Source: Phycisphaerales bacterium (GTDB taxonomy: Bacteria; Planctomycetota; Phycisphaerae; Phycisphaerales; SM1A02). Taken from it: 64,000 nt of DNA. Below, piece after piece: positions 1-64,000 of this stretch. The stretch lies in the NCBI GenBank assembly GCA_029260575.1, contig JAJDDB010000009.1:248001-312000 (forward strand), written 5' to 3'. The notes under the pieces are model-generated. The model had not been told where the DNA came from. It did not search any database and worked only from the letters and a program-made list of their open reading frames with translations. Both the position numbers and the translations under genes were made by a program. Numbering within the stretch: the stretch's first letter is position 1; each line of letters starts with the position of its first letter.

Positions 1-1
1 A

Positions 2-262
2 TGGGAAGTCTTCGGCCGATACGAGTGGGGCATGGCGGATTCAAAGAACGATCTGTTTGCGAACCCCAACGATCTGTCGATTCTCACGTTCGGTGCGAAT
101 TACTACTTCGACGGTCACAGCGCCAAGTGGACCACCGACATCGGATTTGCGCTGAACGAAATCAGTGATGAATGGGACTTCAATCTCACTGGCTACCGAC
201 TACAGACCACCGCCTCTGCCCCCCAGATCGTCTTCCGCACTCAATTCCAGTTGCTGTTCTGA
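2..262 (+). CDS. Phosphate-selective porin O/P family, C-terminal fragment
   Basis: The reading frame is open from the window edge to a TGA at 260-262, so only the last 86 residues are present. It alternates short amphipathic strands (LSILTFGANYYF, WDFNLTGYRLQ) and ends in RTQFQLLF, with the terminal Phe that BAM-assembled outer-membrane barrels carry. The LSIL...NYYF...G pattern followed by a QLLF end is typical of the OprO/OprP (porin O and P) family. Expected role: anion or phosphate channel in the outer membrane. The start codon and most of the barrel lie outside the window. It is convergent with the L,D-transpeptidase gene, leaving 78 bp between them. Confidence 0.7.
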   Translation, partial: WEVFGRYEWGMADSKNDLFANPNDLSILTFGANYYFDGHSAKWTTDIGFALNEISDEWDFNLTGYRLQTTASAPQIVFRTQFQLLF

Positions 263-340
263 CGTGTGTGTTGCGCAGCACTCTGTTGCTGCAACACCTG
301 CGCGAACGATGTCATCACATGTCGCTGTTGTGGAAGGCGC

Positions 341-1639
341 TTACGGCACGATCCGTACAAGACTCGCTTCTTCGACAAGCACTTCGTATACCAATTCGAC
401 ATCCGAATCACCCAGACGCACACATCCCATCGATGCCTGCTGCCCGATGCTGTTTGGTTCGGATGTGCCATGGATGCCGTAGCCGATGACATCGGCTAGT
501 GCCCGATCAACACCTTCCAGGCCGATCCAGTATTCACCGATCGGATTTGTCGGGTCTTCCGCGTCAAACGCTTCGCCGGTACGCGGATTCACCCACGCAG
601 GATTGATCGCTTTGGACTTGGGCTTCACACGAAACAGTCCCTCCGGGGTTGAGTTGTACTGACCAAGCCCCACATCCAGACTGCATACGAATACCTGCTG
701 TGCCCCATCGCCGAGATACAGATCCAGTCGGAAATCGCTCTTGTCAACTACAGCATGAAACGGACCGGTGATCAGTTTCAGCCGCTGCCCGACACGAATG
801 CGCTTGGGGTCGACGCGGTTGATGCGGGCTGCAAATCGCCAGTCTGTTTGCACACTCGTTGTGCGAACGATTTTCTGAAGGTAATCGCCGCTTTGCACGG
901 TATAGGCAATCGCAAACGGATCGCCCGGCACGATCGTCGGGCTGAAAACGAGCATGTCATTGAGGTCGGTCAGCGTGGCGCGAATCTCCCGCCGCTGCGC
1001 GTCACTGACCTGCGGGCTTTGCAGCGCTTGCGAAAGTGTCAAACGCGCTTCGATTGGCTGCGTCTGCACCTTCGACATCGCATCACGAATCAGCCGGTCG
1101 ATAGAACTGTTGCCGGTCGGAATTCTCGGCTGCTGCTCGTCCCGGGCTTGTGTTGCGGGTGGCTGCGGCTGCGCAATGGTCTCTCGTGACTGATCATGCG
1201 CCTGGGCGTCGGCGTGCTCTTCAAACGAATCTGCGATGCGCAGGCCGTCGGGCGATTCTCCGGTGAGCGTGCTCGGCAGCGGTTCGCCCATGACAAGCAT
1301 TGAAGTCGCAGCAGCCATCGGCGGCTGCTGGGGAGCGCGGGTTGCGTCGATCTCGTGCGTTCGGTCTGTGGACGCTGCCGGCCCTTCAGTCAGTGCATCG
1401 CGCGGCACCAACGTGTCGCTGGCAGGATGTGCTGCGTTTGCATTCACGTTATCGACAGCTCTGTCGTTTTGCGCGACCGACTCGCCGGTGCGCGATGCCG
1501 GCCAGAACCACCAGGCGACGACTGCAAGCCCACCGATCGTGAGCACCAGCAGCAATCGGCGAGCCCCGCGATTTCGCCTGCGGCTGTACATGTGGCTGCG
1601 GCGGCTGGTCGGACGAGCGGACTGACTGGGCAATGGCAT
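341..1639 (-). CDS. L,D-transpeptidase (YkuD) with LysM domain
   Basis: Expected to make 3-3 peptidoglycan cross-links or attach proteins to peptidoglycan in the periplasm. An Arg-rich N-terminus is followed by a membrane anchor (about residues 26-45, RRLLLVLTIGGLAVVAWWFW) and a long low-complexity linker. A LysM-like segment (TVQSGDYLQKIV to VGQRLKLI) leads into a C-terminal YkuD domain. The catalytic signature is visible: GIHGTSEP with His390, then SMGCVR with Cys406 and Arg408. The position before GC is Met where many homologues have His. The frame stays open up to 1891, but the start at 1639 is preferred because GGGAG lies about 8 bases upstream and the extension has no family resemblance. 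It gives 432 residues. Confidence 0.85.
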   Translation of the reverse strand: MPLPSQSARPTSRRSHMYSRRRNRGARRLLLVLTIGGLAVVAWWFWPASRTGESVAQNDRAVDNVNANAAHPASDTLVPRDALTEGPAASTDRTHEIDATRAPQQPPMAAATSMLVMGEPLPSTLTGESPDGLRIADSFEEHADAQAHDQSRETIAQPQPPATQARDEQQPRIPTGNSSIDRLIRDAMSKVQTQPIEARLTLSQALQSPQVSDAQRREIRATLTDLNDMLVFSPTIVPGDPFAIAYTVQSGDYLQKIVRTTSVQTDWRFAARINRVDPKRIRVGQRLKLITGPFHAVVDKSDFRLDLYLGDGAQQVFVCSLDVGLGQYNSTPEGLFRVKPKSKAINPAWVNPRTGEAFDAEDPTNPIGEYWIGLEGVDRALADVIGYGIHGTSEPNSIGQQASMGCVRLGDSDVELVYEVLVEEASLVRIVP

Positions 1640-1987
1640 GATGAACTCCCAAGTGGCTTTCGGGCGCAGTGCAAAACGCAACGCTGCTGCCTGTTCATAC
1701 GGCAGCAACACGAGCTTCGCGCCAATCTGCACGAAGACCGTGTTCAGCATTCGATTTCGAGGTTCAATTCTCGCCTGCAGCGCAATTCCATGCCCGCCAA
1801 TGTCCGCTGATGACACAGCAGTCCACAATCCGAGCAACGCAGGCACAAGCCATGTCGTGTACCCCGGCCCCTTGCAGCGCAGCAAGAGCAAGTGCGTCCG
1901 CTACATCAACCCGCGGGGCCATCGAATTGCATCACAGTCTTTTAGCGCACACGTGCCACAGCGAACAGCCAAATGCGAACAGTCAAG

Positions 1988-2602
1988 TCAATGCTTCGGC
2001 CGCATGCGCAGCCGGGCCGGTCCCGTCGTCGTCCGACGATCCGTCACCACCTGATCCATCGCAGCGTCATGGGCATCGCGCGGCACCGACTGCACGATTT
2101 GCTCGTCGAAGCAGATTCCGACCCGCGTCGTTCTGCGGCTCAGGCGCTCAAGAAATCGGTCATAAAACCCGCCGCCACGGCCGAGACGATTGCCCTGCGT
2201 GTCAAAGGCAAGTCCGGGCACAACAATCAGGTCGATCGTGCTGACCGGAATCGGCCGGCCCTTGCGCGGTCGGCGCAGACCCCGCTCGTCAAGTTCCATC
2301 TGTTCATCATCAAACGTCGTCGCTTCAACCGCGTACATGTCCTCGCGCCGCCAATCCACATACGGCACACACACATTCTTGGCGGTCTGGAAACATCGGA
2401 TCGCGGCCGAGGTCAGGTCCAGTTCATCAGGCAAGGGCATATACAACATCACCACCAGCGCGCGATCGAACGCATCAAGTTCGGACAGACGCTTGCATGC
2501 TTTCATTGAACAACTGCGGCGCTGCGACTGCGACATTGCCTTGAGTACAGATCGCATTGAATTGCGGAGTTCAGTCTTCGAGATGTTCGGTTGCTCTTGC
2601 AT
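1988..2602 (-). CDS. 5-formyltetrahydrofolate cyclo-ligase
   Basis: Converts 5-formyl-THF to 5,10-methenyl-THF using ATP in cytosolic one-carbon metabolism. The 204-residue length fits the family. The C-terminal signature is clear: VPGLAFDTQGNRLGRGGGFYD is the conserved G-x-AFD...RLG-GGGYYD block, and HDAAMDQVVTD matches the end motif with the catalytic Asp. The N-terminus carries the usual K-x-x-LR-x-x-R pattern (SKTELRNSMRSVL). The start lies inside the end of rarA (32 bp overlap, different frame), so the two are probably co-transcribed and translationally coupled. Confidence 0.93.
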   Translation of the reverse strand: MQEQPNISKTELRNSMRSVLKAMSQSQRRSCSMKACKRLSELDAFDRALVVMLYMPLPDELDLTSAAIRCFQTAKNVCVPYVDWRREDMYAVEATTFDDEQMELDERGLRRPRKGRPIPVSTIDLIVVPGLAFDTQGNRLGRGGGFYDRFLERLSRRTTRVGICFDEQIVQSVPRDAHDAAMDQVVTDRRTTTGPARLRMRPKH

Positions 2603-4031
2603 GGTCGGCTCTTCCCGCCCCGACCTCTTTATTCGGACATTTGCCGTCCGGCTGTTTGCCTGATCTCAGACTATTGAGGTATTCGCGGAAAACCGCCTCG
2701 CGGCCTCGATCAGTTGGCACATAAAAGACACGATCGACGCCGAGATATTCCTGATCAGCAAATCCGCCGGCCTGTTTGTGTGGATCGACATACCCGCTGC
2801 CGTGTCCAAGTTCCTTGGCCCCGGCATAATGCGCATCGCGCAGCGCCTTGGGCACGGGAATCGTCCGGCCTTCGCGAACATCTTTCGCTGCAGCCCAGAT
2901 TGCGTTTGCACTGGCCTTGGATTTCGGCGCACAGCACATGTAAATCGCTGCCTGGGCCAGTGTCAGCTGACACTCCGGCATTCCGATGCGCTCGGTAATG
3001 CTGTACGCAGCAGCGGCGATCTGAATCGCCTGTGGGTCTGCGTTGCCGATGTCTTCACTGGCGAGGATCGCAATCCGCCGAGCGATGAAGCGCGGATCTT
3101 CGCCTGCTTCAAGCATGCGCGCCAGCCAGTACACCGCAGCATCCGGGTCACTACCTCGCATGGATTTGATGAACGCGCTGATGACGTCGTAATGCTCATC
3201 ACCCGTGCCGTCGTACACAATCGCCTTGCGCTGCATCGAATCTTCAGCAGCTGCCCGGTCGATCTTGATTGTTGCCGCCGCATCATCTTCCGCCGCGTGC
3301 CTTGCCCCCTCTGCCTGAGGCGAGGGGCTGGGGGTGAGGTGATCTCCACCCCCGCTCGACAACACCGCAACTTCCAACCCCGAAAGCGCCCGTCGCGCAT
3401 CCCCATCCGACATCCGCGCCCATGCATCAACCGCATCATCATCAACACGCAAACTGAGATTGCCGTACCCGCGCTCGGGATCAGCAATCGCCCGCCGAAG
3501 CAGATCGCGCACATCCGCTTCACCAAGCGGCTCAAACTGAAACAGTGTCGACCGACTCACTAGCGCGCTGTTGATCGTGAAATACGGATTCTCCGTCGTC
3601 GCGCCGATCAATGTGATCAGGCCGTTCTCGACATCGCCCAGCAGCACATCCTGCTGATTCCGGCTGAAGCGATGAATCTCATCGAGAAACAACACCGACC
3701 GTGTGCCATATTCCTCCAGCCGTCGGGCAGCATCAGCAATCACCGCGCGAACTTCCTTCACGCCGATCATCGCTGCGTTGCCCCGTGCAAAATGCCGACC
3801 CTGCTGGTTGGCGATAATCTCCGCAAGCGTGGTCTTGCCCGTGCCCGGCGGCCCCCAGAAGATCACGCTCGTAAGCCGATCCGCAGCCAGCATCCGCCGA
3901 AGCAGTTTGCCTTCACCTAGAAAATGCCCCTGGCCGAAGAATTCTTCCAGCGTTCGAGGCCGCATCCGCACAGCCAGCGGCTCAACCGCTGCCCGTCGTT
4001 TCTGTCGCTGATCCTGCCAAAGGTCGGTCAT
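2571..4031 (-). CDS. rarA: Replication-associated recombination protein A (RarA/MgsA), AAA+ ATPase
   Basis: Acts at stalled replication forks with SSB. The 486 residues begin with LAVRMRPRTLEEFFGQ, the clamp-loader-like lead-in. Walker A is GPPGTGKTT (about 60-68), Walker B is LFLDEIH (about 114-120), and sensor 1 is GATTEN. The C-terminal tetramerisation region is recognisable (ISAFIKSMRGSDPDAAVYWLARML; GNADPQA). Residues about 226-248 form a foreign-looking insertion (HLTPSPSPQAEG) encoded by a hairpin repeat. It lies in the linker after the AAA+ lid and should be tolerated. The C-terminal tail (PDGKCPNKEVG...) is variable. First gene of a two-gene operon with the cyclo-ligase. Confidence 0.95.
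   Translation of the reverse strand: MTDLWQDQRQKRRAAVEPLAVRMRPRTLEEFFGQGHFLGEGKLLRRMLAADRLTSVIFWGPPGTGKTTLAEIIANQQGRHFARGNAAMIGVKEVRAVIADAARRLEEYGTRSVLFLDEIHRFSRNQQDVLLGDVENGLITLIGATTENPYFTINSALVSRSTLFQFEPLGEADVRDLLRRAIADPERGYGNLSLRVDDDAVDAWARMSDGDARRALSGLEVAVLSSGGGDHLTPSPSPQAEGARHAAEDDAAATIKIDRAAAEDSMQRKAIVYDGTGDEHYDVISAFIKSMRGSDPDAAVYWLARMLEAGEDPRFIARRIAILASEDIGNADPQAIQIAAAAYSITERIGMPECQLTLAQAAIYMCCAPKSKASANAIWAAAKDVREGRTIPVPKALRDAHYAGAKELGHGSGYVDPHKQAGGFADQEYLGVDRVFYVPTDRGREAVFREYLNSLRSGKQPDGKCPNKEVGAGRADHARATEHLED
3303..3341. repeat. Intragenic GC-rich palindromic repeat inserted in frame in rarA
   Basis: A hairpin (arms 3306-3311 and 3322-3327, CCCCTC/GAGGGG, with an inner GCCT/AGGC stem) is followed by CTGGGGGTGAGG. 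On the coding strand this gives the peptide HLTPSPSPQAEG. The combination CTCACCCCCAGCCCCTC plus hairpin resembles short dispersed repeats present between and within genes in many bacteria, which yield LTPSPSP-type peptides. It keeps the rarA frame. No second copy was noticed in the window. Confidence 0.6.
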
Positions 4032-4226
4032 TGCTGTGGATTCTACGCCGATTCAGCCCGATAACAGACCGCATCTGATCATTTGCTACGCATTGCAGCG
4101 ACACAATCTGACTGTCACGGACTGCCGGGAAATGCGAGAATGGTCGATCCATAGGGAGCCGCAGGGCGTAGCATCTGCGATCGCGAGCCCGGCAACCGCT
4201 GACGTTCGAACTGGAGCCTGCAACAT

Positions 4227-6062
4227 ATGTGTGGAATTGTCGCGTACATCGGCCGCCGTCCCGCTCGCCCGATCCTCTTGGAAGGGCTCAAACGACTTGA
4301 ATACCGCGGTTACGACTCAGCAGGCCTGGCTGTGTTCAATGGCTCAATCGCTATTGCCAAGTCTGCCGGCCGCGTCAGCGTGCTCGAACAGAAGGTCAAC
4401 GGTCTCGGCGGCTTCGATGGAACCATCGGTATCGCCCACACACGATGGGCAACCCACGGCGAACCAAACGATACCAACGCCCACCCGCACACCGATGATG
4501 TCTCCAAAGGCCACGGCATCGCATTGATCCATAACGGCATCATCGAAAACTACGGCGTCCTCAAACAGTACCTCGAGGAAAAGGGCCATACCTTCAACTC
4601 CGACACCGACACCGAAGTGCTCACGCACCTGATCGGCGAACTGTACGACGGCGATCTCGAAGCAGCAGTGCAGGGCGCGCTGCGCGAAGTCACCGGCGCA
4701 TACGCAATTGCGGTCATCTGCAATGAACAACCCGATGTCCTCGTTGTCGCACGAAAGGGTTCGCCGTTGATGGTCGGCGTCGGCAAGGATGAATACATCG
4801 TCGCGTCCGACAGCAGCGCCATCGTCGCCCACACGACGCAGGCTTTCACGCTCGATGATTACACAGTCGCAAAACTGACGCGCGATTCCTTCCGCACAAC
4901 CACAGTCGACAATGTTCCGCTGACCCCGCAGATTCGCGAACTCGAATTTGATCTCGACCAGATCGAACTCGGCAGGTTTTCGCATTACATGGAAAAGGAA
5001 ATCCATGAGCAGCCGGACTCACTGCGCCGCTGCCTGAAGGGGCGCACAGACACCCGCGAAGGGCAGGTCGTGCTCGGCGGTATTGCTGAATACGCACGTG
5101 ATCTCGTCAAAGCCCGCAGAATCATATTCGTCGGCCAGGGGACGGCACTGCACGCTTCCATGGTTGGTGAATACCTCATGGAAGACCTGGCGAAGATTCC
5201 CACCGAGGTCGAATTTGCCAGTGAATTCCGGTATCGCAATCCGATTCTCGAAGACGGCACCGTCGTCATAGCAGTCAGTCAGTCCGGCGAAACCGCTGAC
5301 ACACTCGCAGCCATCACTGAAGCCAAACAGCGCGGCGCGCTTACGCTCGGCGTCGTCAATGTTGTCGGTTCCACAATCGCCCGCGATACAGATGCAGGTG
5401 TGTATCTGCGCGTCGGCCCGGAAATCGGCGTCGCGTCAACCAAAGCGTTCATCGGCCAGGTCATGGTCACCACGCTGCTGGCCACGTTCATCGGCCGCCG
5501 CCGTTTCCTCTCCGCTGATTATGTTTCGCAACTTCTTACCAGTCTCGAAGCATTGCCCGATCATGTTGAAAAAGCCCTCCAACTCAGTGAGGAAATCAAA
5601 GATGCAACATCGCGCTACGTTGAGCGCGAGAACTGGCTCTTCCTCGGCCGCGGTCACAACTACCCGGTTGCTTTGGAAGGCGCATTGAAACTCAAGGAAA
5701 TAAGTTACATTCACGCAGAGGGAATGCCCGCTGCGGAAATGAAGCATGGCCCCATCGCATTGATCGATGATGGCATGCCCGTCGTCTTCGTCGCCACCAA
5801 GAACAGCCAATACGAAAAAGTGATTTCCAATATCGAAGAAGTGCGCAGCCGTGGCGGACACGTCATCGCTGTCGCAACCGAAGGCGATAATGCGATTCGC
5901 AAGGTTGCTGAGGAAGTGTTCTACGTGCCGGATGTACCCGAGCCGCTGCAGCCGATGCTGACCGTCGTGCCGCTGCAGATGTTGGCCTACCACGCAGCAG
6001 TCCTGCGCGGCAAGGATGTGGACAAACCCCGCAACCTCGCCAAAAGCGTCACGGTGGAGTGA
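4227..6062 (+). CDS. glmS: Glutamine--fructose-6-phosphate aminotransferase (isomerizing)
   Basis: Makes glucosamine-6-phosphate from fructose-6-phosphate and glutamine, the entry step to UDP-GlcNAc for peptidoglycan and surface polysaccharides. Length 611 is normal. It starts MCGIVAYIG, giving the N-terminal nucleophile Cys after Met removal, and has HTRWATHG and NGIIENY of the class II glutaminase domain. Two SIS domains follow (VGQGTALHASMVGEY..., SQSGETADT, VASTKAFIGQ; LGRGHNYPVALEGALKLKEISYIHAE). The canonical C-terminus PRNLAKSVTVE is present. GGAG sits about 10 bases before the ATG. Divergent from rarA across 195 bp; no glmS ribozyme core was recognised there. Confidence 0.97.
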   Translation: MCGIVAYIGRRPARPILLEGLKRLEYRGYDSAGLAVFNGSIAIAKSAGRVSVLEQKVNGLGGFDGTIGIAHTRWATHGEPNDTNAHPHTDDVSKGHGIALIHNGIIENYGVLKQYLEEKGHTFNSDTDTEVLTHLIGELYDGDLEAAVQGALREVTGAYAIAVICNEQPDVLVVARKGSPLMVGVGKDEYIVASDSSAIVAHTTQAFTLDDYTVAKLTRDSFRTTTVDNVPLTPQIRELEFDLDQIELGRFSHYMEKEIHEQPDSLRRCLKGRTDTREGQVVLGGIAEYARDLVKARRIIFVGQGTALHASMVGEYLMEDLAKIPTEVEFASEFRYRNPILEDGTVVIAVSQSGETADTLAAITEAKQRGALTLGVVNVVGSTIARDTDAGVYLRVGPEIGVASTKAFIGQVMVTTLLATFIGRRRFLSADYVSQLLTSLEALPDHVEKALQLSEEIKDATSRYVERENWLFLGRGHNYPVALEGALKLKEISYIHAEGMPAAEMKHGPIALIDDGMPVVFVATKNSQYEKVISNIEEVRSRGGHVIAVATEGDNAIRKVAEEVFYVPDVPEPLQPMLTVVPLQMLAYHAAVLRGKDVDKPRNLAKSVTVE

Positions 6063-6191
6063 TCCTTCGTACACACATACATTCACGAACGCGCCACGCG
6101 GCAGGGCATGCTTCAGCGTGCCAATCGACCATCGGTCGATGAAAAGCGCATTTCAACACACAAAGCGCAGATCATGACATCACAATCGCCA

Positions 6192-7406
6192 TCACTCCGC
6201 CCGGCGTTTCACCGCGCCGCGATTCAGTGAGCCATCCACGCCACGTCGCGCATCACCATCATCATGCCGTTCGCGCTGCGCCAATGACGACGCAGTTGCT
6301 GCTGGCGTCTCCGCCACAACCGCCGGCTCGTCGAGCGTATCGAAATACGCGTTCACAATCGTGATCACATCTTCCCAACCGCTGTGGCCGTACGGCTCGC
6401 CGAACCATGATTCCATCGCCCGCAACCGTCGCTGCTCGCGTGCGCGACTTGTATGGTGAAACGTCACCCACGCAGCCCCGCGCTCCGTAACCGAATCGCG
6501 AATGCCGCCGCGCATCGTCCAGTCAAACTGTGCGGGGTTATCCGCTTCACTGAAATGCGCAGAGATGAACGGCTTGAGCAATCCGCTGCCCCAGCGCTCC
6601 CATGTGGATTCGTTCCACACCCAGCCGTGATTGTCCAGAAATACCAGTAGCGGCGGTTCAATACGATTGCCAATTCGCACCGGCCGCGTCAGATTCAGAT
6701 AAAACTTCAGCCCGGCGTAATTCGATGCAAGATCAGCATTGGAATACGTACCTGATGGAATCCTGCCGTAGATGCCGTCTTCCTGGCCGATGCCGCCATC
6801 AACTGCTTCATAAAAACACTCGCGTTTGCTCGCGCCGTCCTCTTCTTCATCAATGAAATCTTCGTAGTATTCATACCCCTGCTGCAGCATGTGGCCGAAC
6901 TTGTCCGTCCCGGTATACACGCCGTACGTCTTCACCGTCGGGACAATGCCCACAACATTCAGCGGCCGCGAGAATGCCGAACCGGAATAGATCGATTCAC
7001 CGAAACCGGTTTCATAGATTGCCGGCCGCTCGGGATATGTTTCCGCTGCGCCCTGAATCAGTTTCTCGATGCGCACTTCGGGAAAGCCGCGTCCGATTGC
7101 GAGATACAGTTGATGCGCAAGGTATTTGCCATCGGACATTCGGTCGATTTCGCGCAGGCGATAGCGCTTGCCCGGCTTGGTCGTTGAGATTTCCGCTTTG
7201 TATTTGTTGTCTTTGATCGCAGCGTTGGCCTGTTCGACAATCGGCTGCAGGTGTTCCCATACAATCCAGCTCACCTCGCCGCCGAAGTCAGTCAGTTGCT
7301 GCGGGGGCAGCGTGAACTGATCCGATTCAAGACCGTGTACAGCCGTGCATGTCAACGTCGCGCATGCAACGCCGCAGAGAAGATGGCGCACCCATCGATC
7401 GCCCAT
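6192..7406 (-). CDS. Secreted protein of unknown function
   Basis: Not recognised. The chosen start gives 404 residues with a signal peptide (MGDRWVRHLLCGVACATLTCTAVHG, cleavage near residue 25). An alternative ATG at 7451 would add 15 residues in front of the signal peptide and is less likely. The mature part is rich in aromatic residues, with blocks TGTDKFGHMLQQGYEYYEDF, SNYAGLKFYLNLTRPVRIG and NPAQFDWTMRGGIRDS. The last 45 residues are low-complexity Arg/Asp/Ala. No catalytic motif or membrane span beyond the leader is evident. It converges with glmS; the 129 bp between them contain a 7-bp hairpin (6124-6140) without a T tract. Confidence 0.6.
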   Translation of the reverse strand: MGDRWVRHLLCGVACATLTCTAVHGLESDQFTLPPQQLTDFGGEVSWIVWEHLQPIVEQANAAIKDNKYKAEISTTKPGKRYRLREIDRMSDGKYLAHQLYLAIGRGFPEVRIEKLIQGAAETYPERPAIYETGFGESIYSGSAFSRPLNVVGIVPTVKTYGVYTGTDKFGHMLQQGYEYYEDFIDEEEDGASKRECFYEAVDGGIGQEDGIYGRIPSGTYSNADLASNYAGLKFYLNLTRPVRIGNRIEPPLLVFLDNHGWVWNESTWERWGSGLLKPFISAHFSEADNPAQFDWTMRGGIRDSVTERGAAWVTFHHTSRAREQRRLRAMESWFGEPYGHSGWEDVITIVNAYFDTLDEPAVVAETPAATASSLAQRERHDDGDARRGVDGSLNRGAVKRRAE

Positions 7407-7649
7407 GTTCAGAGTCCGTTCTTCAGAATTCCCGGAAGGTGCAGCGAACATCCCACCGTCGCTGCGTTTACGAGGGGCTTTCCCCTCAACTCCAAGGGAA
7501 CCGAAAACCCGCGCGATGCAAGAGACAAGTGCAGATATTGCGCAACGTCATCACGCGCCCAACCACCCGCACGCAGCAAACGCCCGTGCAAGCCGAATCG
7601 ATGAATGTATCTTCACATCACCGGCCGTCCGATAAGTATCAACGCGCGG

Positions 7650-8825
7650 TCACTCGTCGATCAACTCGTCAAGCTCCGCTTCTGTTTGCGCGATGCGCTC
7701 GGCCAGAGCTCGCCGGGCAGGTGTGAACACTTCGATCAACACCGCGCCGCTGAGAATTGCCAGCAGAAGCGACCCATCGAGTAGTCCGCCGTGACCAGCG
7801 ATGGCAGCAACCGCAATTTGCGTCGGCCCGCATGCCATGACGCCGATCGCAAGGCGCATGGTGCGCAGTGCCCGCCGTCCGCCCAGCAGCATCGCGCCGA
7901 TGAATGCGCCCAGCCATCGTCCATCACCACTAAGTGCGACAAACAGCAGCACCGGCCAGATCGCAAAGTGTATGAACAGCTCTACTTTGATCGCAGCCAG
8001 TGCTGCCAATACCGGAAGCAGTACGAACTGCACCAACCCGTCGATCCACTGTGCATCGAGCTTTCGAATACTCTGGCCCACCAGCAGCGCAATCAAAGGC
8101 AGCGCAACCAGCAATCCGGTCATTCCGCTGATGCGCCATGCTGCATACATGGCAATGCCAACCGCAATCGTGCTTGCGACGATTCTGCTGTGGTGCAGCA
8201 AACGCGCCCCGCCGATCTCGGCTTTGTCCGCCGCTGCGATGTCGTTGCCTGTGAACTGCCACGGCCCGATCGCAACAGCTGATGACGCAAGCAGTGCTGT
8301 CGTTTGCTCAACATTCAAGAGCAGATGCAAAACCACAAACGCAATCCCACCCGGCAGCAGCGCACTCCATCCGCCGATTGTCAGGCTTTGTACGAGTTGC
8401 GGTTTCGCACCATGCAAACCGCGCGGTCCGGTCGCTGTACCAAGCAGAACCAGCCCCACAACAAATAGCGTTGCAACACGAATCGGTTGCTGATGTTCCC
8501 ATTGCGTAGCATCCCGCGCTGCATGCAGTTGTTGCAGACTTTCAATCGCAGCATCATCAAGACCAGTTCCGGCTGCTGCGAGATGTTCATATGCTTGCCG
8601 CGCTTCAAGTTCGCGCTGTTGCGCTCGCCCGCCGATATACATCTGCTCAAACATGCTTGGCGCAAATCGTCCCAGCAGCGTCGGTCCGAGCAATACGCCT
8701 GCGCATACGCCGCCAACAACCGCCCACCCGGGACACCGAGCAGATCGCAGCAGCAATGCCGCCGCCACACTGATCGCTACAACCAGCGCTACACCCGCCC
8801 ATGCCATGACTACACTGTCACCCAT
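7650..8825 (-). CDS. Multispanning membrane protein, cation/proton antiporter-like
   Basis: About 391 residues with roughly ten hydrophobic segments, for example WAGVALVVAISVAAALLL, VLLGTATGPRGLHG and MTGLLVALPLIALLVGQSI. The fold pattern and Gly-rich helices (VCAGVLLGPTLLGRFAP near the N-terminus) resemble CPA2/Kef-type sodium or potassium/proton antiporters, where a GxLLGP motif occupies the same position. An insertion after the first helices (QQRELEARQAYEHLAAAG...) is hydrophilic. No nucleotide-binding C-terminal domain is present; the tail is short and acidic. Transport function is inferred from topology and this one motif only. Possible starts are 8885, 8825 and 8807. 8825 overlaps the start codon of divergent folP. 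Confidence 0.5.
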   Translation of the reverse strand: MGDSVVMAWAGVALVVAISVAAALLLRSARCPGWAVVGGVCAGVLLGPTLLGRFAPSMFEQMYIGGRAQQRELEARQAYEHLAAAGTGLDDAAIESLQQLHAARDATQWEHQQPIRVATLFVVGLVLLGTATGPRGLHGAKPQLVQSLTIGGWSALLPGGIAFVVLHLLLNVEQTTALLASSAVAIGPWQFTGNDIAAADKAEIGGARLLHHSRIVASTIAVGIAMYAAWRISGMTGLLVALPLIALLVGQSIRKLDAQWIDGLVQFVLLPVLAALAAIKVELFIHFAIWPVLLFVALSGDGRWLGAFIGAMLLGGRRALRTMRLAIGVMACGPTQIAVAAIAGHGGLLDGSLLLAILSGAVLIEVFTPARRALAERIAQTEAELDELIDE

Positions 8826-9735
8826 GCCGCACAGCATACCCGCGCGACAGACCGAATCTCTTGCACATGCCACAACCTGGCGCATCGCTGCCGACCGCGA
8901 ACTGCTGCTCGATCAACCCCGGCTTATTGGCATTCTCAACGTCACGCCCGACAGCTTTTCTGATGGCGGGCAGTTTGCCGACGACGCAGAAGCTGTCGAA
9001 CACGCGCTTGCCATGATCGAAGCCGGCGCATGCATCATCGACATCGGCGGCGAATCCACACGTCCCGGCGCCACCCGCATTGGCGCAGCCGAGCAATGTC
9101 ACCGCGTGATTCCAGTCATCGAAGCGCTGCGCAGTCAAAGCGATGTTCTGATCTCGATTGATACAACACTCGCCGATGTCGCCCGCCCGGCTCTCGATGC
9201 AGGCGCGAACATCATCAACGATGTCTCCGCAGCACGCGAAGATGCAACCATGCTTGCACTGGCAGCGCGCTCAAAGTGCGGCCTCATTCTCATGCACCGT
9301 CTGCACGCGCCGGCGCAGGACAACTACAGCGATCAGTATGATGCGCCGCCGGAGTATGACAACGAGAATGTCACAGCAACCGTGCGCGAGTTCCTTGTGC
9401 ATGCTGCTGAGCGCGCACGCTCAGCCGGTGTTGACCCTGCCAACATCTGCATTGACCCCGGCCTGGGGTTCGGCAAGACCGTCGCGCAGAACTATGAACT
9501 CCTCAGCGCCGCCGAGATATTCCTTTGCACCGGATTCCCGGTATTGTGTGCTGCAAGCCGCAAAAGCTTCATCGGAGCCGCATCGGGAATAACTGACCCC
9601 GCTTTGCGTGTTCATGGTTCTGTCGCCATCGCCGTGGCCCAGTACCTCGCCGGCGTTCGGCTGTTTCGGGTCCACGATGTGGCGGCGCATCAACAGGCTC
9701 TTGCCATCGCATCAGCGATTCCAACTGCTTGTTGA
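8824..9735 (+). CDS. folP: Dihydropteroate synthase
   Basis: Condenses p-aminobenzoate with 6-hydroxymethyl-dihydropterin diphosphate in folate synthesis. The family hallmarks are all visible: LIGILNVTPDSFSDGG, then IIDIGGESTRPGA, ISIDTTLADVARPALDAGANIINDVS, ICIDPGLGFGKT, and the C-terminal CAASRKSFIG with RVHDVAAH. The start is uncertain: ATGs at 8806 and 8824 are both in frame and neither has a strong ribosome binding site. An open frame extends to 8653 but overlaps the divergent membrane gene. 8824 gives 303 residues. It lies just upstream of trxA with an 88-bp gap. Confidence 0.95.
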   Translation: MPHSIPARQTESLAHATTWRIAADRELLLDQPRLIGILNVTPDSFSDGGQFADDAEAVEHALAMIEAGACIIDIGGESTRPGATRIGAAEQCHRVIPVIEALRSQSDVLISIDTTLADVARPALDAGANIINDVSAAREDATMLALAARSKCGLILMHRLHAPAQDNYSDQYDAPPEYDNENVTATVREFLVHAAERARSAGVDPANICIDPGLGFGKTVAQNYELLSAAEIFLCTGFPVLCAASRKSFIGAASGITDPALRVHGSVAIAVAQYLAGVRLFRVHDVAAHQQALAIASAIPTAC

Positions 9736-9753
9736 CGCAAATAGGGCTCAGCC

Positions 9754-9781
9754 TTGAGGCGGGCGTTACCCGTGCTACGAT
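9754..9781 (+). promoter_or_regulatory. Possible sigma-70-type promoter for trxA
   Basis: TTGAGG at 9754-9759 and TACGAT at 9776-9781 are separated by 16 bases and stand 43 bases before the trxA start. Each box matches four of six consensus positions, so this is a weak prediction. Confidence 0.3.
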
Positions 9782-9823
9782 ACTGAGCTGTATTCTGAAC
9801 CCGGATTCACGGAGTGAAACGAA

Positions 9824-10156
9824 ATGGCTGCTGACACTGTCTTGGAACTGACTGATGACAACTTTGAGAACGAGGTGCTCTCCGCTGAGCAGCCCGTGCT
9901 GGTGGATTTCTGGGCCGAGTGGTGCCAGCCGTGCCGAATGCTTGCTCCGGTGATTGATGAACTCGCCGGCGAATACGACGGCAAAGCGAAAGTGGGCAAA
10001 CTGGACACCGATTCCAACCGCGAAGTGGCGATGAAGTACGGCATCAGCGCCATTCCTACCGTCATCCTTTTCAAAGGCGGCGAGGTCCACAAGAAATTCG
10101 TCGGCCTCACGCCGAAGGATCAGTTCAAAGCAGCTCTTGACGAAGCGGCCGGCTGA
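9824..10156 (+). CDS. trxA: Thioredoxin
   Basis: Cytosolic dithiol reductant. A single 110-residue thioredoxin domain: VLVDFWAEWCQPCRMLAPVI holds the redox pair Cys34/Cys37, and the cis-proline loop reads ISAIPTVILF. The active site is WCQPC rather than the usual WCGPC; the second position varies among thioredoxins and may shift the redox potential. GGAGTG lies 8 bases before the ATG. A stand-alone gene by spacing, followed by a likely terminator hairpin. Confidence 0.95.
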   Translation: MAADTVLELTDDNFENEVLSAEQPVLVDFWAEWCQPCRMLAPVIDELAGEYDGKAKVGKLDTDSNREVAMKYGISAIPTVILFKGGEVHKKFVGLTPKDQFKAALDEAAG

Positions 10157-10195
10157 CCCGCCAACTCCGCACTCGTAAGACGTCTTTTCATCGCG

Positions 10196-10216
10196 CGGCA
10201 GGTCCCGGACCTGCCG
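10196..10216 (+). terminator. Hairpin after trxA, possible terminator
   Basis: GGCAGGTCC and GGACCTGCC form a near-perfect GC-rich hairpin 40 bases past the trxA stop. Only a weak T-rich stretch (ATTTGTTG) follows. Confidence 0.4.
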
Positions 10217-10247
10217 CCGATTTGTTGCGCGCGGGTATCATGCACAT

Positions 10248-12509
10248 ATGAAATTCAATCAGTGCAGAGTCACGTGTCTCGCAATTCTCATGCTGGTGGC
10301 AATGGAGGCGCAGACGCTTCACGCCGCTGAGCCGATCGTCACGACCGACCTGTTGAATATTCGCCGGGCTACAGCAATCGATGTGTCGCGCACCGGCCAT
10401 CTCGCCGTGGCATCGATTCATTCGCTGACCCGGACGATGTCCGATGCGAATGGTGATGCGGAAAATACGACCCCCCAGTGGACCTACCACCAGAATTCGC
10501 ACCTCTTTCTCTATCACCTCGATGGGCGCACGCCGCCGCGGCAACTGACCTTTGGCGAGCGCTTCGACGCTGACCCGCAGATTTCACCCGATGGAAGACG
10601 CATTGCCTTCATTCGGCGTCCGCAACCCAATGGGATCTCCGAACGTGACAATGCTGCTGCCCAACTCTGGATCATGCCCGTCGATGGCGGCGAAGCACTG
10701 CAGCGCACGCAGCTCGAACACGGCGCATTCAACCCCGTCTGGTCGCCCGATGGGTCTTCCATTCTTGTACGTTCAACACTTCCACTACGCGAATTGCCCG
10801 GCACGCCGAACTGGTCCTGGGATCGCCCCGGAAGACAGTTCGGCGATGCCGATGGTGAATCTGCCAATGCAGCACCGGCAGGCAGTCGTTCGGAAATCCG
10901 CAACTGGCTTGAGCACAACGCACACGCCGCAAACCCCGTCATCATTCATCGGCTGCATTTTCAGGATGAACAGGCCATACACACTGCACATGTATTCACG
11001 CAACTGTTCATCGTTTCAATGACCAACCTGGATGCGCCACCGCGACAGATCACCAGCGCATTTGCAGATCACAATGATGCCGCATTCTCACACGATGGCT
11101 CGCAGATCGTGTACTGCAGAAAACCCGAAACGTCGCAACACCCCGATCGCATTCTCGAACAGGAAATTCGGCGTATCAACACCGATGGCAGCAACGATCA
11201 ACTGCTTCTCGCGATGGACGGCTGGTCATTGCAATCGCCTCAGCCCAGTCGTGATGGAACATTGCTCGCATACACCGGCCAGTTGATCGACAATCCTGCG
11301 TATCGTTTCAGCCAACTCGGCATCGCATCACTCGAAGGTAACGGCGTCGGCGAAGCAGTCTGGCTCACCGACTCGCAGCGATTCGATGCGGAAGCATATG
11401 ACATCCGCTGGATGACAACCCGGCCGGCACTGCTGTTTCGCACTGCAATGCGTGGCAGCTTCCCGATCATGCAGGCAAGCCCCGGTCTGCTCGAACCGGT
11501 GCCGTACATCGCAGGTGCTGAAGGTGAATTTCCCGGCATACACACCTACGACACCGGCGGCGGCGCCACCGTCTACGCGCTTACCGAACCGACCAATCCA
11601 TGTGTGCTGCGCATGCGCGATGCAGGTGGCAACGACACACTGCTCGCAGATCTGAATTCGTGGGTTGCGGACAAACGCCTCTCCATGCCGACTGAGAAAT
11701 GGCTCGAACGCCCCGATGGCACCCGCGTGCAGTACTGGATCATGGAGCCGACCGATCGGCAGTCCGGCACCACCTATCCCCTCGCCTTGGAAATTCATGG
11801 CGGGCCGATGGTCATGTGGGGGCCCGGCGAATTCACAATGTGGCTCGAATATCAACTGCTGTGCAGTTGGGGCTATGGCGTTGTCTACGCCAACCCGCGC
11901 GGTTCCGCTGGATATGGCGAAGCATTTCAGCGCGGCAACGAACAGAACTGGGGCGACGGTCCCGCAGGTGATGTGCTTGCTGCTGTTGATGCGGCCCTGC
12001 TCGAGCCGTGGGTCGATCCCGATCGCCTCGTTGTCACCGGCGGCAGCTACGCGGGATATCTCACCGCGTGGATCGTCGGCCACGATCATCGTTTCAAAGC
12101 AGCCGTCGCGCAGCGCGGTGTGTATGACCTGACGACATTCTTCGGCGAAGGAAATGCCTGGCAACTCGTACCGTTCATGTTCGGCGGCTATCCGTGGGAT
12201 GCGCGCACCCGCCCAATACTGCAGCGCGAAAGTCCGTTTACGTATGTCAACCGCATTCGCACGCCGCTGCTGATTATCCACGCAAGCAATGACCTGCGCA
12301 CCGGCGTGTCACAATCCGAAATGCTCTTCCGCGCGCTGGCAGCGCAGGGTAGACCTGTTGAATATGTACGCTACCCAAACGCCGGCCACGACCTCTCGCG
12401 CACGGGCGATCCGCTACACCGCCTCGATCGTCTCAACCGCATCATCGAGTTCTTCGAGCGCTTCATCGACAATGAGCGGACCGCACCTACAGCACACTCC
12501 ACAAACTAG
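10248..12509 (+). CDS. Secreted S9-family peptidase (prolyl oligopeptidase/DPP-like)
   Basis: 753 residues with a signal peptide (MKFNQCRVTCLAILMLVAMEAQTLHAA). The N-terminal two thirds carry TolB/PD40-type beta-propeller repeats (QISPDGRRIAFIRRP, NPVWSPDGSSILVRS, SHDGSQIVYCRKP). The last 270 residues are an alpha/beta-hydrolase domain. The expected triad is visible: Ser600 in GGSYAGY, Asp682 in ASNDLRTG and His714 in NAGHDLSR. PLALEIHGGPMVMWG and YANPRGSAGYGEAF are typical S9 oxyanion and strand motifs. It should cleave short peptides in the periplasm. The start has no strong ribosome binding site but matches the signal peptide. Confidence 0.92.
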   Translation: MKFNQCRVTCLAILMLVAMEAQTLHAAEPIVTTDLLNIRRATAIDVSRTGHLAVASIHSLTRTMSDANGDAENTTPQWTYHQNSHLFLYHLDGRTPPRQLTFGERFDADPQISPDGRRIAFIRRPQPNGISERDNAAAQLWIMPVDGGEALQRTQLEHGAFNPVWSPDGSSILVRSTLPLRELPGTPNWSWDRPGRQFGDADGESANAAPAGSRSEIRNWLEHNAHAANPVIIHRLHFQDEQAIHTAHVFTQLFIVSMTNLDAPPRQITSAFADHNDAAFSHDGSQIVYCRKPETSQHPDRILEQEIRRINTDGSNDQLLLAMDGWSLQSPQPSRDGTLLAYTGQLIDNPAYRFSQLGIASLEGNGVGEAVWLTDSQRFDAEAYDIRWMTTRPALLFRTAMRGSFPIMQASPGLLEPVPYIAGAEGEFPGIHTYDTGGGATVYALTEPTNPCVLRMRDAGGNDTLLADLNSWVADKRLSMPTEKWLERPDGTRVQYWIMEPTDRQSGTTYPLALEIHGGPMVMWGPGEFTMWLEYQLLCSWGYGVVYANPRGSAGYGEAFQRGNEQNWGDGPAGDVLAAVDAALLEPWVDPDRLVVTGGSYAGYLTAWIVGHDHRFKAAVAQRGVYDLTTFFGEGNAWQLVPFMFGGYPWDARTRPILQRESPFTYVNRIRTPLLIIHASNDLRTGVSQSEMLFRALAAQGRPVEYVRYPNAGHDLSRTGDPLHRLDRLNRIIEFFERFIDNERTAPTAHSTN

Positions 12510-12551
12510 TTTTCCCCAAAGCCCACCATCACCCGCTGCTGGGATATCAAC

Positions 12552-12692
12552 TCACATGAAGCCGCCCCCGCCGTCTACGCTCTCACCCAAGTAGCGCCGC
12601 AACTTGTCGCGCATCGCCGCAGCAAACCCGCAACCACCTCCAGCCACAATCGTCGCCAAAACCCGGGTGGCGTGGATGCAGATGGAGGAATT
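12552..12692 (-). other. Possible remnant of a protein-coding gene (C-terminal end)
   Basis: The 261-bp gap 12510-12770 has no intact gene. On the minus strand a stop-to-stop frame reads protein-like text (VLATIVAGGGCGFAAAMRDK, then LRRYLGESVDGGGGFM) with no start codon before the Met inside it. It may be the tail of a gene truncated when the downstream island inserted, or chance coding potential. The family is not recognised. Confidence 0.2.
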
Positions 12693-12770
12693 TCACACTT
12701 AGTTTCTGGAGAATGAAGCGGCTTGGTCGAGAACGTTGAACTAGCGTCCATAGGCCTCTAATGTGACAGT

Positions 12771-14117
12771 ATGGTCGAGAAGGCGCACAATTCAGACGAG
12801 GCGAATATGGGAAGCACCGCTAAAGAGCCTTCCGGTTCACAAAGCCCCGCATCTCGGCAAGAAAGGCCGTCTCCATTAATTGACACAAGAGTCGTCTATT
12901 GTGGAGATTGCCTTGAGCAACTCAGCAGCTTGCCTGACGACTGCATAGACCTCATCTATATCGATCCACCGTTCAACTCCAATAGGAATTACGAAGTCTT
13001 CTGGGGAGAAACGAAAGAGAAAAGAGCTTTTGAAGATCGGCACGAAAGCACCAAAGCCTACATCGACTATATGCGCCCTCGTTGTGTTGAACTGTCGCGC
13101 GTGCTTAAGCCGTCCGGTTCGTTCTATTACCATTGTGATTGGCACGCATCTCACTATGTGAAGGTGATGCTTGATCAGGTTTTTGGACAGAATAATTTTC
13201 TCAACAATATTGTGTGGATGTATGGACTTGGAGGAAGTTCTCCTCATTACTATCCACGCAAGCACGACGACATCCTTTTCTATTCGAATGGCGATGATTC
13301 CAATCGATATTTTGATCCTCCCATGATGCCCGCGAAGTCGGCAATGATGGCAGGCAAAGAAAAGAAAGTGCCTGACTATTGGGACATTCCATCACTCAAC
13401 AATATGGCGAATGAACGGCTCGGTTATCCGACACAGAAGCCGTTGGCGTTGCTGGAACGGATCATTCAGGCTAGCAGTCAGAAGAACGACATAGTCTTGG
13501 ATGCCTTCTGTGGCTGTGGTACCGCTGTAGTTGCTGCGCAAAATCTTGGCCGTCAATGGATTGGTATCGACATTTCGCCCACTGCCTGTCGTGTTATGGC
13601 TAAGAGATTGCGAGACATATGCAAGCTGCCAGAGAGTGAGAAGTTGTGGCGAGTTGGACGCGGCTTCTTAGTTCGAGATTTGCCTTGGACTATTCAGAAG
13701 CTAAAAGAGATACCGCCATTCGAATTTGAGAACTGGGCGGTAATCGCGCTTGGCGGAGTTCCCAACAAGGTGCAAGTCGGCGATATGGGCATAGACGGCC
13801 GAATCTACCCTGTAGGTACAAAGCCGACTGATACGAAGCCAAAGAAGACGAAGACAGGGGACGCCGGTGAACACATGTTCGCCGACGACTGGTTCCCAGT
13901 ACAAGTAAAGCAGGTCGAGAAGGTCGGTCGACCCGATATTGATCAATTCGAAGCGGTCATGGAACGAGAAGATCGTCAGCGCGGCTTCTTTGTTGCTTTT
14001 GGATACACGGTCGATGCTGAGCGCGAATGCGCCGCATTCCATAAGCGTACTGGCAGAATCATTAAGCTTCTGACCGTCCAAGAGATCTTGGACGAAGACT
14101 ACGTGCAGAAGATGTGA
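12771..14117 (+). CDS. DNA methyltransferase fused to Mrr-like restriction-nuclease domain
   Basis: 448 residues in two parts. Residues about 40-285 are an N6-adenine/N4-cytosine methyltransferase of the beta type: the catalytic motif IYIDPPFNSNRNY (Asp65-Pro-Pro-Phe) precedes the SAM-binding DAFCGCGTAVVAA (246-250) and GIDIS. Residues about 315-448 look like an Mrr/PD-(D/E)xK nuclease: a D-x-G-x-DG loop at 338-343 (Asp342), then WFPVQVKQ with Gln378 and Lys380. The order suggests one chain that both marks and cuts DNA, or a modification-dependent nuclease. It is the first gene of a two-gene unit with the RelA/SpoT-domain gene 7 bp downstream. No clear ribosome binding site; ATG 12807, preceded by GAGG, is an alternative start. 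The base composition is visibly more AT-rich than upstream genes. Confidence 0.85.
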   Translation: MVEKAHNSDEANMGSTAKEPSGSQSPASRQERPSPLIDTRVVYCGDCLEQLSSLPDDCIDLIYIDPPFNSNRNYEVFWGETKEKRAFEDRHESTKAYIDYMRPRCVELSRVLKPSGSFYYHCDWHASHYVKVMLDQVFGQNNFLNNIVWMYGLGGSSPHYYPRKHDDILFYSNGDDSNRYFDPPMMPAKSAMMAGKEKKVPDYWDIPSLNNMANERLGYPTQKPLALLERIIQASSQKNDIVLDAFCGCGTAVVAAQNLGRQWIGIDISPTACRVMAKRLRDICKLPESEKLWRVGRGFLVRDLPWTIQKLKEIPPFEFENWAVIALGGVPNKVQVGDMGIDGRIYPVGTKPTDTKPKKTKTGDAGEHMFADDWFPVQVKQVEKVGRPDIDQFEAVMEREDRQRGFFVAFGYTVDAERECAAFHKRTGRIIKLLTVQEILDEDYVQKM

Positions 14118-14124
14118 GCGACAA

Positions 14125-15189
14125 ATGCCCTTTCCGCCAGTTCCTACTGCAGCAAAACGGGAGATCAGACGCGCCGGTGAGACCTTGGCGTCGGGCACTC
14201 TTTCGATCGGGCAAGATGAGCAGGCGCGTAAACTCATTGCACAGTGGCGGGCAGCCCACTTGATGCCACTTGCCGCTGCTGCAAATGACTTGAATCAGGT
14301 GCTAGAGGATTGCGAGGTAAACGCCATAGTCGCGCAGCGCACTAAGCGTCTGTTTCGGATTGCGCAAAAGTTGCAAGAGACACCCACTATGAACGCCACT
14401 ACGATGCAAGACATTGCCGGTCTGCGTGCAATTGTCCCGTCGATGGAGGAAGTAAATCGAATTCGTGATGCTTATCAAGCTACAGGAGTTCAGAACTCCG
14501 AGATCCACACGATTTCCGATTACAATGACGGTCCGAAGGAAAGTGGATACCGAGGTGTCCATATAGCTCTCCGACATCGAGGAGGCATCGCCTCTGCGTA
14601 TGACGGAATGAGAACTGAGCTCCAATTGCGAACTAACGCGCAGCATCTTTGGGCCTCTGCTGTGGAAACAGTCGGAATGTTTGAGGGACAGCGACTTAAA
14701 TATGATGAAGGCGATCCAGAGTGGATACTGTTCTTCGCGTTGGCGGGCGAGTTAATAGCCAGGAGCGAGGAATTGCGTCGTGGGTATGCGTTTGCGGATA
14801 TGTCAGATGCTGAAGTGCAGGCCGACCTAATGGTTGTAGGACAACAAATCAATGCCATAAAGCGAATGCATGGAATCGGGCATGAACTCATAGTTATTGA
14901 GGATACGCAAGGCAAAATAGTCGAGATCGAACCGCACACTAAACTGTTGCTGCTCGATCCATCGCAGAACGTACTTCGGATTCAGGCGTATAGTGATGAG
15001 TCGTACGATGAAGCACATGATGCGTATGCAAATGCGGAGCAGCAAGTCACGTTCGAAGTCGGAAGTATTACCCCTGTGTTGGTCGCAGTACAATCACCCA
15101 CTCAACTTAGAGATGCATATCGAAGCTTTTATCTCGATATCAAACCGTTTGCCGAACTGATTCAACGCTTGTTGGACAATCCGAATTGA
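14125..15189 (+). CDS. RelA/SpoT-domain protein, small alarmone synthetase-like, with extra C-terminal domain
   Basis: 354 residues. The first 200 carry a nucleotide pyrophosphotransferase fold of the RelA/SpoT family: a basic R-x-K segment (QRTKRLFRIAQKL, 71-83), MQDIAGLRAIV (95-104), DYNDGPKESGYRGVHIAL (132-149) and the catalytic-region TELQLRT with Glu165, then HLWASAVE. These match the (p)ppGpp synthetase motifs, so it is probably catalytically competent; some toxic members of this superfamily modify tRNA instead. No HD hydrolase domain is present. Residues 200-354 are unassigned and could be a regulatory or sensor domain. Length exceeds ordinary small alarmone synthetases (about 200-250). 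Tight coupling to the methyltransferase-nuclease suggests an immunity module. Confidence 0.8.
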   Translation: MPFPPVPTAAKREIRRAGETLASGTLSIGQDEQARKLIAQWRAAHLMPLAAAANDLNQVLEDCEVNAIVAQRTKRLFRIAQKLQETPTMNATTMQDIAGLRAIVPSMEEVNRIRDAYQATGVQNSEIHTISDYNDGPKESGYRGVHIALRHRGGIASAYDGMRTELQLRTNAQHLWASAVETVGMFEGQRLKYDEGDPEWILFFALAGELIARSEELRRGYAFADMSDAEVQADLMVVGQQINAIKRMHGIGHELIVIEDTQGKIVEIEPHTKLLLLDPSQNVLRIQAYSDESYDEAHDAYANAEQQVTFEVGSITPVLVAVQSPTQLRDAYRSFYLDIKPFAELIQRLLDNPN

Positions 15190-15337
15190 GTTGAATCGCG
15201 CAACACAGTTGCCAAGAAGCGTGCTCGACACAAACGCAGGGTGCAGCGACTTCGCGGGTATTGAGGCCGGGCGCTTCGCTCATTCAGCGATTCATTGGAC
15301 TCAGTGGAGTCTTGAGAACGTTCAGCGAAGTTTTCTT

Positions 15338-15409
15338 GAGACCCAGCGGCGCTTTCTTTAACGTCTCAGGAAACTTCCGCGAGTCCTAAAGAAACGTCCG
15401 CTGGGTTTC
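15338..15409. repeat. Large imperfect inverted repeat (23-bp arms)
   Basis: The left arm 15338-15360 and right arm 15387-15409 match at 19 of 23 positions as reverse complements; the shared cores are ACCCAGCGG and TTTCTTTA. The loop is 26 bases. It is the longest stem in the noncoding stretch downstream of the island genes. There is no T tract on either side. Confidence 0.6.
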
Positions 15410-15614
15410 ATATCTGGACGCTCGATCGTTGAAAACCGCAATCCCGGCGTGCAAACGCACGCTCGGCAAGACATACGCATACGAAGAAGACTCACCGGCG
15501 CTGCAAGAGTTACCTCTCGCGTGCACGTGAGAATTCGGCCCTGCTCAGCACACTCGCATTGACTTGGCACAAGCCGATTGTCTCGTCCGCACGCGACACT
15601 TTGTGGGTGTGGTG

Positions 15615-15854
15615 CTACGCGCGTGGCGATGTGTGCTGTGGCCCCAGCTGGCAGTGGAAGCAGCGAAAACCCGGCGATTCCGAATAACGCTGGTTAGTTT
15701 CCGCCAACTGACAGTATTCGCATTCCCAGCCCAAAAACACAACCGATCCGTCTGGAGCGGACGGATCGGTTGATCGAGCGGGTTCCTCCTGACGCGGGGG
15801 AACGCAGTCAGGAGGTGGGGGGAAGAGGAGGAGAAGGGTGGCCACCCCCCACAA
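15615..15854 (-). CDS. Questionable small ORF with two CxxC motifs (zinc-ribbon-like)
   Basis: A 79-codon frame whose second half reads WECEYCQLAETNQRYSESPG followed by FRCFHCQLG, giving a CxxC-x14-CxxC spacing compatible with a zinc ribbon. The N-terminal half is Pro-rich, contains a perfect inverted repeat in its DNA, and has no obvious ribosome binding site. The same DNA is open on the other strand. It may be chance; if real, the start could lie inside this frame. Confidence 0.2.
   Translation of the reverse strand: MWGVATLLLLFPPPPDCVPPRQEEPARSTDPSAPDGSVVFLGWECEYCQLAETNQRYSESPGFRCFHCQLGPQHTSPRA
15741..15771 (-). repeat. Perfect 12-bp inverted repeat, possibly a terminator reading leftward
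   Basis: AACCGATCCGTC (15741-15752) and GACGGATCGGTT (15760-15771) pair perfectly around a 7-base loop. On the minus strand the stem is followed by GTGTTTTT, which resembles an intrinsic terminator for transcription running leftward. No gene on that strand clearly needs one. Confidence 0.5.
15785..15847. repeat. Pair of hairpins: 9-bp inverted repeat and 12-bp palindrome
   Basis: CCTCCTGAC (15785-15793) pairs perfectly with GTCAGGAGG (15807-15815). Twenty bases further on, GGGTGGCCACCC (15836-15847) is a perfect palindrome. A purine-rich run (about 15812-15838) lies between them. Confidence 0.55.
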
Positions 15855-15953
15855 GGAGCAGCACCGTTCTCACGGCTACACAATTTCTATCGCAATTTTT
15901 GTCCAAATCTAAGAAAATGGCTCTGCACGTGCGGGAGGGCTGTTTCGCATAGG

Positions 15954-15996
15954 GGGAGAAAAAAGGCAGCGATGAAGCTGCACGACAAAATCTCCC
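15954..15996 (+). other. Possible structured leader upstream of the HTH regulator
   Basis: GGGAGA (15954-15959) can pair with TCTCCC (15991-15996), enclosing a GCAGC/GCTGC stem (15966-15970 with 15977-15981). It lies about 95 bases before the regulator's start. No known riboswitch class was recognised. Confidence 0.25.
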
Positions 15997-16089
15997 GTAT
16001 AAGAGTTGTGGCAGGGGGTATAACTGCACGGGGCAGAGGTGGTCGGATTCCCCGAGACGTTGATCCGACCGGGACGAGGCAAGGAGCGG

Positions 16090-17346
16090 ATGATGGTCGC
16101 ATCAGAAACCCGCCGACAGAGGCTTGAGCAACTCCTGGAGCTTGCCCAAGCCTATCGAGGATGGAGCCGTAAACGCCTGGCAAAAGCATTGCGGCGCGAT
16201 CCAACGAAAATGATTCCTGATAGTGGTAACCCCAAGCTGGACTTTGTGCTTGATCTCTCCCGTGCGTTGGACTGGCCGCTCGATGTTGTTGTCGAGAGCC
16301 TGTTCGGTGCGGATGAGCCGGTGCACAGCGAGGTTACTACTGATGCGCTGGATGTGGAAGCACTCGATGCAGCGGCAAAGAAAGCTCACCGTGAAGGTCG
16401 GTATTCCGACATGATCACGCTGGCCCGCCGTTCGTACATGATTGCTGATGCACCTGAGCAGCGGGCGGTCGCGTGTAACCGTGAAGCAGGCGGTTGGGAC
16501 GGCCTCGGCAGGTACGCATCAGTTCTGGAGGCAATCCAGCGAGGTTTGCGCGAATCAGATGTTTCAACTGATGTTCGCATGCTGCTGAAAGTCAACCTTG
16601 CCAATGCGTACTACACGCTTTGGCAGTTGGTTGAATCGCGAGCCACCGCGCGTGATCTGGTTGATTGGTTTGAAGATCACCCGCCGAGCACGAAGCGGCA
16701 GTTCGTTGTGCAGGCGTTTGCGTATTACGTCCGTGGGCATAGCTTCCGCAGGCTCATCGAACTCGAACCGCAGCATATCAAGCATTTTGCTGCACTCGCT
16801 CACACGGATCTGGAACACTCCCGCCGGTTGCATGAGCAGCTTGCGGATGAGTATTCCGATGAGGCGTACCGCGGTATCGCACGAACCTGCGAAGGCGGCA
16901 TAATGGAAATCGACGTCGCGCTTGGCAATGTCGCACCCGAAGCTGCGCTCGAGCGTTTCAGCGATGAACTGGATCACCTCATCGATCCCGCAGCCTATCC
17001 GGTTGGCGATCAGCTTGAAGCAATGGGTTGGTGGTGCATCTTTGCGTGCAACATCGCGCTTCGTCATATCAGTGATGAAAAGAAACTGCAGCAATCAATG
17101 GCTTTGTTCACCAACAAAGCAGATGAGATTGCCAATCATTTGGACAACTGGTCCATGCGTGAGCGTGTGTTCACCATGGAGTTCGCTCGGCGTCAAAGGA
17201 TGACCGACTGGACCGGCATCGAACCGGACTGGGCGATCGATTCCGATGACGTTCGTGTATTGGCCGGAACTATGGGGCGCTTCCCTGCGTTTCACGGAAC
17301 CGGGTGGCGGATCCTTCAGACCGCCAAGGTCATTCGTAATAGTTGA
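16090..17346 (+). CDS. HTH transcriptional regulator with TPR-like helical C-terminus
   Basis: 418 residues. The N-terminal 70 form a Cro/C1-like helix-turn-helix (LEQLLELAQAYRGWSRKRLA, then PKLDFVLDLSRALDWPLDVV). The remainder is all-helical and resembles TPR-type sensor regions (EALDAAAKKAHREGRYSDMI, LLKVNLANAYYTLWQL). Such regulators usually bind DNA through the HTH and a peptide or partner through the repeats. AAGGAG at 16081-16086 supports ATG 16090 or the adjacent ATG 16093; an in-frame ATG at 16039 lacks a site. Only 19 bp separate its stop from the PEP-CTERM-like gene, so the two are probably co-transcribed and it may control the PEP-CTERM/exosortase programme. Confidence 0.65.
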   Translation: MMVASETRRQRLEQLLELAQAYRGWSRKRLAKALRRDPTKMIPDSGNPKLDFVLDLSRALDWPLDVVVESLFGADEPVHSEVTTDALDVEALDAAAKKAHREGRYSDMITLARRSYMIADAPEQRAVACNREAGGWDGLGRYASVLEAIQRGLRESDVSTDVRMLLKVNLANAYYTLWQLVESRATARDLVDWFEDHPPSTKRQFVVQAFAYYVRGHSFRRLIELEPQHIKHFAALAHTDLEHSRRLHEQLADEYSDEAYRGIARTCEGGIMEIDVALGNVAPEAALERFSDELDHLIDPAAYPVGDQLEAMGWWCIFACNIALRHISDEKKLQQSMALFTNKADEIANHLDNWSMRERVFTMEFARRQRMTDWTGIEPDWAIDSDDVRVLAGTMGRFPAFHGTGWRILQTAKVIRNS

Positions 17347-17365
17347 TGATTTGGAGCGTCAAAAG

Positions 17366-17932
17366 ATGCGAGCTTCATCATTTCAATATCCGCGACTTCT
17401 GATTGCCATACCGGTGATCGGTCTCTTGACGATGGTGTCAAGTGTTTGGGCCGACCCGCCGTTTCCGGATCCAGATCCGGGATCGGATCCTCTGGAACTT
17501 CCCGAACCACCTGATCCGCAGGAACATACTGCCCAGGATGATGGCGGCGTTCCTGTTGAAGAAGATCACACGGCTCAGGATGAAGAAGATCCACCGCCCA
17601 GCCCGTTCGATGGCAAAGAGAAGAAGCCGGATCCGGAAAACCGTGAATCGCCCAACCCTCGGAAGGGCAATTTGCCTCCAGATATGAACAAAGGGCCACG
17701 CTTCGATGCGCCGCTTGTCGATCTTCTCGACATCGGATCTTCGAATGCCCCGGATGCGAGGATCTACCTTCCTGCCGATGGTGGTGTTGATCAATTCACG
17801 TTCGATGTGAATCCGGTTTACAGCGACGATTTTGTCATCACACGGATTTCGAGCAATGCAGTTCCAACACCGGGTGCGCTTGTTGTCATCGGCCTGGGTA
17901 CACTGGCCCTGAGACGTCGCCGGCGACATTGA
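17366..17932 (+). CDS. PEP-CTERM-like sorted protein (VPTPG variant)
   Basis: 188 residues: signal peptide (LLIAIPVIGLLTMVSSVWA), then an extracellular part very rich in Pro, Asp and Glu with a repeated HTAQD motif, then a short Gly/Asp region. It ends in a tripartite C-terminal sorting signal: VPTPGA, a hydrophobic helix (LVVIGLGTLAL) and RRRRRH. This is the exosortase recognition architecture; planctomycete versions often have P-x-PG instead of PEP. The exosortase gene at 31043 is the likely processing enzyme. The start at 17366 is set by GGAG 9 bases upstream; the frame extends to 17246 but overlaps the regulator. A strong terminator follows. Confidence 0.8.
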   Translation: MRASSFQYPRLLIAIPVIGLLTMVSSVWADPPFPDPDPGSDPLELPEPPDPQEHTAQDDGGVPVEEDHTAQDEEDPPPSPFDGKEKKPDPENRESPNPRKGNLPPDMNKGPRFDAPLVDLLDIGSSNAPDARIYLPADGGVDQFTFDVNPVYSDDFVITRISSNAVPTPGALVVIGLGTLALRRRRRH

Positions 17933-17971
17933 TTGCAATAACATCCTCTGTGATTGCAGAGACAGAATGAC

Positions 17972-18005
17972 AAAAGCCCGGAGCCAATATTGGCTCCGGG
18001 CTTTT
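17972..18005. terminator. Bidirectional intrinsic terminator
   Basis: A perfect 34-base palindrome: 17-base arms (AAAAGCCCGGAGCCAAT and its complement) with a GC-rich core, A-rich on the left and T-rich on the right (TTTTTC). It sits between the convergent PEP-CTERM-like gene and the dockerin-tailed gene and should stop transcription from both sides. Confidence 0.9.
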
Positions 18006-18047
18006 TCTGTGGTGTTACGGATTGTTCGATGTGCGGACTCTTCGGGA

Positions 18048-20711
18048 TTACGGACATGCGCCCCAGGCTTCGAGTAATGCAAGGAGATCGAAGACATCGA
18101 CGACATTGTCTGGATCAGCAATGTCCGCGCCGGTTCCGTCAGTGCCCCAGTTTTCCAGCAACTCAAGCAGGTCAAACACATCGACAGCATCGTTGTTTCC
18201 AACGATATCGGCAGGACACTCCTCGACGGGCGGATCGCAGGTTACGCTGACGTTTCCTGTTCCCATTTCGCCAGCAGCACCACCGACTCGAACCCAATAG
18301 GTCGATCCCACGGTGACTGGCATGCTTAGTTGCGAAGCTGTCCCGCCACAACCGTTGTCATCGCATGCGATCGATTCGTCCGGCTGGAATGGGCACAACA
18401 CAAAGTACACCGCAAGGCGGCTGTCGAAATCCGCATCGCAGATGCTGATCGTTGCAGTTCCCGTACAATCGGGAATGTAGCGGAACCAGACATCATTTTC
18501 GATCTGATCACCACCGGTGAAGCCGCAGGTCGTTTCAGCAGTTCCATCCGTAGTGGCATCGACAGTTGTGAACGGCGTCGGTACTCCCTGAACAAGATCG
18601 ATCGGCACGACACCGCAATCATCATTGATCGGACGATCGATGTCGTCGAATTCGAGCTTTGCAATTCTCGAACCCCAGATGTCCGTTGAATGTCCGTACG
18701 TCTGAATCGTCCACAACGTGCGCTCATCGGTAGGATCAAGCACCGTGAGGCTGTAATCTCCCCAGCGGTTGCGCCCGAATCCATCGATGTTGTTCTGAGA
18801 GCCGCCGCCTGCGAAATACTGGATCGGCAATGCCATCTGTCCCGCCGGGCTTTCCGCTTCTCTGCCTGAGTAGTAAGCACCGATGTATTGTGATGCGTCG
18901 GAACCGGAGAACCCAATCGCTGCGTCGCCGTCCATATTCGCAGCAATGGACGGGAAGTAGTAATGCAACGATGGATCTGAAAGCAAACCCGATTCATCAA
19001 CAAGCGTTGCAGTGTTGATTCGATACCAGCGCACAGCGGCTCGCCCAGCGGAACTTGTCGCGTTTGCGGTCCAGAGATTGCCGTTGATCCACTGCGCGTT
19101 CATCAGGCGGGAACCAACCGTATCCATATTGGTTGAGCTGCCCAGAGCCGGAGCATCAGGCGGACCGCCATTACTTGGCACATTTGCGAATCCGACATGT
19201 ACGAGCTGCGGCGTTGATGGGAAGCCTGTGATCTGCCGAATTCTGATTTGCGTGCTGCTGGCTCTGGACGCAATATATTCGCCGCCGGAATCGCCCCACG
19301 TGATTGCAGGTTGCAGCGCGCCTTCATACGCCAGATTTCGAAACGCTGAGACCGTTCCCAGACTCGGCGAGGGGGCAAGCAGCGGCGCTTTGTCCACTGC
19401 AAACAGACTGTGTCCGCCGCCGACCATGTACGCGCCGACATAGATGCCGGCCGCATCAACGCCCAGCGTCGGATAGTCCGGCCAGCGCGACGCATCTGCG
19501 CCCTGGGAGACGACAAAGCTCGTCTTGAACCAACTGCCCAGCGCGTTGTCTGTCAGCGAGTATGCCAGATAGACGCTGTCGTTGAAGTCGGTCGAGATCA
19601 CGATCCAGCGGGAGTGATGCGGGTCATACGCCACGCGCGGATCGCCGTTCGTACCCGGCTGAAACGAACCAAGACTCTGCACCGAGAGTCGGTTGCCCGT
19701 GGTCTTGCTGTAGACCGCGATCGTGCGATTCACAACAACCACGACATGTGAGATTCCGACGGCGCCACATGTGTCCGGCGGATAGGAGAACTGACCAGCG
19801 TCACCGCGAATGATGCCGATGAACTCGTCTGTCAGCGCCGGGGCGTTGACACCGCGTGCGGTGCCGGTGTTCTCAGCTTCTTCTGGTTCAGCGGGCCGAT
19901 CTTCAAAGCCGGGCGGCACGACCGGGGGCGGCACAGAATCTTCAGCGGGGATCTTGCCTGCGCCGAATTCCCAGTTGAGACCGCCGTATGCGCTTTCAGT
20001 CACGCGTGCGCGAAAGTTGAGGTCGTCAAACGTAAGGACGATGCGTTCAGGCTTTGCATCCGCGTTCTCTGCAGGCTGCGAATACGTAAAATCATCGATG
20101 CCGAACCACGCGTTTCCGCTGCGCGAGGGTTTTGCCTCGAACACAATTCGGTCGACGCCGGTTTGCTCGATTGCCAGCCACGTCGGCTCGGCTGCGATGC
20201 CTTCGAACCAGTCAGTGCGGCCAACTTCCTGATCGCCGCGGAACGTCACGACTCGAACCCCAGCAGGCCAGACGCCCGAAGCGCCCTGCCCAAGGATCCA
20301 CACGCCGTGCATTGTGACAGGCTTCGGGAAACCGACGCCCATGACGGTATCGCCGTACTTGTTGGTGATGTAATGCTCGCCGGATTTTACGAGGAATGTC
20401 GAACGCCGACTGGGAATATTCCATTCGCCGCGTCTGGCGAATGGTGCAGCGGGCTTATGATCCGGTGGCAGCAGATCCTGTTGCTGCTGGCGGGCAAGAC
20501 CTGCATCCCACGATTCGATGATGCCCGCGCCGAATGCGTCTGCCTGCAGGAATTCGGCATCCAGCACTTCCTGCTGCGGCGGCATCGCTTTGTCGCGAGC
20601 TTCGGGCGTTCCATCACGAGACTGTCTGTGTTGGCCGGCTGCTGATACTGTCAGAATCCCGACCAGAAGCACGCTAAGAATCGAAGAAACCACCTTGTGG
20701 CATGACCGCAT
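18048..20711 (-). CDS. Large secreted protein with PPC-like domain and dockerin-like C-terminus
   Basis: 887 residues. The signal peptide (VVSSILSVLLVGILTVSAAGQ) is followed by a beta-sandwich-like region (GVDRIVFEAKPSRSGNAWFG), then a beta-propeller-like region (DPRVAYDPHHSRWIVIS). A bacterial pre-peptidase C-terminal-like module with paired Cys follows (DVWFRYIPDCTGTATISICD, ACDDNGCGGTASQL). The tail has two dockerin-like, Ca-binding-style repeats (AVDVFDLLELLENWG and VVDVFDLLALLEAWG) found in many Phycisphaerae exported proteins. No catalytic motif is evident, so it is probably an extracellular or surface protein. AAGGAG 5 bases before ATG 20711 fixes the start; an open frame to 20861 is not used. 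Confidence 0.75.
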   Translation of the reverse strand: MRSCHKVVSSILSVLLVGILTVSAAGQHRQSRDGTPEARDKAMPPQQEVLDAEFLQADAFGAGIIESWDAGLARQQQQDLLPPDHKPAAPFARRGEWNIPSRRSTFLVKSGEHYITNKYGDTVMGVGFPKPVTMHGVWILGQGASGVWPAGVRVVTFRGDQEVGRTDWFEGIAAEPTWLAIEQTGVDRIVFEAKPSRSGNAWFGIDDFTYSQPAENADAKPERIVLTFDDLNFRARVTESAYGGLNWEFGAGKIPAEDSVPPPVVPPGFEDRPAEPEEAENTGTARGVNAPALTDEFIGIIRGDAGQFSYPPDTCGAVGISHVVVVVNRTIAVYSKTTGNRLSVQSLGSFQPGTNGDPRVAYDPHHSRWIVISTDFNDSVYLAYSLTDNALGSWFKTSFVVSQGADASRWPDYPTLGVDAAGIYVGAYMVGGGHSLFAVDKAPLLAPSPSLGTVSAFRNLAYEGALQPAITWGDSGGEYIASRASSTQIRIRQITGFPSTPQLVHVGFANVPSNGGPPDAPALGSSTNMDTVGSRLMNAQWINGNLWTANATSSAGRAAVRWYRINTATLVDESGLLSDPSLHYYFPSIAANMDGDAAIGFSGSDASQYIGAYYSGREAESPAGQMALPIQYFAGGGSQNNIDGFGRNRWGDYSLTVLDPTDERTLWTIQTYGHSTDIWGSRIAKLEFDDIDRPINDDCGVVPIDLVQGVPTPFTTVDATTDGTAETTCGFTGGDQIENDVWFRYIPDCTGTATISICDADFDSRLAVYFVLCPFQPDESIACDDNGCGGTASQLSMPVTVGSTYWVRVGGAAGEMGTGNVSVTCDPPVEECPADIVGNNDAVDVFDLLELLENWGTDGTGADIADPDNVVDVFDLLALLEAWGACP

Positions 20712-20968
20712 GACATCTCCTTGCATGAAAACCCGAATGCCGATTGACAGTTGATGTACTGAACGATGTATCCGGTTGCTGCGGGTCTTGCGAGCAATCG
20801 AGCCTCGTATCAACGGCTGTGATTGAGGTCGTGCGGCGCTGGCACCGACCTCCCACCCCACCTAAACGTAACAGCCAAACGGCAGAAGTGGGTGGATTTC
20901 TGCCGGCAAACATGCGGTTTTATGCATCGAAAGAGGTTCGGCCGGGTCTTGGGGTCTGCTGTGGCTTC

Positions 20969-21289
20969 TCAGAGGCGTTGCAAACCAGCGTCATACCCGC
21001 AGCTATTATCGGCCGGCCGACACCATACGACCTTTACAGCGGCTCCGACTTCGTGGCCTTCTGGCAGAATACGGGACACCATCCCTGTCATCCCCTGCAC
21101 TAGTGGCACAGACGTCCGAATACGAAATCCACCATTGCTGACATCGACGATTGCGTACCGAGTGCTGTCAGGCAGCGAGCAATGCCAGGCAATCACCAGT
21201 TCGGATGGGTAGGGCACGCGCGGACCGGACCTGCGTTCAGCTTCGGACGCTGTTTCGAGCTGACGTTGTGTGATACCGTCGTGCAGCAC
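20969..21289 (-). CDS. PilZ-domain protein
   Basis: 106 residues forming a single PilZ domain, the cyclic-di-GMP receptor fold. The two ligand motifs are present: RRSGPR (R-x3-R type) and DVSNGG (D/N-x-S-x-x-G), followed by the usual beta-barrel pattern. The GTG start is supported by AGGAG 6 bases upstream. It lies 257 bp before the large secreted protein gene on the same strand and is divergent from the sarcosine-oxidase-like gene. A second PilZ protein is at 48572. Confidence 0.8.
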   Translation of the reverse strand: MLHDGITQRQLETASEAERRSGPRVPYPSELVIAWHCSLPDSTRYAIVDVSNGGFRIRTSVPLVQGMTGMVSRILPEGHEVGAAVKVVWCRPADNSCGYDAGLQRL

Positions 21290-21422
21290 GGGTGCTCCTG
21301 CGGTCTGCCTCGTTTGAGCAATCGTCCGCTTTGCAGCCGCGAATCAGCTGAATCAACTGAATGTCCGGGATTGACGCTGTGAAGATGCCCAACAAATGTC
21401 GGATGGTTGAGGTGGGCAACTG

Positions 21423-22583
21423 ATGGACAGTGAATCGTCGACACCCAATTCTGATCGCAGCTTTGATGTGATTGTCGTTGGCGTGGGTGCTGTGGGCGCG
21501 TGTACGTGCCGGGAATTGGCCGGCCGGGGCGCCCGCGTCTTAGGGCTGGATCGATTCTCGATTCCGAATACGGAAGCGTCCTATCACGGCGAAAGCCGCG
21601 TGTTTCGCACTGCCTATTACGAGCACGAGGATTATGTTCCGCTGTTGCAGCGTGCCCGTGAACTGTGGCTTCAACTGCAGGAAGAAGCGGGTGAGTCGCT
21701 GTACGTCGAGACCGGCGGGTTGTACATGGGCAAACCAGAAAGCCCGTTTATCCAAGGTTCAATTCGCGCGCTCGCGGCGCATCATCTGCACTGCGAGCAG
21801 CTTGACCGTGCGATGCTTCGCGCGCGGTATCCACAGTGGAATCTGCCGGAGGATTTTGTCGGGGTTGTCGAGAAGCACGCAGGCGCACTGTTCAGCGAAC
21901 GCATCGTCAGGGCTGCCGCAGCATCATCGCAGCAGCGCGGCGCGACTCTGCATCAGCATGAACCTGTGCAGCGATGGTCGTCAACATCGTCGGGCGTGAG
22001 TGTGGAGACGGTGAAGCATTCATACACAGCCGATCGTCTGATTCTGTGTGCCGGAGCGTGGTCCATACCGCTACTCAGTTCGATCGGTGCGCAATTATCC
22101 GTGACACGTCAGGTGCTTGCATGGCTGACGGTTGATGTTCCTGCACGCTTTCAGCCGGAGGTATTTCCAATATGGGGTCTCGACACCGGCAAGCACCCGT
22201 TTCATTACGGGTTTCCAATTCTGCCCGGCAGCAGTGGCGTGAAGTTAGCGCACCATACACCGGGGCCGCCGACCACACCGCAGTCAATTGATCGCACGCC
22301 ACGCGTCTCAGAATTGGATTCGATTCGCAGTGCCGCTGCGCAGTACCTCCCCGGTGTGAATGGTCACGTGCTGCACTCGACAGTTTGCATGTACACCAAT
22401 TCGCCGGATGGGCATTTCATCATTGATGTCCATCCGGACAGTGATCGGGTATTGCTGTGTGCGGGGCTTTCCGGGCACGGTTTCAAGTTCGCAGCGGTGC
22501 TTGGCGAGGCGCTGGCGGAGCTTGCGCTCTGCGGCCGAACCGACTTGCCGATCGGTTTCCTGTCGGCTGCGCGGCTGTTGTGA
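21423..22583 (+). CDS. Monomeric sarcosine oxidase / N-methyl-tryptophan oxidase-like FAD enzyme
   Basis: 386 residues, normal for the MSOX/MTOX family of amine oxidases. The N-terminal Rossmann motif is VVGVGAVGACTCRELAGRGA, followed by the HGESRVFRTAYYEHEDYVPL block of this family. The covalent-flavin Cys is probably Cys322 in CMYTNSPDGHFIID, and the C-terminal GLSGHGFKFAAVLGE closes the FAD fold. It oxidises an N-methyl amino acid to formaldehyde and H2O2; the substrate cannot be told from sequence. Divergent from the PilZ gene, and about 100 bp before a dockerin-tailed protein gene. Confidence 0.85.
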   Translation: MDSESSTPNSDRSFDVIVVGVGAVGACTCRELAGRGARVLGLDRFSIPNTEASYHGESRVFRTAYYEHEDYVPLLQRARELWLQLQEEAGESLYVETGGLYMGKPESPFIQGSIRALAAHHLHCEQLDRAMLRARYPQWNLPEDFVGVVEKHAGALFSERIVRAAAASSQQRGATLHQHEPVQRWSSTSSGVSVETVKHSYTADRLILCAGAWSIPLLSSIGAQLSVTRQVLAWLTVDVPARFQPEVFPIWGLDTGKHPFHYGFPILPGSSGVKLAHHTPGPPTTPQSIDRTPRVSELDSIRSAAAQYLPGVNGHVLHSTVCMYTNSPDGHFIIDVHPDSDRVLLCAGLSGHGFKFAAVLGEALAELALCGRTDLPIGFLSAARLL

Positions 22584-22683
22584 AGACGCATGCAATGGTC
22601 CGGGGCATCGGCAACATCTGCCTGTGGTTGGGAGGCGATTGATTTCTGTAGCCAGCCGGGCATTCAGCAAAAGGCGTACTCCG

Positions 22684-23964
22684 ATGATGACGAATTCCGT
22701 TGCCGTACTTGTTCTCGCCATGACATATTCAACGTTTGCTGATCCACCGAATGCGCCGCAGTTTGGAAGCCCAATTCTGATCGCCGGCGATGAACAACTT
22801 ATCAGTCTCGATAGTGGTGATCTTGATGGCGATGGTTTGCTCGACGTAGTCGGCACCAACACCGCAGGGCAGGTCAGCGTGTATCGCAATACCGGTGGTG
22901 TCCTTGCGCACGATGTGTATCTTCCGCTGAATGCGATTCCGTTTGTTCTGGAAGCGCGCATTGCCAGATTGAATGCGGACAACCTTGCAGACATCATCGC
23001 CATCGGTGGCGGAGCGATGAACCACCAGTTGTATTTTCAACAAGCCGATCGATCGTTCAGCATTGTCGACAGTGGAATCCCGGGCGAGTTCTATTTTCCG
23101 AATTTCGACGTTGATGATATGGACGGCGATCGCGACATCGATTTTGTCACGATCAACCCCTTTGCGGTGCATCTGAATGATGGAGCAGGCAATTTTACAA
23201 CGCAGGGCGTGCCTGAAGAAACCCCCATCTTTGATGCAGCTGCACTTGGCAATATCAACAACGACGGGCAGATGGATTTCCTGCGCATTCTTGCTGTGCC
23301 GGGGACGGTGCAATCGATGACGAACAGCGGCGGGGCGCTCACCATGGCAGCGTCACATCCACTCGATCACGACTTTCAATACGCCTTTGCGGATTTCAAC
23401 AGCGACGGCCTCACCGACGTTGCGTCGCTGCGTTTTGACCAGCCTGCGGGCGCTACCGTACTTGTTCTGACAAGTAGCGGCGACGGCAGTTTTTCCAGTC
23501 CGATAGCAAGCTCATTTGCTGATCCGCCACATTCGATATTTCCAGGTGACATTAACGCTGACGGCGTTGACGACCTGATCGGCCACCGGGCTGGCGCGGG
23601 CTCGATACTGCTGATGCTTGGCGTGGGTGATGGTTCGTTCATCAACGGCGGAAGTTACGACAACGTTCCAACACAGGATGATCCGTTCGTCGAACAGATT
23701 TTCGATCTTCTCGTGGCCGATATTGATGGCGATGGTGACAATGACATACTGCTGGCAGCGTGGAAGAACGGGCTTGTTGTGATTCCCAATGACACGCCGA
23801 TCGATCAGCCCGCGGATGTGAACGGTGATGGTGCTGTCAACGTGTTCGATCTGCTCGAACTGCTTGGTGCATGGGGGATATGCGGGCAATGTCCGCAGGA
23901 CATAAACAACAGTGGAGCAGTTGATGTGTTCGATCTGTTGCTGCTTCTTGGCGCGTGGAGTTGA
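22684..23964 (+). CDS. Secreted FG-GAP/VCBS-repeat protein with dockerin-like tail
   Basis: 426 residues. Signal peptide MMTNSVAVLVLAMTYSTFA, then an integrin-alpha-like beta-propeller made of repeats with Ca-binding loops (DLDGDGLLDVVG, NINNDGQMDFL, DFNSDGLTDVASL, DINADGVDDLIG, DIDGDGDNDILL). The end is a two-unit dockerin-like module (DVNGDGAVNVFDLLELLGAW and DINNSGAVDVFDLLLLLGAW). The role is unknown; such propellers are usually surface or extracellular binding proteins. The frame is open back to 22360 but overlaps the oxidase gene. ATG 22684 fits the signal peptide. It ends 9 bp from the convergent proA gene with no terminator between. Confidence 0.8.
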   Translation: MMTNSVAVLVLAMTYSTFADPPNAPQFGSPILIAGDEQLISLDSGDLDGDGLLDVVGTNTAGQVSVYRNTGGVLAHDVYLPLNAIPFVLEARIARLNADNLADIIAIGGGAMNHQLYFQQADRSFSIVDSGIPGEFYFPNFDVDDMDGDRDIDFVTINPFAVHLNDGAGNFTTQGVPEETPIFDAAALGNINNDGQMDFLRILAVPGTVQSMTNSGGALTMAASHPLDHDFQYAFADFNSDGLTDVASLRFDQPAGATVLVLTSSGDGSFSSPIASSFADPPHSIFPGDINADGVDDLIGHRAGAGSILLMLGVGDGSFINGGSYDNVPTQDDPFVEQIFDLLVADIDGDGDNDILLAAWKNGLVVIPNDTPIDQPADVNGDGAVNVFDLLELLGAWGICGQCPQDINNSGAVDVFDLLLLLGAWS

Positions 23965-23973
23965 CGCGGAGCG

Positions 23974-25245
23974 CTATTCGCGCACTTGGCCGCAGCCGCG
24001 GATAATCCACTTATACGTAGTGAGTTCATCGATTCCGCATGGCCCGCGGGCGTGCAGTTTGTCCGTGCTGATGCCGATCTCCGCGCCCATGCCGAATTCA
24101 CTGCCATCTGTGAATCTGCTTGACGCATTCACATAGACAGTTGCGGAGTCGACTTCGTTGAGAAAACGATTCGCAGCATCGGTATCGCTGGTCACAATCA
24201 CATCGGTATGGCGGCTGCCGTAAGTTTCGATGTGATCGAGTGCAGCGTCGAGATCATCAACAACGCGAACTGCCAGAATCAGCGCCAGGTATTCTTCGCG
24301 CCAGTCGTTTTCGGTCGCTGGATGCGCTTTGGGAATCAACATGCACACATCCGCATCACCGCGCAGTTCAACACCACATTGCATAATTGCCGCAGCAATC
24401 CGAGGGATAAACACATCTGCAATATCCCGGTGAATCAGCAGCGTTTCCACAGCATTGCACACGCCCGGTCGCTGGCACTTGCCGTTGATGACAATACGTT
24501 CAGCCATGTCAAGATCAGCATCGCGGTCCACGAATACATGGCAGACACCTTTGTAATGTTTCAGGACCGGGATGCGCGACTCTGTTGCTACACGTTGTAT
24601 CAACGCCTCGCCGCCGCGCGGAATGACCAGATCAATATATTGATCCTGCTTGAGCAGAGCGCCGACTGCTGCGCGGTCTGTTGTTCGAACAAGCTGCACC
24701 GCATGTTCCGGCAGGCCGGCACCGCAGCCGGAATCGATCATTGCCCTGTGAATGGCATCGTTGCTGCGCTGCGCTTCGGAACCGCCGCGAAGAATCACTG
24801 CGCTGCCCGCTTTGAAACACAGTCCTGCTGCATCAGCGGTCACGTTCGGCCGCGATTCATAGATCATCGCAAGAACGCCCAACGGGACACGCACTTTCTG
24901 CATGGTCATTCCGTTGACATGCTTGCGGGTTTCGAGAACGGTGCCGATGACATCGGGCAGGCCGGCAATGGTTCGCACGCCGTTCGCCATTGCATCAATG
25001 CGCTTTTCGTCGAGCGCTAACCGATCGGTCATTGCAGCAGGTAGATCGGCTGCGTGTGCTGCTTCGAGATCGCGCTGGTTGGCAGCCATGATTTCTGTCG
25101 CCTGCGAATTGATTCCGTCAGCCATTGCAGTCAGAATCCGACTGCGATCGTCAGCCGTCAGCGTGATCAGCGCCCGGCTGGCGCGGCGTGCATTTCGCGC
25201 CATCTCTGTGATCTGCTCGTCAAGATGTGCTGTCTGGTCGATCAC
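23974..25245 (-). CDS. proA: Glutamate-5-semialdehyde dehydrogenase (gamma-glutamyl phosphate reductase)
   Basis: Second step of proline synthesis: NADPH reduction of gamma-glutamyl phosphate. 423 residues, normal length. Diagnostic segments: VPLGVLAMIYESRPNVTADA, LKAGSAVILRGG-type text (FKAGSAVILRGGSEAQRSN), QDQYIDLVIPRGGE, and the catalytic-Cys block GKCQRPGVCNAVETLLIH. The C-terminus has SSRFTDGSEFGMGAEIGIST and the GPCGIDELTTYKW ending. The GTG start at 25245 is 52 bp from the divergent proB start, so the pair probably shares a regulatory region. The dual divergent layout differs from the common proBA operon. Confidence 0.96.
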   Translation of the reverse strand: MIDQTAHLDEQITEMARNARRASRALITLTADDRSRILTAMADGINSQATEIMAANQRDLEAAHAADLPAAMTDRLALDEKRIDAMANGVRTIAGLPDVIGTVLETRKHVNGMTMQKVRVPLGVLAMIYESRPNVTADAAGLCFKAGSAVILRGGSEAQRSNDAIHRAMIDSGCGAGLPEHAVQLVRTTDRAAVGALLKQDQYIDLVIPRGGEALIQRVATESRIPVLKHYKGVCHVFVDRDADLDMAERIVINGKCQRPGVCNAVETLLIHRDIADVFIPRIAAAIMQCGVELRGDADVCMLIPKAHPATENDWREEYLALILAVRVVDDLDAALDHIETYGSRHTDVIVTSDTDAANRFLNEVDSATVYVNASSRFTDGSEFGMGAEIGISTDKLHARGPCGIDELTTYKWIIRGCGQVRE

Positions 25246-25297
25246 AATCGTGTCTCAGTGAGTCGATAGACTTCAGTGTATTGGGCGATCAAGAGCT

Positions 25298-26470
25298 ATG
25301 TCTGAATTCGATCAGCCAACCCGAACGAACGCCGACGCGGCTGCCGAATCCGATCGATCCTGGATTCGCCGGGCCACGCGCGTTGTGATCAAGATCGGTA
25401 GCCGGGCACTGGTCGATGAGCAGAATCTGCTGGACAGTGGGCAACTGGAATCGCTGACGAGACAGATGGCTGAGCTGCAACGTGCAGGGAAACAGGTCAT
25501 TTGTGTCAGCAGCGGCGCGGTTGCAGCGGGTTTACGCGAGCTTGGTCTGAACGATCGGCCGGGGGACTTGCCATCGCTGCAGGCGGCCGCTGCGATCGGA
25601 CAGGCCCGGCTGATTGAATTGTATCGCCAGCACTTTGCTCGGCATGGTTTTCATGCAGCGCAGGTGCTCCTGACACATCCGGATCTTCGTTCGCGTGAAC
25701 GGCATCTCAACGCGCGCAACACATTGCACCGTCTTCTGGCTGGCGGAATAATTCCGGTCATCAACGAGAATGACACGGTATCTGTCGATGAAATGCGTTT
25801 CGGTGACAATGATAGATTATCCGCATTGGTGGCCAATCTTGTGCATGCTGATGTGCTTGTGCTGCTGACGGTGACGGATGGATTGCTGACAGCGCTGACA
25901 GGTGAAGGCGGAACGCTCATTCCGTTTGTCTCCAAGATTACCAACGAGATGTTTGCGCTTGCGGGGAATGCGGGTTCGTCAATTTCACGGGGCGGGATGC
26001 GGACCAAATTGCAAGCCGCAGAGTTGGTGACACAAAGCGGCGAGTGGGCGGTCATTGCCAACGGCCGCACCGAGCAGATTCTTCGCAGGCTGTTTGCGGG
26101 TGAGGCGCTCGGAACTGTGTTCCAACCGAACTCGCAGAAAATGCGCGGTCGCAAACGCTGGATTGCATTTTTCGAACATCCATCTGGCGATGTGCAGATT
26201 GATGATGGTGCTGCGCGCGCGCTTGTACACAACGGATCGAGCCTGCTCGCAGCGGGAATCACCAGTGTGGCAGGTGAATTTGAACGCGGTGCGTCCGTGC
26301 GGATTATCAGTGCTGCGGGGGGGGAATATGCACGCGGGCTGGTGAATTTCAGCAGCACTGATCTGCGGCGCATTGCGGGATGTCGATCGGACGCAATCGA
26401 ATCGATCCTGGGCAGTGCGGAATTCACTGAGGTGATTCACCGCGACAATCTCACATTGATCGACAGCTAG
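25298..26470 (+). CDS. proB: Glutamate 5-kinase with PUA domain
   Basis: First step of proline synthesis: phosphorylates glutamate with ATP. 390 residues. Amino acid kinase domain: VVIKIGSRALVDEQ, VICVSSGAVAAGLRELGL, IPVINENDTVSVDE, FGDNDRLSALVANLVHADVLVLLTVTDGL and the SRGGMRTKLQAA loop. The C-terminal 100 residues are a PUA domain (GRKRWIAFFEHPSG to EYARGLVNFSS). AAGAG precedes the ATG. Divergent from proA. Confidence 0.96.
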   Translation: MSEFDQPTRTNADAAAESDRSWIRRATRVVIKIGSRALVDEQNLLDSGQLESLTRQMAELQRAGKQVICVSSGAVAAGLRELGLNDRPGDLPSLQAAAAIGQARLIELYRQHFARHGFHAAQVLLTHPDLRSRERHLNARNTLHRLLAGGIIPVINENDTVSVDEMRFGDNDRLSALVANLVHADVLVLLTVTDGLLTALTGEGGTLIPFVSKITNEMFALAGNAGSSISRGGMRTKLQAAELVTQSGEWAVIANGRTEQILRRLFAGEALGTVFQPNSQKMRGRKRWIAFFEHPSGDVQIDDGAARALVHNGSSLLAAGITSVAGEFERGASVRIISAAGGEYARGLVNFSSTDLRRIAGCRSDAIESILGSAEFTEVIHRDNLTLIDS

Positions 26471-26557
26471 CGCGGGAATCGTCCGAGAACCCTTTAGTGC
26501 CCGAAACATCGAGCCGATAGGTGCGCTTCATAGCCGCCTTTTTGCTGCTGTACGATT

Positions 26558-27733
26558 ATGACCGACGCCCACACCAACAATCCGACCGCGTCTGAGGAAC
26601 TGATTGCAGACGTGCCGAACGAGCAGCAACAACAGCGCGCTGATGGCAGGTCGGCGACATCTGATGATGCGTTTGATGCGGTGCAGCGCATGAGCGACAC
26701 GGCTGAACAGCTTGCCGGCGACAGTCTCGAAGACGCCGATTCGCCGGAAGAACTCGATCAGCTTCTGGCTGACGTCGATTCGCTGGACGAATTGCCGGCT
26801 GCGGATTCAGCAGATGCTCAGGTCGTTGAAGACTTGCCCGGCGGGCCAGCGGTTGAAGCTCCAGACGAGCCTGCTGCGGAGAGTGTTCCGCCGATTCCGC
26901 CGACTGCGGATGCAGATGCAGATGATGATGTTGATGCTGATGCACTATTCGATTCGGATTTTGATTCGGTGGAAGCGGTGCTTGATGGTGTTTTCGAAAC
27001 CAAAGCTGCGCTTGTGCAGAGTGGCGAGACCACGACTGTCGCGGTGCGCGACACAACGCCCGTTGTAGAAAACGATGTTGCTGCCATCCTGGCAAATGAT
27101 GACCATCAATTCGATTCAGTTGATTCGGTGAACGATGACGTTGCCGAACCAGCACCTGCTCCTGTTCCTGCAGAAACACCAGATGCTGTCGTACCCGAAG
27201 CTGTCGTCGACAACGCGGTGGAGGACGTTGCGGCAAGAGAGGGCGCTATTTCCGAGCTCACTGTTGCGGAGCCTGAAACCGATGTGGAATCCGCTGCGGT
27301 GTCAGCTTCTGCAGAGGCGGACGAACCGGATGTTGCTGCAGACGAGCTGGAATCAAACGTTGAGCAGAACGTCGATGCGCCGCATGTTGAGACAGAACCC
27401 CAATTTGAGACTGAACCAGAGGTTGAGACGGTATCCGAACATGTGGAAGCTGCATCGCAGCAGGATATGGGCGATGAGCCGGCGGCTGAAAATCCGTTTG
27501 ATGATTCACACGTCGAGCGCACGCCAAAGTTCGATTATGTCTCGTGGCTAGTGCAGCAGATCAACAAGATGTTCGGCGTGTTCACGCTCCGCGCGAAGTC
27601 GGCGCTACAGGTGGTGAACAAGCCGCTGCGCTATGTGCCGCCGTCGCTGCGGCCGTTGGTCGACTATCTCGCGCTCACGCTGATCATGTGGGTGCCGATC
27701 GTCTGGGCAATCGCATGGCTGGTGCAGCGGTAG
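26558..27733 (+). CDS. Highly acidic, probably disordered protein with C-terminal membrane segment
   Basis: Not recognised. 391 residues. The first 310 are Glu/Asp/Ala/Val-rich with repeated AEPE, ADEP and DSVDS-type elements and no predicted structure. The last 80 are quite different: FDYVSWLVQQINKMFGVF, a basic amphipathic stretch, then one hydrophobic helix (LALTLIMWVPIVWAIAWLV) before QR. It should be a tail-anchored inner-membrane protein with a long negatively charged cytoplasmic part. The GAN/GCN codon bias also opens the reverse strand, which is not coding. Isolated by 87 bp from proB and convergent with lipA. Confidence 0.55.
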   Translation: MTDAHTNNPTASEELIADVPNEQQQQRADGRSATSDDAFDAVQRMSDTAEQLAGDSLEDADSPEELDQLLADVDSLDELPAADSADAQVVEDLPGGPAVEAPDEPAAESVPPIPPTADADADDDVDADALFDSDFDSVEAVLDGVFETKAALVQSGETTTVAVRDTTPVVENDVAAILANDDHQFDSVDSVNDDVAEPAPAPVPAETPDAVVPEAVVDNAVEDVAAREGAISELTVAEPETDVESAAVSASAEADEPDVAADELESNVEQNVDAPHVETEPQFETEPEVETVSEHVEAASQQDMGDEPAAENPFDDSHVERTPKFDYVSWLVQQINKMFGVFTLRAKSALQVVNKPLRYVPPSLRPLVDYLALTLIMWVPIVWAIAWLVQR

Positions 27734-27812
27734 ATTCTGAAAAGCCAAACAGCCGGCCAGCCAAACATTCAGAAATTCACATGAGTACTTGGGCAGCAGA
27801 TATTCTTGTTGC

Positions 27813-28922
27813 TTAATTGCGCTTTGCGCTGTTGATGAGATTGTTCATGCCTTCGACGACTGCTTTGCGGTCGGGGCTGAGGCGTTCGGCTTGTTCTTCT
27901 GCGTGATACGAGCTGCGCACCAGCGGGCCGGACTCGACCACCTGGAATCCGCGGGCGAGACCTTCATCACGAAAGACATCGAACTGTGCGGGTGTCACCC
28001 ACCGATCGATCGGCAAGTGATTGCGCGTCGGCTGAAGGTACTGGCCGATCGTGAAGATGTCCGTGTCGGCAATGCTGCGTATGTCATCCATCAGCGCGAG
28101 CACTTCATCATCACGTTCGCCGATGCCGACCATGATGCCGGTTTTGGAAACGAGTCCTGCGTCCTTGATGCGGCGCAGCACTTCAAGCGATCGGTCGTAG
28201 CGCGCTTGCGGGCGGACAGCGGGGTGCATGCGCTTCACCGATTCCATGTTGTGGGCAAGAATCTCCGGCTGGGAATCGATCACGACCTGCAGCGCATCTG
28301 GGTCGCCTTTGAAATCTCCGATGAGCGCTTCGACGGACATGTCCGGACATGCTTCGTGGGTTCGGCGGATGGTTTCAGCCCAGATCGCAGCCCCGCCATC
28401 GGGAAGATCATCGCGATCGACGCAGGTAATGACGACGTGTTTGAGGTCCATCAGCGCCAGTGATTCTGCGACACGGCGGGGTTCATCGAGATCGGGGGGC
28501 AGGGGTTTGCCGGTCTTGACGTTGCAGAACCCGCAGGAGCGCGTACAGATCTCACCAAGGATCATGATGGTTGCGGTGCCTCGGGACCAGCACTCGCCGA
28601 TATTCGGGCAGGTAGCCTCTTCGCAGACAGTGTGCAAGCGGTGTTCGTTGATAATGGCTTTGAGGCGGTGGTATCCGTCGCCGCCGGGGACTTTGGCACG
28701 GATCCAATCCGGCTTACGGCGCATGGACAGGTGTTGTGCAGCGCCATCGGTGTTATTGAGGATCATCGCTGAGAGACTGATGCCGTTTGCATCGCGCTGA
28801 CGGGCGGTATCGCCGCCAAGCGGCCGGGGATGGCGGGCGACTGTGCGCGCAACGGCAGCGGTCGGCGGTGCGGAGCCGTTGGGATGGGTGTTTGTGGCTG
28901 TGGGTTCTGTGGATCGGGCCAT
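27813..28922 (-). CDS. lipA: Lipoyl synthase
   Basis: Radical-SAM enzyme inserting two sulfurs into octanoyl-protein to make lipoate. 369 residues from the chosen start. Both Fe-S motifs are present: the auxiliary cluster CEEATCPNIGEC (C-x4-C-x5-C) and the radical-SAM GEICTRSCGFCNV (C-x3-C-x2-C). The family block DVFTIGQYLQP is here DIFTIGQYLQP, and the C-terminal RSSYHAEEQ is present. The N-terminus before MRRKPDWIRAK is longer than usual and low-complexity; no good ribosome binding site is seen, so the true start is uncertain (29042, 28922 or later). Stand-alone gene. Confidence 0.95.
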   Translation of the reverse strand: MARSTEPTATNTHPNGSAPPTAAVARTVARHPRPLGGDTARQRDANGISLSAMILNNTDGAAQHLSMRRKPDWIRAKVPGGDGYHRLKAIINEHRLHTVCEEATCPNIGECWSRGTATIMILGEICTRSCGFCNVKTGKPLPPDLDEPRRVAESLALMDLKHVVITCVDRDDLPDGGAAIWAETIRRTHEACPDMSVEALIGDFKGDPDALQVVIDSQPEILAHNMESVKRMHPAVRPQARYDRSLEVLRRIKDAGLVSKTGIMVGIGERDDEVLALMDDIRSIADTDIFTIGQYLQPTRNHLPIDRWVTPAQFDVFRDEGLARGFQVVESGPLVRSSYHAEEQAERLSPDRKAVVEGMNNLINSAKRN

Positions 28923-29249
28923 AGCTGGTATGAGTCTATCGCCCGGCCGCAATCTGATCCTGAAGAGAGGCGGAAATAGCGCACCAGCAGCCAAACGCAG
29001 TTGTCGGCTCGGAATCGAGGCCAAGTCATCCCAAACTTTCACAGTTTGAGCAATCCATATCGGTCGTTCAACCGATACCAGCGTTACAGATGACGGAGTC
29101 GATTCGGATCGTCTGCGGAACGAGGCCTTTTGGACCCGCCGCTGAAGTTCCGGTAACTTCTCCGTTCAGTTCGGAACTCGTCTGTCATGGACGACGTAGA
29201 CAGCCACGAAAGCAGGTTCCGACCGACGGACCGACCTCGGCAGGAGTTC
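28923..29249. other. Divergent intergenic region before the polysaccharide/exosortase locus
   Basis: 327 bp between lipA and the export lipoprotein. It contains a 7-bp stem TATCGGT/ACCGATA (29058-29077), a 5-bp stem AAACT/AGTTT (about 29032-29046) and GTTCCG/CGGAAC flanking about 20 bases near 29145-29175. These could be operator or leader elements for the locus; no confident promoter was identified. Confidence 0.3.
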
Positions 29250-30776
29250 ATGGTGAATCAGGCAACTACTCAATCATTATCAGGTCGCTCAGGCTCGCTC
29301 CTATTGGCAGCGCTCGTACTGGCAACGGTCTTCATGGCCGGTTGCGAAGTCGACTCGTTCTTCGATCCGTCGAAGACGGGCCGGTTTGAAGGAACGGCTG
29401 TGGCGATTCCGATTCTGCAGCGAATAGACGTAATCGAGCGCACTGATGACAGGTGGGGCGACACAACAGAACCCAACGCAGCAGATCTTCGACCCAGCGA
29501 CCTTTCGTATCACATGTCGCCTGGCGATGTTGTGACCGTGGAGATTTTCGAACTCTTCGCTCCGGGGCAGTGGTATCGCACCAGCCGGCGTGTGGATGCG
29601 CTTGGCAATGTCCGCTTGGCTGAACTGGGTGATATACGTGCAGCTGGTATGACGGCCCAGGAATTTGAGGATCAGTTGACACAGGTTCTGTCTGAGATCA
29701 TCACCAACCCGCTTGTTGATGTGCTCATCGCAGAGGCTGGCGCATTTCGATATACGATATTCGGCGGCATTCCGGGTCCGGGTGTGTTTACGCTGCGAAG
29801 TGCGGACCTGAGACTGCTGGATGCCTTGGCGCTGGCTGGCGGCGCATCGCCTGCAATCAAAGACATATACGTTATCCGTGGGGTTTCACTCACTGATGAC
29901 ACAGCTCCTCAGTGGGGTGGAAATGACCCGAGTGGCAGTATGCCCCAGCAGCCCGGTGGCCAGGACGGCGGCACGGATATTGAGGATCTGATTCGCGGGC
30001 TTGATGAAGATGATCGCAATGGCGTCAGCCCCGGCGCATTTCTGCAGGATTCCACCGCATCTGCATTGGTCGATATTGATGATATTGCGCCTGTGCAGAG
30101 CCAAGGCGGTGATCGGCAGGTTGATGTCGATGATGTACGCACCGGATCAGGGGGAGGGCAAAAGGCCCAGCCGACGTTCTTCTATGACCCCCAGCGGGGT
30201 GAGTGGGTTCGGGTGCCGGGAACCGGTCTCCAGATGGACGACGCTCGTGCAGCCGCGTCAGAAGATATAGATAACCTTTACGTAGAGCGGGTTATCAAGA
30301 TTGACTATCAGAATCTGTTGCATGGCGACAGTTCTCAGAACGTTGTAATTCGTCCATCAGACAGGATTTACGTTGATATTCCAAGTACTGGTGTGGTGTA
30401 TATCGATGGCGAAATCAATCGTCGTGGTGTCTACAACATGCCATTCAACGGAGACCTGACGCTGGACCGACTGATTTCAGCAGCAGGCGGTCTCAATGGG
30501 ATCGCCATTCCCGAGCGGGTGGATCTGACCCGGCGTGTGGGCACGAATCGCCAAGCTACTGTCCGTTTGAATCTGGCTGCGATTCGCAACCGAACCCAGC
30601 CGGATGTGCTTCTGAAGCCTGATGACTCGATTATTGTGGGTACGAACTGGGTGGCGACGCCGCTGGCGATCATTCGAAACGGCTTCCGGGCGACCTATGG
30701 CTTCGGATTCCTGTTAGACCGGAATTTTGGTACGGATGTCTTTGGAGCTCCGCCCCTCAATGATGGCCGAAATTAG
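29250..30776 (+). CDS. Polysaccharide export lipoprotein (Wza-like, Poly_export + SLBB)
   Basis: 508 residues. The lipobox VFMAGC puts the lipid on Cys32. The export domain begins at YHMSPGDVVTVEIFE, followed by VDALGNVRLAELGDIRAAGM. A first SLBB unit (YTIFGGIPGPGVFTL...LLDALALAGGAS) is followed by a Gly/Asp-rich insertion of about 100 residues, then VVIRPSDRIYVDIPSTGVVY and a second SLBB unit (YIDGEINRRGVYNMPF). Forms the outer-membrane polysaccharide exit channel. AGGAG three bases before ATG 29250 (six before the next codon, GTG) sets the start. First gene of the exopolysaccharide/exosortase locus; a 266-bp gap with no recognised gene separates it from the exosortase. Confidence 0.88.
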   Translation: MVNQATTQSLSGRSGSLLLAALVLATVFMAGCEVDSFFDPSKTGRFEGTAVAIPILQRIDVIERTDDRWGDTTEPNAADLRPSDLSYHMSPGDVVTVEIFELFAPGQWYRTSRRVDALGNVRLAELGDIRAAGMTAQEFEDQLTQVLSEIITNPLVDVLIAEAGAFRYTIFGGIPGPGVFTLRSADLRLLDALALAGGASPAIKDIYVIRGVSLTDDTAPQWGGNDPSGSMPQQPGGQDGGTDIEDLIRGLDEDDRNGVSPGAFLQDSTASALVDIDDIAPVQSQGGDRQVDVDDVRTGSGGGQKAQPTFFYDPQRGEWVRVPGTGLQMDDARAAASEDIDNLYVERVIKIDYQNLLHGDSSQNVVIRPSDRIYVDIPSTGVVYIDGEINRRGVYNMPFNGDLTLDRLISAAGGLNGIAIPERVDLTRRVGTNRQATVRLNLAAIRNRTQPDVLLKPDDSIIVGTNWVATPLAIIRNGFRATYGFGFLLDRNFGTDVFGAPPLNDGRN

Positions 30777-31042
30777 GGTCTAGTCGCGTGAATCAGGTCT
30801 CGAAGCCGCGATTGTTTGTAACAGTCGCGCAGAACCCGATTCCGTGTCGGCAACGAAAGTTGTCGGATTAGCCGAACAGGGAACGTTGTATGAGGCGTAG
30901 AAGTGTCTCGTGGTGGGACGGGCGAGGAAGAATTTCGTGGGGTTCAGAGGGGAGTGGAGTCGCCGGCAGCTGACAGTCCTCATCCACTCTTGTCGTTGCT
31001 GGTACTGTCGGTTCAATTGATCCGGCGCGAGCGGAGTGTCGA

Positions 31043-32041
31043 ATGACGCAGAGTCCGACAATACGCGTGGCTGCAATTGATCGGCGCGCTGACATGCGAT
31101 CGATGTTGTTTGTCGCGCTGGTTGTGGTCGGATTCCTGACCTGGATTTTCTGGGACTTTGTCGCGCGGCAGGTTATGTGGGCGTTCATGATGCCAGCCGA
31201 CTGGGGTCATACGCTCGTGATCCCGCTGATTGCTGCATACTTCATATACCTGCGTCGCGAGACGCTGTTGGAAAAGCCGTTTCACACCACGTGGATTGCA
31301 TTCATTCCAATACTGCTGGGCATTGCCTGGTACATGCTCTGCGTGTTCGGACCGCAAGTCTTATGGCATCACAATCTGCGCGGGATCGGAGTTGCCACCA
31401 CAGTGTTCGGTCTTGTGCTGCTTTTCTTCGGTTGGCGCGCAATGTTTATTCTGTGGTTCCCGCTTGCGTACCTCTTCCTGTTTGGTCAGACCATTTCAGA
31501 CCGGTTCATGGAGATCGTGACCTTTAAGCTGCAAGACGCGACAGCTCGTGGCTCGGCAATGGTCATGCAAACGATAGGAATGGATATTGAACGGCATGGG
31601 AACACGCTGTTTCTGTGGGAGGAAGGTCGCAGCGAGCCATTTCCACTGAACATCGCTGAGGCATGCTCGGGCATGCGAATGCTCATGGCGTTTCTGGCGC
31701 TCGGCGTAGCCATTGCATACACCGGACTTTCCAGATTCTGGCAACGGGCAATACTCGTGCTTCTGGCAATCCCGACAGCAGTTATTGTCAATATCATGCG
31801 GGTGGTCACTTTGGCCCAGTTAAGCCGCGTGGACGAGGATTTTACTGCTGGTGAGTTTCATACTTTCGTGGGACTGCTCTGGCTCATTCCTGCATTCTTG
31901 ATTTATCTGGGTTTGGTGTGGATCATTCGACACATCGTTGTCGAGCCATCGTCTGGGGCACATACGGATCGGGCATCGACACAGACAACCATCGCGACAG
32001 GACAGTCGAGTTCCGGTGGGCAAACGGCGCAAGGTGAATAG
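31043..32041 (+). CDS. Exosortase (EpsH/Xrt family)
   Basis: Inner-membrane transpeptidase-like enzyme that processes PEP-CTERM-type sorting signals. 332 residues, about eight hydrophobic helices. The family's catalytic residues are visible: Cys208 in NIAEACSGMRM, Arg253 in VIVNIMRVV and His273 in EFHTFVGLLWL. The soluble C-terminus is short and Ser/Thr/Gln-rich. Its stop (TAG 32039-32041) overlaps the next gene's GTG by one base. The target in this window is the VPTPG-tailed protein at 17366; others probably lie elsewhere in the genome. The exact Xrt subtype was not determined. Confidence 0.93.
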   Translation: MTQSPTIRVAAIDRRADMRSMLFVALVVVGFLTWIFWDFVARQVMWAFMMPADWGHTLVIPLIAAYFIYLRRETLLEKPFHTTWIAFIPILLGIAWYMLCVFGPQVLWHHNLRGIGVATTVFGLVLLFFGWRAMFILWFPLAYLFLFGQTISDRFMEIVTFKLQDATARGSAMVMQTIGMDIERHGNTLFLWEEGRSEPFPLNIAEACSGMRMLMAFLALGVAIAYTGLSRFWQRAILVLLAIPTAVIVNIMRVVTLAQLSRVDEDFTAGEFHTFVGLLWLIPAFLIYLGLVWIIRHIVVEPSSGAHTDRASTQTTIATGQSSSGGQTAQGE

Positions 32042-32928
32042 TGATATTTGATCGTCAGGCCAAAATGGCATTTATCATTCTGTGCATCAGTCTTCTGGTG
32101 TGCGGCGTTGGTTTTCGTGCTGCGGTTAAGTACCTCAATATCTCGCTGCAGAAGCAACCGGTGGAACTGCGCGAGCACTTCGCGACAATTCCCAGAGCGG
32201 TCGGCCACTGGAAAGCGGTTGGTGATGATGTCGTACTGGACAATGCCACAGTCGACACACTCGGCACAACGCTGTATCTGGACAGAACCTACACCCGCAA
32301 AGACAGCGAAGACCAGTTGGTCGTCCTGCAGGTTCACCTTGCCTACTACACGGGAATGATTGACGCGGTTCCGCATGTGCCTGACCGCTGCATGGAAGCG
32401 CATGGCATGGACCAGCAGTCACTTCCTGTGAATCTCCCACTCGATATTGATCAATCAAACTGGATTCGAGATCCGAATTTGATCCATCGCAAGAGTGGTG
32501 AACCATATCCCACTGCGATGTACAGCCATCATGTCACCGGCAAACCGATTCGAGTTCGATTGCCGTTGGGGGAGGTCAAGCTTCGGACAACGTTGTTCGG
32601 CATCCCGGGCGATCCTGACGGCCGAATCTATGCTGGCTACTTCTTTATTGCCAACGGCATCACCACGCCCAATCCATGGGGTGTTAAACGGCTCTCATTC
32701 GATCCGCGCGACAAGTATGCGTACTACTGTAAAATGCAGTTCACGATGAGTGGCGGGCAGGAATTGACGCAAGAGAAATTCCGTGATGCTGTGCGCGATG
32801 CCACCGAAGTGCTTCTGCCACGTGTTATGGCGTGCCTGCCGGATTGGCCATCAGTCGAACGACTCACTGAAGATTCATCCGAAGAGTCGACTCAGGTCTC
32901 TCCAGATGCAAACGAGATTGACCCGTAA
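32041..32928 (+). CDS. EpsI-like exosortase-associated protein (DUF3485)
   Basis: 295 residues with an N-terminal membrane anchor (MAFIILCISLLVCGVGF) and a periplasmic domain. The sequence AYYTGMIDAVPHVPDRCMEA matches the conserved block of EpsI/DUF3485 proteins, which accompany exosortases in exopolysaccharide loci and are sometimes fused to them. Starts with GTG, overlapping the exosortase stop by one base, so the two are translationally coupled. The biochemical role of this family is not established. The last 25 residues are Ser/Glu-rich. Confidence 0.85.
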   Translation: MIFDRQAKMAFIILCISLLVCGVGFRAAVKYLNISLQKQPVELREHFATIPRAVGHWKAVGDDVVLDNATVDTLGTTLYLDRTYTRKDSEDQLVVLQVHLAYYTGMIDAVPHVPDRCMEAHGMDQQSLPVNLPLDIDQSNWIRDPNLIHRKSGEPYPTAMYSHHVTGKPIRVRLPLGEVKLRTTLFGIPGDPDGRIYAGYFFIANGITTPNPWGVKRLSFDPRDKYAYYCKMQFTMSGGQELTQEKFRDAVRDATEVLLPRVMACLPDWPSVERLTEDSSEESTQVSPDANEIDP

Positions 32929-32960
32929 GCGGGTCGCGCAAAGTAAAGGGCTCATGAATT

Positions 32961-35900
32961 ATGGCCGCTCGCGTAAACACCAAGTTCCTCATCCTCCTGC
33001 TGATCGTCCTGTTTACAGTGTCGGGGATCGCAGCGTTTCTCTATGTCTACCAATTGCGGCAGGACGCAGGTCGCAATGCGCGCATTGGTGATGAGTACCT
33101 GGCCGAGGGCAATCTTGGCGGTGCCCGAGAACACTACGGAAGAGCCGTGCGCAAAGAGCCGGGCAATTACGAGTATTTGAACAAGTATGAATCAGTTCTG
33201 CTCCAGATTGAGCCTCAGACGATTGATCGGGCCAACGAGTTATTTCAGCAGAGACTCTCCGTGCTGCGACATGGAGCCCAGCATCACCCACTCAATGCGG
33301 ATGATCACATTCGACTGATTGAACAGCTTCATCGATTTGGTAGGTTGACCGGCGATCCGTCATATTACGAGTTGCTCGAATCTTCGGCTGACAACATGTT
33401 CGATCGGGTTCACGTTGATGATCCAAAGCGCCCGTACGGTCGTTTGTATCGGGCGATCGGACGCTTCAATCAGCGCATCTATACCGCAGAGGAACTCGAG
33501 GAGTCCGAAACTGATCTACGAATCTTCCTGGATGAATTTCCAGAGGACGAGTTCGGCTGGGCAGTCTTGGTCAACGCGCAGTGGACTCTTTCGGATCTCC
33601 TGACATTGAGCGGCCAGACGAGGCGCGCCCAGGAAAAATATGACGATGCCCAAGCCTCATTACGCACAGCCATCCAGACAGGTGTAGATAGTCTTGAGAT
33701 GGCGAAAATTCGATTCATGGACGTACTCCAGCGTTCTGAGCGCGAGCCGGCGTCAGTGACGGATGAGGAGAAGGTCGATGCGTTTCGCTATCTGGTGAGT
33801 TGGATAAAACCCGATTCGCCGCCGTGGTCAATCATCGAATCAATGCGGCTTCTTCAATCCGCGCGGACGGAAGAGCTTCGTACAGATGTCATGCAGGCGC
33901 TCGAAGATGTTATTGAAGCAAATCCGGACCATCCCGTGTTGCGCGTTCAGATTGGATCGCTGTACTACGGCTGGGCGAAATACGACATGGCAGAGGAACA
34001 CATTCGTGCGCTCCTGGATGCCGAGCCGCTGCCTGTCGGGATTCTCTCGTTGTTGCAATTCAATATGAAGGTCGGTGCAGCAGGATTGCTGGCTGATATC
34101 GAATATCAACGATGGGTTAAAGCCACAGATTCGGAAACGCGTCAACGTCATATTACGGCGCTTCAGGAGGCGCGCGATCTTGTTGCCACGCTTGCTTCGC
34201 AAGACGAGAACAACCTCGTCTTGATTCGTATTGAAGGAAAACTGGCTTTCGCCAAACAGGATTATGCAGAGTCTGCCCGCCACTTTGAGCAGCTTCTGAA
34301 ATCTATTGAATCGCAGTCGAACACACAGATCGTCGAAAACCTTGCTTTTGCAATTCATTCGCATGAACAGCTGGGCAATACAGGGCTTGCCCATGAGCGA
34401 ACAGTGCTCGCGCTTGAATATCGACCGAAGTTCACCGAGTTGCGTCTCAAGAAGGCGCGACTTGAACTTGCAATGCGTCAATATGAACAAGCAAGCGAGA
34501 CGCTTCAGGATCTGCTGCAAGATGAGCCGGAGAACGATACAGCGATTCGTTTGAAGGCTGTGGCAGACACACGCGGTGATTCCAGCACGCTCGTATCCGA
34601 CGATCCGGTGATTAACGCTCTGAATGCCGCACAAACTGCCTGGAAGAACGGTGAGCGCGAAGAAGTTCGATCGATTCTCTTGCCTGTTTTGCAAGAGCAA
34701 CCGGAGAATCTGGATCTGCTACTGATGAGCGCACGATTGGAACTGAACCTGGAGAATCGACAAGGTGCTCTGGAGTATGCGAATCGCGGGCTCAATCTCA
34801 AACCCAATTCGCCACTCTTCAAGCAAGTCAAAGCACTTGCGGAAAACACAAATCGAGTTGACGTGATTCTGGAACTCACATCGTCGCTGCATCCGGATGA
34901 TCGACAGACAGCTGAGGCAACGAAGATCCTCAGCTTCGCTTCACTGATTGCTGACGAGGAAGCATTGCTGCAGCAGGCGGAGACAGCCGGAGATGCGGAT
35001 GCAATTCGCGAGAAGCAGGCAATACTGGCGCGGGCAGAACGTGAAATTGCGAATGCGATCGCTTACCTTGAAAAAGAGAATCCGGACCATCCCGTACTCA
35101 TTGAGAACCGCCTGAATGATGCAATAGCACGAGAAGATTGGGAAACTGCCTCAAACTTTGTTGAGCGTGCGGCTCGCCTCGATCTTGATGATGCAGGCGG
35201 TGATCTCTTTCGTGCACAACTGCAAATTGCTCGTGGCGAATATGATGCGGCGGTGCGCACGCTGCTGGATGTGACCGGGCGCATGGAATATATGACGCGT
35301 GCCTGGACTAGCCTTGGATTTGCATACGAACGGCTTGGAAATTTTGCTGAAGCGGCTCGTGCTTATCAGCAGTCATATCGCGGCAATCCGAATCGGCTTG
35401 ATGTAATTCGGGCATACGGTCGAGTGCTTGTTCAAACCGGCGAGTCGACTCGCGCGCTCGATGTCTTGCGCCACGCGCGGAATCTTGCGCCCAACGATGT
35501 CTTCATTAAGAATTCCTGGCTTGATCTTGAAGCAAGTGTCGGGGATTCATCGGTCGCTTTGAAAGAACGCAGGAAATGGTATGAAGAGGAGCCGGACGAA
35601 AAGACGAACGCATTTCGTCTTGCAGCGTTGCTCGGTCGCCTTGAACCTGATCGCATCTCCATCGTCAACGCAGATGGCGAACCGAGGTTCAACGAGCGCG
35701 CCTGGGTACAGATGTCGCCAAGCGATCGGCAGCAGATCGTTGAAACGACAAAAAGTCAATGGCACAACGAAGCTGATGCAATAGTTGATGCAGTCAGCAG
35801 CGATCAAGAGTTGACGTTGAGCATTGCAGCATTGCGTTCAGAGTTGCTGCGTAGTCGAGGCGATGTGTCAGGAGGCGAGCAGGTTCTACGCGAGTTTATT

Positions 35901-37745
35901 GCGAGTCAGCCGGAAGGAGAACATGATCCTGTCACGTACGTTGTCCTTGGTCGATACCTTGCCGAGGCCGATCGAAACGCTGATGCGATCGAAGCCTTCC
36001 AAACGGGCCTGCAGTATCAGGATGAAACAACGCACACGGTCGACATCGCGCTGGCTGATCTTTACTTTCATATGAACCGAAAGGAAGAGGCGCTTACGCA
36101 CTTCAAGCGCGTACTCGCAGCCGAAAAGAATCCGGGACTTCAGATGCGGGCTGTTGAGTGTCTGGTAGATCTCGAACAACTTGATGAGGCGCAGGCGCTT
36201 CTTGACGAAACTGTACAGGATAATGGCACGTCATTCACAACCTGGCTGCTGAGTAGCGCAATACTTGAGCAAGAAGGTGATCAGCTTGCTACGAAGGGCA
36301 AGGACATTGAGGCACAATTCAAATATCAGGAATTTCAGAATGCGCTTGAGAACGCTCAGCGATTGCGACCCGGTGACGTTCTGCCGAAGCTTCGCCAGGC
36401 ACGTCATCTGTTGAGGGAATTCAATCGAAGTGATAATCGTCAATCACTTGATGAGGCACTTCGAGTGTTGTCGGAAGCGGACCAGATTACCGCAGATGAT
36501 TCACGAGTGAGTCTCGTGCGTGTTGATGTGCTTCGGTCTATGGGTGATACTCGCGCGGCAGTTGCTGAGTTGAACCGCCTGCTTACACGACGGCCGGGCG
36601 AGAGCCAGGCGCGCAATCTCCTCGTGACAATTCTTGTAAGTGAAGGCAATGTCGACGAAGCGATACAGTTTGTTCAGGCAGGCATCGCCCACAACGCAAC
36701 ACTTCCACTTTGGCACATTCAACTCGGTGATCTCTATCTGAATTACAAACAGGACGCGGAGGCAGCAGTTCAGCCGTTCTTGACAGCTCTGACATTGCAG
36801 CCGTCCGCGGAATTTCTGAAGCGAGTCGCACGTGCTCAACTTCTGGCAGGGCACGATCCAAATGAGGTTGTCGATTTCATAGGACAATATCCACAGTTTC
36901 AAAGAAGTGACACCGGTGTTATCGGGCTGCTTGTTCGGGCGCTCGCTATGGGGAATCGGCCGCAAGACATTGAGTCGGTTCTTCGACAGATGTACGGCCG
37001 ACTCGGTGATCTGATTCGTCAGGGCGTGCTCGATTCCAAAGCAATGAGCGCGTGGTTCCGAGTCGCTCGTGAAGGTCTTTCTGCCTATAAGCCAGAGCAG
37101 GTCGAGGCGCTCCTGATGGATTTGTCGGCAAGCAAGCCGTCCGGGCACGAAATGAGTTCGATGGCGTTCCTGTATCGTTTGCAGAGCGACAGCGCTTCAC
37201 GGAGCCGAGCACTGCAATTGCAAGAGCAAGCGCTTGCGGGCATGAGCGACGCGCCACAAACCGCGCAGAGTCCGTATTACTACGACTACGGAACGATGCT
37301 TATTGAAACAGGCCAGTTTGGCGAAGCCGCTGACGCGTTTAAGAAAGCGTTCGAACTCAATCCTGAACATGCTTTGGCATACAACAACTATGCCTACTTA
37401 ATGTCTGAAGAGCTCGGCAATCCGCAAGCTGCGATTGAACCTGCCAAGAAAGCAGCTCAGCTTCAGCCAAACAATGCACCCGTACAGGACACACTTGGTT
37501 GGGTTCATTATCAATTGAAACAGTATGACGAGGCAGAAGCGGCAATTCGTCGCAGCCTGGACCTGAGTCGAATCCCGCCCACGCTCGTGCACCTGGCTGA
37601 AGTTCTGATAGCCAAGGGCGAACTTGATCGGGCGATGACCGGGCCACTTCGAGAAGCAGACGAACTGCAACCGGACGAAGAAACCAAAGCCCGAATCAAC
37701 GAACTTCTGGATGAGATTCAAACCAGACGAGCGCGGGGCGAGTAG
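32961..37745 (+). CDS. Very large TPR protein of the exosortase locus
   Basis: 1594 residues. One N-terminal membrane anchor (FLILLLIVLFTVSGIAAFLYVY) is followed by an almost uninterrupted array of TPR-like helical pairs, for example GNLGGAREHYGRAVRKEPGN, FAEAARAYQQSYRGNPNRLD and FGEAADAFKKAFELNPEHAL. Large TPR proteins (PrsT-like) accompany exosortase/PEP-CTERM loci and probably scaffold polysaccharide or protein export at the periplasmic face. No enzymatic motif is seen. AAGGG stands about 12 bases before the ATG. It lies 32 bp after the EpsI-like gene and 85 bp before the Wzz/kinase gene, consistent with one operon. Confidence 0.85.
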   Translation: MAARVNTKFLILLLIVLFTVSGIAAFLYVYQLRQDAGRNARIGDEYLAEGNLGGAREHYGRAVRKEPGNYEYLNKYESVLLQIEPQTIDRANELFQQRLSVLRHGAQHHPLNADDHIRLIEQLHRFGRLTGDPSYYELLESSADNMFDRVHVDDPKRPYGRLYRAIGRFNQRIYTAEELEESETDLRIFLDEFPEDEFGWAVLVNAQWTLSDLLTLSGQTRRAQEKYDDAQASLRTAIQTGVDSLEMAKIRFMDVLQRSEREPASVTDEEKVDAFRYLVSWIKPDSPPWSIIESMRLLQSARTEELRTDVMQALEDVIEANPDHPVLRVQIGSLYYGWAKYDMAEEHIRALLDAEPLPVGILSLLQFNMKVGAAGLLADIEYQRWVKATDSETRQRHITALQEARDLVATLASQDENNLVLIRIEGKLAFAKQDYAESARHFEQLLKSIESQSNTQIVENLAFAIHSHEQLGNTGLAHERTVLALEYRPKFTELRLKKARLELAMRQYEQASETLQDLLQDEPENDTAIRLKAVADTRGDSSTLVSDDPVINALNAAQTAWKNGEREEVRSILLPVLQEQPENLDLLLMSARLELNLENRQGALEYANRGLNLKPNSPLFKQVKALAENTNRVDVILELTSSLHPDDRQTAEATKILSFASLIADEEALLQQAETAGDADAIREKQAILARAEREIANAIAYLEKENPDHPVLIENRLNDAIAREDWETASNFVERAARLDLDDAGGDLFRAQLQIARGEYDAAVRTLLDVTGRMEYMTRAWTSLGFAYERLGNFAEAARAYQQSYRGNPNRLDVIRAYGRVLVQTGESTRALDVLRHARNLAPNDVFIKNSWLDLEASVGDSSVALKERRKWYEEEPDEKTNAFRLAALLGRLEPDRISIVNADGEPRFNERAWVQMSPSDRQQIVETTKSQWHNEADAIVDAVSSDQELTLSIAALRSELLRSRGDVSGGEQVLREFIASQPEGEHDPVTYVVLGRYLAEADRNADAIEAFQTGLQYQDETTHTVDIALADLYFHMNRKEEALTHFKRVLAAEKNPGLQMRAVECLVDLEQLDEAQALLDETVQDNGTSFTTWLLSSAILEQEGDQLATKGKDIEAQFKYQEFQNALENAQRLRPGDVLPKLRQARHLLREFNRSDNRQSLDEALRVLSEADQITADDSRVSLVRVDVLRSMGDTRAAVAELNRLLTRRPGESQARNLLVTILVSEGNVDEAIQFVQAGIAHNATLPLWHIQLGDLYLNYKQDAEAAVQPFLTALTLQPSAEFLKRVARAQLLAGHDPNEVVDFIGQYPQFQRSDTGVIGLLVRALAMGNRPQDIESVLRQMYGRLGDLIRQGVLDSKAMSAWFRVAREGLSAYKPEQVEALLMDLSASKPSGHEMSSMAFLYRLQSDSASRSRALQLQEQALAGMSDAPQTAQSPYYYDYGTMLIETGQFGEAADAFKKAFELNPEHALAYNNYAYLMSEELGNPQAAIEPAKKAAQLQPNNAPVQDTLGWVHYQLKQYDEAEAAIRRSLDLSRIPPTLVHLAEVLIAKGELDRAMTGPLREADELQPDEETKARINELLDEIQTRRARGE

Positions 37746-37830
37746 GAGCATTCGACCGGTATTGGGGCGGGGGGCATCCTTCTTCGCTTGAAAATCGATC
37801 TGGCCGATATCAAGCAGTCTGAGAACGAAC

Positions 37831-40032
37831 ATGAGTACGATTACACCACGACCACCTGCTTCACCACGACCAGCACCGATGCGCCCAGTCAAAGCGGTGC
37901 CTTCAAAGCTCACTCCGAACATCGACCCGATAAGAGTGTTACGCCGTCATGTCTTTCTTCTGGTAATGACGTTCGTTATCGGCGCGATACTGGGTACTGG
38001 CGTGTGGTTCCTTCTGGATCAATTCGCGCCGCAGTACAGCAGCACAGTGCTGTTCGAAGTGCGCCCGGGACTTCGTGGCGGCTCAGAATTCGGCACTGCA
38101 GAGTCTGCCAACGACGATGAGATTGCGCGAATCGCTCTGACGGAAGGAGTCTTGATTCTCAGCCGCGGCGTCCTTGAAGACGCTCTTAAGAATCCGGTCG
38201 TTCGTCAGACGGATTGGAGCAAGAAGTATTTGGATTCAACGGGAACAATCGATGTTGACAGTGCAATCGATGCGCTGAGTGAAGAGCTGAAATCATCATT
38301 GATTCGCGGATCAAATCTATTCGATCTTCGCTGGGCTACACGAAACAAAGCGGACACAGCGGAAGTGCTGAACGCCGTAGCTCGATCCTATCTTTCAACA
38401 CGCAAGGACATTGAGCACTCCACGTACGACACGAACTTGGCGCTGTTTCGTACCCGGCAAAATCAGACTGCTCGCGAAATCGAGGATCTTGCGCAGGAGA
38501 TGCAAGGATTCATTCGCGAAAAGGGCATCATGACACTCGGTGATCCGCGCGACAGTCCAGTAGCGGCAGAACTCAGATCATTGAATTCAAGTCTGGCTGC
38601 GAATGTCGCTGGGCTCAACATGGGAAGGACACAATTTAATCAGACAGCGGCGAAGCTGCGAGGGACCCTTGAGCCGTCCGCCGAGGACGTTCTGATGTCA
38701 GAAAAGGACCCGATGGTAGCCCCGCACAACCGTGCGCTGCTCGATATCAAGACAGCTTTGCAGGAAATGAAAGGTAAGTTCTCTCCTGATCACTTCGCCA
38801 TTCGAGCTATGGAGAACAGATATCGCGCCACTGAAATCGAGCGTGATGCGAAACGCGATGAGATTATTCAACGCAATCTTGAAGCTCGCTTGAAGATCAT
38901 CCAGGACCAGTTAGAAACGTTGCAACGAGTCATTGAAGAGACTGAAAAAGACGTCGAAGAGAAATCTGAAATGATGCGTGAACTGGCCGCGAGCCAAACG
39001 CGATTTGACTCGCTGGCAACACGTCGTCGGCATCTTGAAGCACAGCGTGATTCGGACATACAACTTATTCAGGAGGTCAATCTCCTCAAGCTCCGTTCTG
39101 ACGCCACCCGTGTTCGACGAGCGCAATGGGCCGAGACGCCTCGTGGAAAGAGCTTTCCAAAATGGCAGATGATCATTCCTCTGGGTGCGATGGTGATGTT
39201 CCTGCTAACGCTTGGCATCGTTTTCCTTCGAGAGTTCATGGATCAGCGTGTAAAGAGTGCAAGTGATCTCGATGTCCTTCCGAATGCTGAAGTGCTTGCA
39301 TCCATTCCAGAACTTGGCGAGGATCCGACAGGTGCCGATGAAGTGGAGCTCGTTGTTCGTAAACATCCGCAAAGTGTGCTTGCGGAAGGATACCGACAGG
39401 CCACGATGCCGATTTGTCGCTCGATCGATCATGCGGGAATCCAAACCATCCTGTTCGTCGGTGGTATGCCCGGCTCAGGTGCGACGACTGCGATGTCCAA
39501 TGTCGCAGCAACATTGCACGCCACAGGCAAGTCAGTTGTTGTGGTGGATGCGAACTTCCGTCGGCCTCGCCTTGCACAGGCAATGGATGTCCCGACTGAT
39601 CGCCAGGGTCTCGGTGATGTATTGTGCGGCGACGCCGAACTCAGGGATGTACTGCTGCAATCGTCATGCGGTGTGATGGTCATTTCTGCCGGTACACCGG
39701 GCAATCGGCTTTTCGAGCGTCTAGGCGCTGAAGTGTTTGATCATCTGATCGCGCAACTTCGCGCTGACTTTGATGTGGTGTTGGTCGACACCCCTCCGGC
39801 TGTCGTGGCTGGTGATGCGGTCATGCTTGCCAACAAGCTCGATGCTGCGGTACTCATTGTTCGGGCAAGTCGTGAGCAACGGGGACTCGTCGCCCGCCTG
39901 ATCAATCAATTTACAGATGCACGTGCGCAACTGCTTGGAGTCATGTTGAATCGTCCGCGCGGTATCGCCGGCGGATACTTCAAGAAGAATTATGAAGCAA
40001 TGGCTGAATACGCAGCAAAGTCGGCAACCTGA
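37831..40032 (+). CDS. Wzz-type chain-length regulator fused to BY-kinase-like ATPase
   Basis: 733 residues. Wzz region: first membrane span at about 43-63 (VFLLVMTFVIGAILGTGVWF), a long periplasmic coiled coil, second span at about 450-470. The cytoplasmic C-terminus is CpsD/Wzc-like: FVGGMPGSGATTAMSNVA, VVVVDANFRRPRLA (Walker A', Asp573) and VVLVDTPP (Walker B, Asp653). The Walker A lysine is missing: the motif reads G-S-G-A-T-T with Ala551 where Lys is expected. ATP binding or tyrosine-kinase activity may therefore be lost or altered. Three Tyr occur in the last 15 residues, as in a BY-kinase tail. Controls polymer length/export in the locus. Confidence 0.88.
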   Translation: MSTITPRPPASPRPAPMRPVKAVPSKLTPNIDPIRVLRRHVFLLVMTFVIGAILGTGVWFLLDQFAPQYSSTVLFEVRPGLRGGSEFGTAESANDDEIARIALTEGVLILSRGVLEDALKNPVVRQTDWSKKYLDSTGTIDVDSAIDALSEELKSSLIRGSNLFDLRWATRNKADTAEVLNAVARSYLSTRKDIEHSTYDTNLALFRTRQNQTAREIEDLAQEMQGFIREKGIMTLGDPRDSPVAAELRSLNSSLAANVAGLNMGRTQFNQTAAKLRGTLEPSAEDVLMSEKDPMVAPHNRALLDIKTALQEMKGKFSPDHFAIRAMENRYRATEIERDAKRDEIIQRNLEARLKIIQDQLETLQRVIEETEKDVEEKSEMMRELAASQTRFDSLATRRRHLEAQRDSDIQLIQEVNLLKLRSDATRVRRAQWAETPRGKSFPKWQMIIPLGAMVMFLLTLGIVFLREFMDQRVKSASDLDVLPNAEVLASIPELGEDPTGADEVELVVRKHPQSVLAEGYRQATMPICRSIDHAGIQTILFVGGMPGSGATTAMSNVAATLHATGKSVVVVDANFRRPRLAQAMDVPTDRQGLGDVLCGDAELRDVLLQSSCGVMVISAGTPGNRLFERLGAEVFDHLIAQLRADFDVVLVDTPPAVVAGDAVMLANKLDAAVLIVRASREQRGLVARLINQFTDARAQLLGVMLNRPRGIAGGYFKKNYEAMAEYAAKSAT

Positions 40033-40064
40033 TCTGGATGCCGTTTCATGAGATGCACGTTACG

Positions 40065-40097
40065 ACGCTCTGCCTCCGGGAATCGGCGGCAGAGCGT
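40065..40097 (+). repeat. Intergenic hairpin after the Wzz/kinase gene
   Basis: ACGCTCTGCC (40065-40074) and GGCAGAGCGT (40088-40097) pair perfectly around a 13-base loop, between the Wzz/kinase stop and the epimerase start. No T tract follows, so it could attenuate transcription or stabilise the upstream mRNA end rather than terminate fully. Confidence 0.45.
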
Positions 40098-40145
40098 TCG
40101 TGAAATTGGAGACGTTCGCGCTGACGCGATGCTGCAGCGCCAACT

Positions 40146-41189
40146 ATGTCGGCAATGGTTTCCAAGCTCCACAACACGACGAAGAAAGTGCTCGTAACAG
40201 GCGGCGCTGGATTCATCGGGTCACATCTCACTGAATTCCTCACTCGCAGCGGCAGCCATGTAGTCGTGGTTGACGATATGTCGACGGGTAGCCTGTCGAA
40301 TCTCACAGCTGTTGATTCAGGCAAGTTGACGATCGTTGATGCAACCGTCGCAGCGGCGATTTCTACACTCGATCCGCACGAATTTAATGCGATTTATCAT
40401 CTTGCTGCAGCGGTCGGCGTGCGCCTTGTGATTGACGAGCCGATCGGGACGATCGAAACCAATGTGCTAGAGACTTCCGCGATTTTGAATTTTGCATCCG
40501 TAGCGGCGTTGCCGATTCTGATCGCGTCGACGAGTGAGGTGTATGGCAAGAGTGAGAAACAACCATTCGCTGAGAACGATGATGTTGTGTACGGATGCAC
40601 TCGCTACAGCCGTTGGTCGTATGCATGCTCCAAAGCAATCGACGAATATCTTGCGCTCGGACACTATCGAAATAGCAATCTGCCCGTGCGAATCATTCGA
40701 TTCTTTAATACTGTTGGGCCGAGGCAGGTCGGGCATTACGGAATGGTTCTGCCTCGCTTCGTCCGTGCTGCGTTGCATGGGCAAGCGATTGAAGTCTATG
40801 GCGATGGAAAGCAGAGTCGCTGCTTTTGCGATGTTCGTGATGTCGTTGCCGCCTTGCCAAAAGTCATGAATGAACCGAGTTGTGCGGGACAAGTGTTCAA
40901 TCTCGGCAATGACAAATCGATTTCCATCTCCGATTTGGCGGAGTTCGTCTGCCGAACGCTTGGCTGCGATGTGCCGATACGTCTAATCCCGTATGATCAG
41001 GCGTACGGCCCAGGATTTGATGATTTGCGCCGTCGGCAGCCGGATCTTCGAGCAATTCAAACTGCAATTGGATTTGAAGCTGCCATACCGCTGGAACAGA
41101 CGATACGAGACATTGCGGAGCACATGCAGCGAACCGGCGACGATACGAAGGACTCGAAGACCAGGCAGATTGCGGAGCATCGACGTTGA
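40146..41189 (+). CDS. NAD-dependent epimerase/dehydratase (extended SDR, sugar nucleotide)
   Basis: 347 residues. VLVTGGAGFIGSHLTEFL is the glycine-rich NAD motif, and YHLAAAVGVRLVIDEP and STSEVYGKS follow. The catalytic dyad is YACSK (Tyr-x3-Lys). RIIRFFNTVGPRQVGHYGMV and QSRCFCDVRDVV match the UDP-glucose 4-epimerase / UDP-glucuronate decarboxylase / GDP-mannose dehydratase group. The exact substrate is not certain; it should supply a nucleotide sugar to this polysaccharide locus. Its stop overlaps the TTG start of the next gene by four bases (TTGA). Confidence 0.88.
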   Translation: MSAMVSKLHNTTKKVLVTGGAGFIGSHLTEFLTRSGSHVVVVDDMSTGSLSNLTAVDSGKLTIVDATVAAAISTLDPHEFNAIYHLAAAVGVRLVIDEPIGTIETNVLETSAILNFASVAALPILIASTSEVYGKSEKQPFAENDDVVYGCTRYSRWSYACSKAIDEYLALGHYRNSNLPVRIIRFFNTVGPRQVGHYGMVLPRFVRAALHGQAIEVYGDGKQSRCFCDVRDVVAALPKVMNEPSCAGQVFNLGNDKSISISDLAEFVCRTLGCDVPIRLIPYDQAYGPGFDDLRRRQPDLRAIQTAIGFEAAIPLEQTIRDIAEHMQRTGDDTKDSKTRQIAEHRR

Positions 41190-42595
41190 ATGTTCTGTTT
41201 GCACAAACCGGTGTTGACCTCGGCGGCACGCTGGTTCCGCCCGACCCGAATGTTGCAATCGGCGTGACGAACGAACCGATCAGCGTTACCGCTATGGAGT
41301 TGCTCAACGGCTACGCGCCGGTGTTCCTCGTGGCGTTTGCGGTGACGCTGTTTTCGACGCCGATTGTTCGACGACTGGCGGTCGCCGCAGGCATTATTGA
41401 TCACCCGGATGACCCGCGAAAAATTCATGCGTACCCCGTTGCGTACCTTGGCGGCGTCGCAGTGTTTCTCGGATTGATCATCGCGCTGACGCTGAGTTAT
41501 CAGATGCAGGACACGCTCGGTCTGCGCCCGGTGCCGATCGCGGTCATAGTGGGCATGATTGCGATTATGTTTACCGGGCTTGCGGATGACATCTGGGGGT
41601 GGGACCCCCGATTGAAAATTGCCGGCCAACTTGTCGCCGCTGCGGCGCTTGCGATTGAAGACGTTGGTGTTCGTGTAGCTGACGGTCTGCTCACGCCACT
41701 CATGGGGCCGTCGGATGAAACGTTGTTCATGCTCTTTGATGTCGCGGTGCCGAACGGCGCTCTCTATTACTGGGTCGGGACCGCGATCATTGCTATTTTT
41801 GTTCTCGGCGGGTGTAACGCTGCAAATCTGATAGACGGCCTCGATGGCCTGCTCGCCGGTGTGCTTACCATCGTTGCTGTTGGACTGCTCTGTATTGCGC
41901 TGTTCATGGCGATCAAGTCGCCCGGCACGGACGCTACCGCGGCCGATTCCTTGAATGGTGCCCGAATTGTGCTTTGCCTAGCGCTTCTCGGCGCGGTTCT
42001 TGGATTCTTGCCACACAACTTCAACCCGGCGACAATCTTCCTGGGCGATTGCGGAAGTCTTCTGCTGGGCTATGTCTCCGTTGTAATAATCCTGATGTTC
42101 GGCGAGCAGGGACAGACACACCTGGTGTTTGCCGGCCTGATCATCTTTGCATTGCCGATCATGGACACTGTCCTGGCAATTATTCGGCGAGTACTGGCGG
42201 GCACATCGCTTTCGACTGCGGATAATCACCATCTGCATCATCAACTCAAGCGCGCGCTGGGCGGCGTGCGCACAGCGGTGGTTGCGATGTATGGCATCAG
42301 CTTTCTGTTCGCGGTAATCGGTGTTCTTATGGCGGCGTTGGTGATGTTCACCGAGCTTCGAGTTCGGGTCGTGTACACCATGGCATTTGTGCTCTTCAGT
42401 TCGATCGGCGTCATTGCAGTCAAGGAAGCACGTCGCCAGCAACTTCAGATCGCACGCACAAAAACGAAGACAAAATCTAAGGCAGCAGCATCGCGTTCTT
42501 CAGCACAATCAAAATCCAACGCGCCGCAACAGGAGTCGACCGATGTCGACGGCGGCGAGACGGCGGCCACGTCGCCGAAACAGACAAGCGGCTGA
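41186..42595 (+). CDS. WecA/MraY-family undecaprenyl-phosphate sugar-1-phosphate transferase
   Basis: Integral-membrane enzyme that starts lipid-linked glycan synthesis. 469 residues, about ten or eleven membrane helices. Family motifs: HPDDPRKIHAYPVAYLGGVA, FTGLADDIWGWDPRLK (the DDxxxxD-type metal site), GCNAANLIDGLDGL (NxxNxxDGxDGL), TIFLGDCGSLLLGY and the TADNHHLHHQLKRAL cytoplasmic loop typical of WecA rather than MraY. The basic Ala/Ser-rich tail is low-complexity. A TTG start is proposed because GGAG lies 8 bases upstream and it overlaps the previous stop (TTGA); the first ATG, 41294, lacks a site. Probably primes the exopolysaccharide. Confidence 0.92.
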   Translation: MNVLFAQTGVDLGGTLVPPDPNVAIGVTNEPISVTAMELLNGYAPVFLVAFAVTLFSTPIVRRLAVAAGIIDHPDDPRKIHAYPVAYLGGVAVFLGLIIALTLSYQMQDTLGLRPVPIAVIVGMIAIMFTGLADDIWGWDPRLKIAGQLVAAAALAIEDVGVRVADGLLTPLMGPSDETLFMLFDVAVPNGALYYWVGTAIIAIFVLGGCNAANLIDGLDGLLAGVLTIVAVGLLCIALFMAIKSPGTDATAADSLNGARIVLCLALLGAVLGFLPHNFNPATIFLGDCGSLLLGYVSVVIILMFGEQGQTHLVFAGLIIFALPIMDTVLAIIRRVLAGTSLSTADNHHLHHQLKRALGGVRTAVVAMYGISFLFAVIGVLMAALVMFTELRVRVVYTMAFVLFSSIGVIAVKEARRQQLQIARTKTKTKSKAAASRSSAQSKSNAPQQESTDVDGGETAATSPKQTSG

Positions 42596-42628
42596 GTCGA
42601 CACGCTCGCACTTTCAGGAATCGTAGTG

Positions 42629-43108
42629 ATGACGACGCGTATTCTGTTTATCTGCATGGGCAATATCTGTCGAAGTCCGCTTGCCGAATGCATGTTTCGC
42701 GACCTGGCTGGAGTTCGCGGCGTCGAAGATCGTTTTGAAATCGATTCCGCAGGCACGACCAGCTACCACGTGGGAGATCCACCCGATCAACGCGTGCGCG
42801 CCGTCGCAAAACGCAACGGTCTTGTTGTCGATGGCGCGGCACGGCAGGTACACGAACGAGATTTTGAGACGTTCGATCACCTGATCTGTATGGATGAAGA
42901 CAACCGCGAACAGATACTTGCACGCGGCGCGCCGCAAGAGAAGGTGCGTTTGCTGCTGGAGATTGACCCGAATACACCGATGGCAGAAGTCCCCGATCCG
43001 TATTACGGTGAAGGTGACGGGTTCGAGTTGGTGCATCGGTTGGTCAAGTCGGCATGTGCAGCGCTTCTCGATGAACTGCTGGCTGATGAAACCGCCAGGC
43101 GATCATGA
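42629..43108 (+). CDS. Low-molecular-weight protein tyrosine phosphatase family
   Basis: 159 residues. P-loop CMGNICRS near the N-terminus (Cys9, Arg15: C-x5-R-S) and the general-acid Asp in DPYYGEGDGFELV. AGGAA 8 bases before ATG 42629 is preferred over the adjacent GTG 42626. The last four bases overlap the fructosamine-kinase homologue (ATGA). Two roles are possible: dephosphorylating a BY-kinase (the polysaccharide locus is upstream) or, because such phosphatases are often paired with fructosamine-kinase homologues in bacteria, acting in removal of sugar-phosphate adducts from proteins. The tight overlap favours the second. Confidence 0.92.
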   Translation: MTTRILFICMGNICRSPLAECMFRDLAGVRGVEDRFEIDSAGTTSYHVGDPPDQRVRAVAKRNGLVVDGAARQVHERDFETFDHLICMDEDNREQILARGAPQEKVRLLLEIDPNTPMAEVPDPYYGEGDGFELVHRLVKSACAALLDELLADETARRS

Positions 43109-43983
43109 ATTGCCATCGCGCGATCGAGGCAGCATTACGTGAAGTGCATTTGCCTGTCACGATTGTGCAGCGCAAGAGTTTTGGTGGCGGCCACGGCGCA
43201 TCTGTTGAGCTGGTGACACTGGATAACGGCGAGAAAGTCGTGAGCAAGTGCGCCCAGCCGGCCCGGTGTGATGCGCTTCATGCGGAAGCGATCGGCCTTG
43301 ATGCACTTGCGCACTCAGAAACTGTCCGGGTTCCGCGTGTACTGCATTTTGCGAATACGACCGACGGTGCGGCGCTGCTTACAACATTCATAGATCCCGG
43401 CCGGGCAACTGAGCAATCGTGGAAGCAATTCGGAGGCGAACTAGCAGCCTTGCACGCTGCGCCACCGCATGGTGATCGTTACGGGTTTCAGATTGACAAT
43501 TTTCTCGGTGCGACTCCGCAACCGAACGGGTGGATGGATGACTGGGTCGAATTCAATCGTGTACATCGCTTACAACATCAGATTGAAATGGCGCGAGATG
43601 GCGGACTCCGAACCAACGAAATTACCCGTATTGAAGCATTGTGTGAGAAACTGGATCAATACATCCCGAAGCATCCGAAGCCGGCGCTGCTGCACGGTGA
43701 TCTGTGGTCCGGAAATGCTCTACCAACAGCCGATGGTCGGATAGCGGTCATCGACCCCGCTGTGTATATCGGCGACGGTCTGGCAGACATAGCAATGATG
43801 CGTCTGTTCGGCGGCTTTGCACAGTCTTGTTTCGACGCGTATTTCCAGAACGTCACCGACCGCGAGAACTTGCACGAGCGCATCACGGTGTATCAGTTGT
43901 ATCACGTGCTGAATCACGTGAACCTGTTCGGCCGTGGGTATGTCGGGCAGGCGTTGCAACTGTTGTCTTCACTGGGTTTCTGA
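43105..43983 (+). CDS. Fructosamine-3-kinase family protein (ketosamine kinase)
   Basis: 292 residues, aminoglycoside-phosphotransferase-like fold. ATP site: FGGGHGASVELVTL and KVVSKCAQP. Catalytic loop: LLHGDLWSGNALPT (His-Gly-Asp...Asn), then VIDPAVYIGDGLADIAMMRL, the signature of the FN3K family. NFLGATPQPNGWMDDWVEFN matches the substrate-loop block of this family. Members phosphorylate ketosamines on glycated proteins so that they decompose, repairing glycation damage; bacterial ones often prefer ribulosamines. Overlaps the phosphatase gene upstream by 4 bp. Convergent with the next gene (8 bp apart). Confidence 0.9.
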   Translation: MNCHRAIEAALREVHLPVTIVQRKSFGGGHGASVELVTLDNGEKVVSKCAQPARCDALHAEAIGLDALAHSETVRVPRVLHFANTTDGAALLTTFIDPGRATEQSWKQFGGELAALHAAPPHGDRYGFQIDNFLGATPQPNGWMDDWVEFNRVHRLQHQIEMARDGGLRTNEITRIEALCEKLDQYIPKHPKPALLHGDLWSGNALPTADGRIAVIDPAVYIGDGLADIAMMRLFGGFAQSCFDAYFQNVTDRENLHERITVYQLYHVLNHVNLFGRGYVGQALQLLSSLGF

Positions 43984-43991
43984 ACCGCAGT

Positions 43992-44471
43992 TTATGCAAA
44001 CGCCAGCGGCCGACGCTTGTCTTTCTTCTGGCGTTCATTTTTAGGTACGGGGACTGTCAGCAGAAGTGCTATGGCGAGGGCTGCGACGATGTTCACGCCG
44101 AACGGCATAGTCGCAGCTGCCGCGGTTGTGCTGAGTGTGAAGTCGCTTCCGAGTGCATAGGAGACGTTTATGCCGTTGCCGCCGAACATCAGCCACGCAC
44201 CCGCGCCGGCAGCGAACTGGTACGCGCACCCAGCCGCAGCCACACGCGGTAGCTGTGCAAGTTGCAGAATCAGCGACAGTATGCCGCCGATTCGATGACC
44301 GCGCAGCAGCGCAAAGCCTGCCAGGATCATCACGACGTAGAGCCCGCCGATGAGCATTGCCAGCACGTCGATGGATCGGCTGGCCCATGCATCAGATGCA
44401 ATCATGGCCACGCCGAGTATTCCGCCGACGACTTCAAGAATTCCGATACAGAGTCGAACAATCAGATGCAT
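43992..44471 (-). CDS. Small membrane protein of unknown function
   Basis: Not recognised. About 159 residues with four hydrophobic segments (LIVRLCIGILEVVGGILGVA, LAMLIGGLYVVMILAGFALL, GILSLILQLAQL, GVNIVAALAIALLL) and a basic C-terminal tail (PKNERQKKDKRR). AGGTG 5 bases before ATG 44471 supports this start; an ATG at 44492 is further upstream. It is separated from serC by 131 bp on the same strand but lies downstream of it, so it could be carried on the end of the serine operon transcript. Confidence 0.5.
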   Translation of the reverse strand: MHLIVRLCIGILEVVGGILGVAMIASDAWASRSIDVLAMLIGGLYVVMILAGFALLRGHRIGGILSLILQLAQLPRVAAAGCAYQFAAGAGAWLMFGGNGINVSYALGSDFTLSTTAAAATMPFGVNIVAALAIALLLTVPVPKNERQKKDKRRPLAFA

Positions 44472-44602
44472 GTTGGCACCTCGCATTGACACTCGAATTC
44501 ACAGGCAGTGCCGTCAAGATCATCATGCAGAATCTGCGCTGCGACTTTGCCGATCGTGCCGTCTGGGTTTCAATGCTCGTGAATGTATGCCGGTTGGTTC
44601 AA

Positions 44603-45730
44603 TCAGGCATTGCGCTGTGCGAATGCATTCATAAACTCTGCAAGCGCGGTGCAGCCGGCAGGCGGGAAGGCGTTGTAGATCGATGCCCGAAGCCCGCCGA
44701 CATCGCGATGGCCTTTGAGACCACTCATGCCGTTGGCCAGCGCTTCAGCAATGAAGGCTTTGTCCAGTTCATCGTTTGGCGAGCAGAACGTGATATTCAT
44801 CGTCGATCGGCACTGCGGCTGCGCGACCGGCCGATAGAAACCGCCGGAGTTGTTGATGGCGTCGTAGATGACCTTTGCCTTGGCGTCATTGCGTTTTTCG
44901 AGTGCGGTCAGGCCGCCTTGTTCGAGAATCCACTTGAAGACCTGGCCCATCAGATAGATTCCGAACGTCGGCGGCGTGTTAAGAAGTGACCCCTTTTCTG
45001 CAAGTTTGCCGTAGCTGAACATCGTCGGCAGACCGGTCTTCGCGCGTGCGATGAAGTCCTTGCGCATGATGACCAGCGTCACGCCTGCCGGGCCGAGATT
45101 CTTTTGCGCACCGGCATAGATCATTGCGTGGGCATTGACATTGATCGGCCGGCTGAAGATTTCGCTGCTTGCGTCACAGATCAGAGGCGCAGGTGTCTTC
45201 GGCGGCGCTGAATATCGTGTGCCGTAGATCGTGTTGTTGGAACAGTAGTGCAGATACGCAGCGCCATCGGTCTGTGAGATTTCAGCATCGGTGGGGGTGT
45301 GGTCGTACTTGTGCGCAGCACCGTCGAACGCGATGTTGACGTTGCCAAAGAGTTTCGCTTCCTTGATTGCCTTCGTGGTCCACACGCCGGTGTCGGGATA
45401 ATCTGCAGTGGTGACGGGCGTGAGGAAGCTCATGGGAATCAGTGCGAATTGTGTCGTCGCGCCGCCCTGCAGGAAGAGAATTTCATAGTCATCGGAGATA
45501 TTCGCAATCTTCCGACAATCGGCAACGGTTTCTGCGATGACTGCGTCGAACACCTTGCCGCGGTGGCTGTGTTCCATAATACCGATGCCGGAGTCAGCGA
45601 TGTTCCAGATATCCTGCTGCGCCTGCTTGAGCACGGGTTCGGGAAGTACAGCCGGGCCTGCGGAGAAATTGTAAATCCGTTCGCCGGTGCTGTTCAGTGT
45701 CGTCGGTGCCGATGAAGTCGTGGTCGTCAT
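44603..45730 (-). CDS. serC: Phosphoserine aminotransferase
   Basis: Second step of serine synthesis (3-phosphohydroxypyruvate to phosphoserine), PLP-dependent. 375 residues. FSAGPAVLPEPVLKQAQQDI is the family start; MEHSHRGKVFDAVI and FLQGGATTQFALIPM line the cofactor site, and the PLP lysine is in YAGAQKNLGPAGVTLVI. The C-terminal MSGLKGHRDVGGLRASIYNA is diagnostic. Downstream of serA (65 bp gap) in a minus-strand operon with the DUF1015 gene. Confidence 0.97.
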   Translation of the reverse strand: MTTTTSSAPTTLNSTGERIYNFSAGPAVLPEPVLKQAQQDIWNIADSGIGIMEHSHRGKVFDAVIAETVADCRKIANISDDYEILFLQGGATTQFALIPMSFLTPVTTADYPDTGVWTTKAIKEAKLFGNVNIAFDGAAHKYDHTPTDAEISQTDGAAYLHYCSNNTIYGTRYSAPPKTPAPLICDASSEIFSRPINVNAHAMIYAGAQKNLGPAGVTLVIMRKDFIARAKTGLPTMFSYGKLAEKGSLLNTPPTFGIYLMGQVFKWILEQGGLTALEKRNDAKAKVIYDAINNSGGFYRPVAQPQCRSTMNITFCSPNDELDKAFIAEALANGMSGLKGHRDVGGLRASIYNAFPPAGCTALAEFMNAFAQRNA

Positions 45731-45795
45731 ATCAGGTGTCTTCGTGCGGGCTCGGGGTTGAATACGATTGAGGTACTGGTCAAGTGCAATGGGGA

Positions 45796-47070
45796 TTATC
45801 TGCGGATCTCTGCGATGTCTGCGCTCAGGACATTTTCGTTACTCAGTATTGCGTTGAGATCATCTTCCGTCGGGCGGGCGGTTAGTTGTATGCGCGCACA
45901 TGCTGCGTGTTCACCTTCGTAGATGATGTTTTCCATCTCTTCGACGTTAATACTTGACTGGCCAAGCGTGTAGAAGACATGCGCGAGTACGCCGGGCTTG
46001 TTGAGGTGGCGGACGGTGAGAATGCAGGTGGCAGCGGTGAAACTTGCCTGGTTGACACAATTGGCGACCCGGCCGGTGGCAATATATTGCGTGATGATGC
46101 GTACGGCTTCGTCAGCGATGGCGGTTTGTGCCTGTTCGGTGGATGCGCCGACGTGATGTGTGCCGTACACGCCGGCTTCTTTGACGATTGGATCGCTGAA
46201 CGTCTTGTCGCCGGAAGCAGGTTCGTTTGCGAACACATCGAGACCCGCTCGGACGCTCTTGCTCTTGATTGCTTTGGTGAGGGCGGCTTCATCGACAACA
46301 CTGCCGCGGCTGGTATTGATGAAGAATGCGCCTGGCTTCATTGCCTGACAGAATGTTTCGTCGATCAGTTGTTTCGTCTCGGGGGTTGCTGCGACGTTGA
46401 CGGAAATCACATCAGACATTTTCGCAAGGTTGACGAGACTGCTGCAGTATCCCAGGCCGAGTTGATCGGCTTTTTTTTCCGTGAGACTGCGCGACCATGC
46501 GTAGACGCGCATGTCAAACGCCTTGCCGCGCCGTGCGACTTCAAGGCCGATCTGGCCGAGTCCGACGATGCCGAGCGTGCGGCCAGCCAGGCCGGCAGCC
46601 TTTGAATACTCTTTCTTATTCCACGTGCTGCTGCGCAAGTCTGCGGTTTGATCAGGTATGCGTCGATCACAACTGAGAATCAGACCCCAGACGAGTTCCG
46701 CCACTGCAATGGAATTCTTGCCGGGGCAGTTCGCTATGAAGACGCCGCGTTTGCATGCTGCTTCCAGGTCAATCGTGTCGTAGCCGGCACCCGCGCGAAC
46801 GACGAGGCTTAACTTTCGACCGGCGGTGATTGCGGCTTCGGAAACCTTTGTCGAACGCACAACCACTACATCAGGATTGACAGCAGCGATGACGCGAGGC
46901 AGATCGTCCTCGGTGAGCTCCGGTTGATTGTGTACGGTGCAGCCGGCTGCTTCGAGCGTCTGCATGCCGTGTGGGCTGAACGCATCAGCAATGAGAATCG
47001 TTGCGGCAGCGGCGTTGGCGGCTGCTGATTCTGTCGAAACGGCTTCAGTCATAGTCGATGAAGTGCTCAT
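45796..47070 (-). CDS. serA: D-3-phosphoglycerate dehydrogenase with ACT domain
   Basis: First committed step of serine synthesis. 424 residues. NAD-binding motif GIVGLGQIGLEVARRGKAFD; the substrate/catalytic regions show VVRAGAGYDTIDLEA, FINTSRGSVVDE and the catalytic His in GTHHVGASTEQAQ. The C-terminal 80 residues are an ACT domain (CILTVRHLNKPGVLAHVFYT and VEEMENIIYEGEHA), which in homologues binds serine for feedback inhibition. It sits between the DUF1015 gene (63 bp upstream) and serC. Confidence 0.96.
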   Translation of the reverse strand: MSTSSTMTEAVSTESAAANAAAATILIADAFSPHGMQTLEAAGCTVHNQPELTEDDLPRVIAAVNPDVVVVRSTKVSEAAITAGRKLSLVVRAGAGYDTIDLEAACKRGVFIANCPGKNSIAVAELVWGLILSCDRRIPDQTADLRSSTWNKKEYSKAAGLAGRTLGIVGLGQIGLEVARRGKAFDMRVYAWSRSLTEKKADQLGLGYCSSLVNLAKMSDVISVNVAATPETKQLIDETFCQAMKPGAFFINTSRGSVVDEAALTKAIKSKSVRAGLDVFANEPASGDKTFSDPIVKEAGVYGTHHVGASTEQAQTAIADEAVRIITQYIATGRVANCVNQASFTAATCILTVRHLNKPGVLAHVFYTLGQSSINVEEMENIIYEGEHAACARIQLTARPTEDDLNAILSNENVLSADIAEIRR

Positions 47071-47133
47071 GGCAGCATTGTATAGCGCCTGCGAATGCCG
47101 CGCGGCCCTGCATCAACCGCCTCTGAAATGGCG

Positions 47134-48363
47134 CTACTCCAGGCTGTGTACGAGCAATCCGCTGCGGAGTTTCGGCTCAAACCACGTGCTCTTGGGGGGC
47201 ATGATCAGGCCCGCGTCCGCGACGTCCATGAGTTGCTGCACAGAGGTGGGATACAGTACAAACGCCACCGCAGCTCGCCCGTCGTTGACCATTTCCTCTA
47301 AGCGGGACGGGCCGTGAATCCCGCCGACGAAATCGATCCGTTCATCGGAACGTGGGTCGCCGGTGCCGAGCATGGGTTCCAGTATGCGGCTTTGCAGCAG
47401 CGCGACATCCAGCGATTCAACGGGATCACTTTTGTCGATCAAATCCGGGTTCAGCGTGATCGTATACCACGTACGCTCGAGATACATGCAGAATGTTCCC
47501 GGTTGGGCAGGTGCGGTTGTGGTCGATTGCTGCACGGTGGCGATCGATTGCAACTGGTTGAGAAACTGCTCAGCGGAGAGGTTGTTCAGATCTGCGACGA
47601 CGCGGTTATACGCAAGGATCGTCAACTCGTGGTGCGGAAACAGTACCGATAGGAACCAGTTGTATTCTTCATTGCCGGTGTGGTTGGGGTTGTTCGCGCG
47701 GCGCTGTTCTGCTGCTCGAAACGCACTGGCAGCACGATGATGTCCATCAGCGACATACGCGCATGGCACCCTGGCAAAAGCTGCAATGTATTGTGCGGAT
47801 TTATTTGCACGCCAAACTGTGTGTGTGACGCCATCGGGTGCGTTGAAATGAAACATCGGCCGTTCGTTCGTGTCATCGCGGATCAGATGTTCGAGAGACG
47901 CATCGCGTTTGTATGTCAGGAAGACCGGACCGGTGTGGGCGTTGACTGTGAGGACATGTTTCGTGCGATCGTCTTCCTTGACCTTGCGCGTCTTCTCATG
48001 CTTCTTGATCAGATCGTTGCGGTAGTCATCAACGTGGCAGCAACACACCAGGCCGATCTGCGTGCGATGATTGCGGACCTGCCTATACAGGAAAACGGCA
48101 GGCTCGTCGTCCTGCAGCATCGTGCCCGCCGCCAGAAGTGCCTCGAGATTGGCGCGGGCTTTCGCATAGACCTGCTGGTCATACGGATTGGTCCCCACGG
48201 GCAGATCGATCTCTGAGCGAACCACATGCAGGAAACTCGATGGGTTGTCCGCAGCAAGTTTGCGGGCTTCTTCGGTGTTCACGACGTCATACGGCAGGCT
48301 GGCCACGCGGGCAGCAGTCTGGATATCGGGTCGGATAGCTCGAAATGGATTGATGCGCAACAT
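47134..48363 (-). CDS. DUF1015 family protein in the serine operon
   Basis: 409 residues from the chosen start, MLRINPFRAIRPDIQTAARV, which with ASLPYDVVNTEEAR is the family's typical N-terminus. Later blocks KKHEKTRKVKEDDRTKH and VPCAYVADGHHRAASAF also match the family. The frame extends 70 residues upstream to 48573 but that part overlaps the divergent PilZ-like gene and has no family resemblance. Enzymatic function is not established. It precedes serA and serC on the same strand, an arrangement also known in other phyla (for example Bacteroidetes), which links it to serine biosynthesis. No phosphoserine phosphatase gene lies in this cluster. Confidence 0.88.
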   Translation of the reverse strand: MLRINPFRAIRPDIQTAARVASLPYDVVNTEEARKLAADNPSSFLHVVRSEIDLPVGTNPYDQQVYAKARANLEALLAAGTMLQDDEPAVFLYRQVRNHRTQIGLVCCCHVDDYRNDLIKKHEKTRKVKEDDRTKHVLTVNAHTGPVFLTYKRDASLEHLIRDDTNERPMFHFNAPDGVTHTVWRANKSAQYIAAFARVPCAYVADGHHRAASAFRAAEQRRANNPNHTGNEEYNWFLSVLFPHHELTILAYNRVVADLNNLSAEQFLNQLQSIATVQQSTTTAPAQPGTFCMYLERTWYTITLNPDLIDKSDPVESLDVALLQSRILEPMLGTGDPRSDERIDFVGGIHGPSRLEEMVNDGRAAVAFVLYPTSVQQLMDVADAGLIMPPKSTWFEPKLRSGLLVHSLE

Positions 48364-48571
48364 TTGCGTGTGATCTCTGTTCCTGTTGGTGTGAGGTGTA
48401 GTCCGTAGGTGATCGTATCCGCCCATCGCGGCACCGGGGTCGGCTTGTGGCGGAGAATTGGGGTCAATTGGTTTGTAAGAAGTGTACTGAAACTGTCCTT
48501 CAGAAGGCCCGAGAATGTGACGAAGAACCAGACGATCCGGCCGATCGTCAGCCGCCGGTGGAGGAGTCGTC

Positions 48572-48910
48572 ATGTCCGAAAATCAGCACTTGTTCAACGA
48601 CGAGCAGGACCCGCCAGAAACGCTGCGATTGGAGCGGCGGTCGCTGGATCGATGGGAAGCGCATGGAAGCGCGACTGCAATTTGCCTGGGTGGAGAGCGC
48701 TTTGGGCAGATGCACCAACTGCGTCTTGAGGATTGCTCGGACGACGGCGTCGGTGCTGTCAGTGATTCGGTGCTCGAGCCGGGGACGTTTGTCTCCGTAG
48801 GTTTTCAGACGCCGGGCATGCTCTCACGGCAGGCAGTTGTCCTGCGTTGTCAACCATGCGGCAACGGGTATCGCATCGGCTTGCAGTTTGCGATGCGCCA
48901 GGCTGCGTGA
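48572..48910 (+). CDS. PilZ-like domain protein
   Basis: 112 residues. A conserved-arginine segment (LERRSLDR, R-x3-R type) is followed by LRLEDCSDDGVGAVSD, which fits the D-x-S-x-x-G motif of cyclic-di-GMP-binding PilZ domains, then a VLEPGTFVSVGF strand pattern and GYRIGLQF at the end. Expected to bind c-di-GMP and act as an adaptor. The divergent DUF1015 start is 209 bp away. It is followed at about 600 bp by the pilus/secretion cluster, whose signalling genes also point to c-di-GMP. Confidence 0.7.
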   Translation: MSENQHLFNDEQDPPETLRLERRSLDRWEAHGSATAICLGGERFGQMHQLRLEDCSDDGVGAVSDSVLEPGTFVSVGFQTPGMLSRQAVVLRCQPCGNGYRIGLQFAMRQAA

Positions 48911-49518
48911 TTCGCAACGAGTGGTTTCACAATCTCAAGTTCGTTGGTGGCGGTGTTGAATCTGCGCGCCGTCAATGCGCACGATCTGATTCCCCCACGA
49001 GAGCATCTGGCTGCTATGGCTGCGCGAACGTCCGATCATCATGATGTGATCTATGTGTGCGTGTGAAGACGCTGCAATTACATAGGTGATAAAAACCGGT
49101 CGCATTGGTTGGGCGCTGCGGTAATCATGCCGTTGAGGCAACCTGTTCGAGTTGCGCCGCTGACAGATTGCCGTGATGTGATCTGTTACTCGATGATCGC
49201 TTGCCTCAGGTCGATACGAATCGTGAACTGTTCATGGTAATGGCCATGTTCGAGCAGGTTCGGTGTGCCGGAGGAGGGGACGGCACAACGACGCTGATCG
49301 CAGGCCCATCACAGGAACAGATGTCAATTCCGCATTGCAGCGGCGTTGACAGTTTGAAATTCAGCTTCGGCCGATGGCGGTCGAGCAACACGGAACGTAA
49401 CTGGCGCTGTTGTGAGATTCTCGCAAGCAGCAGTGTCCAGCCGGACCATGGTCAGGGCTTCCGTATGTGACGTCATACACGCGGACCCGTTCGGAGGATC
49501 GAGAAGGAGTAGCTACCC
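48911..49518. other. 608-bp intergenic region upstream of the pilin operon
   Basis: No convincing gene. An 89-codon frame (49201-49470) has no ribosome binding site or family resemblance. An 11-base direct repeat TGATGTGATCT occurs at 49042-49052 and 49174-49184 and could be a regulator site. The promoter and 5' leader of the pseudopilin gene must lie here; no GEMM c-di-GMP riboswitch was recognised. Confidence 0.4.
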
Positions 49519-49917
49519 ATGTATACGCGTTATCGCAACACGGCCCGCAAGGGCTTCACACTCATCGAAATTCTGATCGTCGTGGTTATCCTCGGCATCC
49601 TGGCAGCGATCGTGATCCCACAGTTCACGGACGCTTCCACGCAGGCCTCGGAAGCCAGTGTTCGCAGCCAGCTTCAGACCATTCGTGGTCAGCTCGAACT
49701 GTACAAGGTTCAGAACGCTGATACGTATCCGCTCTTGGTCGCGAACGGCTGGACTGACCTGGTTACCAACGACTACCTGCAGGCAAATCCCAGGAATCCG
49801 CTTATGCCCGCAGGGTCTCAAGACACAGTTTCAGCACCGGCTGGCACAGGTGCCTGGTACTGGGATGGCGATGATCTGACGGCCAACGACGGAGCTGGTG
49901 CCACCTTCGTCGAGTAA
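49519..49917 (+). CDS. Major pseudopilin/pilin (GspG-like)
   Basis: 132 residues. Class III signal: RKG then FTLIEILIVVVILGILAAIV, with cleavage between Gly12 and Phe13 and the required Glu at mature position 5. After the hydrophobic helix come the GspG-like ASVRSQLQTIRGQLELYKVQ helix and a short C-terminal globular part (YWDGDDLTANDGAG). Probably the main subunit of the pilus or pseudopilus. AAGGAG about 10 bases before the ATG. A strong terminator follows, so it is highly expressed as its own unit or as the promoter-proximal gene of the cluster. Confidence 0.9.
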   Translation: MYTRYRNTARKGFTLIEILIVVVILGILAAIVIPQFTDASTQASEASVRSQLQTIRGQLELYKVQNADTYPLLVANGWTDLVTNDYLQANPRNPLMPAGSQDTVSAPAGTGAWYWDGDDLTANDGAGATFVE

Positions 49918-49946
49918 TTAGCGTTTCAACGAAAGCGAAGCAACAC

Positions 49947-49982
49947 AAGACGTCGGCGTGGAAACGCGCCGGCGTCTTTTCG
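49947..49982 (+). terminator. Intrinsic terminator after the pseudopilin gene
   Basis: AAGACGTCGGCG (49947-49958) pairs with CGCCGGCGTCTT (49967-49978) with one G-T pair and an 8-base loop, followed by TTCG after CTTTT. It ends 65 bases past the pseudopilin stop. Confidence 0.8.
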
Positions 49983-50000
49983 ATGTGCGAGATGACAATT

Positions 50001-50024
50001 CGTCGTCCCTGCGCAGGAACGACG
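50001..50024. repeat. REP-like short inverted repeat
   Basis: CGTCGTCCCTGC and GCAGGAACGACG are adjacent and complementary with one G-T pair. It lies 20 bases after the terminator, before the next gene. It could be a dispersed REP-type element or a second stem of the same terminator. Confidence 0.4.
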
Positions 50025-50076
50025 GGAACGAGCCGCGCCCGTGAGGAAAAGGGAATCGCGCTCATTCGGAGTCTTG

Positions 50077-50766
50077 ATGCGTGAATGGACATCCATCCCG
50101 CTGCCTCACGGTCGCAGCTCGTTCCCGGTTCGCCGCGGTGGTGCGACAGCCGGTCTCATCGCAACGCTCGTCGTGTTTAGTGGTCTGGTCACAACTGCGA
50201 TTGTGTTTTCGCCAAAGTTTGCCGGTGCCAGTGCGCATCACAGTGATGTGAAAACTTTGCAGCAGCCGTTGCACGAACGCCAGATCGTGACCAACAGCAT
50301 TGCATCGTTGCTGGGCAGCAGTCACCAGGTGCTGGTGGTACATGATCGGGCTTCTTCGCCGTACTTCGAACTCGTGCTCTGGGTGGATGATCGGTACAAC
50401 CGCGGGACGATCGACCCGGCTGAGATTGCGGTTGTGGCGCATTCTCGTGTGCTGCAGACGGTGACATGGTTCAGCCTCATGCCCGGAGATGTTGCCCATG
50501 AGACGTGGGAATCGCTGGGCAGTGAAGTCCTTCGGATGGAGTTGTTGCAGGAGCCGGGATTTTGCGATCGTTGGCGGGCCCATCATGCGGTTGCGCCGCG
50601 CGTGATATCGACAGGGGTATCGGACCTTACGGTCGAAATTGCGCAACAGGTGGATGCGCATACTGCTGTGTTGAAGTTGGATGTCATATGGCCGGACGAT
50701 TCGACCGATAGTCCGACCGAGACGACTGCGCAGGTGCATGTGGCGCTGCGCGCAGATTCAGATTAG
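50077..50766 (+). CDS. Membrane-anchored protein of the pilus/secretion cluster, unknown function
   Basis: 229 residues. One N-terminal hydrophobic helix (GATAGLIATLVVFSGLVTTA) after a basic stretch, then a soluble region (VLVVHDRASSPYFELVLWVD, IAVVAHSRVLQTVTWFSLMP). No pilin motif and no recognised domain. GGAG precedes ATG 50077; GTG 50041 is an in-frame alternative lacking a site. Spaced 12 bp from the next small gene, so probably part of the operon; it may be a minor assembly component specific to planctomycetes. Confidence 0.55.
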   Translation: MREWTSIPLPHGRSSFPVRRGGATAGLIATLVVFSGLVTTAIVFSPKFAGASAHHSDVKTLQQPLHERQIVTNSIASLLGSSHQVLVVHDRASSPYFELVLWVDDRYNRGTIDPAEIAVVAHSRVLQTVTWFSLMPGDVAHETWESLGSEVLRMELLQEPGFCDRWRAHHAVAPRVISTGVSDLTVEIAQQVDAHTAVLKLDVIWPDDSTDSPTETTAQVHVALRADSD

Positions 50767-50778
50767 GAGCATCTTCCG

Positions 50779-51087
50779 ATGACACGCAGCCAGCTTCGGT
50801 ACCTCAACGCGATTCTGACGGTCGTGGCGTTACTGCTCGGTGTTTTGGTGTGGTCGCAGGTTTCCAGCCAGCCGATCTTTGCCACTGAAGCCGCAGCACA
50901 GTCGCGCACGATTCGAAACTCCTCAGCGACTAAAGGCATTCCAGATGCTGCTTTGCAGCGAGAAAAGATGATCCTGGGCGTTGAAAAGATGACCAAGGCA
51001 GTCGAGGCCCTTTCCAAGGATCTTGACGCGGGCAAGGTGAAGGTCGAAGTGACCAACCTTGACGAAATCAAAATCGAAGTGCGGTAG
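50779..51087 (+). CDS. Small membrane-anchored protein, unknown
   Basis: 102 residues. One N-terminal helix (AILTVVALLLGVLVW) and a soluble C-terminal half predicted helical (KMTKAVEALSKDLDAGKVKV). GGAG 9 bases upstream of ATG. It sits between the unknown protein and the second pseudopilin with short gaps, so it is part of the pilus/secretion operon. Function not recognised. Confidence 0.6.
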   Translation: MTRSQLRYLNAILTVVALLLGVLVWSQVSSQPIFATEAAAQSRTIRNSSATKGIPDAALQREKMILGVEKMTKAVEALSKDLDAGKVKVEVTNLDEIKIEVR

Positions 51088-51113
51088 GCCGAACCCTCAG
51101 GAGGGGTGACATC

Positions 51114-51686
51114 ATGCGCCGAACGTGCGTCTACAAGACAGGTTCATGCAGCGGGTACACGCTTATTGAACTGCTGCTGGTCGTCGGTATTCTCGGCTTG
51201 GCCAGTGCGCTGCTCATTCCGCAGTTAACCAATCGGGATTCGATGGAAGTGCAGGGTGCAGTGCGTCAGATTATTGCGGACCTCAGTTTCGCACAATCAG
51301 ATGCGCTGGCGCACCAAGAATATCGACGTGTGCATTTTTACGACGATGGAAGCGGCTACTGCATCTACCGCGTAACTGATGCGGACTATTACGATCCATT
51401 TGATGAAGATGAGGTCGACTTCATTTTCGACCCGCTTGCAGATTCAGACGAGCAGGGTTTTTACATCGTTCGACTCGGCACGACTGATCGCTTTGAAATG
51501 GTGTCTGTTGGTGCTGTCACGCTTGACGGCGGCAACACCCACATCACGTTTGATGAACTTGGTGGAACGATCGGCGCGCTCGGCTCGCCTGGCACCGGCG
51601 GATCGATCACGGTCATCGGCGGCGATTTCAGCTACCGCATAGATGTCTCTGCGTTTACCGGCAAGCTCACGGTGACGGAGTTGTAA
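51114..51686 (+). CDS. Minor pseudopilin (GspH/FimT-like)
   Basis: 190 residues with a prepilin peptide: SCSG then YTLIELLLVVGILGLASALL, cleavage after Gly14, Glu at mature position 5. The following helix (VRQIIADLSFAQSDALAHQE) and beta-rich C-terminal domain (HITFDELGGTIGALG, FTGKLTVTEL) match minor pseudopilins of the GspH/FimT type. GGAGG 9 bases before the ATG. Confidence 0.85.
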   Translation: MRRTCVYKTGSCSGYTLIELLLVVGILGLASALLIPQLTNRDSMEVQGAVRQIIADLSFAQSDALAHQEYRRVHFYDDGSGYCIYRVTDADYYDPFDEDEVDFIFDPLADSDEQGFYIVRLGTTDRFEMVSVGAVTLDGGNTHITFDELGGTIGALGSPGTGGSITVIGGDFSYRIDVSAFTGKLTVTEL

Positions 51687-51755
51687 GCAAAGCCATTGAG
51701 GCAGCACCTTTGGATGATGCTCTGCGAACGTCGCATAGCGCGAGGGAGGCACTTA

Positions 51756-52925
51756 GTGATTCGTCGGCGGTCTTCGACAACCGGATTGGTCGGCATCGAC
51801 ATGGGCGCATGCGGTGTCAAGTTGTTGCAATTGCGCGAACAAGGCAAGCGGCTGTCTGTGATCGGCGCTGCACGAATAGATCTGTCTCCCGAACACAGCG
51901 GCGAGTCACGGCAGATGCATTCGTTTGCGGATCAACTGCATACGGTGATGACCAGCGGCATGTTTCTAGGTCGCAAGTGCGTTGTCACGCTGCCGCGCGA
52001 TGATGTTCGCGTGCAGGCGGTGCGACTGCCCAGTATGTGCGAGGATGAGCTTGCACAAGCAACCGCCTGGGAAGCGGCGCAGCGATTTGGTATTGAGCGC
52101 GACAAACTCAGTTGCGATTACGTGCGCACCGGAATGCTCGGGTCCAATCAGGAAGGCCGAGAGGAAGTTCTACTCGTGGGAGCGCAGACCGAGCTGATCA
52201 AGGAACGACTCGAACCGATCCTGCAGGCGGGGTTTCGACCGGTTGCGGTGGACACTGGATTTGCTGCGCTTACGCGCGGCTTCAGCCGACGAAACCGGCG
52301 CGAGAATGATCGCGATTCGGTTCGTGCCATCTTGGATGTTGGATACAGCGGATCTGTTATCACCATCATCCGTGGTGATCAGGTCGCGTTCAGCAAATCG
52401 ATCGATATATGCGGCGCGATGTTCAACCAGGTTATTGCGGAGCATCTGCAGATTGAAACGCAAGCAGCAGCAGAATTGCGGGCTGCCCGAATCGCTGACG
52501 CTTCCAATCGACTGGAAGCGCAGGAATCCGATGGCAATCGCACACTTGATCCGGCAACGGACCGCGCGATCTATGAAGCGATCCGCCCGTTGATCGGCAA
52601 GCTGGTCAAGGAAGTCGTGCTGTGCTTACGGTATTACGGTGTGACATTCCGTGGCAGACCGCCCGAGACGATCATCTTGACCGGTGGTGATGCTCTTGAG
52701 CCGCATCTGGCGGAGCTGGTCGAACATAGCTGCAAGTCGCAGACTGCATTTGATGATTCCTTTGGAACGATGGCTGCGCTGCATTCGCAGATCGAGCTCA
52801 AGCTGCATCGAGACCCCGGGCCGGCGGGGTGCTGGGCGCTTGCTGCGGGGCTGAGTATGCGCAATCTCTGTGTCGCGTCGCAGTCGGCTCATCCTGTTGA
52901 GCACAGTGAGGAGCAGGCAGCATGA
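51756..52925 (+). CDS. pilM: Type IV pilus inner-membrane assembly protein PilM
   Basis: 389 residues, actin-like ATPase fold: TGLVGIDMGACGVKLLQL (phosphate-1), then RCTVTL-type text (KCVVTLPRDDVRVQAVRLPS), ILDVGYSGSVITIIRGDQVA (phosphate-2) and IILTGGDALEPHLAEL (adenosine). Cytoplasmic partner of PilN. The GTG start at 51756 is chosen because GGGAGG lies 6 bases upstream; ATGs at 51714-51717 and TTG 51696 are in frame without sites. Its stop overlaps pilN by 4 bp. Confidence 0.9.
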   Translation: MIRRRSSTTGLVGIDMGACGVKLLQLREQGKRLSVIGAARIDLSPEHSGESRQMHSFADQLHTVMTSGMFLGRKCVVTLPRDDVRVQAVRLPSMCEDELAQATAWEAAQRFGIERDKLSCDYVRTGMLGSNQEGREEVLLVGAQTELIKERLEPILQAGFRPVAVDTGFAALTRGFSRRNRRENDRDSVRAILDVGYSGSVITIIRGDQVAFSKSIDICGAMFNQVIAEHLQIETQAAAELRAARIADASNRLEAQESDGNRTLDPATDRAIYEAIRPLIGKLVKEVVLCLRYYGVTFRGRPPETIILTGGDALEPHLAELVEHSCKSQTAFDDSFGTMAALHSQIELKLHRDPGPAGCWALAAGLSMRNLCVASQSAHPVEHSEEQAA

Positions 52926-53602
52926 GGCAGCACTCCATTGACTTGCTCCCGGATTCTATACGACTTCGTTGCCAGGCGCGCGTGCGCACAGGCCAGACGA
53001 TCGGCGCCTTTGCTGCGGTGATCGGTTCGCTCGTGTTGATTATTTCATACGGCAAGTTTGAAGTCACGCAGAGTCAGCGTGAACTCGGACTCATGCGCGA
53101 ACAGGCAAACATTGTCTTGGGTATGGAAGAGCGTGCTTTAGAGCTCGGCACGTCGTACAAGGAAGCGAACGAATACCTGTCGCTGTATCAAAGCGTCGCG
53201 CCGCCAGTTGATGTGAGTTCAGTACTGGCGACCATTATCAATGAACTCCCCGAGAGTGTCTCACTGGATCGTATAGACATTGATGCCGGTGCCAGGGTCC
53301 GGATTCGGACTTCTCGCAGTCGAGGCGCGCCGTCTTCAAGTGATGATGGTCCTGCGCCGCGAATGTTGAATTGCGAAATCGCAGGTTTCGCTGCGAGTGA
53401 TGAACAGGTTGCGGAAATCGTCGATCGATTGCGTGCGCAAGAGCCGTTCGATCGCGTCAGTCTGGATTTCAGTCGGTCGCGAATGGTTCGAGAGACCTCA
53501 GCGCGGGAATTCCGATTGAGCTGTCGAATCGATCTTGAACAGTTGTATGAGGTATCGCCACAGGAATCGGTTGTGGCAACGGCGGAAGGAGCGACGAACT
53601 GA
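52922..53602 (+). CDS. pilN: Type IV pilus/T2SS assembly protein PilN-like
   Basis: 226 residues. Starts with a short cytoplasmic PilN-like N-terminus (SIDLLPDSIRLR, the INLLP-type motif bound by PilM), a single membrane helix (GAFAAVIGSLVLIISYG), then a coiled-coil stretch and a periplasmic ferredoxin-like domain (SVLATIINELPESVSLDRID). ATGA overlap with pilM and one-base overlap with pilO indicate translational coupling. Confidence 0.87.
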   Translation: MRQHSIDLLPDSIRLRCQARVRTGQTIGAFAAVIGSLVLIISYGKFEVTQSQRELGLMREQANIVLGMEERALELGTSYKEANEYLSLYQSVAPPVDVSSVLATIINELPESVSLDRIDIDAGARVRIRTSRSRGAPSSSDDGPAPRMLNCEIAGFAASDEQVAEIVDRLRAQEPFDRVSLDFSRSRMVRETSAREFRLSCRIDLEQLYEVSPQESVVATAEGATN

Positions 53603-54189
53603 TGTGGGATACGAAGCACATCATCCTGACCGCGGTCGCGCCGCTTGCGCTTCTTGGTATTACTGCTGCGACAATCGTCTGGCCAACGTATCGCCATGCT
53701 GCGGAGCTGCGGACGGAAACGGCGGCGTTACAGCATAAAGTCGAATCGCTTGACAACGTCAACTCCAAGGTCGAGCTTTTTGCGCAGCGTCTGGGTGAAT
53801 TAAAGGATTCGATGAACGCCGAATTGAAGGTCATACCCGACGATGCCGAGGTAGCGCTGTTGATTCGCCGGCTGTCACTTCCCGTCGATGGCAAGACAGT
53901 TCTTGATCAGACGTTCACGACCGGATCGTCAAATTCTGCGGTCGCCGGCGATGACGAGTCCGGCGTTGCTGCAATGCCATTGAACGTGGAAATGGATTCG
54001 AATTTTGATTCGGTCTTTGCGCTTATTCGCTCTGCGGAATCCATGGAACGACTTGTTCGCATCGCAAGCGTGCGCATTCAGTGCGATCGCTCTGAAGATC
54101 AGTCCGATATCGACGGCCATCCGATACTTACAGCCTCTGTCGGATTGGAAGCGATTTATCAGACCGAAGTTACCAAGGAGGCGGAGTAA
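53602..54189 (+). CDS. pilO: PilO-like assembly protein
   Basis: 195 residues: one N-terminal membrane helix (IILTAVAPLALLGITAATIV), a coiled coil (ELRTETAALQHKVESLDNVN), and a periplasmic ferredoxin-like domain (NVEMDSNFDSVFALIRSAES). Position and topology match PilO, partner of PilN. Overlaps both neighbours by one base. Confidence 0.82.
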   Translation: MWDTKHIILTAVAPLALLGITAATIVWPTYRHAAELRTETAALQHKVESLDNVNSKVELFAQRLGELKDSMNAELKVIPDDAEVALLIRRLSLPVDGKTVLDQTFTTGSSNSAVAGDDESGVAAMPLNVEMDSNFDSVFALIRSAESMERLVRIASVRIQCDRSEDQSDIDGHPILTASVGLEAIYQTEVTKEAE

Positions 54190-54788
54190 TGGATTCTGTA
54201 CGCCGTCTCTGGTTGCAAGCAACCGCTGACCGCAAGCGCTTCGGCATTTTGTGCGCGATGTGCATGCTCGGCCTTTTGTTATGGGCTCGGATCATCATCA
54301 TTGCGAAGCTTCCACGCACGGCAGTCGCTGATGAGCAGGTTGTAGCGCAGGAAACTGCAGGTGCGGATGCTGCGATCAGCTCCGATAACAACGCCGAAGG
54401 TCCGGTATTGATTTCGTTATGGCAGCAGCCACAGCGAGATCCCTTCTTGATACGAGAAGAGTATTACCCCAATCCGACCAAGAATCCCCAGATGACCGGA
54501 GAAGCAGGCAAGTCAGGTCCGAAACAAGCCGAAACTCCAGAACGCGCGGAGGCTCGATTTGTTGAACAGCTTCGAGCCGAAGTGCAGGCAATGAATTTAC
54601 AGGCGGTCATGACGGGAAACCCAATGGCCGTGATTGATGGACGAATGTACCGACCGGGGAGCCAGGTTCCGGCTCCTGGAAATGAGCAGGTTCGTTTCCT
54701 GCTCGTCGAAGTTCAGGAACGGTCGGTCATTCTGGAATACGAGGGGCGTCGTTTCACGCTTGATGTGCCCTTCCCTGGAGAGGCATAA
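54189..54788 (+). CDS. PilP/GspC-like pilotin-type protein
   Basis: 199 residues: N-terminal membrane helix (FGILCAMCMLGLLLWARIII), a flexible middle (DPFLIREEYYPNPTKNP) and a small C-terminal beta domain (LQAVMTGNPMAVIDGRMYRP and VILEYEGRRFTLDVPF). Same position and layout as PilP or GspC/PulC HR domains, which link the inner-membrane platform to the secretin. Between pilO (1-bp overlap) and the secretin gene (44-bp gap). Low sequence similarity makes the exact family uncertain. Confidence 0.65.
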   Translation: MDSVRRLWLQATADRKRFGILCAMCMLGLLLWARIIIIAKLPRTAVADEQVVAQETAGADAAISSDNNAEGPVLISLWQQPQRDPFLIREEYYPNPTKNPQMTGEAGKSGPKQAETPERAEARFVEQLRAEVQAMNLQAVMTGNPMAVIDGRMYRPGSQVPAPGNEQVRFLLVEVQERSVILEYEGRRFTLDVPFPGEA

Positions 54789-54832
54789 CGCAAAGCACGG
54801 TTCACCCGGGCGAGGCAGGAGTACACCCGATC

Positions 54833-57190
54833 ATGCTCAGCACAAAGACTATTCTCAACAGTGGTGTCGTTCGGCGCTGGGGTTCCGTCTGTGCATTGTG
54901 CGCAGCTCTGGCGGTTCCGGCAGGTGCGCAGAACGAGGCAGACGACGCAGGCGTTTCAGTGAACGCATACGACACTGTGGACATCACAGTGCAGGACACT
55001 GATCTTGCGCAGGTTCTGCAGATGCTTTCCATTCAAAGCCAAAAGAACATCATCGTCAGTAAGAGTGTTTCCGGCACAGTGACCGCAAACCTCTACAACG
55101 TGACGTTCTACGAAGCTCTTGACTCGATCCTTCGTGTCAACGGCTACGGCTACTTTGAAGAAGGCAACTTTCTGTACGTCCACTCGCTCGAAGAGTTGGC
55201 GACGATGGAAGAAAGCCAGCAGGTTCTCGATAGCCGCGTGTTCGATCTGGACTATATCGCAGCAGTCGATGCCTACGAGTTTGCTGTGCCCATGCTCAGC
55301 GAACGGGGCACCGCAGCGTATCGCGGAGATGTCATTGCGGGCATGCGTCCGGATATCTCCGATAACGGAGCCGACAGTTATGCGTACAACGCCAAGCTGC
55401 TCGTGACCGACTTCGCTGACAACATCGAAGCCATCGGGAACATGCTCAATGAGATGGACACAGCTCCGCAGCAGGTCCTGGTGGAATCCACCATCCTGCA
55501 GACATCGCTTGATGAAGCGAATGCGTTCGGTGTGGACTTCTCGGTTATTGGAAGTATTGACTTCACCGATCTGACCAACCCGCTGAGTGCGGTAGGTGAT
55601 CTGCTCGGTGGAAGCGATCCGACCGGCGGTTTCCAGCCCGATGACAACAAAGCCGCTGCCGGATCGAGTACTCCTGGTAACACCAGTGGTCCCGGCACGT
55701 TCAAGATCGGTGTCGTCAGTAATGACATCAGCGTCTTTCTGAAGCTGCTGGATGAAGTCACAGACACCTATGTTCTGGCACGCCCGAAGGTCATGGCGCT
55801 CAATCGCCAGCGAGCTGAGGTGCTTGTCGGTGCTCGTGTTGGTTATCTCAGCACGACCGCGACCCAAACAACAACGACGCAGACCGTCGAGTTTCTTGAT
55901 ACTGGTATTCAGCTTGTGTTCCGTCCGTTCATCTCCAAGAACGGCATGATCCGTATGGAACTCTCGCCCAGCGTTTCTGAAGCAAGCCTGCGAAACGTCA
56001 CGGATTCAACCGGTTCGCTGGTGACGATCCCTGATGAACTGACCAATGAACTGACAACGAACGTTCGCGTTCGTGATGGCGAGACATTAGTCCTCGGCGG
56101 TCTGTTCCGCGAGACGGTCCGCACGACACGTCGGCAGGTTCCCCTGCTTGGCGACATCCCGATCGTCGGAGCTGCATTCCGTGGTCACGATGATAAGGTC
56201 GAGCGAAGTGAGATCATCTTCCTGATCACGCCGTCTGTGGTCGAGGACGAAAAATTGTGGGCATATGGCGATGAGATGCTTGGGTACACCGATGACGTTC
56301 GAGTCGGTGCACGCGAAGGTCTGCTCCCGTTCAGCCGCGATCGACTGTCTCGCACCAATAACCTCAAAGCCCGTGATGCCTTTGAGCGTGGTGATACCGA
56401 TGGTGCTATGTACTATTCGAACCTGTCGCTGCACCTGCAGCCGCAGCAGCCGGAGATGGTGAAATTCCGCGAGGAAATCACCGGCCAGAAGGTCAAGGAC
56501 CACGAGCGCAATCTGCAACAGCGCGTGTTGCGCAAGGTGCTCGGTCCGATGGAAGACCGTCACATGGTTGGCGAGCCCGCACCGGTTGACCCCGGTTTCG
56601 GTGAAAAGAACTGGCCGACGCAGTCCAGTAGCGCAAGCGATCCTTACGCACACGATCCGTTCCAGCTTGATGTCGACAGTGACAACTGGGACTTCGATTC
56701 CAGCGAAAATTCCAGCAACTGGGACGACAGCAGTGAATCGACGACCAGCTCGGTAGGGAGCAGTAAGTGGAATCAGAGTGGTGAATCGTTTGAATCCGGT
56801 GCGGAGACATCACCCTACGGCGAGACAACAGACCAGACGACTGGCTCCTGGTCAGAAAACGATCAGTGGGACAGCGAGAACAAAACGTTCGAGGATGATC
56901 AGTCGTCTGAGAATGAGCAGCAATTCAACTCGCAGCCGTTTGTTTCGAACAACACTGATGGATTCGGCACGACAACTGACACGACCAGTGACAAGGTGTT
57001 GAGTGAACGCCAGCGCATGAGCATGGAGTTTCTCAATGATCTCTACATCGCACTTGGTCTTCCGCCGTTGACAGAGACTAATACGACAGCTTCCAGCTTT
57101 GAAAGCGACGCTGCGGACGGTGATTTTCCGTTCACGACGTTTGATGAAGCGGCAGGAGTTGCCGAAGCTGACGCAGAAAATCCGTACTAA
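54833..57190 (+). CDS. Secretin (PilQ/GspD type) with acidic C-terminal extension
   Basis: 785 residues. Signal-like N-terminus (WGSVCALCAALAVPAGAQ), N-type domain (VDITVQDTDLAQVLQMLSIQ and VTFYEALDSILRVNGYGYFE), then a secretin domain (VLARPKVMALNRQRAEVLVG, GIQLVFRPFISKNGMIRMEL, LVLGGLFRETVRTTRRQVPL). RSEIIFLITPSVVE ends the barrel region. A TPR-like stretch (LKARDAFERGDTDGAMYYSN) follows. The last about 190 residues are unusual, rich in Ser, Asn, Asp, Trp and Gln (about 605-700) before a short acidic tail. Forms the outer-membrane channel for pilus or secretion. Confidence 0.93.
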   Translation: MLSTKTILNSGVVRRWGSVCALCAALAVPAGAQNEADDAGVSVNAYDTVDITVQDTDLAQVLQMLSIQSQKNIIVSKSVSGTVTANLYNVTFYEALDSILRVNGYGYFEEGNFLYVHSLEELATMEESQQVLDSRVFDLDYIAAVDAYEFAVPMLSERGTAAYRGDVIAGMRPDISDNGADSYAYNAKLLVTDFADNIEAIGNMLNEMDTAPQQVLVESTILQTSLDEANAFGVDFSVIGSIDFTDLTNPLSAVGDLLGGSDPTGGFQPDDNKAAAGSSTPGNTSGPGTFKIGVVSNDISVFLKLLDEVTDTYVLARPKVMALNRQRAEVLVGARVGYLSTTATQTTTTQTVEFLDTGIQLVFRPFISKNGMIRMELSPSVSEASLRNVTDSTGSLVTIPDELTNELTTNVRVRDGETLVLGGLFRETVRTTRRQVPLLGDIPIVGAAFRGHDDKVERSEIIFLITPSVVEDEKLWAYGDEMLGYTDDVRVGAREGLLPFSRDRLSRTNNLKARDAFERGDTDGAMYYSNLSLHLQPQQPEMVKFREEITGQKVKDHERNLQQRVLRKVLGPMEDRHMVGEPAPVDPGFGEKNWPTQSSSASDPYAHDPFQLDVDSDNWDFDSSENSSNWDDSSESTTSSVGSSKWNQSGESFESGAETSPYGETTDQTTGSWSENDQWDSENKTFEDDQSSENEQQFNSQPFVSNNTDGFGTTTDTTSDKVLSERQRMSMEFLNDLYIALGLPPLTETNTTASSFESDAADGDFPFTTFDEAAGVAEADAENPY

Positions 57191-57247
57191 TTGAGGCGCA
57201 CGGCAATTCGATGCAGTGCTTCTCAAGCAAACCAGGAAAATGAACCG

Positions 57248-57274
57248 ATGCGTGGCGCTCGCGCCACGCATTTT
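57248..57274 (+). terminator. Intrinsic terminator after the secretin gene
   Basis: ATGCGTGGCG (57248-57257) and CGCCACGCAT (57262-57271) pair perfectly around CTCG and are followed by TTT. Lies 57 bases past the secretin stop and just before the TPR lipoprotein start, so it probably reduces readthrough. Confidence 0.75.
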
Positions 57275-57293
57275 CCATTTGGAGCCCCTCGAA

Positions 57294-58535
57294 ATGAACA
57301 TCCCAACCGCATTATTCGTGACATGCATCGTCGCCGCAACGGCTCTGGCCGGATGCGATGGACCGACCACACAAGGGCAGATCGCTCGTGAAAACGCGCA
57401 AGGGCGCATCGACGTAATGAGTGCCGGCATTTCCTACCAGCAGGCGGAGCAGGCATTCGAGGTAGGCCGATTCGATCGGGCAGAAAAGAATATTAACCAG
57501 GTTATCGCGACATTTCCGGACGTGGCGAAGTATCACGTCTTGAAGGGTCGCATTCATATGGAACAGTCCGAGCTCGAATTTGCGTATCGCTCGTTTACTG
57601 CTGCAATTGACACAGAGCCGGACGTTGCTGAGGGGCATTACTTTGCCGGCATTGTGCAACAGCGTTGGTCCAACGATGCGCAATCGTACGTGCATTACAA
57701 CCGTGCGTTCGAGCTGGAACCTACCAATACGCAGTATCTGCTGGCGACTGCGGAGTCGATGATCGCGCTTGGCCAACTCGACCAGGCATGGACGTTGCTC
57801 GAGAAGAACAAGGATTACTTTGAAGGTAATGCAGCCTTGCACCAGTTGCAGGGACATGTGGCGCTGCTGCAGGGCGATCCTGAACAAGCGGTTAAATTGT
57901 ACGAACGTGCCCGGCTTCTCAATCCAGAAGACGCCATGCTGCTGGAAGAGCTGGCATGGGCGCAATTCGATGCACAGCACTACAGCAAGGCAGTCGAGTC
58001 GATCAAGTCCATACGCAGTCATGTCAGTGATGCGCGCGATGATCTGGATCATCTTGAAGCGCAGTGTCTCGCTGGTATGGGTCGTAGCAGTGATGCTCGG
58101 AATCTGTACGTCGAACTGACTCGGCAGAAGCCCAATGATACGGATCTGTGGGCTGAGCTCGGCCTCATTGCCTGGGATCTTGGCGATTATTATCGGGTTG
58201 CCCAGTGCAGCAATCGCATCGTGCAGTTGGCGCCGAATCGGTTCGAGGGTCCGATGTTCAAGGGAATTACTGAACGGCATCAGGGCCACCTTGACGCTGC
58301 GATCATCAGCCTTCAGAAAGCATCGATCCTTGCGCACAGCAACGCACTGCCGCACCTGTTGCTTGGAAATACGATGGAGATGAACGGTCAGGATGCAGAC
58401 GCGCAAAGGGTGTACGAACAGGCTCTGCTTGTCGATCCCGATAACTCTGAAGCAAAGATACTCTTGGCGCGATTAGAGCATGAGCGCCGTTTGCAAGCAG
58501 TCACCGCAGAGGGAGCTGACTCGATGCGGCCTTGA
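57294..58535 (+). CDS. TPR-repeat lipoprotein
   Basis: 413 residues. Lipobox TALAGC with the lipid on Cys21, then an array of TPR units (QAEQAFEVGRFDRAEKNINQ, AEGHYFAGIVQQRWSNDAQS, HYSKAVESIKSIRSHVSDAR). This resembles PilF/Tgl-like pilotins that support secretin assembly or pilus function, which fits its place after the secretin. GGAG 10 bases before ATG 57294; the frame to 57216 would put residues in front of the signal peptide. Confidence 0.75.
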   Translation: MNIPTALFVTCIVAATALAGCDGPTTQGQIARENAQGRIDVMSAGISYQQAEQAFEVGRFDRAEKNINQVIATFPDVAKYHVLKGRIHMEQSELEFAYRSFTAAIDTEPDVAEGHYFAGIVQQRWSNDAQSYVHYNRAFELEPTNTQYLLATAESMIALGQLDQAWTLLEKNKDYFEGNAALHQLQGHVALLQGDPEQAVKLYERARLLNPEDAMLLEELAWAQFDAQHYSKAVESIKSIRSHVSDARDDLDHLEAQCLAGMGRSSDARNLYVELTRQKPNDTDLWAELGLIAWDLGDYYRVAQCSNRIVQLAPNRFEGPMFKGITERHQGHLDAAIISLQKASILAHSNALPHLLLGNTMEMNGQDADAQRVYEQALLVDPDNSEAKILLARLEHERRLQAVTAEGADSMRP

Positions 58536-58616
58536 GCACTGACGAGAAGCAGCGTCTGAGCCGATGAAAATGCAGGCTCAGGCGCTGCGGCGCAAGCTCT
58601 AGAGGGGAGAGCGAGT

Positions 58617-60086
58617 GTGAAGGCGGGGAGAACAGCCAGCCTGGTACTGTTGTCTGTGACGACGACTTTCATTGTCGCACTGGAGGCATGTCTCAGCTTC
58701 GTCAAGCCGTTGTCGGCGATGAGCGAGACAATGCATCTGGTTGTGATCGGCGCAGTCACGTGCGCCGGCATGTCACTGCTGCTCATACCTGCGGGGATCG
58801 CGCTGGATCGGTCCATGGCACGTCTGCGACAATACGTTGAGCGTACCACGCAGGATGAATCGGATTCAGCGTACTACGGCCCGCGGTGGCTCCAACCCAT
58901 AACCCAATCGCTTCTGAGCGCGATCGAACAGTTTCGAACGCGTGAACGAACGTTGCGGAATCAGATTCGTGATCTTGAGATTCGCCACCGTGTAACCGAG
59001 GTCGAGCAACAGCAGATCAAAGCTGTACTGAACTCGCTGAGTGATGGTGTCATCGTGACTGATCCGTTTAACGAGATCGTCATGGCCAATGAGACTGCTG
59101 CTGAAGCTCTTCAGTTTGCGCTCGACGGGTCGATCCACCAGCCAATAGAAGTGGTGATCGGTGATGAGCGCATTCGACAGCTCATCAGCGAGCGCCGGGA
59201 CTCTTCGAATTTCTCGGACCATCATGTCATCGATCATGAAGTGGCTGTTGGCGAAGGTGATGCACGACATGTGAAGATGTACGACATCGCGCTGAGTTGC
59301 GTTGAGAATCACAAGAAAGAAGTTGGTGGTGTGGTCACTATTCTGCATGATCGCACTCGTGAACGAGAGTTGGCGCAGCGTGAGACCGACTTTGTTTCAA
59401 AAGCCAGTCATGAGTTGCGCACGCCGCTTTCTTCGATCCGCGCATATGTGGAAATGCTTGTGGACGGTGAAGCGTCCGACGAGAAGTCGCGCGATGAGTT
59501 CTATCGAATTATCCAGGCAGAAACAGATCGACTTGGTCGCCTGATCGACAACATGCTGAACATCAGCCGCATTGAAGCGGGCATCGTGCAGATCGATCGT
59601 CAGCAAGTGGACATGAAGTCGTTGATCAAGCGGGCTGCGGAAACGATTGAACCGCAGGCACGAGAGAAAGATATGACAGTGTTGACGAAACTCGCTCCGG
59701 TCGGACTGACCGTCGAGGGCGATCCGGACATGTTGTATCAAGTCATTCTGAACCTGCTCTCCAATGCAGTGAAGTACACGCCGGAGAGTGGGCGCGTGAC
59801 GATCTCGGCTGACTCGGACAATCTGACGCGCAGCGTTTTGGTATCAGTTGCTGATACCGGGCTCGGTATTCCACCGGATGCACTGCCGAGGTTATTTGAA
59901 AAGTTCTATCGCGTTGAGAATTACAAGCGTGTTGCCAAGGGCACCGGCCTGGGCTTGAGTTTGTGCAAGCACATTGTTGAAACGGTGCATTACGGCCAGA
60001 TTGGCATTGAATCCAAACTCGGAATGGGATCACGTTTCTGGTTCTCCGTTCCGATGCGATACGCAGGTGTTCAGGAAGCTGCGTAA
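58617..60086 (+). CDS. Membrane sensor histidine kinase with PAS domain
   Basis: 489 residues. Two membrane helices at the N-terminus (LVLLSVTTTFIVALEACLSF and VVIGAVTCAGMSLLLIPAGI), a HAMP-like or coiled stretch, a PAS domain (VLNSLSDGVIVTDPFNEIVM), then HisKA with His265 in SKASHELRTPLSSIRAYVEM, and a HATPase (NLLSNAVKYTPESGR, GTGLGLSLCKHIVE). PhoR/ResE-like architecture. GTG start, with GGGGAG 7 bases upstream. Followed 12 bp later by a stand-alone receiver. Confidence 0.93.
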   Translation: MKAGRTASLVLLSVTTTFIVALEACLSFVKPLSAMSETMHLVVIGAVTCAGMSLLLIPAGIALDRSMARLRQYVERTTQDESDSAYYGPRWLQPITQSLLSAIEQFRTRERTLRNQIRDLEIRHRVTEVEQQQIKAVLNSLSDGVIVTDPFNEIVMANETAAEALQFALDGSIHQPIEVVIGDERIRQLISERRDSSNFSDHHVIDHEVAVGEGDARHVKMYDIALSCVENHKKEVGGVVTILHDRTRERELAQRETDFVSKASHELRTPLSSIRAYVEMLVDGEASDEKSRDEFYRIIQAETDRLGRLIDNMLNISRIEAGIVQIDRQQVDMKSLIKRAAETIEPQAREKDMTVLTKLAPVGLTVEGDPDMLYQVILNLLSNAVKYTPESGRVTISADSDNLTRSVLVSVADTGLGIPPDALPRLFEKFYRVENYKRVAKGTGLGLSLCKHIVETVHYGQIGIESKLGMGSRFWFSVPMRYAGVQEAA

Positions 60087-60098
60087 AAGGGAAGAAAG

Positions 60099-60509
60099 AT
60101 GACTGCAAAGATTCTCCTGGTCGATGATGAAGCGCATATTCTGCAAGTGCTATCGCTCAAGCTGCGCAACGCAGGATTTGACATCGTGACAGCAGTTGAT
60201 GGTGAAGAAGCGTACGAACTTGCCTGTCAGTCTGTGCCTGATCTGATCATCACGGATTTCCAGATGCCGTATATGACGGGTCTGGAGTTGTGTTGCGCGC
60301 TCAAGCAGAACGAAGCTACGGCAGAAGTGCCCATCATTATGTTGACCGCTCGGGGATACGCATTGGATGCAGATGACCTTGCGTCGTGCAACATTAAACA
60401 AGTGCTGAGCAAGCCGTTCAGCCCGAAGCAGATTGTTGCGCTGGTCAGTCAGCAGTTGCAGGGAATGACGCATGATGGTGGCACGAAAGGACATTCGGAG
60501 GCAGCTTGA
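60099..60509 (+). CDS. Stand-alone response-regulator receiver domain
   Basis: 136 residues, CheY-like, no output domain. Acidic pair Asp9/Asp10, phospho-acceptor Asp53 in IITDFQMP, Thr83 in MLTARGYA and Lys105 in LSKPFSP. Partner of the histidine kinase just upstream. TTGA overlap with the HD-GYP gene suggests coupled translation, so phosphorylation may control the phosphodiesterase or pilus ATPase by protein contact. Confidence 0.93.
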   Translation: MTAKILLVDDEAHILQVLSLKLRNAGFDIVTAVDGEEAYELACQSVPDLIITDFQMPYMTGLELCCALKQNEATAEVPIIMLTARGYALDADDLASCNIKQVLSKPFSPKQIVALVSQQLQGMTHDGGTKGHSEAA

Positions 60510-62209
60510 TCGGCATTGAGAACCAACCCGCCACGACTGCGGATACGGTGTTGCTTCAGAATCGACTCCGCGCGATCGGTATAGTCACGTTGCATTGTGA
60601 TGTTGATGGTGTAATCGATCACAAGCAGTCAACCGCCTTGCATAAGGATGTGTTGCTGCACGTATTCAGCCGCACGCCTTTGTTGATCGCCGGATTGAAG
60701 AAGGCTGCGAAGCACTGGCAGAGTGCTGACGCGCCGCAACCACTCGAACTCGTACCCGGCCTGTGGGTCTGTGGCATTCCGAAACTCGTTCGCCGGCGCC
60801 GTGCTGGGTATCTCATTGCGGTGATCCCGACGTTTGAACTTGTCGGTTCCGAACATCTTGCAGCAATGTGTCAGGCTTCGCACGTGGATTGCACACTTGT
60901 CAATCAACTGTTGACCACGCTTCCGCCAGCTACAGCGCATGATGTTCCGCGACTGGCTGCGCTTGTGCGATTCGGGCACGATGATCAAACCAGATTGATC
61001 TCGGAAAATCAGTCGACCGAAAACCTTGGGCAGCAACTGGCAGAATCGTACGAGGAAATCAACCTCCTTTACACGATTATTCAGAACATGACGGTGCGCG
61101 AGCGTCCTGAGCATTTTGTGCGCGCCGCTTGTAACGAACTTCTTCAAACACTGCCGTACCGTTGGATCGCTGCATTGCTTGCCGAGGACGGGCAGCGCCT
61201 CAAGCGTCTTGCAGGGCGGGTGATCATCTGTGGCGAATGCGATGTTGATGAAACCGAATTGGCGTCATTATTGCGGCCATTACTTGCCCAGGCAGAAGGT
61301 GACAAGCCCCGCGTTCTGGATCCGAAACTGAATCCCGATGATGCGGCCTTTGCCACACTTGGCCAGCCGGTCATGCTGCATCCGATTACCGCAGACAACA
61401 CTGTCATTGGGCTGTTCCTGGCGGGCGACAAGATCGGCAGTGATCGTGATGTGTCATCGGTCGACCAGAAACTGTTGGGCGCGACCGCATCGCACACGGG
61501 GATCTTCCTAGAGAACGCTGCGCTCGTGTCGGATCTGAATTCAATGTTCCTGGGAACGCTGGAAGCACTGACCGCTTCGATCGATGCTAAGGATCGATAT
61601 ACCTGCGGTCACTCACGACGGGTGGCGCTGCTTACAAAGCAACTTGCGATCTCCATTGATCTTGATCAGCACACCGTTGAACGGATGCACATTGCAGGGC
61701 TCGTGCATGATGTTGGCAAGATCGGGGTACCGGAATCCGTGCTTCTCAAACCCGGCCGACTGGACGAAGGCGAGTTTGAATGGATTCGTCGACACCCGGA
61801 AATGGGCTATCGCATTCTTCGCGACATCCCGCAACTTGATGATGTCCTGCCGGGGGTGTTGTATCACCACGAACGCTGGGATGGAAAAGGATATCCGCAC
61901 GGTCTTGCTGCAGAACGAATCCCGCTTATGGCGCGGCTGATCGCGCTTGCGGATTCATTTGATGCAATGAGTTCTACACGTACGTATCGGCCGGCAATGG
62001 GACGAGCCAAGGTTCTGGAGGAAATTGAAAACTGCAGTGGAACGCAGTTTGATCCTGAACTCGTCCCGCATTTCATTGATCTTGAGTTTGCGGAATACGA
62101 CCGGCGCGTGCTTGAAGATCAGAAAGCTGAGGAGCAGGGGGCATATGTCCCATTGACAGAACTGCGCGAATTCACTGCGGGCAGCACACAGGAGGGGGAG
62201 AAGTCATGA
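60506..62209 (+). CDS. HD-GYP-domain cyclic-di-GMP phosphodiesterase with GAF-like domain
   Basis: 567 residues. The N-terminal 180 are unassigned; then a GAF-like domain (NMTVRERPEHFVRAACNELL to DKIGSDRDVSSVDQKLLGAT), and a C-terminal HD-GYP domain. Visible residues: GHSRRVALLTKQLA, His401-Asp402 in HDVGKIGVPE, HHERWDGKGYPHG (Gly462-Tyr-Pro) and LIALADSFDAMSSTRTYR. HD-GYP enzymes degrade c-di-GMP, so this should lower c-di-GMP. TTG start with GGAGG upstream and TTGA overlap with the receiver. Confidence 0.93.
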   Translation: MIGIENQPATTADTVLLQNRLRAIGIVTLHCDVDGVIDHKQSTALHKDVLLHVFSRTPLLIAGLKKAAKHWQSADAPQPLELVPGLWVCGIPKLVRRRRAGYLIAVIPTFELVGSEHLAAMCQASHVDCTLVNQLLTTLPPATAHDVPRLAALVRFGHDDQTRLISENQSTENLGQQLAESYEEINLLYTIIQNMTVRERPEHFVRAACNELLQTLPYRWIAALLAEDGQRLKRLAGRVIICGECDVDETELASLLRPLLAQAEGDKPRVLDPKLNPDDAAFATLGQPVMLHPITADNTVIGLFLAGDKIGSDRDVSSVDQKLLGATASHTGIFLENAALVSDLNSMFLGTLEALTASIDAKDRYTCGHSRRVALLTKQLAISIDLDQHTVERMHIAGLVHDVGKIGVPESVLLKPGRLDEGEFEWIRRHPEMGYRILRDIPQLDDVLPGVLYHHERWDGKGYPHGLAAERIPLMARLIALADSFDAMSSTRTYRPAMGRAKVLEEIENCSGTQFDPELVPHFIDLEFAEYDRRVLEDQKAEEQGAYVPLTELREFTAGSTQEGEKS

Positions 62210-62544
62210 AGTTGAACTATGAGGATCACGGCACGATCACCGTGCTCTCTGTAACGGGCGAATTGACGTCCGATCAGAGTGATCCGTTTCGGCGCTCTTG
62301 CCAGGAGCGTTTCGAGGCGGGACGGCGTGATGTATTGCTCGACATTAAAGATCTGACACTTGTCGATTCTGCCGGGCTCGAGTTGTTGTTGTGGCTTAGT
62401 GATCAGGTAGCCAAGCACTCCGGTCAGTTGCGCCTGGTCGGGCCGGATGAAACAATTCGCAAGATCCTTGAAATCACGCGTCTGGATCGTCGATTCGCGA
62501 TTCACGAATCCATCGAAGCAGCAGCGCGAAGTATTCGGGGATGA
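62206..62544 (+). CDS. STAS-domain anti-anti-sigma-factor-like protein
   Basis: 112 residues, single STAS domain (SpoIIAA/RsbV-like). The conserved phosphorylatable Ser is Ser55 in LVDSAGLELLLWL, after VLLDIKDLT. Usually partnered with an anti-sigma kinase, which was not found in the window. ATGA overlap with the HD-GYP gene places it in the signalling block before the pilus ATPase. Confidence 0.9.
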   Translation: MKLNYEDHGTITVLSVTGELTSDQSDPFRRSCQERFEAGRRDVLLDIKDLTLVDSAGLELLLWLSDQVAKHSGQLRLVGPDETIRKILEITRLDRRFAIHESIEAAARSIRG

Positions 62545-62576
62545 TTCTCATCTGATTGAGGTGCAGGCCAGTGCAA

Positions 62577-64000
62577 ATGAAGCAGCATAACTCGAAGTAT
62601 GACACGACTCCGCGACTACAGCTGGGCGAGTTATGTGTTGCGCGTGGATTGCTTTCTGCGGATCAACTGCAACAGGCACTTTCACATCAGTCCGATCGCG
62701 ATCACAAGAAACTGCTCGGCGAAGTGCTGGTCGAACTGGAATTGGTCAGCGAGCAGGAGGTCATGGGAATCCTCGCAGAGGAATATGGCCTTCCCTTCGT
62801 CACCAACACCGCCCGCATTGCAGATCCCAAGGTTGTTGAACTGCTGCCTCGTGAGTTTCTGGATGAGCACAAGGTTCTGCCGATGTTCCTTGTGCGCGAT
62901 GTGCTGACTGTTGCGGTTGCAGAGCCGTCAAATCTATTCTTGATTGAAGAAATCGAACGCCTGGCCGGTCATACGGTTCAGATCGTTGCAGCAACAGCGA
63001 CGGATATCGAATCTGCGCATGGAGCTTATCTTCCCGCAGCCAATGTTTTCGTCATTGATGACATTTATGAAGATATCAGTGATGCTGATTTCAGTGTTAT
63101 CGAAAAGCAGGTCACAGAACTGTCGGACCTGGAAGAGGTTGCCGGGCGGAGTCCGGTCGTCAAGCTCGTCAATTACATCATCTATCAGGCTGTTCAGGAC
63201 AGCGCATCAGATATACATGTTGAACCCGATGATCATCGTTTGCGCGTGCGCTATCGTGTCGATGGTCGGCTGTACGAGCGACTCGCGCCGCCGCACAAGA
63301 TGCATGCAGCGATTGTCAGCCGAATGAAGATCATGAGCAACCTGGATATTTCCGAGCGGCGCGTTCCGCAAGACGGTGACATTCACGTCATGATGGACGG
63401 CAGACCAATCGATTTGCGCGTGTCTACGATGCCCGGGAAGTATGGCGAAAAAGTTGTTATTCGAATTATCGACAACCGCAACGCTACCGTGTCTCTTGAC
63501 AAGCTCGGGTTTTCCGCAGGAATGCTCGAAGCCTGGAAGAGTGTCATTCAGCATCCCAACGGTATTGTTCTTGTCACCGGACCAACCGGCTCGGGTAAAT
63601 CCACCACATTGTATTCGGTGCTGAATCTGATCAACTCCGAAGAAGTCAATATCTCCACGGTTGAAGATCCTATTGAAGCGAACATTTCCGGCATCAACCA
63701 ATCGCAAGTGAACGAGAAAGCGGGTTTCTCATTTGCACTTGCGCTACGGTCACTGCTTCGGCAGGACCCTGACATCATGATGGTCGGCGAAGTCCGTGAT
63801 GCAGAGACAGCTTCCATTGTGACACAAGCGGCGCTGACGGGTCACCTTGTGTTTTCAACACTTCACACAAATGATGCACCGAGCGCAATAACGCGGCTGA
63901 CCAATATTGGAATTGAGCCGTATCTTGTTGCGGCAACATTGCGTGGCGTGCTCGGACAGCGACTTGTGCGGAAGATCTGTCCGAATTGCAAAGTGCCGGC
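62577..64000 (+). CDS. PilB/GspE-type secretion ATPase, partial (5' part)
   Basis: The frame is open from ATG 62577 to the window end without a stop (474 residues seen), so the gene continues beyond it. N-terminal GspE_N/MshEN-like domain (LGELCVARGLLSADQLQQAL, LLGEVLVELELVSEQEVMGI). The ATPase core has SASDIHVEPDDHRLRVRYRV, Walker A GPTGSGKST with Lys341, the Asp box STVEDPIE, Walker B LLRQDPDIMMVGEVRDAETA and the His box GHLVFSTLHTNDAPSAI. A zinc motif begins at CPNC (RKICPNCKV) near the end. It powers pilus assembly or secretion. 32 bp after the STAS gene. Confidence 0.96.
   Translation, partial: MKQHNSKYDTTPRLQLGELCVARGLLSADQLQQALSHQSDRDHKKLLGEVLVELELVSEQEVMGILAEEYGLPFVTNTARIADPKVVELLPREFLDEHKVLPMFLVRDVLTVAVAEPSNLFLIEEIERLAGHTVQIVAATATDIESAHGAYLPAANVFVIDDIYEDISDADFSVIEKQVTELSDLEEVAGRSPVVKLVNYIIYQAVQDSASDIHVEPDDHRLRVRYRVDGRLYERLAPPHKMHAAIVSRMKIMSNLDISERRVPQDGDIHVMMDGRPIDLRVSTMPGKYGEKVVIRIIDNRNATVSLDKLGFSAGMLEAWKSVIQHPNGIVLVTGPTGSGKSTTLYSVLNLINSEEVNISTVEDPIEANISGINQSQVNEKAGFSFALALRSLLRQDPDIMMVGEVRDAETASIVTQAALTGHLVFSTLHTNDAPSAITRLTNIGIEPYLVAATLRGVLGQRLVRKICPNCKVP

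Follow-up and report, generated by a model that had tools for sequence, protein, structure and literature searches.

A probable, divergent CapRel-family toxin–antitoxin fusion encoded behind a methyltransferase–Mrr gene in a Phycisphaerales bacterium

A gene in the 64,000-nucleotide stretch of Phycisphaerales DNA analysed here (the window) very probably encodes a CapRel-family fused toxSAS toxin–antitoxin, a reading to which we give a probability of roughly 90%, and in which the C-terminal tail of the protein would be both a cis-acting antitoxin and a sensor of infection. The demonstrated part of this case consists of full-length homology, domain order, the conservation of catalytic and lock residues, and the divergence of the trigger surface, while the functions of CapRel from Salmonella phage SJ46 (CapRel SJ46), as given in passages of PMC9712102 and PMC11578894, served as the reference for the mechanism proposed.

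In a Pfam scan of the 354-residue protein the RelA_SpoT domain (PF04607) covers residues 71–178 (E 7.7e-16) and is followed by a tail of about 150 residues, confirming an earlier note on this DNA, made from the letters alone, which had described a protein that extends well beyond its synthetase motifs. Nucleotides 14725–15189 correspond to residues 201–354, a segment that contains no cysteine, and the putative antitoxin/sensor part proper occupies residues ~228–351 (nucleotides 14806–15177). The features of the gene and of its upstream neighbour are as follows, with the name alpha7 assigned by order, against the description of CapRel in parts of PMC9712102:

12771–14117, + strand: N6/N4 DNA methyltransferase fused to an Mrr-type nuclease domain, 448 aa (Pfam)
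14125–15189, + strand: capRel-like gene, putative fused toxin–antitoxin, 354 aa (ATG start; open reading frame present)
14215–14709, + strand: predicted toxSYNTH (toxin) domain, residues ~31–195, approximate boundaries (Pfam and alignment)
14716–14766, + strand: predicted connector helix (CapRel alpha7), residues 198–214 (AlphaFold2 model)
14806–14874, + strand: predicted anchor-1 helices (alpha8, alpha9), residues 228–250 (model, alignment to SJ46, and family profile to 9erv)
14890–15087, + strand: predicted cysteine-free pseudo-zinc-finger domain, residues 256–321 (AlphaFold2 model and sequence)
15097–15177, + strand: predicted anchor-2 with YXXY-type neutralisation motif, residues 325–351 (model and alignment)
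15118–15129, + strand: putative lock motif Y332-R-S-F335, within anchor-2 (alignment)

Chance was also considered as an explanation of the reading frame at 14125–15189, and was rejected. The earlier note had called the tail unassigned, which stands for Pfam and NCBIfam, neither of which matched residues 200–354 alone at E≤1, but not for other libraries or for CapRel itself. The PADLOC profile PDC-S33 matches residues 7–350 with an E-value of 2.2e-88 and the tail piece 200–354 alone with 8.4e-20, and PHROG 4773 gives a near full-length match (E 1.3e-70) and also recognises residues 200–354 alone (E 6.5e-11); both libraries hold these entries without a description or function. As CapRel SJ46 itself matches PDC-S33 (E 7e-87), the candidate label and the fused CapRel proteins appear to be one family.

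In a phmmer search of the PDB the two structures of CapRel SJ46 (7ZTB and 9ERV) came top with an E-value of 4.4e-26, followed by a small alarmone synthetase at 1.5e-7, and by tblastn the CapRel gene of phage SJ46 was matched over 97% of the query at 26.7% identity, together with 96 plasmid records at E 1e-10 or better, 83 of them with a coverage of at least 80%. A family profile of 125 rows, from which SJ46 had been left out, matched 7ztb with an E-value of 1.6e-84 over profile positions 9–348, with the other 24 sequences among the matches listed confined to positions 32–182. The tail behaved in the same way by itself: a tail-only profile, built from 94 of those 125 rows, matched residues 238–370 of 7ztb/9erv with an E-value of 1.5e-13, and the next PDB entry stood at 0.13. 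The comparison with CapRel-type C-terminal domains proposed in the earlier note thus yields a match, and its guess that the C-terminus acts as a sensor or antitoxin of the toxSAS type is borne out by the CapRel antitoxin/sensor domain; its suggestion that the tail may be a new sensor has to be withdrawn. The match that by its own account would have refuted it, to a known regulatory segment from a housekeeping enzyme, did not appear: the non-CapRel chains listed stay within the stretch of the profile given above, and no other RelA_SpoT domain was found in the genome. The protein is a divergent new member of the CapRel family, only ~26% identical to SJ46 and one of two rows flagged for long branches in the tree described below, and its tail is not a new kind of sensor.

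The structure prediction and fold search that the note had called for point the same way for the full-length protein, which was modelled by AlphaFold2 with a pLDDT of 92.4 and a pTM of 0.91. After the toxin domain the model places helices at residues 198–214, 228–241, 244–250, 291–307, 325–331 and 340–351, with a short helix at 333–336, and the strands of the pseudo-zinc finger at 256–260, 272–278, 283–289 and 316–321, so that helix 291–307 precedes the last strand. Passages of PMC9712102 describe for CapRel a series of connecting helices, then a sheet of three strands, the last two of which are separated by a helix, and finally a C-terminal helical extension bearing the YXXY hinge, and the order of secondary structure predicted by the model is the same. 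Foldseek ranked 7ztb and 9erv top for the full model (best 7ztb, E 5.6e-20, TM 0.67), with a high rmsd over all columns (~10 A) that may reflect a different hinge angle. In VIA-align 7ztb reached Z 26.0 over 278 residues at 3.4 A (range 6–352) and 9erv Z 24.2, compared with Z 15.1 over residues 28–218 for the best non-CapRel entry; the small alarmone synthetases scored Z 12.5–15.1 and were aligned only within residues 28–219. Modelled alone the tail was less certain (pLDDT 79.8, pTM 0.63), and CapRel then ranked first and second with a Foldseek probability of 0.89–0.90, yet with E 0.07–0.12 and TM 0.39–0.48. Since these fold scores for the isolated tail are weak, we base the claim made for it on the sequence profile and the model of the whole protein.

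No relative was found when viral contigs were scanned with the single protein as query; with the alignment as query they gave 188 relatives, and genome contigs gave at least 535, the best 80 being kept from each. Of the 176 loci collected, we dropped L003, L007–L011, L032 and L083, which are partial or distant, and L001 and L004, which are the window itself, so that the alignment holds 167 full-length rows (the window and 166 loci). Among the loci left out, a CapRel-like gene in Escherichia phage vB_EcoM-673R5 (L003, 2956–4055) is annotated as two adjacent CDS, corresponding to the toxin and tail parts, and the CapRel-like toxin encoded in L007 (1390–2115, − strand) has 241 aa, lacks the tail and may be an unfused form. 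Relatives spanning most of the query were also seen in L062, L094 and several candidate-phyla loci, on contigs assigned by binning to Nanoarchaeota, Pacearchaeota and candidate-phyla bacteria, where the assignment may be in error.

The ATP-site arginines and the G-loop tyrosine of the toxSYNTH domain are present as R72, R101 and Y142, which align with R79, R116 and Y155 of SJ46 and are invariant in all 167 rows. Every row likewise carries [YF]xx[YF] at positions 332/335, in the strict form YxxY in 141 of the 167; the lock of our protein reads YRSF and not YPNY as in SJ46, with F335 shared by 16/167 rows and R333 by 5/167. Mutations that render SJ46 toxic are reported in PMC9712102, at least in the parts covered here, for A77, R116, V338, L339, A341, A351, Y352 and Y355, the counterparts of which are A70, R101, V318, L319, A321, A331, Y332 and F335; seven of the eight are identical and the remaining one is a change from Y to F. 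Sections of PMC9712102 and PMC11578894 link eleven SJ46 positions to the trigger (L280, L307, K269, L270, D273, N275, L276, K278, S279, R314 and K316), and at these only one residue is identical (D260 for D273) and two fall in gaps of the capRel-like protein, a comparison that is indicative only, being a sample of named sites of which several lie in gap-rich columns. By mean column entropy the last strand is the least variable part (1.24 bits), followed by the toxin domain (1.84) and anchor-2 (2.0), and the values are high in anchor-1 and in what remains of the pseudo-zinc finger (2.63–2.85 bits). Judged from the alignment, the lock is kept but not the sensing surface, as passages of PMC9712102 describe for CapRel, and since just one of the sampled trigger positions is identical the trigger is probably different from that of SJ46.

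Because homology, fold order and lock residues all match SJ46, the CapRel mechanism is the best reading of this protein. Residues ~1–195 would form a tRNA-pyrophosphorylating toxin and residues ~228–351 an antitoxin that acts on it in cis and also senses infection. In the resting state the anchor-2 motif Y332-R-S-F335 would lie between R72 and R101 and block the ATP site, kept in place by V318, L319 and A321 of the final pseudo-zinc-finger strand. During infection a phage protein would bind the variable surface of the pseudo-zinc finger and anchors and keep the tail away, and the freed enzyme would pyrophosphorylate the 3' ends of tRNA, arresting translation and phage growth (abortive infection). 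By analogy with CapRel SJ46, the autoinhibition, the tRNA substrate and the phage-protein trigger are each likely.

The capRel-like gene adjoins a gene of restriction–modification type, a putative restriction system, with the stop codon of the methyltransferase–Mrr gene ending 7 bases before capRel and both genes running in the same direction. In Pfam the upstream protein matches N6_N4_Mtase (E 2.4e-50) and, at its C-terminus, Mrr_cat (22.8 bits, cut-off 21), and the Mrr-type domain carries GDMGIDG and QVK motifs, a putative active site. A relative of the methyltransferase in L178, which was inspected together with L179 as an ORF list, is 66–69% identical over the matched pieces. In 1-kb windows the GC content is 0.49–0.53 from 12.5 to 15.5 kb and 0.54–0.61 across the rest of 6–24 kb, as would suit an acquired cassette; a search for short repeats around the gene pair found no clear insertion ends. 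The gene upstream of the pair is peptidase-like, and at five loci with relatives of that gene no match to the methyltransferase was found in up to 1.5 kb of flanking sequence, which would fit an insertion. About 150 bases downstream of capRel lies an imperfect inverted repeat of 24 bases (83%, 15337–15410), perhaps a terminator or a relic, and further on, at 16039–17346, a 435-aa protein is encoded whose best Pfam E-value from residue 20 on is 0.14, with no NCBIfam match at E≤1 over the same part.

At four other loci the capRel gene sits inside or abuts type I restriction genes, in overlapping reading frames:

L006, 29–3670: hsdM, 4-base overlap, capRel, overlapping hsdS
L067, 2985–10163: hsdM, hsdS, 4-base overlap, capRel, 4-base overlap, hsdR
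L135, 3504–10223: hsdM, hsdS, 17-base overlap, capRel, hsdR (its likely ATG ~20 bases on)
L023, 1951–11624: hsdR, hsdS, 20-base overlap, capRel, hsdM ~2.8 kb on

In L020, in addition, a methylase fragment ends 121 bases upstream of capRel. Close contact with restriction genes is therefore found in 5 of the 167 rows, the window included, or in six with L020; this is no population frequency, as the rows were chosen by similarity, the top 80 of each of two collections being taken together with a few others. L058 and L165 (methylases 536 and 612 bases upstream, respectively), L136 and L176 were left out of the embedded count, and misses are likely, restriction genes having been sought with four small query sets. 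A Pfam scan of neighbouring proteins, covering the window with 90 of 91 upstream proteins (without L002) and 90 of 94 downstream proteins (without L154–L157), returned, among the families listed (25/48 upstream and 25/39 downstream), for the most part integrases of phage type, regulators and isolated matches to unrelated families. By this count restriction linkage is a minority pattern. On a tree of 90 of the 167 rows, made by a quick method and with 30 of its 87 inner branches open, the restriction label (6 rows) requires five changes, at least three of them forced by starred branches, and 54 of 500 label shuffles needed as few; the pattern is compatible with repeated origin, but such changes cannot tell gain from loss.

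These contacts bear on an alternative in which capRel and the methyltransferase–Mrr gene form a functional unit, the toxin being silenced by the restriction enzyme or fired when a phage protein inhibits that enzyme, much as PrrC sits in the EcoprrI operon (described in passages of PMC3874165). We regard this as unlikely, even with the 7-base gap, the shared strand and low-GC patch, the overlaps with type I genes and the forced changes on the tree speaking for it. CapRel has its own antitoxin and therefore needs no silencer, close contact is confined to the few rows counted above, and the label is not clearly clustered. Moreover, none of the 29 other loci with methyltransferase relatives (best matches) carried a match to the CapRel profile in the flanking sequence scanned, up to 1.5 kb, so the methyltransferase/capRel pair is not conserved, a result that led us to lower our estimate both for this alternative and for a broader version of it. 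The broader version, in which a subset of CapRel proteins including this one was recruited more than once into restriction–modification operons as a restriction guard, its sensor reading not the capsid but anti-restriction proteins of the phage, or the restriction enzyme once inhibited, seems to us a little more doubtful still; if a guard of this kind did operate, a phage that disarmed restriction would fire the tRNA-pyrophosphorylating toxin. Defence genes within restriction operons are, besides, a general pattern and already known: DarTG2 lies between hsdS and hsdR (in passages of PMC12255303), and the PDC candidates of PADLOC were found through guilt-by-embedding (as parts of PMC10855318 and PMC12988326 relate). 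No CapRel inside a restriction operon is named in the titles and abstracts searched, or in passages of PMC10440598, PMC12255303 and PMC12671086.

Far less probable is a housekeeping or stress alarmone synthetase with a regulatory tail. The synthetase fold and the conserved G-loop tyrosine would suit such an enzyme, and the capRel-like protein holds the only RelA_SpoT domain found in its genome (95.3% complete), so that no other protein was found that could provide (p)ppGpp by that route. However, of 151 related genomes only 8 have a RelA_SpoT domain of any kind, its own among them (6 of the 121 good genomes), and the same search was positive in 11 of 14 known genomes used as a control; the stringent response by the RelA_SpoT route thus seems absent from most genomes of the lineage. 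CapRel relatives are present in 2 of the 151, its own among them, which together with the low GC of the gene argues against a housekeeping role. In a sample of the phylum 7 of 392 genomes had a CapRel match, near full length only in its own genome and in G235, and the other RelA_SpoT matches of that sample (L007–L011) are partial and were not used. The protein also lacks the features of a long RSH (Rel/SpoT) enzyme, with RelA_SpoT the only domain above the Pfam cut-off and no hydrolase, TGS or other C-terminal regulatory domain, and at 354 aa, with its tail, it differs from single-domain small alarmone synthetases (RelP/RelQ, ~200 residues, no antitoxin tail). RSH chains match over the synthetase only, and the antitoxin lock is conserved. 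The least probable reading, a new sensor domain unrelated to the CapRel tail and fused to a toxSAS, could draw on the silence of the curated Pfam and NCBIfam models and on the low identity of anchor-1 to the other rows (mean 11%, residues 231–255), but is contradicted by a tail-only profile that finds CapRel and nothing else below 0.1, by the shared order of secondary structure, and by PDC-S33 and PHROG 4773, both of which cover the tail.

The CapRel-family assignment places the protein closest to CapRel SJ46, with which it shares full-length homology, the toxSYNTH residues, and the two anchors with a cysteine-free pseudo-zinc finger between them and a YXXY-type lock, all in one polypeptide. 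It differs in sequence, with ten of the eleven sampled trigger positions changed or missing, and in setting: the gene here lies on a 402-kb bacterial contig beside the methyltransferase–Mrr gene, and that of SJ46 in a phage. PhRel-ATphRel of mycobacteriophage Phrann and the unfused CapRel-ATcapRel likewise pair a toxSAS with a related antitoxin (in the parts of PMC9712102 that deal with them), but are encoded by two genes and not by one fused protein. PrrC and DarTG2 resemble it as growth-blocking defence genes in restriction operons, but are other proteins, and the partner here is a fused methyltransferase–Mrr protein whose coupling to capRel is hypothetical.

What the earlier note left as a tail to be explained is thus identified as part of a divergent CapRel from a lineage poor in RelA/SpoT domains. 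With its lock kept and its trigger surface changed, the protein lends itself well to the search for another CapRel trigger, and the presence of CapRel within restriction operons makes the restriction-guard hypothesis directly testable and worth an experiment.
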